DNA of 32,413 nt from Deltaproteobacteria bacterium (GTDB taxonomy: Bacteria; Desulfobacterota; Dissulfuribacteria; Dissulfuribacterales; QOAL01), in NCBI GenBank assembly GCA_026992735.1, contig JALWYO010000134.1, forward strand, positions 1 through 32,413, in the 5' to 3' direction. A model generated the notes under the pieces. The model searched no databases, had not been told where the DNA came from, and worked only from the letters and a program-made list of their open reading frames with translations. Made by a program: the position numbers and the translations under genes. Positions 1-32,413 of this stretch are shown one piece after another (within the stretch, counting starts at the first letter, position 1; each line of letters begins with the position of its first letter).

Positions 1-78
1 CTTAGGCCCGCCTTCGTACTAGCCTTCGGCAGCACTCGGCAGGGCCTTTCATCTCGTTACTATACACGGAATGTCAGA

Positions 79-1026
79 TTAAGTCATGACTATTTCACAA
101 ATGGGTGGCCGGATAACTTCGGAATCGGTGGCCGAATTGGTCGGAATAAGGACCAGTTCCTGTTTGAAGCCTTTTTCAGCTTCCTTTTTTGCTTTTGCAA
201 TCTCTTTTTCAAGGATTGCAGGGAAGCTTTCCACTTTCTGTCTCAGTTCAGCGAGTTCATTTTCTTTCTCCTGGATTGCGGTCTCCCTCTGTTCAATCTC
301 TTTCAGAACTTTTGTCCTTTTTTCTTCCAGTTCGTTTTCAAGGGCCTGGACCTTCTGATTGTAGGTGTCTTCCTCAATTTTTCTCTTCTTGTCCCTTTCG
401 TAAATATATTCTTCCTCTTCGCGCTCTCTTTCCTTGAGCCTTTTCCTCTTGAGCTCTTCAAATTCTTCCTGGAATGCTGCTTTCTGTTTTTTCCATCGGG
501 CGGTCTCGCTTGCTATTTCTTCCTTGAGTGCCGCCTTTCTGGCCTCGAAATCCGAGATCATCCGCTGGCTTTTGGCAGATAATTCCTCTTGGAGCTCCTT
601 GGTCCGTTGGGCGATCTCCTGTTCAATCTGATGTTTTTCTTCCTGATAAGCGGCCATCAACTTCTGAAAACTTTCAGTGGCGGCTTCAATATCGTAGAGT
701 TCTTTAAGTCTTTCTTCCTGCACTGAAATGGCGCGGTTCAGCTCTTCAAGGCGTTCTGCCTGGTTGGAAAGTTTTTGAGTGAGGTCATTCAGGGTTTTTG
801 CAAGGAGGGTTCTCAAGGAGGTGACATTTTCTATCACACCTTCAACAGTAGCCTTTTTGGCGCTGGAGACAGCCTGCTTCTCCCTGAGTTTCTCTGCTTC
901 TGAACGCCATTTTTCAGCTTCGCCTGCTTCCTTGAGCTTTTTCTGATATGCATTGAAAAGCTTGGAATATTTTTCGATGAGTTCTTTTTTGGTCATGGAC
1001 GTGGTTATCTTGAAATCATCCGCCAT
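79..1026 (-). CDS. Coiled-coil hypothetical protein, 315 aa
   Basis: Long ORF with Glu/Lys/Arg/Gln-rich heptad-like composition over most of its length; no recognisable enzymatic motif. Confidence 0.75.
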   Translation of the reverse strand: MADDFKITTSMTKKELIEKYSKLFNAYQKKLKEAGEAEKWRSEAEKLREKQAVSSAKKATVEGVIENVTSLRTLLAKTLNDLTQKLSNQAERLEELNRAISVQEERLKELYDIEAATESFQKLMAAYQEEKHQIEQEIAQRTKELQEELSAKSQRMISDFEARKAALKEEIASETARWKKQKAAFQEEFEELKRKRLKEREREEEEYIYERDKKRKIEEDTYNQKVQALENELEEKRTKVLKEIEQRETAIQEKENELAELRQKVESFPAILEKEIAKAKKEAEKGFKQELVLIPTNSATDSEVIRPPICEIVMT

Positions 1027-1231
1027 TGCCCTGCTCCTATTGTTGCAATGAATTTTGAACGGTGCTGAATAGATATGCTAACGTCCTTCAGGTGAAAATC
1101 CAACCGTTTCCTGACAGAAATAAAAGAAACAATGCCGTGCCTGCTGACGGGAGAGGAACCTGTTTGAGTCGGGGCAGATACTGTCCGGGAATGCAGGCAT
1201 AACTTGTCATTCCATGAAGGACACGGCCATC

Positions 1232-1957
1232 TTAAGCCTCTGTTGTTTGCCTTTTCTTGAGAAAAATAAGAAGGCGCTGGTGTCCTTCCATGGGAAGAGA
1301 TGTGTTAATGAGGCTATAGTAGAGCCCCATGCTTTCCAGGAAGCCCCGCTGTTTGTCCAGCTCTTGTTTCCCAGCAGGCCCTTTGAGCAGAATCATGGAG
1401 CCACTGGAACACACAAAATCAAGGCCTGTTTTAACAAACCACTTGATAGAGCCGGCTGCCTGGCTGACAATCAGGTCAAAGCCGTTTGCTGGAAGGTGGT
1501 CTGGCTGTTTATCATGGGCAATACGTTTTTCTTCTATGTAGATACCATTGAGGTTTAACGAGGCGCATATGAATCTCAGGAACGAGCATTTTTTTCTGAC
1601 CGATTCTGCTAACACCATGTAGAGATCAGGGCGGATTATCTTCATGATAAGACCGGGAACGCCGGGTCCAGTGCCTATGTCCAGCACTGTCTTGGCTTCT
1701 ATGTCCATGTGAGAAAGCAGGAGCAGGGTATCCCCGAGATGCTTGATCACCTGGCCTTCCGGTTCCCTTATGCCCGTAAGGTTTATTACCTTGTTCCACT
1801 TATGAAGTTCTGTGAAATAGAATAGCAGCTTTTCGGCCGTGGCGCTGTCCAGGGATAGGCCGGACCGTTGAAACAAGGCTGCGATAAGATCAGGCAGGTT
1901 CCGGCAGCTCTTCGTTGGTAAGGTTTCCAAAGGATGAATATTTGCCCACAAAGGCAA
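1232..1957 (-). CDS. rsmG: 16S rRNA (guanine-527-N7)-methyltransferase RsmG
   Basis: LHKWNKVINLTGI and VLDIGTGPGVPGLIMKIIRPD motifs typical of RsmG/GidB; start uncertain because the ORF overlaps the dnaB 3' end by 68 nt. Confidence 0.9.
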   Translation of the reverse strand: MPLWANIHPLETLPTKSCRNLPDLIAALFQRSGLSLDSATAEKLLFYFTELHKWNKVINLTGIREPEGQVIKHLGDTLLLLSHMDIEAKTVLDIGTGPGVPGLIMKIIRPDLYMVLAESVRKKCSFLRFICASLNLNGIYIEEKRIAHDKQPDHLPANGFDLIVSQAAGSIKWFVKTGLDFVCSSGSMILLKGPAGKQELDKQRGFLESMGLYYSLINTSLPMEGHQRLLIFLKKRQTTEA

Positions 1958-3272
1958 GCATGATCGTGCCTGTTGGGCCGTTTCTCTGTTTGGCCACGAT
2001 TATTTCCGCCTTGCCCCTCAAGGGATTGTCTTCATCTCTCTTGTAGACCTCGTCCCTGTAAATGAAGGCAATCACGTCGGCATCCTGCTCAATGGCCCCT
2101 GATTCCCTGAGATCGGACATCTGGGGGCGCTTGTTGGGCCTGTCCTCCACCTTTCTGTTCAACTGGGACAGGGCGATTACCGGAACATTCAGTTCCTTGG
2201 CCATGGCCTTGAGGGACCTGGAGATTTCTGATATCTCCTGTTCACGCCGTTCCGTGCCTGCACGTCCCTGCATTAGCTGGAGATAGTCCACTATTACCAG
2301 GCCTATATCCTTGTCGCTTTTTAGCCTTCTGGCCTTGGCCCGCATTTCGAGTACGCTCAGGGCGGGTGTGTCGTCTATGAATATCGGTGACTGGGAGAGA
2401 TTGCCGGCGGCATTGATGAGCCTTGGCCAATCTTCCTTGGCCAGGAAACCGGTTCTGACCCTGTGGGCATCTACCATTGCCTCTGAACACAGCATTCTAA
2501 GGGCCAACTGCTCCATGGACATTTCCAGGGAAAATATGGCCGTGGGGATGTTGTGTTCCACTGCAGCATGCTGGGCAATGTTCAGGGCAAAGGCGGTTTT
2601 GCCCATTGAAGGCCGCCCGGCAACAATGATGAGGTCAGAAGGTTGAAAGCCAGCAGTAATCTTGTCGAGTTCCGTGAACCCTGAGGGTATGCCGGTGATG
2701 AGTTCCTTCTTTTCGTACAGATCTTCGAGCTTTTTGATACTGCCTTTCAGTATCTCCTTCAATGGGCTGAAGGATTTTTTTATTTTCGCCTGGGAAAGCT
2801 CGAAGATTGCGTGTTCAGCGCTCTCCAGGATGTCGTCTATGTCACCTGCTTCTTCATAGCAAAGCGTGGCAATCTCGGAGCTTTTCTGGATGAGCCTCCT
2901 GAGTACAGCCTTGTCCCGCACAATCCTGGCGTAGTAATCAACATTAGAGGCAACGGGTACGGTTTCCGTGAGCTCTGCAAGATATACGCTGCCGCCAACC
3001 GCCTCCAGCTTTCCATCACTGGACAGTGCATTGTGTACGGTTACCAGGTCCTGGGGCTCGTTACGTTCAAAGAGATCCACCATGGTGGCATAGATGATGG
3101 CATGTGTTTCCTTGTAAAAGTCTTCAGGATTCAGGATCTCTATGACCTTAAGCAGTGCACCGTCCTCTATCATTATGCTGCCAAGAACGCATTGCTCGGC
3201 ATCGGTATTCTGCGGGGGAAGACGGAACTCGTCCCTGCTCAGTCTCTTGACCTGGAATTGACTTACTGCCAC
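1890..3272 (-). CDS. dnaB: Replicative DNA helicase DnaB
   Basis: Walker A GRPSMGKTAFALNIA, LVIVDYLQLM, RESGAIEQDADVI motifs; 460 aa; next to rplI. Confidence 0.97.
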   Translation of the reverse strand: MAVSQFQVKRLSRDEFRLPPQNTDAEQCVLGSIMIEDGALLKVIEILNPEDFYKETHAIIYATMVDLFERNEPQDLVTVHNALSSDGKLEAVGGSVYLAELTETVPVASNVDYYARIVRDKAVLRRLIQKSSEIATLCYEEAGDIDDILESAEHAIFELSQAKIKKSFSPLKEILKGSIKKLEDLYEKKELITGIPSGFTELDKITAGFQPSDLIIVAGRPSMGKTAFALNIAQHAAVEHNIPTAIFSLEMSMEQLALRMLCSEAMVDAHRVRTGFLAKEDWPRLINAAGNLSQSPIFIDDTPALSVLEMRAKARRLKSDKDIGLVIVDYLQLMQGRAGTERREQEISEISRSLKAMAKELNVPVIALSQLNRKVEDRPNKRPQMSDLRESGAIEQDADVIAFIYRDEVYKRDEDNPLRGKAEIIVAKQRNGPTGTIMLAFVGKYSSFGNLTNEELPEPA

Positions 3273-3278
3273 TTGTTA

Positions 3279-3725
3279 TTATTCGCTGGAGACAACCTTG
3301 ACCTTTATGGTTGCAGTGACATCCGGGCTGAGCTTTACAGGGACTTCATATTCACCAAGCGCCTTGATGGGCTCATCCAGGATGATCTTTTTCCTGTCAA
3401 TTTCAAAGCCGTTTTCCCCGACTGCCTTGGCAATGTCCAGGTTTGTGACAGAACCATAGAGTTTTTCCTCTTCGCCGACTTTCACCGGGATTTCGATATC
3501 AAGGCCGGCAAGCTGGGAGGCCAGGGCTTCATATTCTTCCTTCATCTTGGCAGCCCTTTTGAGAATGGCGTCTCTCTGGCGCTCCATCTTGGCTATATTT
3601 TTTTTGTCAGCAAGAATTGCCAGGCCTTTTGGAAGAAGGTAATTCCTGGCAAAACCGTCTGCTACATTTACAATATCTCCGGCCTTGCCGACATTTTCCA
3701 AACTTTCATTCAGAATGATTTCCAT
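3279..3725 (-). CDS. rplI: 50S ribosomal protein L9
   Basis: N-terminal MEIILNESLENVGKAGDIVNVADGFARNYLLPKGLA; 148 aa. Confidence 0.98.
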   Translation of the reverse strand: MEIILNESLENVGKAGDIVNVADGFARNYLLPKGLAILADKKNIAKMERQRDAILKRAAKMKEEYEALASQLAGLDIEIPVKVGEEEKLYGSVTNLDIAKAVGENGFEIDRKKIILDEPIKALGEYEVPVKLSPDVTATIKVKVVSSE

Positions 3726-3853
3726 CTTTTTCGAAAACCTCCAGATAAATAACGTATCATTAACGTATCATTACTATTTAAATTTATTAAAAATTCTTCA
3801 AAAAGGACAGCATGGCAGTGCCTGCCGGATATCCTGGTGCATGATCCATGTCT

Positions 3854-4840
3854 TTATGGTGCAGCTTCCTTCCCGCTTTTTTCCATGCGTTTCCGGAAGT
3901 CGAACCAGTTATCCATCAGGCCTATGAACAGCACGGCAAGCAGGCCATACCACTGGATGCCGAGTAACGTGTAAACCAGCCACCTGATGTAAGCAGGTGT
4001 TCTCATGGCAACGAAGAAGAAGCGCATCACGGCAAAACCCTGCACAAGATAGAAGATGCTGATGGCTGCTACCGCGTTTCTGCCTGCAGAAGAGATGCTG
4101 TCGTCAGTATAGAGGGCCATGAATCCGGTTACAATGAATGCCCACACAAGCCATTGCGGCATTTTCCACAGCTGGAATTCCGGGCCAAGCACTCTGCATG
4201 TGTTGCGAATTTTCCCGCACAAGGATAGCACGTGGATATTTACCAGGCTGAGGAAGATAAATACGCTTCCAATGATGCCGGGGAAATAGGAGAGCATGGT
4301 CGCCTTCATCTCGTTCATGATGGCTTCCATTTCCGGTGGGAACCCGTTCCCTGCGTTTGCCTTGTATATTTCCACAGCCTTGTCAAACTCCTGGCCTACC
4401 TGTGCAGTGATCTGCTGATAAACAGCAAGCGGCCTGCCTCCTGTTGCCAGAAACATTATAGTAACGGAGAGAACCACAAGGCAGAGAGAACATGCCACAA
4501 GTGCCTCAGGAGCTGTCCTCCCAGCCCAGGTAAAAATAACGAGTATTGCAGCCACGCATATCCCCTGGGCCAATATGAGCATTTCCTCCGGCATTCCCAG
4601 CAAGACCAGCCCAATTCCACCGGCAATGAACAGTCCAGCAAGTATCCAGAGCGTTCGTCTGTAATTGCCGGATATGCTCAGAAAGCAGGCTGAAATTCCC
4701 GGAGCAATGAACTGCAGCCCCTGGCTCAGGGCTGGTATTATACAGGGCAGAATAAGCGCAGCCGCACCTATTAATTCATCCCTGGTGATAATATATCCCC
4801 GGGGTGGGAGATCAGTACTGTTTTGGGATTCCGGGTTCAC
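3854..4840 (-). CDS. DUF2232-type (YybS-like) integral membrane protein, 328 aa
   Basis: Multiple hydrophobic helices; located between rpsR and rplI, where YybS/DUF2232 proteins are commonly found. Confidence 0.7.
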   Translation of the reverse strand: MNPESQNSTDLPPRGYIITRDELIGAAALILPCIIPALSQGLQFIAPGISACFLSISGNYRRTLWILAGLFIAGGIGLVLLGMPEEMLILAQGICVAAILVIFTWAGRTAPEALVACSLCLVVLSVTIMFLATGGRPLAVYQQITAQVGQEFDKAVEIYKANAGNGFPPEMEAIMNEMKATMLSYFPGIIGSVFIFLSLVNIHVLSLCGKIRNTCRVLGPEFQLWKMPQWLVWAFIVTGFMALYTDDSISSAGRNAVAAISIFYLVQGFAVMRFFFVAMRTPAYIRWLVYTLLGIQWYGLLAVLFIGLMDNWFDFRKRMEKSGKEAAP

Positions 4841-4858
4841 TCCATCAATGTTTAATCT

Positions 4859-5122
4859 TTAGTCTTTCAGGGCATGGCCGGAAGTAAATGGAATAAGAGC
4901 CATTATCCTGGCCTTCTTGATTGCATTGGTCAGCCTGCGCTGGTGTTTGGCACAGGTGCCTGTTACCCTTCTCGGCAGGATTTTCCCACGCTCTGTAATA
5001 AAATGTTTCAGAAGGTTTGCATCCTTGAAGTCCATAACAATCGCTTTGTCTGCACAAAAGCGGCAGATCTTCCTTCTTACGTATATTCTGCGGCGTCTAT
5101 ACCTATTCTGTGGGCGCTGCAT
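4859..5122 (-). CDS. rpsR: 30S ribosomal protein S18
   Basis: [60 protein letters not shown] is the S18 core. Confidence 0.98.
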
Positions 5123-5527
5123 TTATTCCTCCTTTCCCTCGCTGCTGGTTTCTTCCTGGGCTTCAGCAGCCTTCTGACCCTCGTCAGCTTCTTTTGATTC
5201 AGCATATTTACCGGCGGCTTTCTCTGCATTGAATTCATCAGAGAGCTTGGTGGTGATGAACTTCATTACCCGTTCATCCAGCCTGAAATTCCTGGTAAGC
5301 TCATGAATGGTAGAGGCCTTTGCCCCGAAATCGAAGACTACATAGTAGCCATGGGTTTGCTTCTGTACCTTGTAAGCAAGTTTTCTCAATGGCCATTGGT
5401 CAATATTTATTATTTGACCGCCGTCTTCCGTTATAATACTGGAAAATTTTTCCACAGCGTCATCCCTGGCCTCATTGTTCAACTCGGGATGAAGAAGGAA
5501 CATGGTTTCATAATGGCGCAATTTCAT
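5123..5527 (-). CDS. rpsF: 30S ribosomal protein S6
   Basis: MKLRHYETMFLLHPEL..., DQWPLRKLAYKVQKQTHGYYVVFDF; acidic C-terminal tail; immediately 5' of rpsR. Confidence 0.97.
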   Translation of the reverse strand: MKLRHYETMFLLHPELNNEARDDAVEKFSSIITEDGGQIINIDQWPLRKLAYKVQKQTHGYYVVFDFGAKASTIHELTRNFRLDERVMKFITTKLSDEFNAEKAAGKYAESKEADEGQKAAEAQEETSSEGKEE

Positions 5528-5705
5528 AAATGCCCCCTTTCGGTCTTTTCTCTGGCCCTAGTGTTCCAAAACCAGGGCAAGGAGGAGATGTAAAGCAGAT
5601 ATTTCTAACCTATAAAGCGCGCTGGAGTCAAGCTCAAACATGTCAATGCAGCAGAATTGATGTATTCGAGTCTTGCCAGAGTTTCCACTCGTACCTATTT
5701 TTCCA

Positions 5706-5719
5706 TTAACCCGGGTTAA
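5706..5719. promoter_or_regulatory. Perfect 14-bp palindrome TTAACCCGGGTTAA upstream of hsp20
   Basis: Exact self-complementary sequence about 120 bp upstream of the hsp20 start; regulatory role is inferred only. Confidence 0.35.
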
Positions 5720-5837
5720 ACATAATCCTTTCATGTCAATCGATATTTAGGGGATGAGGGGTGTGAGCCGGGTATTCCAAATTTTTCTAAAAATCATTTA
5801 ACTCATAAAAGCATGATTTTTTAAGGATGGATGAAAG

Positions 5838-6272
5838 ATGCCAGTAATAAAGTTGACAATTTCCAGGGAGATGCAGAGCATGAGGCGGGATTTTGAGCAG
5901 ATGATGGATGAACTTTTCCGGATACCTCAGCATCCCCTTGTATCAGGCATGGCCTGGGTGCCTGCCATGGATATATATGAAGATAAGACTTTCCTTTACG
6001 TTGTGGCAGAGATAGCCGGGGTTGATGCCGGAAGCCTGAAGCTTTCCATGGATGGGCAGCTTTTGCGTATAGCAGGCGTGAGAAAGCCTCCTGTTGCTAC
6101 CAACAGCAAGAGATTTTTCCAGATGGAGGTCGAGTACGGGCCTTTTGAAAGGATTGTACGGCTTCCCCTTGTTGTGGAATCGGAAACAGCAGATGCAAGG
6201 CTTGAGAATGGTCTTCTTCTGGTGCGTTTGCCAAAGAAGAAAGCCAGAAAGGTAACAATAGAAGTCAAGTGA
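5838..6272 (+). CDS. Hsp20/alpha-crystallin family small heat shock protein
   Basis: VPAMDIYEDKTFLYVVAEIAGVD... YGPFERIVRLP ... ARLENGLLLVRLPKK. Confidence 0.93.
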   Translation: MPVIKLTISREMQSMRRDFEQMMDELFRIPQHPLVSGMAWVPAMDIYEDKTFLYVVAEIAGVDAGSLKLSMDGQLLRIAGVRKPPVATNSKRFFQMEVEYGPFERIVRLPLVVESETADARLENGLLLVRLPKKKARKVTIEVK

Positions 6273-6377
6273 TTACAGAAGTGAAACGTACGAGGTTTTT
6301 TTTCTGCTATTTCATGCCGTGCTTGTCCTGGATTTTGGAAATTTCAAAACGATATTTTGCAGGAGTAACAGACAATT

Positions 6378-8801
6378 ATGAATAATATAAGAAATGAAAC
6401 AGATATAAAGGCATCGGCTGAACAGGCAAGTCAGTCTAATACCATAAGAGAGTTGCCGGTACTGCCAAGCAAGGATGTGGTGTTGTTTCCACATATGGTC
6501 GTACCTTGGATAGTAGAGCCACCGCATCTTGTAAGGATGATAGACGATGCCCTTGCCGCAGACAGGACCATTGCTGTTATCAGTGTGGACGGACCAGTTG
6601 AAGATGAGGCAGAGCTGCCTGAAAAGCTTCACAGGATGGGCACCATGGGCCTGATTTTGAGGATGGCCAAAAACGAGGAAGGGCATGCGCGTCTTGTAGT
6701 TCAGGGCGTTACCCGCGTCAGGGTAAAGGAGATAACCTCTACTGCTCCGTATATTAAAGCCAAAGTTGAGGCCGTGCAGGACGAGGTCAAAGAGGGCATG
6801 GCCATGGAGGCCATGGTAGTGAACATACGCCAGGCCTTCAGCAAGGTGTTGGAACTCTCGCCGAATCTGCCCGCCGAGCTCAAGGGTGTGGTAATGAACG
6901 TTGAGGACCCTGGGGTGTTGGCTGATATAGTAATAAGCCATCTCAATATTCCCTTGTCCCAAAAACAGGAGATACTGGATGAGCTGGATGTTATGGCAAG
7001 GCTCAACAAGGCCCTCATGATACTTTCCGAACAGCTGGAAATTCTGGAGCTTGGGCACAAGATTCAAAGCCAGGTTAGGGATCAGGTTGATAAGAACCAA
7101 AGGGAATATTTTCTCAGGGAGCAGCTCAAGGCCATTAAAAAGGAACTGGGCGAGGCTGATGGCCAGCCTGACGAGGTAGAAGAATTGCGGGAAAGGCTCA
7201 AGGAAAAGGAGCTGCCGGAAGAGGCCAGGAAAGAGGCCGAGAGGGAACTGGAAAGGCTTGCCCGCATGCATCCTTCCTCTTCAGAGTATACGGTGGCCAG
7301 GACATACCTGGATTGGATACTGGAACTGCCATGGAATGATTCCACCGAAGATCATCTGGACCTGGATGAGGCTCAGAAGGTACTTGACCAGGATCATTAT
7401 GACTTGGAAAAGATAAAGAAGCGGATTGTGGAGTTCATGGCGGTCAGGAAGCTCAAACCTGATGCAAAAGGAACTATTCTTTGCTTTGTAGGTCCTCCCG
7501 GCACGGGTAAAACCTCCCTGGGAAAGAGCATTGCCAGGGCCATGGGGCGCAAGTTTCATCGTATCGCCCTAGGAGGAGTGAGAGACGAGGCAGAGATACG
7601 GGGCCATAGGCGCACGTACGTTGGCGCAATGCCTGGCAGGATTATACAGGGGCTCAGAAAGGTGGGCGTCAATAATCCAGTGATGATGCTGGATGAGGTG
7701 GACAAGATAGGCTCTGACTTCAGGGGTGATCCTGCGTCCGCCCTGCTGGAAGTCCTTGATCCTGAACAAAATTCCAAGTTCACGGATCATTATCTTGGCG
7801 TGGAATTCGATCTTTCCAATGTCATTTTTATCGCTACGGCCAACATCCTGGACACGATTCCTTCTCCTCTCCTGGACCGCATGGAAGTGCTGGAGCTGTC
7901 CGGCTATACCTTGGAGGAAAAGATCGAGATAGCAAAGAGATACCTTATCCCACGCCAGCTTGAGGCTCACGGGTTGACCAAGAAGAACCTGTCCATAGAA
8001 AAGCGTGCTCTGGTCAGAATCATAGGTGAATATACCAGGGAAGCCGGCGTAAGAAATCTGGAACGCCAGATAGGGGCTATATGCAGAGCTGTCGCAAGAA
8101 AGGTGGCGACAGGGCACCAGGAAAAGATAGTTCTCAAGGTGCGAAACCTGGAAGAATACCTCGGCAAACCTAAATATATTTCAGACGTTGCTGAGCGTAC
8201 TTCTGTGCCAGGTGTTGCCACAGGCCTTGCCTGGACACCATCTGGAGGTGATATCCTTTTCATAGAGGCCACCAGGATGCCTGGTTCGGGAAAGTTGACG
8301 CTTACAGGGCAGCTCGGTGATGTCATGAAGGAGTCTGCGCAGACTGCTCTCAGCTATATTCGTTCCAGGGCCTGCGAGCTTGGTATTCCGCAGGACATCT
8401 TTAAGACAGAGGATGTGCATATCCATGTGCCTGCAGGAGCTATACCAAAGGATGGTCCGTCTGCAGGTGTTACCATTGGTGTTGCACTGGTGTCGCTCTT
8501 TACAGGTCGACCTGTGAGGCCTGAAGTGGCCATGACTGGAGAGATCACCCTCAGGGGCCTTGTTTTGCCTGTAGGTGGTATAAAGGAAAAGGTCTTGGCG
8601 GCACACAGGGCCAAGATAAAGGAGATAATACTCCCGAAGAGAAACGCTAACGATCTTGATGAGCTGCCTGAACAGGTACACAATGCCTTGAAATTCCATC
8701 TTATTTCAAGGCTGGATGATGCGATCAGGATTGCCTTCAGGAAAAAATCCAAAAAGAAGAAGGCTAACAAGGCCAGCAGCTCCATGCTGGCCTGTACATG
8801 A
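6378..8801 (+). CDS. lon: ATP-dependent protease La (Lon)
   Basis: 807 aa; Walker A GPPGTGKTSLGKS; catalytic PKDGPSAGVT and downstream GGIKEKVLAAHRA motif. Confidence 0.98.
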   Translation: MNNIRNETDIKASAEQASQSNTIRELPVLPSKDVVLFPHMVVPWIVEPPHLVRMIDDALAADRTIAVISVDGPVEDEAELPEKLHRMGTMGLILRMAKNEEGHARLVVQGVTRVRVKEITSTAPYIKAKVEAVQDEVKEGMAMEAMVVNIRQAFSKVLELSPNLPAELKGVVMNVEDPGVLADIVISHLNIPLSQKQEILDELDVMARLNKALMILSEQLEILELGHKIQSQVRDQVDKNQREYFLREQLKAIKKELGEADGQPDEVEELRERLKEKELPEEARKEAERELERLARMHPSSSEYTVARTYLDWILELPWNDSTEDHLDLDEAQKVLDQDHYDLEKIKKRIVEFMAVRKLKPDAKGTILCFVGPPGTGKTSLGKSIARAMGRKFHRIALGGVRDEAEIRGHRRTYVGAMPGRIIQGLRKVGVNNPVMMLDEVDKIGSDFRGDPASALLEVLDPEQNSKFTDHYLGVEFDLSNVIFIATANILDTIPSPLLDRMEVLELSGYTLEEKIEIAKRYLIPRQLEAHGLTKKNLSIEKRALVRIIGEYTREAGVRNLERQIGAICRAVARKVATGHQEKIVLKVRNLEEYLGKPKYISDVAERTSVPGVATGLAWTPSGGDILFIEATRMPGSGKLTLTGQLGDVMKESAQTALSYIRSRACELGIPQDIFKTEDVHIHVPAGAIPKDGPSAGVTIGVALVSLFTGRPVRPEVAMTGEITLRGLVLPVGGIKEKVLAAHRAKIKEIILPKRNANDLDELPEQVHNALKFHLISRLDDAIRIAFRKKSKKKKANKASSSMLACT
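8771..8792 (+). other. Perfect 8-bp hairpin at the lon 3' end (GGCCAGCA-GCTCCA-TGCTGGCC)
   Basis: Read directly; no T-tract follows, so not called a terminator. Confidence 0.5.
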
Positions 8802-9043
8802 TGTAATGTATCTGTTTGCAGGGCACTGTATCAGCCGTGTCAGCGGCCAATTGAAGATAGGAAAACTTGCATCCCTGTGTTCCTCGTAGGTTGATGCTAC
8901 CCTAATCCGGGATAATACATTTTAAACGTAAAACATGACATGACAGACCGATATTCCTAAAATCCTCTGGTTGAAATCCCGTGGATTCCTGTTATTGTTT
9001 ATCAGCGTATCTCGTTTTGTGGGATTTATAAGCTGAGAAGGAA

Positions 9044-9072
9044 GGCTGTCTGCCTGTCAGACGGTCTTTTTT
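9044..9072 (+). terminator. Candidate intrinsic terminator/attenuator between lon and greA
   Basis: GGCTGTCTG-CCTGT-CAGACGGTC stem (two G-U pairs) followed by TTTTTT. Confidence 0.5.
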
Positions 9073-9152
9073 AGTGCTGTCTTCCCGGCCGGTCAGTCTA
9101 TTGGCCGTGGATGCATGGCACATATTTTTGTGAATTTTCGAGGACTTTGCGC

Positions 9153-9626
9153 ATGGAACGTACACCTTTTACACCTGAAGGATATGAACGGCTTAAGAAT
9201 GAACTGGAGCATCTGGAGCGAGTGGAACGCTACCAGGTTATAAAGGCCATAGAAGAAGCCCGTGCCCATGGGGATCTTTCTGAAAATGCCGAATATCACG
9301 CGGCCAAGGAGAGACAGGGGCAGTTAGAGGCCCGCATACAGTATTTGAGCAGTAAGCTCGCTGCAGCGGATGTGATAGATTGCAAGACACAGTCACATGA
9401 CAGGGTTGTTTTTGGCGTAAAGGTGCGCCTTGAAAATGTGGACAGCGGGGAAGAAGTGGTCTATCAGCTTGTAGGGCCGGATGAGTCAGATATAAAGGAA
9501 GGCAAGATCTCCATCATGTCACCCCTCGGCAAGGCACTTCTTGGCAAGGAAGAGGGGGACGAGGTTGAATTTCAGTCGCCTTCCGGACTCAGGACATACG
9601 AGGTCCTTGAAATATTTACAGATTAG
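9153..9626 (+). CDS. greA: Transcription elongation factor GreA
   Basis: MERTPFTPEGYERLKNELEHLE...EARAHGDLSENAEYHAAKERQ; ORF track starts at 9111 but the ATG at 9153 fits the family. Confidence 0.95.
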   Translation: MERTPFTPEGYERLKNELEHLERVERYQVIKAIEEARAHGDLSENAEYHAAKERQGQLEARIQYLSSKLAAADVIDCKTQSHDRVVFGVKVRLENVDSGEEVVYQLVGPDESDIKEGKISIMSPLGKALLGKEEGDEVEFQSPSGLRTYEVLEIFTD

Positions 9627-9778
9627 CTGTATCTGCTTGCAGGGCAGGGCATATGCCGCGTTGCCGTGTATTTGGCAAAGGTGATACCGTTCTGTATTTT
9701 CTGTTTTGAATCAGCTTTATCTGCTGCACCGTCCTATTTTATGTCTCAGCAGGTTGGCAGCATGTTGTTTCAGGGTAT

Positions 9779-10972
9779 TTATTCAGCGTCTTTGTTGTCT
9801 TGCCCTTCACGCTCTGCTGATTCTATTTGTACGCCTGCCTCCTTGAGAAGGGCCTCGGCAGTGCCACCATGTGATTCAGTCATTATTACCTTGTCAGGCT
9901 TGAAGGCAAGCAACCATTTGCCTATAAGGAATCCGCGTTTTCGCTCTACTTCCTTGTAGGGATTTTCTATAATCTGCCGTTCCTTAACCCTGTGTGTTAC
10001 GGGATCTATCCGTTCAATCATAAACCAGGGCGCCCGTGCAAAATGCCGAGCTACAGGTCCATCGGTTTTTTCAAGGGGTGTGATCTTTACGGTTTCCCGT
10101 GATTCCTCAAATTGGGGCCTTAGCCTGGCCATGATTACGCGGGGGAATTTTCTGATTATTTCATTTTCCAGCCTGGCCGCTACCTTCTCCGCAGCCACGT
10201 CCGACCTGGTGTTCAGCACTATGTCCATATCTACAATGAAGCGCCCGCCTGCAGTCCTGCTCAGTGTCTTTTTCACACGGATGATTGCCGGATCTGCTTC
10301 TACCAGACGTATGATTTCCCTTTCCGTGTCCCTGTCGATGGAGGCATCCAGCAGTTCTTTTATGGCCTCTATGAATAGTGCCCCGCCGGCGCGGAAGACA
10401 AATATCGCCACCAGGGCAGCAGCCCATCGGTCCACATTGAATCCAGCATAATTTGCTGCCAGACCGATTATTACAATGGTGGTTGAGAGACTGTCTGCAA
10501 GATAGTCCTTGCCATCTGCTACCAGTGCCGGTGAGCCGAGTTTTTTGCCGGCCCTGACCTGGAGCAGGCCAAACCCCAGGGAAAGCATGAGGCAAAATAC
10601 TGTGACAGGGAGTGCAATATGCACATCAGGCTGGATTACAGGCCCCAGTATGGCGCGGCGCGAGATCTCGTAGCCTGCCAGGAGTATGGCAATTGAACTT
10701 ATAAGCGTGGCCAGGGTTTCAGCCTTGTATAGGCCGTAGGGGAAAGATGGATGTTTTTTGCCGGCAACCCAGATGCCAATAAGAACTGCAAAAGAAGCCA
10801 CAACATCTGTGGCAGAATGGATGGCATCGCTCATCAGTGCCTGGCTTCCAGATATAACGCTGTAATATCCCTTTACAATCGACAGAAACAGGTTGACTGC
10901 AACAGAGAAGGCTGCCCTGATCCTGGCCCTGCGGAGCTCTGGAGGTACTGTAGGTTTATTTTTATCACTCAT
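9779..10972 (-). CDS. Cation diffusion facilitator transporter with C-terminal NifX/NafY-like (dinitrogenase Fe-Mo cofactor) domain
   Basis: N-terminal CDF core (SGSQALMSDAIHSATDVVASFAVLIG; VADGKDYLADSLST); C-terminal GPVARHFARAPWFMIERIDP...NPYKEVERKRGFLIGKWLLAFKPDKVIMTESHGGTAEALLKEAGVQI. Confidence 0.88.
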   Translation of the reverse strand: MSDKNKPTVPPELRRARIRAAFSVAVNLFLSIVKGYYSVISGSQALMSDAIHSATDVVASFAVLIGIWVAGKKHPSFPYGLYKAETLATLISSIAILLAGYEISRRAILGPVIQPDVHIALPVTVFCLMLSLGFGLLQVRAGKKLGSPALVADGKDYLADSLSTTIVIIGLAANYAGFNVDRWAAALVAIFVFRAGGALFIEAIKELLDASIDRDTEREIIRLVEADPAIIRVKKTLSRTAGGRFIVDMDIVLNTRSDVAAEKVAARLENEIIRKFPRVIMARLRPQFEESRETVKITPLEKTDGPVARHFARAPWFMIERIDPVTHRVKERQIIENPYKEVERKRGFLIGKWLLAFKPDKVIMTESHGGTAEALLKEAGVQIESAEREGQDNKDAE

Positions 10973-11220
10973 GGCCAGTTAAAGATAATATCATGTTTTG
11001 GTCATTTGTATATAAATTTATGCCGCTTTTTTAAAGCCTATGGGGCAGACTTTATCTATTTTAATCTTTTCAACCAGCTATGGCGGCGTTACTATGAGAT
11101 CCTGATGTATCTGTTCTCGGAATCTCGTGCCCGTCCGGTATTTCAGCATATTGCAAACAAATAATAAGGCGGTTACCGGGGACAGGTGAGCTTGAATTTT
11201 GGGCCGGTCTTGTTTAAAGG

Positions 11221-11277
11221 CCGCTTACAGAATGGGGATATAAACAGTAAAGCCCATTGGAACCTGTGATCAGTTAC
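11221..11277 (+). repeat. Dispersed intergenic repeat copy A (about 57 bp), inverted relative to copy B at 23891-23946
   Basis: GCTTACARAA...ACAGTAAAGCCCAWTGGAAYCTGTGATCAGTTAC shared with the reverse complement of 23891-23946. Confidence 0.85.
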
Positions 11278-11295
11278 CAAATAAAGACGATTGCC

Positions 11296-11742
11296 ATGAA
11301 AATACTCGCTGCCACGAAAATAGAGCGCTGCATAGGCTGCCATATCTGTTCTCTTGCCTGTGCCAGGCTTGTGCACAAACGCATATCCTGGGATACTGCC
11401 GGGATCAGGATACACAGTTCTGGTGGGCTGTCCACAGGGTTTGAGGCCATTCACTGCCTTGCATGTGAACCTGCTGCCTGTGCAGAGGTCTGTCCTACAG
11501 GTGCGCTTGGCCAGCGTAAAGGCGGTGGGGTCAGGGTGAAAAGAGAGGCATGTATCAGGTGTGGCAAGTGTGCTGATGTGTGTCCTGTAGACGCTATATT
11601 CATGGATCCGCTTGGCATTCCTTTTGTCTGCATACATTGCGGTAAATGCGTGAAATACTGTCCCCATCAGTGCCTTGAAATGATAGATGCCAGGTTCAAC
11701 AAGGGTGTCACCCGGGCAATGGCTGAGGTGGAGGCAGCTTGA
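11296..11742 (+). CDS. 4Fe-4S ferredoxin-type electron transfer protein
   Basis: CIGCHICSLAC, CLACEPAACAEVCPTGA, CIRCGKCADVCPVDA, CIHCGKCVKYCPHQC; ATG at 11296 preferred over the TTG at 11257, which lies inside the repeat. Confidence 0.9.
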   Translation: MKILAATKIERCIGCHICSLACARLVHKRISWDTAGIRIHSSGGLSTGFEAIHCLACEPAACAEVCPTGALGQRKGGGVRVKREACIRCGKCADVCPVDAIFMDPLGIPFVCIHCGKCVKYCPHQCLEMIDARFNKGVTRAMAEVEAA

Positions 11743-13484
11743 TGAGAGACTATTTCAGAATACTTGAAGTGGATCTTTCCGCTCAGAAGGCGCAGGTTAA
11801 AAGGTTTGAGGGCAGGGACGAGGCAGCTGGCGGCAGCGGCCTGGCTGCCCTCATATTCAACGAATGCGGCCTGTTTGACAGGCCCTGGAACGATCCTGCC
11901 CAACCCCTTATATTTGCCATAGGGCCTCTTACCGGTTACTTCCCGCTGATGAGCAAGACAGTATGTGCCTTCAAGTCCCCCTATCACGATCAGTACACTG
12001 AGAGTCATGCTGGAGGGCGTTCTGCCCTCTCTTTGCGTTTTGCTGGCTATGATGCCCTGGTTATTACCGGAATGGCTGGCGAGCCCTGCTGCATAGCCAT
12101 AGGTTCCAGGAGTTTTGAAATTCGTCCAGCAGGCTTCCTTTGGGGCCTTGACGTACTCAAGTCAGGAAAGCTTCTCAGAAACATGTTCAGGTCTGCCAGT
12201 GGTCACAGGAGCATTCTGAGAATAGGCCAGGCTGGAGAGAAGCAGCTTGCAATGGCCTGCATAAATGCAGATACCTACCGTCATTTCGGCAGGCTCGGTG
12301 GTGGTGCGGTGATGGGGGCAAAAAATCTTAAGGCCATAATTATAGATGGTGATGATATTATCGCTCGCCCGGAATCAAAGGAATACACAGGGCTCTATAA
12401 AAAGGTGTTCGAAGATGTGACGGCCAAGGGCATGATGAAGAAATATCACGACCTTGGAACCCCTGCCAATATCCTTTCCCTTAACAGGCTCGAGGCACTG
12501 CCCTGGAGGAACCTGCAGGCCAGCAGCGATCCGGCAGCAGACAGTATATCGGGGGAACGCTTTGCAAGGGATGCACTGCTGAGAAACATGGCCTGTGCAG
12601 GCTGTCCTGTCGGCTGTATCCATGTGGGCTTTGTCAGGGAAAAGTTCATGGAGGATAATAGCTATACCTACAAGCAGGTTTCGTATGATTACGAGCCAAT
12701 ATTTGCCACAGGCAGCATGCTGGGAATAACGAGCTGTTTTGCAGTGCTTTCCATAATGGATGTAATGGAAAGGGTGGGCCTTGATGTCATCTCCGGCGGA
12801 GTGGCGCTGGCCTGGGCCACAGAGGCTTCTGAGAGAGGCCTTGTAGGGCCTAAACAGACCATCGTGCCACTGCGGTTTGGTGATACAGCGGCATATGAAA
12901 AGGCTGCTCTTTACCTTGGGACTGCTGCAAATGAGTTTTATGCCCTTCTTGGGAATGGAACCTTGAAGGCTGCGGCCAGGTATGGTGGCGAGGAATTTGC
13001 CTGCGTACTGGGCCAGGAAATGGCCGGTTACGCTACCGGCGAGCTTTTTTTTGCTGCCCAGTCCCTGGGCTTCCGTCATTCTCACCTGGACACAGGGGCC
13101 TATTCCTATGAGCAGAAACATGCACATGATGACGTGGAAAAAATGGTGGATTTCCTTGTGGACGATGAGGCCCCCAGGACATTCTTGACCTCAATGGTTG
13201 CCTGTCTTTTCGCCAGGGGTGTCTATACACCTCCCGTGCTGGCTGAATGCCTGGATGTTCTTGGTTACCGCTATCTTGCAGAGAATGTGGAAAAAATTGC
13301 GCTGAATATCCGGAAACTTCGCTGGCAAACGCGTTTTGCCACAGGGTTTGATCCGGATTCCATCACGATACCCAAGCGCTTTTTCAAGGTGAAGTCCTGG
13401 AAAGGGCCTGTGGATCCCGAATATCTCAAAGCTCTCAAGAAGAGCTATGGAAAGAGGCTTGAGAGTCTTATACATGAATCATAA
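11742..13484 (+). CDS. Aldehyde:ferredoxin oxidoreductase (AOR) family tungsten/molybdopterin enzyme
   Basis: GRDEAAGGSGLAALIF, TESHAGGRSALSLRFAGYDALVITG, LGGGAVMGAKNLKAI, CAGCPVGC; ATG at 11742 overlaps the ferredoxin TGA by 1 nt. Confidence 0.93.
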   Translation: MRDYFRILEVDLSAQKAQVKRFEGRDEAAGGSGLAALIFNECGLFDRPWNDPAQPLIFAIGPLTGYFPLMSKTVCAFKSPYHDQYTESHAGGRSALSLRFAGYDALVITGMAGEPCCIAIGSRSFEIRPAGFLWGLDVLKSGKLLRNMFRSASGHRSILRIGQAGEKQLAMACINADTYRHFGRLGGGAVMGAKNLKAIIIDGDDIIARPESKEYTGLYKKVFEDVTAKGMMKKYHDLGTPANILSLNRLEALPWRNLQASSDPAADSISGERFARDALLRNMACAGCPVGCIHVGFVREKFMEDNSYTYKQVSYDYEPIFATGSMLGITSCFAVLSIMDVMERVGLDVISGGVALAWATEASERGLVGPKQTIVPLRFGDTAAYEKAALYLGTAANEFYALLGNGTLKAAARYGGEEFACVLGQEMAGYATGELFFAAQSLGFRHSHLDTGAYSYEQKHAHDDVEKMVDFLVDDEAPRTFLTSMVACLFARGVYTPPVLAECLDVLGYRYLAENVEKIALNIRKLRWQTRFATGFDPDSITIPKRFFKVKSWKGPVDPEYLKALKKSYGKRLESLIHES

Positions 13485-13535
13485 CGTAAACATGCCCGGT
13501 TTTATTCCGGCAGTCTTAAAACAGCTTGTCTAAAA

Positions 13536-14633
13536 GTGAAGAAATCCATTGAAGAACAGCTGGCTTTGTACCAGCATGTCATTGACGCAGCCCCTGATAT
13601 CATCCATGTAATTTCACCAGACATGAGGATTCTTTTACAGAACAGGCGCAGTCGGGAGTTACTTCCTTCGGTCAAGGTTGGTGGTCACTGCTATACCTGT
13701 CTCCATGGCAGGGCAAGCCCCTGTGGCCACTGTTCTGTCAAGAAGGTGTTTGAAGATGGCCAGCGCCAGGAGCATGAATCTGTTATAACTGCATCAGGAC
13801 TCGGCAGGGAGATAATAGTTCATTCCACTGCTGCTCCTATTTATGATGAGGATGGCAATATGATAGGGGCCCTGGAGATCCTGCGGGATATAACCGAGCG
13901 GAAGAAGATGGAACAGGCCCTGCGTGATACTGCAAGGCGGCTTGACAGGTCTAACCAGATCAGAGAATTGCTTCTGCGCATGGTGCGTCATGATCTTGGC
14001 ACCCCGGCAGGCGCCATTTTGAATGCCACCGAATACCTTCTGGAAGATAAGGAAAGGCTCGGAGAACTTTTGGAAGATATAGAAGATATTCACCTGTGTG
14101 CCAGCCAGATATTTCGTCTTATCAGGGATGCTGACGTTTTATCCAATGTGCTTACTGCTTCGCATGTGACCTTTCAGGAGATAAATCTTTCCGATTTGCT
14201 GGCAGATGTGATCAAGAAACTGGCACCAGTCCTCAAGCAATCAGATGTCAGAATAGAAGCAGAGATCCCTGAACAGCTTGTCATTAAAGGATTGCCTATA
14301 TTGAAGACAGTATTTGAAAATATCCTGGTCAATGGCATAAAATACGGTGGTGCCGGAGGGCGTCTGGTGATCTCGGCATATAAAAGCGGCTCATGGGTTT
14401 GCATTGAGATCAAGGATTTCGGTCCAGGCATACCTGATGAATACAAGGAAAAGATCTTCCAGGAATTTGAAAGGCTGGCTGAGGATGTACCAGGTACAGG
14501 GCTTGGGCTTGCCATTGCCAGGCAGACCGTGGCCTTGCACAACGGCAGGATCAAGGTGCGCGACAACCCTGAAGGCGGAGCTGTTTTTGAGGTCTGTCTT
14601 CCTGAAGATCCGGCAGATGAAAGCAGGCATTGA
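13536..14633 (+). CDS. PAS-domain sensor histidine kinase
   Basis: PAS domain with CYTCLHGRASPCGHC, H-box MVRHDLGTPAGAI, N-box ENILVNGIKYG, G-boxes DFGPGIPDEYKEKIFQEFER / GTGLGLAIARQTV; GTG start. Confidence 0.92.
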   Translation: MKKSIEEQLALYQHVIDAAPDIIHVISPDMRILLQNRRSRELLPSVKVGGHCYTCLHGRASPCGHCSVKKVFEDGQRQEHESVITASGLGREIIVHSTAAPIYDEDGNMIGALEILRDITERKKMEQALRDTARRLDRSNQIRELLLRMVRHDLGTPAGAILNATEYLLEDKERLGELLEDIEDIHLCASQIFRLIRDADVLSNVLTASHVTFQEINLSDLLADVIKKLAPVLKQSDVRIEAEIPEQLVIKGLPILKTVFENILVNGIKYGGAGGRLVISAYKSGSWVCIEIKDFGPGIPDEYKEKIFQEFERLAEDVPGTGLGLAIARQTVALHNGRIKVRDNPEGGAVFEVCLPEDPADESRH

Positions 14634-14898
14634 GAAAGAAAGCCCCTGGATTTTGCATAGCATCCAGATCCTACCGGCAAATGATTTGGCAGGTTCTTGT
14701 ATTATATGGAAATTTTGATATTGACAGTGATAATATGGTGGTCTACCTTCAATTTTAATAAAGGGAGCAAGAGGTATATCTATCCTTTTCGGTGAATGGC
14801 TGGAATGGATAGTGCCATATTAGCGTAAAGCTGGGCGCAGCACGTTTTACCGGGCTGCAAGGGATTTGAATCGATTTTTTTGAACTGAAGGAGGGAAA

Positions 14899-15549
14899 AT
14901 GGCGATTATTATTGCATTTGTGGCCATAGTTTTGAGCATCTTTGGTCTCCTTGCCTATCAGCAGCTTGCGTCTCTCAGAGAAGAGTTCCAGGAGCTGAAG
15001 GATGCTGTAGAATCCGGGCAGCTTAAGGGCCCAAAGGGTGATCCAGGGCCTCCTGGCAGGCAAGGGCCTCCAGGGCCAAGGGGTGAGAAGGGCGAACCTG
15101 GGCCACAGGGTCCACAGGGTGAACCAGGACAGCAGGGCCCGCCGGGTCCGAAGGGTGAACAGGGCGAGCCGGGGCCGCAAGGACCTCCAGGTGAACCAGG
15201 TCCCCAGGGTGAGCCAGGGCCGCAGGGACCTCCAGGTCCTCAGGGACCGCCGGGTGAGAAGGGCGAACCAGGTCCGCAAGGTCCCAAGGGTGAACCCGGG
15301 CCACAAGGGCCTCCGGGGCCACAAGGGCCTCCAGGCGAACCAGGTCCGAAGGGTGAGCCTGGGCCACAGGGACCTCCAGGTCCGAAGGGCGACAAGGGCG
15401 AGCCAGGGCCACAGGGTCCCCAGGGTGAGCCGGGGCCGCAAGGACCTCCAGGTCCAAAGGGTGAGAAAGGTGATCGTGGGCCAAGGGGTCCAAGAGGAGC
15501 CAAGGGCGCTGCAGGCGGTAAGGCCACCAAGAAGAAGAAGGCTGAATAG
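14899..15549 (+). CDS. Membrane-anchored collagen-like (Gly-X-Y)n protein, 216 aa
   Basis: N-terminal TM segment [20 protein letters not shown], short helical linker, then 55 consecutive Gly-X-Y triplets, then [16 protein letters not shown] upstream. Confidence 0.93.
15028..15522 (+). repeat. Degenerate tandem repeat encoding the collagen-like Gly-X-Y tract
   Basis: 55 uninterrupted GXY codon triplets counted in the translation (residues 44-208). Confidence 0.9.
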
Positions 15550-15627
15550 CCTGGAGTTAGTATCTGCAGGCAGGCGGTAAGTGCCTCCCAGGAGAGGCCG
15601 CTGCCTGCCTGGTTATAACAAGTTCGG

Positions 15628-15660
15628 AAAGCCGTGTTGTCATGGATGATGCGGCTTTTT
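15628..15660 (+). terminator. Intrinsic terminator between the convergent collagen-like and U32 genes
   Basis: AAAGCCG ... CGGCTTTTT inverted repeat followed by T-rich sequence, in a short convergent intergenic gap. Confidence 0.65.
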
Positions 15661-15669
15661 CAGTTTTTT

Positions 15670-17811
15670 CTATTCCAATGTGCCCAGCAGGTTAAAGTTC
15701 CTGCCTCGGAATCTGCGGGCCAGGGTTTTTATGGAGCCGGGCAACCTCCTTGGCAGTTTTTTCTTGCCTGGAATGAGGCTTAGATCCAGTATCCATCTGC
15801 TGATGCCTGCCTTCAGGAGCCTATCCCTGTACCCCAGGGCACTGAATGGCCTGCTGTCATAGAGCTGTCCAACATTTCCCGATTTCATCCAGAAATATTC
15901 TTCTCCTCTACCGCTTGCAACAGGAGTTTTCTGGTCATAAATCCGATGCCTGAGCCTTGATGTGAAAAGGGGAATAAATCCATAAACAGTGAAGACTATA
16001 TCTGATTTTTCTCTGGACAGTGACTGTTCCATGTTCTGGAAGTCGGTTTCCACGGAAAAATGACATGTTGATATGCCAAGTTCCCTGGCAGCTTGCACTG
16101 CCTGGTGGTTAAGGATGTTCATCTGATAAGAAGAGAAGAGACGCAGCCTTTTCCTGCCTCTGTAACCTGTGAAAAGTGCGATATGGGATAGATTTGATAT
16201 CTGGAAATTCCTGAATCCCTGTCTCATGAGAAGATCTGTCTGGTACCTCAGATGTGAGATCCGTCTTTCAAACACGATTGGCGGCAGTGCCCATATAATA
16301 CTGTTCCTGGAGATTCCAGGCGGCAGCCGCCTTGACACCATCTGAATATTTTTCGATGAGATATCAAGTATCAAGCCTGCAATATCCAGGTTGCCGATGA
16401 TTTTTACATCTGCAACGCTGTGGAGTTTCACAAACAGTTCAGCCTTGCCTGAACATGCTTTTCCTGGAGATTTATGTGTATAAGGCTGGTTGCAGACGGC
16501 GGCAATTACACGCTGGCTCCTGGCAGCGGCACCTTTCATGGCGGTTTTGTTTCCCGTTGTCTTTGTTGGGCCTCTCCCTGTGGTGGCTCTGCTATCTTTC
16601 CGTGCCAGGCTTTCCGTTTTGAAGAGCAATGCGTTTGAAATATTGCAAGATGGAGTGAATGCAGGAAAATCCATACGGATGTAATAGTTTCCATGCCCTG
16701 CTGGAGATATTTCCCTGCATGTTGCTGAAAATTGCTGATCTTTGCTGTTGAGAACGATTCTCAGCTTATCTCCGGGCTTTGGCTGCCTTGTTCCTTTGAC
16801 AATGTACCTGTCTTTGTCAACTGGTTTTATCTTTCCAAGATACATGCCTGTATTGGCTGTCCTGGTGGGCGATATGGCAGAGCCAGGATTGTCGGAAAAG
16901 AAATAACCCGTGCATACAGGCCTGCCCATGGCCTTGTCTATCAGGGACTTGGCCTGCTCCAATGTATTCCTGCTATAGTTTGGACCGGCATCCAGCAGCA
17001 TCCGGTAGGCAGCAGTCACGGCAGCCACGTAATCAGGGGGTTTAAGGCGCCCTTCTATTTTGAGTGAGGAGACACCAGCTCTGACAAGGCCCGGCACTGC
17101 ATCTATTCCGCACAGGTCGTCCATGGAGAAGAAGGTCCCCGGCACGCCTTTCCATTTGTATCTGCGCCTGCATGGCTGTACGCAGCGGCCCCTGGTGCTG
17201 GACCTTCCGCCAAAATAACTGCTGAACATGCACAAACCGGAGACTGTGAAGCACATCGCCCCGTGCACGAATACCTCCAGTTCGACATTGGCGTTCCTCG
17301 ATATGGTGGCTATCTCGTTAAGAGTCAGTTCTCTGGCAAGAACCACCCTTGAAAATCCCATTTCCCCGGCAATTTTAACACCAAGGCTGTTGTGGATAGT
17401 CATGAGGGTGCTTGCATGGAGTCTTAGGTTGGGAAAATATTTCCTGGCAATACGCCATAGGCCCAGATCCTGTATGATGAGGGCGTCAATGCCGATTTCC
17501 TCAAGGGCTGCGAGAAGACGTATGGCCTCTGGTATTTCTGCCTCCTTTACCAGGGAATTGATGGCAACAAGCAGTTTTTTCCCATGGTTGCTTGCAGATT
17601 CGGCCAGGTCTGCGATCTCGTTTGTGGTAAAGTTTCTGCCATAGGCCCTGGCGTTCAGTATCTTGGGGCCAACGTAAACGGCGTCAGCGCCGCTTTCTAT
17701 TGCCGCATGGAATGCTTCGCGGCTTCCTGCAGGTGCCAGGAGCTCCGGCCTGGCAGAGATTTTGGGCCGGGAACGCCTGCGTGTTTTCTTTCCGCGATGT
17801 TTGGCGCACAC
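15670..17811 (-). CDS. U32 peptidase-family protein (YegQ/RlhA/TrhP superfamily), 713 aa
   Basis: ELLAPAGSREAFHAAIESGADAVYVG, VFVHGAMCFTVSGLCMFSSYFGGRSSTRGRCVQPCRRRY, SLKIEGRLK; GTG start overlapping the upstream gene's TAG. Confidence 0.93.
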   Translation of the reverse strand: MCAKHRGKKTRRRSRPKISARPELLAPAGSREAFHAAIESGADAVYVGPKILNARAYGRNFTTNEIADLAESASNHGKKLLVAINSLVKEAEIPEAIRLLAALEEIGIDALIIQDLGLWRIARKYFPNLRLHASTLMTIHNSLGVKIAGEMGFSRVVLARELTLNEIATISRNANVELEVFVHGAMCFTVSGLCMFSSYFGGRSSTRGRCVQPCRRRYKWKGVPGTFFSMDDLCGIDAVPGLVRAGVSSLKIEGRLKPPDYVAAVTAAYRMLLDAGPNYSRNTLEQAKSLIDKAMGRPVCTGYFFSDNPGSAISPTRTANTGMYLGKIKPVDKDRYIVKGTRQPKPGDKLRIVLNSKDQQFSATCREISPAGHGNYYIRMDFPAFTPSCNISNALLFKTESLARKDSRATTGRGPTKTTGNKTAMKGAAARSQRVIAAVCNQPYTHKSPGKACSGKAELFVKLHSVADVKIIGNLDIAGLILDISSKNIQMVSRRLPPGISRNSIIWALPPIVFERRISHLRYQTDLLMRQGFRNFQISNLSHIALFTGYRGRKRLRLFSSYQMNILNHQAVQAARELGISTCHFSVETDFQNMEQSLSREKSDIVFTVYGFIPLFTSRLRHRIYDQKTPVASGRGEEYFWMKSGNVGQLYDSRPFSALGYRDRLLKAGISRWILDLSLIPGKKKLPRRLPGSIKTLARRFRGRNFNLLGTLE

Positions 17812-18575
17812 TACCTTGCGAGAACCTCCTCAACGGCCTTTGTGAGTTCCATGAAATCTATCTGCATCTCTTTGTCCGGATTTCTTTTCTCGTCTTTTCC
17901 GTAAGTCAGGCCGAAGTGGAGATCGATATGTATACCATGGCTGCTGCAAAACGATTCCAGGGACCACTTGGTCATGCTGCCCACGAGAAATGCGCCATTG
18001 GCGCCTCCCCAAGCAAAGTGCGGGCCATCTCCCCCGCTGTCTCCTATTATTACGATTTTGTCGAAGGGAATCTCGTGTGTGCTGGCGATCTTTTGGGTAT
18101 TTTTAGATTTATCAGTAATTTCAAGAAGCTCCAATATTTCAGCAGGGTCGTATTTTGATGGCTCGTAGCGAAAGCCGGGATGTGCAGACAGGGCGGGTAT
18201 CCCGGGCAGTAGCTTCATCCTGAATACTCTCTGAAAGAAACCTATGGAGGCGGTTGTATTTATCATGAACAGCACATTATTCTCTTTACACCACTCGATG
18301 AACTGGGGCACGCTTTTATAAGTAACGAAGTATCTCTCAAGGTAGGCGTCCATCTGCCCTGCAGAAAGAGGAGCTGGCATGAGTTTCTGCAGTTCATTTA
18401 CTGCATCGTGCAGTGTGATCCGGTTGCTTGTATATTTCCGGAATATAGAGACGAGATCGGGTTTCAACCCGGGATATGCAAAGATTATCGGGTCAAAAGG
18501 CCCCATTGGCGACAGGCATTCATTCCAGTCTGAAGAAACCATTGCCCTGTACTGTTTTTTGTTGTTGTTTTTCAT
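17811..18575 (-). CDS. HAD-superfamily-like hydrolase, 254 aa
   Basis: Motif I-like SSDWNECLSP, motif II-like MINTTAS, motif IV-like VIIGDSGGDGPHFA. Confidence 0.65.
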   Translation of the reverse strand: MKNNNKKQYRAMVSSDWNECLSPMGPFDPIIFAYPGLKPDLVSIFRKYTSNRITLHDAVNELQKLMPAPLSAGQMDAYLERYFVTYKSVPQFIEWCKENNVLFMINTTASIGFFQRVFRMKLLPGIPALSAHPGFRYEPSKYDPAEILELLEITDKSKNTQKIASTHEIPFDKIVIIGDSGGDGPHFAWGGANGAFLVGSMTKWSLESFCSSHGIHIDLHFGLTYGKDEKRNPDKEMQIDFMELTKAVEEVLAR

Positions 18576-18693
18576 GATTATGTCTCCTGTCCGGGATTAT
18601 CCCGGATTATCACTTCAATTGTCTGAGAAAAGTGATTTTTTAAATTATTTGCATTTTACAATACAGCAAGCGTAATGTCTCTGTAGGCATGAC

Positions 18694-20532
18694 TCAAATG
18701 ACGCCATGCAGGGATCTTCCCCTGGATGCCAGCTCGTCGATTCTCCTTGTTACTGCCGGGTCCTCAACAAGTGGCGGGGCATGATGGGGTTTTGCGCGTG
18801 CATCAATTACAAGGGTTTTTGTACAGCCCCAATGCTTGAACTCGCAGAAACTTTCAGTGCCATAGACATCGTGGGATGGATTTGACCTGGTAAATGTAAC
18901 CCACAGAAAGTTGGCCAGGTTTCTTGCAGTGAATTCCGAGTTATCACACAGGACAACCAGGGGAATAGCATCCCCCGGCAGTTTTTCACCAAGCCAATCT
19001 GTCAGTTTTTTCATGAGAGGTCTTTCTTCCCGGTAAGATGAGAAGGCAGGTCCTTCCAGGGCCATAACCCCTGGCATTGCCATCCGTGGATTTTTGAACC
19101 CGGCTATATCGAGGCCTGATGGCAATTCCCCGGCCAGGGTCCTTCTTTTCCTGCCCGCTACTGCAATTACCAGCTTGGAGCCGTGGTTTAACCTGGTGCC
19201 ACTGTAATCCAGGGTGTCCATGCTGGTCCTTGTCTGGAAGTGAAGGTCTCTTGTCCAGTCTACACGTTCGAGCACATGGATTATGAAGTCATCAACCTTG
19301 TTGATGTCCAGGTCAGGGTTGTCCTCCCGTGCAGCTATGAGAAGATACTTGGCCAGGGAGCATTGTCCAAAACCAAGCAGGGCATTGGCCAGGGTCAGAA
19401 GCTCCAGAGGTTCTCGTTCATGGTACGGCACATAACGTTCACTGCCTATGGCAAGGAGCAGCGGATGCACACCTGCTGCATCAACTGCGTGAACGGCATG
19501 TATTCCCGGGATCTCCGAAGGCACTGCCGGTGCAGTGATTTCATGTATCAGCCTTCCAAATACGGTGTCTTCCTGGGGTGGCCGTCCTACAGAAGTGAAT
19601 GGCCAGACAGCGTTATTACGATGATAGACCTTGTGAATCTTAACATATGGAAACTGGTGGACCAGGCTGTAGTAGCCGAGGTGGTCGCCAAACGGGCCTT
19701 CTGGCAAGGTAGCCTTCGGATCCACCGTTCCTGTTATGCAGAAGTCCGCATCAGTGGAGATGCAGAACCCGTCCCTGTAGCAGTATCTGAATCTTCTGCC
19801 AGCCAGCATTCCAGCGAACATTAGCTCGGATATCCCCTCAGGCAGTGGCATTACTGCTGCCAGGGTATGAGCAGGCGGCCCGCCGACAAATATGGAAACC
19901 TTGAGAGATTCGTCTTTTTTCATGGCCTTGGCATGATGCACGCCAATACCCCTGTGAAGCTGATAATGGAGACCTGCTTCCCGGTCAGGTTTGTATTGAT
20001 TCCCGGATATCTGTATCCTGTACATGCCAAGATTAGAGTGCATGATGCCGGGATTTTCAGGATCTTCCGAATAGACCTGGGGCAGGGTTATGAATGCACC
20101 GCCGTCATCGGGCCAGCCTTTTACCTGGGGCAGGGCAGAAAGCCTGATGGTGTTTTCAAGCACCGGGCCGTTACGCATCTTCATTGGCATGGCATGCAGA
20201 GCTGCCAGTGGGATTCCCTTGAGCCTCCTGATGGCCCTTATGCCTGTCAGCTGGGATACTGGGTCAGTCTTGAGACGGATGAGGCCTGTTACGCGTTTCA
20301 ACGTGTGGCGGAACATGAACCTGCATCGTTCCATAGTGCCGAAAAGGTTGCATATAGCCGGAAAGGCGGAACCTTTGACCCTTTCGAAGTATAAGGCCGG
20401 TGCCTCTGCTGCATAAGCCCTGCGCTGTATCTCCGCCATCTCAAGGTATGGCGATACCTCTTCCTTGACTCTCACCAGGTGCCCATGTATTTCAAGGTCC
20501 CTTAGGCATTCTTGTAAGTTTTTGTAGGTCAT
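18694..20532 (-). CDS. UbiD family decarboxylase
   Basis: LRDLEIHGHLVRVKEEVSPYLEMAEIQRRAYAAEAPALYFERVKG, VFVGGPPAHTLAA, PEGPFGDHLGYYS, AVWPFTSVGRPPQEDT; ATG at 20532 preferred over 20577. Confidence 0.92.
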   Translation of the reverse strand: MTYKNLQECLRDLEIHGHLVRVKEEVSPYLEMAEIQRRAYAAEAPALYFERVKGSAFPAICNLFGTMERCRFMFRHTLKRVTGLIRLKTDPVSQLTGIRAIRRLKGIPLAALHAMPMKMRNGPVLENTIRLSALPQVKGWPDDGGAFITLPQVYSEDPENPGIMHSNLGMYRIQISGNQYKPDREAGLHYQLHRGIGVHHAKAMKKDESLKVSIFVGGPPAHTLAAVMPLPEGISELMFAGMLAGRRFRYCYRDGFCISTDADFCITGTVDPKATLPEGPFGDHLGYYSLVHQFPYVKIHKVYHRNNAVWPFTSVGRPPQEDTVFGRLIHEITAPAVPSEIPGIHAVHAVDAAGVHPLLLAIGSERYVPYHEREPLELLTLANALLGFGQCSLAKYLLIAAREDNPDLDINKVDDFIIHVLERVDWTRDLHFQTRTSMDTLDYSGTRLNHGSKLVIAVAGRKRRTLAGELPSGLDIAGFKNPRMAMPGVMALEGPAFSSYREERPLMKKLTDWLGEKLPGDAIPLVVLCDNSEFTARNLANFLWVTFTRSNPSHDVYGTESFCEFKHWGCTKTLVIDARAKPHHAPPLVEDPAVTRRIDELASRGRSLHGVI

Positions 20533-20743
20533 GCCTTTCTCCAGTGCCTTCTGCAAACAGATGCCCTTAATCCTCATATTGCGACTTCGTGTCTTCCGCC
20601 TTGCATATCCGGCAAGCTTGGCAATTGCAGGAATTAGATTATAGTAAGGACACTTTCCCGAAAATAAAACTGATTTAGATCATGTTTCAAGATCTTCGAT
20701 TTGGCCAACGCTGGATAACTATCCTTTTATGCGAGTAGAATAT

Positions 20744-21691
20744 ATGAACATTCATAAAATAGCAGCTCTTGTCTCCATCCTCGTTTTCTGCATCTCCATT
20801 TCAACCTTTTATGCACATAGTACTGCTGATGCGCGTGCCAGGGGAGGAGGGAGGTCGTTTGGCAGTTCACGGTCATACAGGCCTTCAACCCCTTACTCCT
20901 CTTCCCGCAGGCAATCGTCAAGTGCCAGCCGCAGCAGGTCTGGCAACAGTTTTTTGAAGGGGCTTGGCGGCGGCCTGCTTGGCGGCTTTCTTGGCTCATT
21001 GCTCTTTGGCAGCCTGGCCCATGCAGGCGGCGGTCTTTTTGGGACAGGCTTGGGGCTTTTCCAGCTTCTCATTATTGGCGGCATAGGCTACTTTATCTAC
21101 AAGAAATTCCTGGCAAGGAATGGAACCAGGAACAGGAGTCCCGGCAGTGTTAATGGTGGCAGCCAGGCTTCGGAACAGGGCTACGTTTCACCACCACCGT
21201 CACCTCCTCCTCATGGCAATTCCGGTACAATAGATGCGCCACCTCCATCCGGGGCCTCTGGATATGCTGGTAGTAATGCTGCACCGCCTCCTGTGGATGA
21301 GCAGCAGATCAAGGAGTTGGCCCAGGACATATTTTTCAAAGTCCAGGCTGCATGGATGCGCAGGGATATAGACGCTGTCAGGGATATCCTGGGGCCCGAG
21401 CTCCTGGGCCAGTACGAGGCAGAATTTCAGGACATGAAGGCCCGTGGTCTTGTAAACCGTCTTGAAAATATCGCGGTCAGGAACGTGGAGATAGTGGACC
21501 ACGGAACAGACTCCGGTTTCGAATACGTGAAGGTGAAGTTTACAGCCAATCTCCTGGATTATACTGTAGAAGAGGCTACCGGCAATGTTGTGCAGGGCAG
21601 TGACAGCGAGCCCGTGAAGTTCCAGGAGATATGGACATTTGCGCGTCCGGAAGGCTCATCCAGGTGGCAACTCTATGCCATTGAGCATTGA
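20744..21691 (+). CDS. Tim44-like domain protein with N-terminal signal/TM region and low-complexity linker
   Basis: Gly/Ser/Arg-rich then TM segments then IKELAQDIFFKVQAAWMRRDIDAVRDILGPELLGQYEAEFQ...VEIVDHGTDSGFEYVKVKFTANLLDYTV...EIWTFARP; ORF track start 20729, ATG 20744 also possible. Confidence 0.85.
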   Translation: MNIHKIAALVSILVFCISISTFYAHSTADARARGGGRSFGSSRSYRPSTPYSSSRRQSSSASRSRSGNSFLKGLGGGLLGGFLGSLLFGSLAHAGGGLFGTGLGLFQLLIIGGIGYFIYKKFLARNGTRNRSPGSVNGGSQASEQGYVSPPPSPPPHGNSGTIDAPPPSGASGYAGSNAAPPPVDEQQIKELAQDIFFKVQAAWMRRDIDAVRDILGPELLGQYEAEFQDMKARGLVNRLENIAVRNVEIVDHGTDSGFEYVKVKFTANLLDYTVEEATGNVVQGSDSEPVKFQEIWTFARPEGSSRWQLYAIEH

Positions 21692-21776
21692 TGATATGCC
21701 GGTACAGCCCTTTTTGCACAGCTTGCCGTTATCCCGGCATTTTACCTGGCAAGGTGTCCGTTATCTGTCGCCGGGA

Positions 21777-22775
21777 TCAGCCGGGATTTGCAAGTAATTG
21801 CATCTGGTAGATATTTTTGAGCGAATCATCTGGCACAAGGCTATGCCAGTGCCCGAAAGTTAAGGAAAGGATATAGAAAAACGCAAGGGTTAGCACTGTG
21901 CCCAGGGGTATGAGATACTTGGGCACCCTTTTTCTGCCAGGAACAAGCGAGGGGGACAGGCATTCTTTTACCGGGCAGACAGGCAGGCATTCCATGCACC
22001 CCGTGCATTCACATGTGCGGACTGTCTGCATCCTGGTGATTTTTATGGATGAAGGGCATGCGCGCTCACATTTACCGCACCCAGTGCAGGATTTTTGATC
22101 CCGGGTTATCTGTACCGGGCTTGCCAGTGCCAGGATACCAAGAAGAGCGCCGTAGGGGCAGAGATAGCGGCACCAGAAATTGCGTATGAACAGCGATGTC
22201 AAGGCAAGGAAGGCAAACACTGCCAGGGACAGAAATGATGGTTTTGTAAAGAACAGGAGCATCCTGGCATCAACAGAGATGTTGTAGGGAGAGCTGATAA
22301 ACCCTTCCACCTGTTTCAGGTTCATCTTCCACAATATGATATAGATGAAGAAACCAAGCAGCAGGTATTTCAGGCTCAACAGTCCAAGGTCTATCCACGA
22401 AGGTAAGTTTCTGATGGTGCCAAGCCGCCGCCCGATTCGTTCAAACATATTGGATACAGCGCCTACCGGGCATGTCCATGCGCAGAAACCTTTGCGCCAA
22501 AGGAGGCTGGCGATCAGAATTGCCAAAAATATGCTGAGACCTGCTGGATGAACAGGGTCCCAGTTGCCTGTCATGACAAGGCGTTTCAGGCCAAGGAGTG
22601 CACTTATCGGCAGGAATGCCTCCACTGATGGGGGCCTGGGAATGTAAATGCCGCTTCTGCCTGTTGCCCATTCGAAGAACAGGAAAAATCTCCAGCCAGT
22701 CCATATGCAGAAGACAAGATACGAAGCCTGGACAATCTGCCTGATAACAGGGATATGTTTGGGTGGGATATCCAT
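21777..22775 (-). CDS. NapH/NosR-like membrane polyferredoxin (4Fe-4S binding protein)
   Basis: Several TM helices with CAWTCPVGAVSNMF, CRYLCPYGALLGIL, CTGCGKCERACPSSI, CTGCMECLPVCPV. Confidence 0.9.
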   Translation of the reverse strand: MDIPPKHIPVIRQIVQASYLVFCIWTGWRFFLFFEWATGRSGIYIPRPPSVEAFLPISALLGLKRLVMTGNWDPVHPAGLSIFLAILIASLLWRKGFCAWTCPVGAVSNMFERIGRRLGTIRNLPSWIDLGLLSLKYLLLGFFIYIILWKMNLKQVEGFISSPYNISVDARMLLFFTKPSFLSLAVFAFLALTSLFIRNFWCRYLCPYGALLGILALASPVQITRDQKSCTGCGKCERACPSSIKITRMQTVRTCECTGCMECLPVCPVKECLSPSLVPGRKRVPKYLIPLGTVLTLAFFYILSLTFGHWHSLVPDDSLKNIYQMQLLANPG

Positions 22776-22802
22776 GTTAAGAAGTTTGCCTTTATGGAAG
22801 GA

Positions 22803-23822
22803 TTAGTTGATCCAGGCCCCTGTCAGGGCAATGATCATTTCGCCAAACCGTTTGGTTTGTCCAATGAGCCTGACAGGCAACCTGGTTCCCGGGTCCAGGA
22901 ATATGTATATGTCATCTTGCAGGCCCAGCAGAGAGAATGCCTCGTCTTTCTCCCCCTTTTTGTCCATGCTTGCAGAGGTTATGAGAAATACCAAGGGTTT
23001 TATTGTCTTTTCTATTCTGCGTTCTCCCTGCAACCCATAGGACTCGAAAGCGATCTTGAGTGGTTTGAGCTTGGCAAGATGTACTGTTACCCTGTGAAGC
23101 CTTTTTTTGCCAAAGACGCATAACTGGAAGGGAAATCTGGTTTTCCCCACGTCTATCATGGACAGCAGGTGCAATAGCACCGTAGATTCTGAAATTACAG
23201 GACATGCTTTTACTTCTTTTTGAGGGTATTTGAAAAAAGATGCATGTCTTTTGTTCCATTTGTCAGGAGGTAGGGAGAATTCTTCGGGTTTGTCAGGACG
23301 GATTTTCAGGCGGCTTACCCCGTCTTCCTGCCATCTGTATGCCTTGAGCCATGGATGGGTGCCGTTTTTTAGCCTGATTCTTTGCAGGGCAGAACCTGTT
23401 TTAGTGTTAAACCAGACATGTTGGCTATACTCAGATTGCGGAGGAATAAGGGTTGATACAGCCGTTTCCACCGAGATAATCCCCAGATCCCTGCCAGGCA
23501 GAGGGCATGGCATAAAATCCGAGACAGCGTTTTTGATGGATTTGGGACAAAATTCTCTCGAAGGTCTCAACCGTACCGATGCCGTTATCCTGCTGAAGCC
23601 CTTGCCGCCCTGAAAATAAAGTTCTTTCCATGGCAGAGTCTTGTGTGGTTTTACCTTGAGTACAGGGTTGCTGCCGGCATTTCCGGCACCTACAGCAATA
23701 TCTGTCTGAAGGCATGCAGCAGTAGCTATCAGGACAGTTGCGAATACAGCCAGTCTTGTGATGTTCATGATAGAAAATCCGCCAGCAAGGTATGTAAAAA
23801 GTTTACTGAACATTGCGGTCAA
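22803..23822 (-). CDS. DUF3108-like exported protein
   Basis: Signal-like N-terminus MNITRLAVFATVLIATAACL; paired YQG-type segments and terminal DPGTRLPVRLIGQTKRFGEMIIALTG; only 27 nt upstream of the polyferredoxin gene. Confidence 0.6.
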   Translation of the reverse strand: MTAMFSKLFTYLAGGFSIMNITRLAVFATVLIATAACLQTDIAVGAGNAGSNPVLKVKPHKTLPWKELYFQGGKGFSRITASVRLRPSREFCPKSIKNAVSDFMPCPLPGRDLGIISVETAVSTLIPPQSEYSQHVWFNTKTGSALQRIRLKNGTHPWLKAYRWQEDGVSRLKIRPDKPEEFSLPPDKWNKRHASFFKYPQKEVKACPVISESTVLLHLLSMIDVGKTRFPFQLCVFGKKRLHRVTVHLAKLKPLKIAFESYGLQGERRIEKTIKPLVFLITSASMDKKGEKDEAFSLLGLQDDIYIFLDPGTRLPVRLIGQTKRFGEMIIALTGAWIN

Positions 23823-23890
23823 GGGAGCCTGCCAGGACGGGTATCATTATTTTGCAAGTAAGTTATCATGGGATTCAAGAAAAAGTAAAA

Positions 23891-23946
23891 GTAACTGATC
23901 ACAGATTCCATTGGGCTTTACTGTATATTTCCCTTTTTGTAAGCGC
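23891..23946 (-). repeat. Dispersed intergenic repeat copy B (see 11221-11277)
   Basis: Reverse complement aligns over about 56 nt to copy A, mostly identical, with one indel. Confidence 0.85.
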
Positions 23947-24017
23947 TCACAGTCGTACTCCCTGTACTTCAAGCGCCCGCCAACACAGCAGATGCGGAGC
24001 CCTGTGAGCGCTTACAA
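23937..24017. repeat. Inverted repeat: perfect 16-bp arms (TTGTAAGCGCTCACAG / CTGTGAGCGCTTACAA) around a 49-nt loop
   Basis: Arms 23937-23952 and 24002-24017 are exact reverse complements. Confidence 0.9.
23963..23997 (+). repeat. 35-bp dispersed repeat core, copy 1
   Basis: TGTACTTCAAGCGCCCGCCAACACAGCAGATGCGG matches 27097-27131 at 31 of 35 positions. Confidence 0.9.
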
Positions 24018-24248
24018 GTAAAAAAATGCTTTCTGTTAGGTATCATACATGTTTATTTCTTGTTACTATCCTCAATTTTTATTAATATTAACAAGAATAA
24101 CAAGATGGGCCGAAAAATTTGAATCTTCCAGCAGTTTGCATGTCGGCGCTCTCGGTCGGTCCTTGCGGACTGTGTGGCCCGCTTCGCAAGCTTGTGCTGA
24201 ACTCTAAGCAGAAAAGTCCGCATTGTTGAAAGGTTTGTATTCTATAAT

Positions 24249-26048
24249 ATGAAATTATCTCAAGTAGTTGCATCATCCCCTGCTAAAGGGAAAACATATT
24301 ACAAAGATACTACGAAACCAGTCAAAACGCCAACCCGCAATACTGTTTCTGTCAGGCAGGGTGATTTTAAGAACCTGGCAGAGGCCCTGGATTATGCTGC
24401 TGCCGGTCAGACTGGATACAATTTCTATTCAAGGCGTGGCAGCCTGTACCGGGCCATGCCCTATTCTGCGCTTCGTCATGAGGCCCGTATCCTGGCCAGA
24501 AAATTGCTGTATCTCAAGGTGCCCAGGGGGGCTTGCGTGGCAATTGTGGCAAACACCCACCCGGATTTCGTGCGTTTTTTCTTTGCCTGTCAGTATGCCG
24601 GGCTTGTTCCAGTGCCGCTTCCAATCGTAATGCATATAAATGGTGCAGATGCCTATGTGCAGCAGATATCCAGGTTGCTTGATATCTGCAAGGCCAGCAT
24701 GGCCGTGGCCACCAGCGAGTTTTTTAGCTACCTGGAGAGGGCTTGCGGGAGCCATGGTTTGAAATCTCCTTTTCTGGGAAAACCGGAGGATTTTGATGCA
24801 TTGCCTGAATCCAGCGCACAACTGGAACCCCTTGGGCAGAATGAGCTTGCCTATATCCAGTTCACATCCGGCAGCACCAGGTTCCCCAAGGGCGTGATGA
24901 TTACGCAGGATGCAGTGTTTAGCAATCTGGAGGCCATCACCAAATATGGGATTGATTGCCATGCAGGTGACAGGGCTGTCTCCTGGCTTCCATTTTATCA
25001 TGACATGGGTCTGGTAGGGCTGTTGCTTTCCACAATGGCCTCCCAGCTTTCTGTGGATTTTTTCAGCACAGCAGATTTTGCCATGAGACCTGGCCTGTGG
25101 CTAAAACTCATGTCGGAGAACAGGGGTACCATATCCTTCAGCCCCCCGTTCGGCTACGAGTTGGCATCCCTGCGGCTGAGGACGTCAGATGTAAATAATT
25201 ACGATCTGAGCTCGTGGCGTGTAGCTGGTGTTGGAGCAGAGATGATAAGGCCTGAATTGCTTGAGAATTTTGCAAAACGTCTTGAACCATGCGGCTTTGA
25301 TTCCAGTGCCTTTCTGCCATGTTATGGCATGGCCGAGTGCTCTCTGGCAGTGAGCTTTGCAAACCGCGGTGACGGTCTGCAGGTGGATAGGGTGGATGCA
25401 GAAAGGCTGGCTGCCGATAGGGAGGTGGTTCATCTTGATGAGCAGGTGTCAACGCATTCAGAAGGCAGGATCAAGACCTTTGTGAGATGCGGCAGGCCAT
25501 TGCCAGGGTTCGAGGTGGATATACGCGATTCCTTTGGCAAGCCGCTTCCTGTTGGCAAGCCCGGGATACTCTACGTCCGGGGGCCGAGTATCATGTCAGG
25601 ATATCTTGGTGATCAGGAGGCTGCCAGAGAGGTACTTTCTGAGGACGGCTGGCTTAATACCGGAGATATAGCATATATTTCCGGTTCGGATATAGTGATC
25701 ACCGGGCGCTCCAAGGACCTTATCATTATCAATGGCTGTAATATATGGCCCCAGGACCTGGAATACCTTGCCGAGACCCATGATCAGGTAAGGTTTGGGG
25801 ATACATGTGCATTTTCTGTAGCTGATGAATCCGGCAAGGAGAGGGCAGTGCTGGTGGTGCAGTGTAAAAAGATAGATGATGATGCAAAAAAAGCACTGTC
25901 CGACAGCATAAGGCGGCTTATTCTCAGGGAACTGGGCATAGAATGCCATGTGGTGCTGGTTCCAAAGAATACAATAGCACGCACCACGTCAGGTAAGCCT
26001 TCCAGAAGCACTACCAAGAAGACATGTCTTGAAAAAGGCTATGTCTGA
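24249..26048 (+). CDS. Fatty acyl-AMP ligase / acyl-ACP synthetase (AMP-binding enzyme), 599 aa
   Basis: YIQFTSGSTRFPKGVMITQDAV, SWLPFYHDMGLVG, YGMAECSLAVSF, GWLNTGDIAYISGSDIVITGRSKDLIIINGCNIWPQDLE. Confidence 0.93.
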   Translation: MKLSQVVASSPAKGKTYYKDTTKPVKTPTRNTVSVRQGDFKNLAEALDYAAAGQTGYNFYSRRGSLYRAMPYSALRHEARILARKLLYLKVPRGACVAIVANTHPDFVRFFFACQYAGLVPVPLPIVMHINGADAYVQQISRLLDICKASMAVATSEFFSYLERACGSHGLKSPFLGKPEDFDALPESSAQLEPLGQNELAYIQFTSGSTRFPKGVMITQDAVFSNLEAITKYGIDCHAGDRAVSWLPFYHDMGLVGLLLSTMASQLSVDFFSTADFAMRPGLWLKLMSENRGTISFSPPFGYELASLRLRTSDVNNYDLSSWRVAGVGAEMIRPELLENFAKRLEPCGFDSSAFLPCYGMAECSLAVSFANRGDGLQVDRVDAERLAADREVVHLDEQVSTHSEGRIKTFVRCGRPLPGFEVDIRDSFGKPLPVGKPGILYVRGPSIMSGYLGDQEAAREVLSEDGWLNTGDIAYISGSDIVITGRSKDLIIINGCNIWPQDLEYLAETHDQVRFGDTCAFSVADESGKERAVLVVQCKKIDDDAKKALSDSIRRLILRELGIECHVVLVPKNTIARTTSGKPSRSTTKKTCLEKGYV

Positions 26049-26108
26049 AAATTTTTAACATCCAAACCCGCATTTTTTGAAGCCGTTCTGCATGGGCTAC
26101 ACTGTTTT

Positions 26109-27032
26109 ATGACCAGGGTTATAGCAGTTACAGGCGCTACCGGTTTTATTGGCTCTGCCATTGTACAGAGGCTGCTTATAAACGGATTAAAAGTAAAGGC
26201 GCTTGTAAGGCCCTGTTCACGGCCTAAATGTTTCAGGCATCCGGCTGTTCTCTGGGTTGAGGGGGAACTGTCGGACAGGCGATCCCTAAAGAGGCTTGTT
26301 TCAGGTGCAGAAGCTGTAATTCATTGTGCAGGCGCAGTTCGTGGTTTCGCCAGGGAGGATTTTGATGCGGTGAATGTCTATCCTGTGCATGACCTGGTTG
26401 ACATATGCAATCATGCTCCTGGCATCTCGGCTTTTTTACTGATCTCATCACTTGCGGCCCGGCATCCTGATCTGTCTTTTTATGCCATGAGCAAACGGAA
26501 GGGCGAATCTGCCCTCAGCGCAATTAATCCGGATATACGCTGTACAGCATTCAGGCCGCCTGCGGTTTATGGGCCGGGTGACAGGGAGATCCGGCCTGTT
26601 TTAAAATTGATGAAAAGAGGCATAGCCCCGGTTATTGCCGGTCCCGGAAACCGTTTTTCCCTGCTTCACGTCCATGACCTTGCAGAGGCTGTTTTTTGCT
26701 GGTTGAATAGCAAGGTGTCCGGCGTGCATGTCTATGAGCTGCACGACGGTCTTGCAGGCGGATATTCATGGGAAGGTATTGCTGCGCTTGCCAGCCAGGC
26801 CTTGGGGAGGAGGATACTTAAGCTCCGCATACCCTTGCGTGTCCTGTCTGCTGTTGCGCTTTTCAATGTTTTCATATCCAGGTTGCATGGCACTCAGCCC
26901 ATGCTTACTCCTGGTAAGGTGAGAGAGCTTGTGCATTCGGATTGGGTTTGTGACAATAAAGCCATCTGTGAGGATACTGCGTGGAGGCCGGGTATCAGGC
27001 TGCAAGACGCTCTGAAACAGGGGCTTATATAA
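26109..27032 (+). CDS. NAD(P)-dependent epimerase/dehydratase (extended SDR), candidate ceramide/keto-sphinganine reductase
   Basis: VTGATGFIGSAIVQRL, VIHCAGAVRG, SSLAARHPDLSFYAMSKRKGE; position between the acyl-AMP ligase and ACP/SPT. Confidence 0.88.
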   Translation: MTRVIAVTGATGFIGSAIVQRLLINGLKVKALVRPCSRPKCFRHPAVLWVEGELSDRRSLKRLVSGAEAVIHCAGAVRGFAREDFDAVNVYPVHDLVDICNHAPGISAFLLISSLAARHPDLSFYAMSKRKGESALSAINPDIRCTAFRPPAVYGPGDREIRPVLKLMKRGIAPVIAGPGNRFSLLHVHDLAEAVFCWLNSKVSGVHVYELHDGLAGGYSWEGIAALASQALGRRILKLRIPLRVLSAVALFNVFISRLHGTQPMLTPGKVRELVHSDWVCDNKAICEDTAWRPGIRLQDALKQGLI

Positions 27033-27033
27033 A

Positions 27034-27267
27034 CCCGGATTATGCAGCTCGCAAGTTTGCCAAAGATGTGAGGCAGAGGGCACGCAGACGTACTTTTGTA
27101 CTTCAAGTGCCCGACAACAAAGCAGATTCGGTAAAATTGCGAGCCCCTTGCGGCTTCAAATGCCTGAGCACCTTTTGGATGAAGACACAACAGGAATAGA
27201 TGTATAGTAACTATGCAATAATTCAAATAAATTACTTTTTCCGGGCACTTGAAGTGCATAATCCGGG
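27034..27267. repeat. Composite repeat-rich intergenic element with nested inverted repeats
   Basis: CCCGGATTATGC (27034-27045)/GCATAATCCGGG (27256-27267); ACTTCAAGTGCCCG (27100-27113)/CGGGCACTTGAAGT (27242-27255); GCTCGCAA (27047-27054)/TTGCGAGC (27137-27144). Confidence 0.8.
27097..27131 (+). repeat. 35-bp dispersed repeat core, copy 2
   Basis: TGTACTTCAAGTGCCCGACAACAAAGCAGATTCGG; 31 of 35 identical to 23963-23997. Confidence 0.9.
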
Positions 27268-27300
27268 ATAAAGTAAAACGTAATGGGATAGGGGGGTGTT

Positions 27301-27552
27301 ATGAAGGCTGACAAGGAAGTCCTGGAAAAGATTATAGGCATACTGCAGCCGTTCGTTTCGGGCAGTGTAGATATAGTCCCGGGCATGGACATAGAGACAG
27401 ACCTGGCAATAGATTCCCTGAAGTCCATGGAGATACTGGCAAATCTGGAAGATACCTTTGATATATCCATTCCCATCAATGTCCTTTCCGAGGTGCGTAC
27501 TGTTGAAGACCTTGCTGTCCAGGTCCAGAAGATAATAGGAGCAGAAGGATAG
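27301..27552 (+). CDS. Acyl carrier protein
   Basis: 83 aa with phosphopantetheine site DLAIDSLKSMEIL; purine-rich RBS GGGGGGTG upstream. Confidence 0.92.
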   Translation: MKADKEVLEKIIGILQPFVSGSVDIVPGMDIETDLAIDSLKSMEILANLEDTFDISIPINVLSEVRTVEDLAVQVQKIIGAEG

Positions 27553-28733
27553 TGGGGCTGTTCGACAAGTTTGAGAAGATTGCCGCATCCAAAAGGGACC
27601 TGGAGAGTCAGTGCCCGGCCTTTTTTAATGTGGTGATACAGGATATTATCTCCAGCACCGAGGCTTTAATAGGCGGCAGGAAGGTAATCCTTGCAGGCAC
27701 CAACAATTATCTTGGTATGCCATTGCGCAGGGAATGTATCCAGGCAGCCTGTAAGGCCCTTCAGGAGGAGGGCACCGGCACCACTGGCTCCAGGATGGCC
27801 AATGGAACCTATGCCTCACACGTGGATCTTGAGAGGGATATTTCGGATTTCCTTGGGAAATCGAATACCATTGTTTTTACTACAGGTTACAGCGCCAATC
27901 TTGCCATGTTATCCACCATGGTCGGTCCCAGGGATTTTGTGCTGCTGGATGCAGACTGTCACGCAAGCATCTATGACGGTTGTCGCCTGGGTGGCGTCCA
28001 GGTATTCCGATTCAAGCACAATGACCTGGATGACCTTGAAAAGCGGCTAAAGAGGTTGTCCAACCAGGATGCCGATGTGCTGATAGTGGTTGAGGGCCTT
28101 TACAGCATGATGGGAGACAGGGCGTCTCTGCCCGGCATAGCGGCCCTCAAGGAAGAATACGGCGCATACCTCCTGGTAGACGAGGCCCATTCCCTTGGAG
28201 TGCTCGGCGAAACAGGCAGGGGCCTGGCTCAGGAAGCCGGAGTGGAAGATGCCGTGGACTTCGTGGTTGGCACCTTCAGCAAGAGCCTTGGCTCAGTTGG
28301 GGGATTCTGCTCAAGCAATCACAGCGAGCTTGAAATCATCCGTTATACCAGCCGCCCCTATGTCTTTACTGCCTCCTCTTCACCAGCCAATATCGCTGCT
28401 GCAAAGGCTGCCCTGTCCATTATCAGGAAGGAGCCAGGGTTGAGGGAGAAGCTTTGGGACAATGCGAATTTTCTCTATTCCAGGCTGAAGGCCATGGGAT
28501 TCCACGTAGGGCCTGAGGCAAGCCCGATCATTCCGGTACGCTGCGCCAGGATACAGGAGGCCTTTGCCATGTGGAACGCCTTGCTGGAAAGGGGCGTGTA
28601 CGTGAACATGGTCCTGCCTCCCGCCACCCCGGATGGCACCGCCCTGCTCAGGTGCAGCCTTAGCGCAGCCCATACCCACAGCCAGGTAGAAAGTATAGCC
28701 GATGCATTTGAAGCCCAGCGGCCTTCAGCCTGA
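27552..28733 (+). CDS. Serine palmitoyltransferase-like alpha-oxoamine synthase (PLP dependent)
   Basis: NNYLGMP, EGTGTTGSRMANGTYASHVDLERDISDFLGK, DADCHASIYDG, LLVDEAHSLGVLGETGRG, PLP lysine motif GTFSKSLGSVGG; GTG start overlaps ACP TAG by 1 nt. Confidence 0.9.
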   Translation: MGLFDKFEKIAASKRDLESQCPAFFNVVIQDIISSTEALIGGRKVILAGTNNYLGMPLRRECIQAACKALQEEGTGTTGSRMANGTYASHVDLERDISDFLGKSNTIVFTTGYSANLAMLSTMVGPRDFVLLDADCHASIYDGCRLGGVQVFRFKHNDLDDLEKRLKRLSNQDADVLIVVEGLYSMMGDRASLPGIAALKEEYGAYLLVDEAHSLGVLGETGRGLAQEAGVEDAVDFVVGTFSKSLGSVGGFCSSNHSELEIIRYTSRPYVFTASSSPANIAAAKAALSIIRKEPGLREKLWDNANFLYSRLKAMGFHVGPEASPIIPVRCARIQEAFAMWNALLERGVYVNMVLPPATPDGTALLRCSLSAAHTHSQVESIADAFEAQRPSA

Positions 28734-28782
28734 GAAAGTGCCTGTCTTGTAACTTATAACTTTTGGCTGCCTGTGAGCTGCA

Positions 28783-30498
28783 ATGAAATTCATTATCAGC
28801 TTTCTCAAACGCTATCCCCTGCAGAGCATCCTGACACTTCTCGCAATGCTCGTCGCAGGGATCGCAGAGGGATTCGGCATGTCAATGCTGCTTCCCATGC
28901 TGAGCCTGTCATCGCGGGGGGAGGCGTCTGCAGGCCATGTCAAGCATGCGGCTTCCACTCTGGAACAGGCCATTATCGGCCTCTTTTCCATGCTGGGAAT
29001 GCAGCCTACCATGGGTATCCTGCTGTTCATCTTTGTCATGAGCATAGTCGTCAAGGTGGTCCTGGTGCTGCTGGCAAACAGGAAGGTGGGATATATGGTG
29101 GCCAACGTGGCAACGGACCTGCGTCTCTCCCTGTTGAAGGCCATATTCGAGAGCAGCTGGAGTTACTACATCACCCAGCCTACTGGCAATATCACCAACT
29201 CTTTTGCCACTGAGGCAACCAGGTCCTCGGAGGCCTATCTGTTCGGCATGAGGCTTATTTCTGTGCTCATGAACGCGGCGGTTTATGCAGCAGTGGCCCT
29301 TATGGTGGCGTGGAAGGCCACATTGCTGGCCGTCTTTCTGGGATCAGGCATCCTGTTTCTGTTGAGATTCATGGTAAAACAGGCCAGGGCAGCCGGTAGG
29401 GACCAGACTGTTCTCCTGAAGTCTCTCCTGTCCTTCCTGACAGATATGCTCATGTCCATCAAGCCGCTGAAGGCCATGGCCAGGGAACAGGGTATGGAGT
29501 CCCTGCTCCGCAGGAAGACCCTGGAGCTGAACAGGGCGCTTCAGAGGCAGGTCTTCAGCAAGGAGGCGCTGAGGGCCCTGCAGGAACCCCTCATCACCAT
29601 CTTTTTTGCCATTGGACTCTACGTCGCACTGGTGTTCATGGAGCTGCCTCTCTCCAATGTCCTGGTTATGGTTTACATGTTGGCCAAGATATTAAAGGCC
29701 CTGCAGAGGGCACAGAAGGAACAGCAGTCCATGGTCATTGCCGAGAGCGCATACTGGTCGATCTTGTCCAGGATAAGGGATGCGGAAGAACAGAAGGAGA
29801 AATTCCAGGGCAGACGTTTTCCAGAATTCCGCAAGGCAGTGATACTCTCAGAAATTGTGATGACTTACCGGGACAAGCCCGTGCTGAACGGGCTGGACAT
29901 GGAGGTGCTGAAGGGGTCTTTTACCGCCCTGGTAGGGCCGTCAGGGGCAGGCAAGACCACTGTGGTGGACCTGATTACCGGGCTGTTCCGGCCCCAGGAG
30001 GGCAAAGTCCTGGTGGACGGCGTGCCTCTTGATGAAATAGACCTGCGCAAGTGGCGGGAGATGATAGGCTACGTCCCCCAGGAGACCCTCTTGCTCCATG
30101 ATACCGTGCTGTTCAACATCACCCTGGGGGATGAGAGCATATCCAGGGAGGATGCCATCGATGCCCTCAGGAAGGCAGGGGCATGGGAATTCGTATCCCA
30201 GCTTCCAGAGGGGATAGACAGCGTAGTGGGAGAACGGGGAGGGCTGATCTCTGGAGGCCAGAGACAGAGGATAACCATTGCCAGGGCCTTGGCCAAGAAG
30301 CCTGCCCTGCTTATAATGGACGAGGCTACAAGCGCCCTAGACCCGGAGACAGAGCTGGAAATCTGCAAGACCCTCAGGGGCCTCAGGGAACAGGTGACCG
30401 TGCTGGCAATATCCCACCAGGAGACCATTCTCAGGGAAGCGGACAGGGCCTATGTTCTCGAAAACGGGCGGGCAAGGTTCATGAAGGGAGGGATGTGA
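28783..30498 (+). CDS. ABC transporter, fused permease-ATPase (MsbA-like exporter), 571 aa
   Basis: N-terminal TM domain; Walker A GPSGAGKTT, signature LISGGQRQRITIARAL, Walker B ALLIMDEATSALD. Confidence 0.95.
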   Translation: MKFIISFLKRYPLQSILTLLAMLVAGIAEGFGMSMLLPMLSLSSRGEASAGHVKHAASTLEQAIIGLFSMLGMQPTMGILLFIFVMSIVVKVVLVLLANRKVGYMVANVATDLRLSLLKAIFESSWSYYITQPTGNITNSFATEATRSSEAYLFGMRLISVLMNAAVYAAVALMVAWKATLLAVFLGSGILFLLRFMVKQARAAGRDQTVLLKSLLSFLTDMLMSIKPLKAMAREQGMESLLRRKTLELNRALQRQVFSKEALRALQEPLITIFFAIGLYVALVFMELPLSNVLVMVYMLAKILKALQRAQKEQQSMVIAESAYWSILSRIRDAEEQKEKFQGRRFPEFRKAVILSEIVMTYRDKPVLNGLDMEVLKGSFTALVGPSGAGKTTVVDLITGLFRPQEGKVLVDGVPLDEIDLRKWREMIGYVPQETLLLHDTVLFNITLGDESISREDAIDALRKAGAWEFVSQLPEGIDSVVGERGGLISGGQRQRITIARALAKKPALLIMDEATSALDPETELEICKTLRGLREQVTVLAISHQETILREADRAYVLENGRARFMKGGM

Positions 30499-30532
30499 AT
30501 TTAGGTATCTTCATCTTCAGCCTGCATGAGAA

Positions 30533-30760
30533 GTGGCTACAAGGCGGATTCTCACCCCTGGCAAGGGATTCGTGGAACAAGGCCACCGCGTAAGGCTTGC
30601 AGTGGTGGAGCGGGCAGCAGGTTTTGCAGTGGAAAAGGCGGTAAATGCCTATTTTGCATACTTTGAGCGTATCATGGGCAGGAAAACGGTAAATTGCCCG
30701 CATGATACGGTCCTTGTTACATCGGGCAGGTTTTATGCCGGTAAAATAGATGCAGAATGA
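30533..30760 (+). CDS. Possible small hypothetical protein, 75 aa
   Basis: Open frame from GTG filling the gap between the ABC transporter and AI-2E genes; protein-like composition (GHRVRLAVVERAAGFAVEKAVNAYFAYFERIMG) but no recognised family. Confidence 0.3.
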   Translation: MATRRILTPGKGFVEQGHRVRLAVVERAAGFAVEKAVNAYFAYFERIMGRKTVNCPHDTVLVTSGRFYAGKIDAE

Positions 30761-30791
30761 TGTATGCGGGTGCAGTTACAGGAGATGAAAC

Positions 30792-31859
30792 ATGAATTGC
30801 GGTAATGATGATATCCCCTTTGAGAAAAAGGCATTGGAGGCAGCCATAAGGATTGCAGTTGTGGCTGCGCTTGTGGTCTGGACATACCAGATTATTCGGC
30901 CGTTTATCATGCCGGTTATCTGGGGAGCCATCCTTGCCATTGCCGTTGAGCCGTTTATTGCAATATGTTCAGAGCGGCTCCATGGAAGGCGTAAGCTGGT
31001 ATCCATTCTGTTTGCGCTTATCATTATCCTGGCGCTCATCGTGCCTGTGATAAAGCTTTCCTCGTCTTCCATTGTTGCCCTGCAGCCGGTAATCAAGAAT
31101 ATTGATAAGGTCCACATCACAATTCCTCCTCCTCCGGAAAATGTAAAGGCATGGCCTGTTATTGGCGAATATGTATCGGATTTATGGTCTCTTGCCACCA
31201 CTAATATTGCTGGACTCGTCAGGCAGTTTGAACCACAGATAAAATCTGCAGTGCTGTTTCTGCTGGGTCTTATAAGCGGCGGGGTCAAGGCTGTGCTGGT
31301 CTTCATCATCTCCATTGGTATTGCATCGGCAATCCTGGCAACGGCAGACAAGTCGACTGCAGCCATACACAGGGTGATACGGAGGTTTGCCGGTCAGAAG
31401 GCGGATGCAATCCGCAACCTCGCCACTGCCACCATCAGGGCAGTGATGCTCGGGGTTGTGGGCGTGGCAGTCATTCAATCCCTGCTTGCTGCACTTGGAA
31501 TGTTGATAGCCGGCATACCCCTTACGGGGTTGTGGGCCGTGCTGGTATTGATACTGGCAGTGCTTCAGCTTCCGCCCATACTGGTCCTGGGGCCGGTAGC
31601 CGGATGGTATTTTACAGCCACAGACAGCACAACATTTGCCGTGGTATTCCTGATATGGTGTGTAATGGTAAGCACCATTGATGGTTTTCTGAAACCCCTG
31701 TTCATGGGCCGAGGGGTGAATATCCCCATGCCGGTGATACTGCTGGGCGCCCTGGGCGGCATGATGTTTTCTGGCATAATAGGCCTGTTTATAGGCGCAG
31801 TGGTGGTTGCCATCAGTTATATACTGTTCATGGCCTGGGTCGATGAGGTTGAGGAGTGA
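30792..31859 (+). CDS. AI-2E (PerM/TqsA) family transporter
   Basis: 355 aa with TM helices; IRPFIMPVIWGAILAIAVEPF, GIPLTGLWAVLVLILAVLQLPPILVLGP, FLKPLFMGRGVNIPMPVILLGALGGMMFSGIIGLFIGAVVVA. Confidence 0.92.
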   Translation: MNCGNDDIPFEKKALEAAIRIAVVAALVVWTYQIIRPFIMPVIWGAILAIAVEPFIAICSERLHGRRKLVSILFALIIILALIVPVIKLSSSSIVALQPVIKNIDKVHITIPPPPENVKAWPVIGEYVSDLWSLATTNIAGLVRQFEPQIKSAVLFLLGLISGGVKAVLVFIISIGIASAILATADKSTAAIHRVIRRFAGQKADAIRNLATATIRAVMLGVVGVAVIQSLLAALGMLIAGIPLTGLWAVLVLILAVLQLPPILVLGPVAGWYFTATDSTTFAVVFLIWCVMVSTIDGFLKPLFMGRGVNIPMPVILLGALGGMMFSGIIGLFIGAVVVAISYILFMAWVDEVEE

Positions 31860-31893
31860 AAACAAGGCATCCCCGAGCCGTGGGGCACTGAGG

Positions 31894-32413
31894 TTACTTC
31901 ATCCTGGAGGGATTGAACCTGATGCCTATTTCTACAGGGCCGGGGCGCAGCTCTGGAGGCAGTGGCGGCAGAGGATCGGCATCGTTTACGGCCTTCAGCA
32001 CCGATCGGTCGAATGCTGCGAATCCAGAGCGTCTCTCAAACTGCCGGCTGATTATGTGGCCATCAGCCATTATCCTGATGGAGACTATTGCCTCTATGTC
32101 TTTCTTGTTAAGCAGATCCTCCGGGAAGTGCCAGTTTTTCCGTACCTTCATCCATATTGCGCCAGCATATTGTTTTAATGTGTTGCTTGTTCCTGAGCCA
32201 GCGGCAAGGCCTGCCGATGCCGATGTGCCCTGGCTGGCGCCGGACATTACCTTTTTCTGAATGCTTGCCAGGCGTTCCTGGAGCCTCTTTTCTTCTTTTT
32301 GATTCTCTCTGACCCTTTTTTCTATATCCTTAAGGTGCTGTGAGAACCTGTTCTCTTCGCTGTTTTTTTGCTTCTGTATGGCAGTCTTTTTCCTGGCTGG
32401 CGGCTTGGAGGCC
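31894..32413 (-). CDS. TolA/TonB C-terminal-domain protein, partial (5' end beyond window)
   Basis: YAGAIWMKVRKNWHFPEDLLNKKDIEAIVSIRIMADGHIISRQFERRSGFAAFDRSVLKAVNDADPLPPLP; frame stays open upstream as a coiled-coil (KDIEKRVRENQKEEKRLQERLASIQKKV) to the window edge. Confidence 0.82.
   Translation of the reverse strand, partial: ASKPPARKKTAIQKQKNSEENRFSQHLKDIEKRVRENQKEEKRLQERLASIQKKVMSGASQGTSASAGLAAGSGTSNTLKQYAGAIWMKVRKNWHFPEDLLNKKDIEAIVSIRIMADGHIISRQFERRSGFAAFDRSVLKAVNDADPLPPLPPELRPGPVEIGIRFNPSRMK

Follow-up and report, generated by a model that had tools for sequence, protein, structure and literature searches.

The window (the whole 32,413-nucleotide stretch of DNA analysed here) contains at 24249-30498 a cassette of five intact open reading frames, all on the plus strand (Table 1), which is most likely a ceramide-backbone operon feeding an outer-membrane lipid resembling ceramide-phosphoglycerate. 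Judging from gene content, the cassette very probably supplies an envelope sphingolipid with its ceramide backbone and probably also flips this lipid, while the head group would be added by the products of genes on other contigs of the same genome. In the predicted route, AasR would activate a fatty acid with ATP and load it onto AcpR, and the serine palmitoyltransferase (SPT) would convert acyl-AcpR and L-serine into 3-oxo-sphinganine; a ceramide synthase encoded on contig C96 would N-acylate this intermediate and CerR would reduce its 3-keto group, although which of the two reactions comes first is debated in Caulobacter. A kinase/transferase set (C117, C128, C111 and C96) could then turn ceramide into a product with a phospho-head-group of the ceramide-phosphoglycerate kind, the ABC exporter may flip ceramide or this product across the inner membrane, and a second LptF2/LptG2 pair (C111) would hand the lipid on towards the outer membrane. 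Each of these reactions, the exact head group and the exporter cargo are predictions from the genes.

Table 1. Features of the sphingolipid cassette and its immediate surroundings in the window
Feature	Position	Strand	Description
conserved envelope protein, upstream of aasR	22803-23822	-	339 aa; hydrophobic N-terminus, beta-rich
aasR, fatty acyl-AMP ligase / acyl-ACP synthetase	24249-26048	+	599 aa; PF00501 + NF006624
cerR, NAD-dependent epimerase/SDR, candidate 3-keto (ceramide) reductase	26109-27032	+	307 aa; PF01370
inverted-repeat element between cerR and acpR	27025-27276		arms 27025-27046 / 27255-27276; outside pathway
acpR, specialised acyl carrier protein	27301-27552	+	83 aa; PF00550
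spt, serine palmitoyltransferase	27552-28733	+	393 aa; PF00155 + NF047599
ABC exporter, candidate sphingolipid flippase	28783-30498	+	571 aa; PF00664 + PF00005

Gene order and identity of the serine palmitoyltransferase

The preliminary description had proposed five co-directional genes of named families, and all of them were recovered intact at the stated coordinates, with Pfam and NCBIfam assignments that are concordant for the first four. The cassette order is repeated in genomes of the same genus (protein identity 52-83%) as well as in more remote relatives, and the first four genes occur in identical order in E. coli BL21, so the arrangement is not a chance one. The known Caulobacter ceramide core consists of aasR-cerR-acpR-spt and a separately transcribed ceramide synthase (PMC11324152, PMC9386255). 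The C. crescentus locus CC_1168-CC_1152 (PMC11324152) shares with the window the order aasR-cerR-acpR-spt (CC_1165-1162) and shares with the host a separate cerS followed by a CofC-like nucleotidyltransferase and, by domain type, a kinase, a CDP-alcohol transferase, a phosphoesterase, nucleotidyltransferases and a second LptF/LptG pair. It differs in phylum, in that the parts lie on several contigs here, and in that an ABC exporter follows spt in the window; the "potential flippase" of Caulobacter is CC_1166 (PMC11324152). The 268-bp gap between cerR and acpR holds an inverted-repeat element with 22-nt arms (82% complementary), partial copies of which occur elsewhere in the genome, including at 18597-18665 and 23942-23997 of the window, and also on L145 and L003. 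The corresponding gap in same-genus relatives is about 100 bp, which suggests that the element is a small insertion of mobile or REP type within the operon.

The SPT scored 594 bits on the serine palmitoyltransferase equivalog NF047599 (cut-off 500), both motifs quoted for it earlier, GTGTTGSRMANGTYASH and GTFSKSLGSVGG, are present in the protein, and its best solved relatives are annotated serine palmitoyltransferases (2x8u, E 1e-116). Alpha-oxoamine synthases (AOS enzymes) all share a fold and core motifs, and the BioF model still gave 337 bits, which would fit a KBL, BioF or HemA in a cassette unrelated to sphingolipids. However, the protein is above the SPT cut-off and below those of BioF (426), KBL (460/493) and HemA (339). 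A maximum-likelihood tree of 43 alpha-oxoamine synthases placed it with its Desulfobacterota relatives, E. coli BL21, Rahnella, the solved S. wittichii SPT, and one gammaproteobacterial and two alphaproteobacterial loci in a single clade (support 100/99), outside of which fell KBL, HemA, BioF and the Sphingobacterium-type SPT. Placement in a KBL/BioF clade, which the preliminary description had named as the outcome contrary to its reading, was thus not what the tree returned. Another AOS-like gene of the host, on C22, is paired with E. coli BioF in the tree, though weakly supported. The NCBIfam models and the tree together lead us to reject the KBL, BioF or HemA identity, and we consider such a reading extremely improbable; the protein is instead supported as a rhodobacterial-type SPT, predicted to make 3-oxo-sphinganine from serine and acyl-AcpR. 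The Bacteroidota-type SPT (S. multivorum 3a2b; NF047600) belongs to the same reaction family and forms a separate clade from the window SPT.

The catalytic lysine, the stacking histidine and the Asp/His pair are retained, with K244 (the Schiff-base lysine, at 28281-28283), H137, D210, H213 and R367 corresponding to Lys265, His159, Asp231, His234 and Arg390 of the S. paucimobilis enzyme. Arg378 of the latter, which swings to the serine carboxylate, is replaced by Leu355, which puts the amino-acid substrate slightly in doubt. The same position is Leu/Ile in the E. coli BL21 and Rahnella SPTs, so Arg378 does not define the clade in general.

Ceramide core and head-group genes

The remaining backbone genes were assigned from family models, motifs and comparison with the E. 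coli BL21(DE3) locus yghO-aasR-epi-acpR-spt (NC_012971 2989282-2994885), in which yghO is adjacent and divergent and spt is followed by LptG/LptF instead of a neighbouring ABC exporter. AasR scored 733 bits on the fatty acyl-AMP ligase model NF006624 (cut-off 600), carries the motif TSGSTRFPKG at residue 206, is 44% identical to its E. coli counterpart and has the fatty acyl-adenylate ligase 3pbk as its best solved relative. CerR (45% identity, full length) contains GATGFIG at residue 9 and YxxxK at 125, and AcpR (48% identity over 61 aa) matches PF00550 with 38 bits and has its attachment serine at Ser39 (DSL); the identity of the SPTs is 50%. A separate, higher-scoring ACP (PP-binding) is encoded on contig C25, so that the specialised carrier stands beside a housekeeping one.

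The ceramide synthase lies in the same genome on contig C96, where the longest reading frame of cerS begins 164 bases from the contig start and is followed by a CofC/MobA-like nucleotidyltransferase; its product is 43% identical to E. coli YghO (E 6e-102). PF04339, tried as a proxy for the bacterial ceramide synthase, had no match in the genome and suggested that the enzyme was absent until the YghO search found it; E. coli YghO itself has no Pfam match. In 12 relatives (G002, G005, G007, G011, G026, G033, G041, G161, G208, G290, G322 and G360) cerS is located a few kb or less from the cassette. The Caulobacter-type set is consequently complete in this genome, with four genes in the window and cerS on C96, and we hold with high confidence, on sequence grounds, that this predicted ceramide core is real. 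The earlier proposal of a Caulobacter-type core sphingolipid locus is largely supported by the SPT equivalog match and tree placement, the gene order, and cerS in the same genome.

Genes potentially encoding head-group synthesis and transport are best seen in G002, of the same genus, where a single run comprises, in order, a Tam41-like nucleotidyltransferase, a DAGK-type kinase, a CDP-alcohol transferase, a metallophosphoesterase, LptG2, LptF2, a LicC-like nucleotidyltransferase, cerS, a CofC-like nucleotidyltransferase and the envelope protein, and continues into aasR-cerR-acpR-spt-ABC, in which aasR is followed by an additional small gene. Every one of these head-group and transport gene types was found in the window's genome: the end of C117 carries the phosphoesterase, the CDP-alcohol transferase (65% to G002) and the first part of the kinase; C128 carries the remainder of the kinase and the Tam41-like gene; C111 carries LptG2, LptF2 and the LicC-like nucleotidyltransferase; and C96 carries cerS with the CofC-like nucleotidyltransferase. 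Because kinase sequence is on both C117 and C128, and the ends of C111 and C96 have nine bases in common, these pieces may join. The pathway parts occupy five contigs in the assembly, and the locus appears split in this genome, since something other than a G002-type head-group block lies upstream of the cassette. In the closed single-contig genome G208 the whole set is contiguous except the DAGK-type kinase, which is absent from the cluster. The gene identities, the SPT placement, the gene linkage and the presence of all parts in one genome can thus be read from the sequences themselves.

The head-group genes were likened to the Caulobacter ceramide-phosphoglycerate genes CC_1152-CC_1161 by domain type and gene order rather than by direct alignment, and it is on this basis that putative ceramide kinase, CDP-alcohol transferase, and CC_1161-, CC_1153-, CC_1152- and CC_1158-like proteins are recorded as present. 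The CC_1161-like protein had no Pfam match and nothing was found for it in a sequence search of solved structures, its Tam41 likeness being judged by eye and from gene position. A strong CDP-alcohol transferase match was found in all 13 relatives tested that have the close SPT type, whereas three genomes of the same order (the taxonomic rank) that lack this type had none, nor did the alpha- and gammaproteobacterial genomes tested. Taken as a predicted set, these genes make a phospho-head-group of the ceramide-phosphoglycerate kind likely.

They also bear on whether the main substrate of the SPT-like enzyme is alanine, glycine or a different amino acid, which would yield 1-deoxy-ceramides or another 2-amino-ketone lipid, the latter having been offered as an alternative in the preliminary description. 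Apart from Leu355, such a product would accord with the Black Sea 1-deoxy-ceramides tentatively tied to Desulfobacterota (PMC11334938) and with the weak use of alanine and glycine by SPTs (PMC10196870). On the other hand, Arg378 is likewise absent from the E. coli and Rahnella members of the clade, and the host encodes a ceramide-kinase/CDP-alcohol transferase set, which needs the 1-OH and accompanies this SPT type in 13/13 relatives tested. The presence of a ceramide synthase, together with a kinase/transferase set of the kind acting on the 1-OH of ceramide, makes a 2-amino ketone lipid less likely, and we regard this alternative as improbable.

The ABC exporter as a candidate flippase

The exporter combines a membrane domain and an ATPase in a single chain, with Walker A GPSGAGKTT at 385, ISGGQRQR at 489 and LLIMDEATSALD at 509, and passes no listed NCBIfam exporter cut-off. 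It had been called MsbA-like, a term which holds for the ABC exporter architecture, common to this protein and the MsbA lipid A exporter, and is loose otherwise. It scored 244 bits on the MsbA model TIGR02203 (cut-off 602), while a separate MsbA-like gene of the host on C9 scored 524 bits. In the exporter tree, 14 Desulfobacterota cassettes and one gammaproteobacterial sphingolipid locus formed one branch (100/99), an own clade relative to the few outgroup exporters included and set apart from E. coli MsbA and the host's own MsbA-like protein. The sub-cut-off score, the separate host gene and the separate branch rule out that the exporter is MsbA.

Linkage was counted over 27 genomes whose SPT is of the close type (>=54% identity), 26 of which had enough sequence after spt. 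The exporter lies directly after spt on the same strand in 21 of these 26, is about 6.5 kb away in G337, and was not seen nearby in four (G009, G041, G203 and G322). The spt-exporter pair is intact in G166, where aasR-cerR-acpR is on the opposite strand; the exporter is inside the one contiguous cluster of G208, and it stands beside lptF2/G2 at the gammaproteobacterial sphingolipid locus. Own clade and position directly after spt in 21/26 make it a candidate sphingolipid flippase, and gene linkage and phylogeny lead us to favour this role slightly. The export part of the earlier cassette proposal thus stands as far as linkage and phylogeny reach, the cargo being inferred.

Alternatively, the exporter could carry another lipid, a glycan precursor or a drug, its place after spt being incidental. 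ABC exporters of the same fold have varied cargo, among solved structures the closest in sequence are P-glycoproteins and PglK, glycosyltransferase-like genes follow the exporter in some relatives, and four genomes with this SPT lack it nearby. Against this, the exporter follows spt in most evaluable genomes, forms one clade that extends to a gammaproteobacterial sphingolipid locus, and stays paired with spt in G166 where the other cassette genes are on the other strand. We consider another cargo a substantial though somewhat doubtful possibility. In its most specific form, the sphingolipid reading, of which we are about equally persuaded and unpersuaded, is that of a dedicated bacterial sphingolipid flippase with its own clade (Desulfobacterota and at least one gammaproteobacterium), acting with the second LptF/LptG pair. 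No flippase for bacterial sphingolipids has been identified yet according to PMC11087976; a dedicated flippase, if true, would fill the inner-membrane step left unidentified there, and the exporter offers a specific, testable candidate for it.

Distribution in Desulfobacterota and neighbouring genes

SPT matches at E 1e-90 or better were found in 59 of 396 genomes sampled across the phylum, 18 of them close (>=54% identity) and the remainder at <=45%; two of the latter, put in the tree, grouped with Bacteroidota-type SPTs. Named close relatives are "Deltaproteobacteria" metagenome assemblies. SPT-like genes in Desulfobacterota have been reported from metagenomes (PMC11334938), and a Bacteroidota-type SPT for delta-proteobacteria such as Myxococcus (PMC9386255). 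The putative ceramide core represents an already known type of pathway, here in a phylum that has been little studied, and it is the exporter link that most deserves to be followed up. A complete predicted ceramide pathway that depends on AcpR, together with genes for a phospho-head-group and for Lpt-type transport, is now placed in Desulfobacterota, which could help tie sphingolipids of anoxic settings to their producers. In G001, of the same genus, two separate contigs (L009 and L010) each carry an spt gene, the two being almost equally close to that of the window (79% and 78%), which reflects either duplication or strain variation in the bin.

The envelope protein upstream of aasR matched no Pfam or NCBIfam family; its predicted fold (pLDDT 79.5) resembles Brucella DUF1849 (6ntr, E 1e-5, TM ~0.5). 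Homologues adjoin aasR in G001, G002, G005, G007 and G011 (six genomes including the window's). It is possibly linked to the pathway and could be a periplasmic partner of the lipid. After the exporter, several relatives encode a protein of ~380-440 aa without an NCBIfam match (L121:12598-13935, L123:11794-12939, L190:6694-7941), and some a glycosyltransferase; this protein, which has a 66% homologue elsewhere in the window's own genome (G000:C74:9645-10826), may act on the head group. Farther upstream in the window, a plus-strand reading frame at 14899-15549 matches the Pfam collagen repeat (E 2.5e-30) and overlaps an opposite-strand frame at 14755-15441; the plus-strand frame could encode a collagen-like repeat protein or could be an artefact of repeats. 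Downstream of the cassette lie an AI-2E family transporter (30792-31859, plus strand) and a TonB-type C-terminal protein (31894-32412, minus strand), both of which look unrelated to the pathway.
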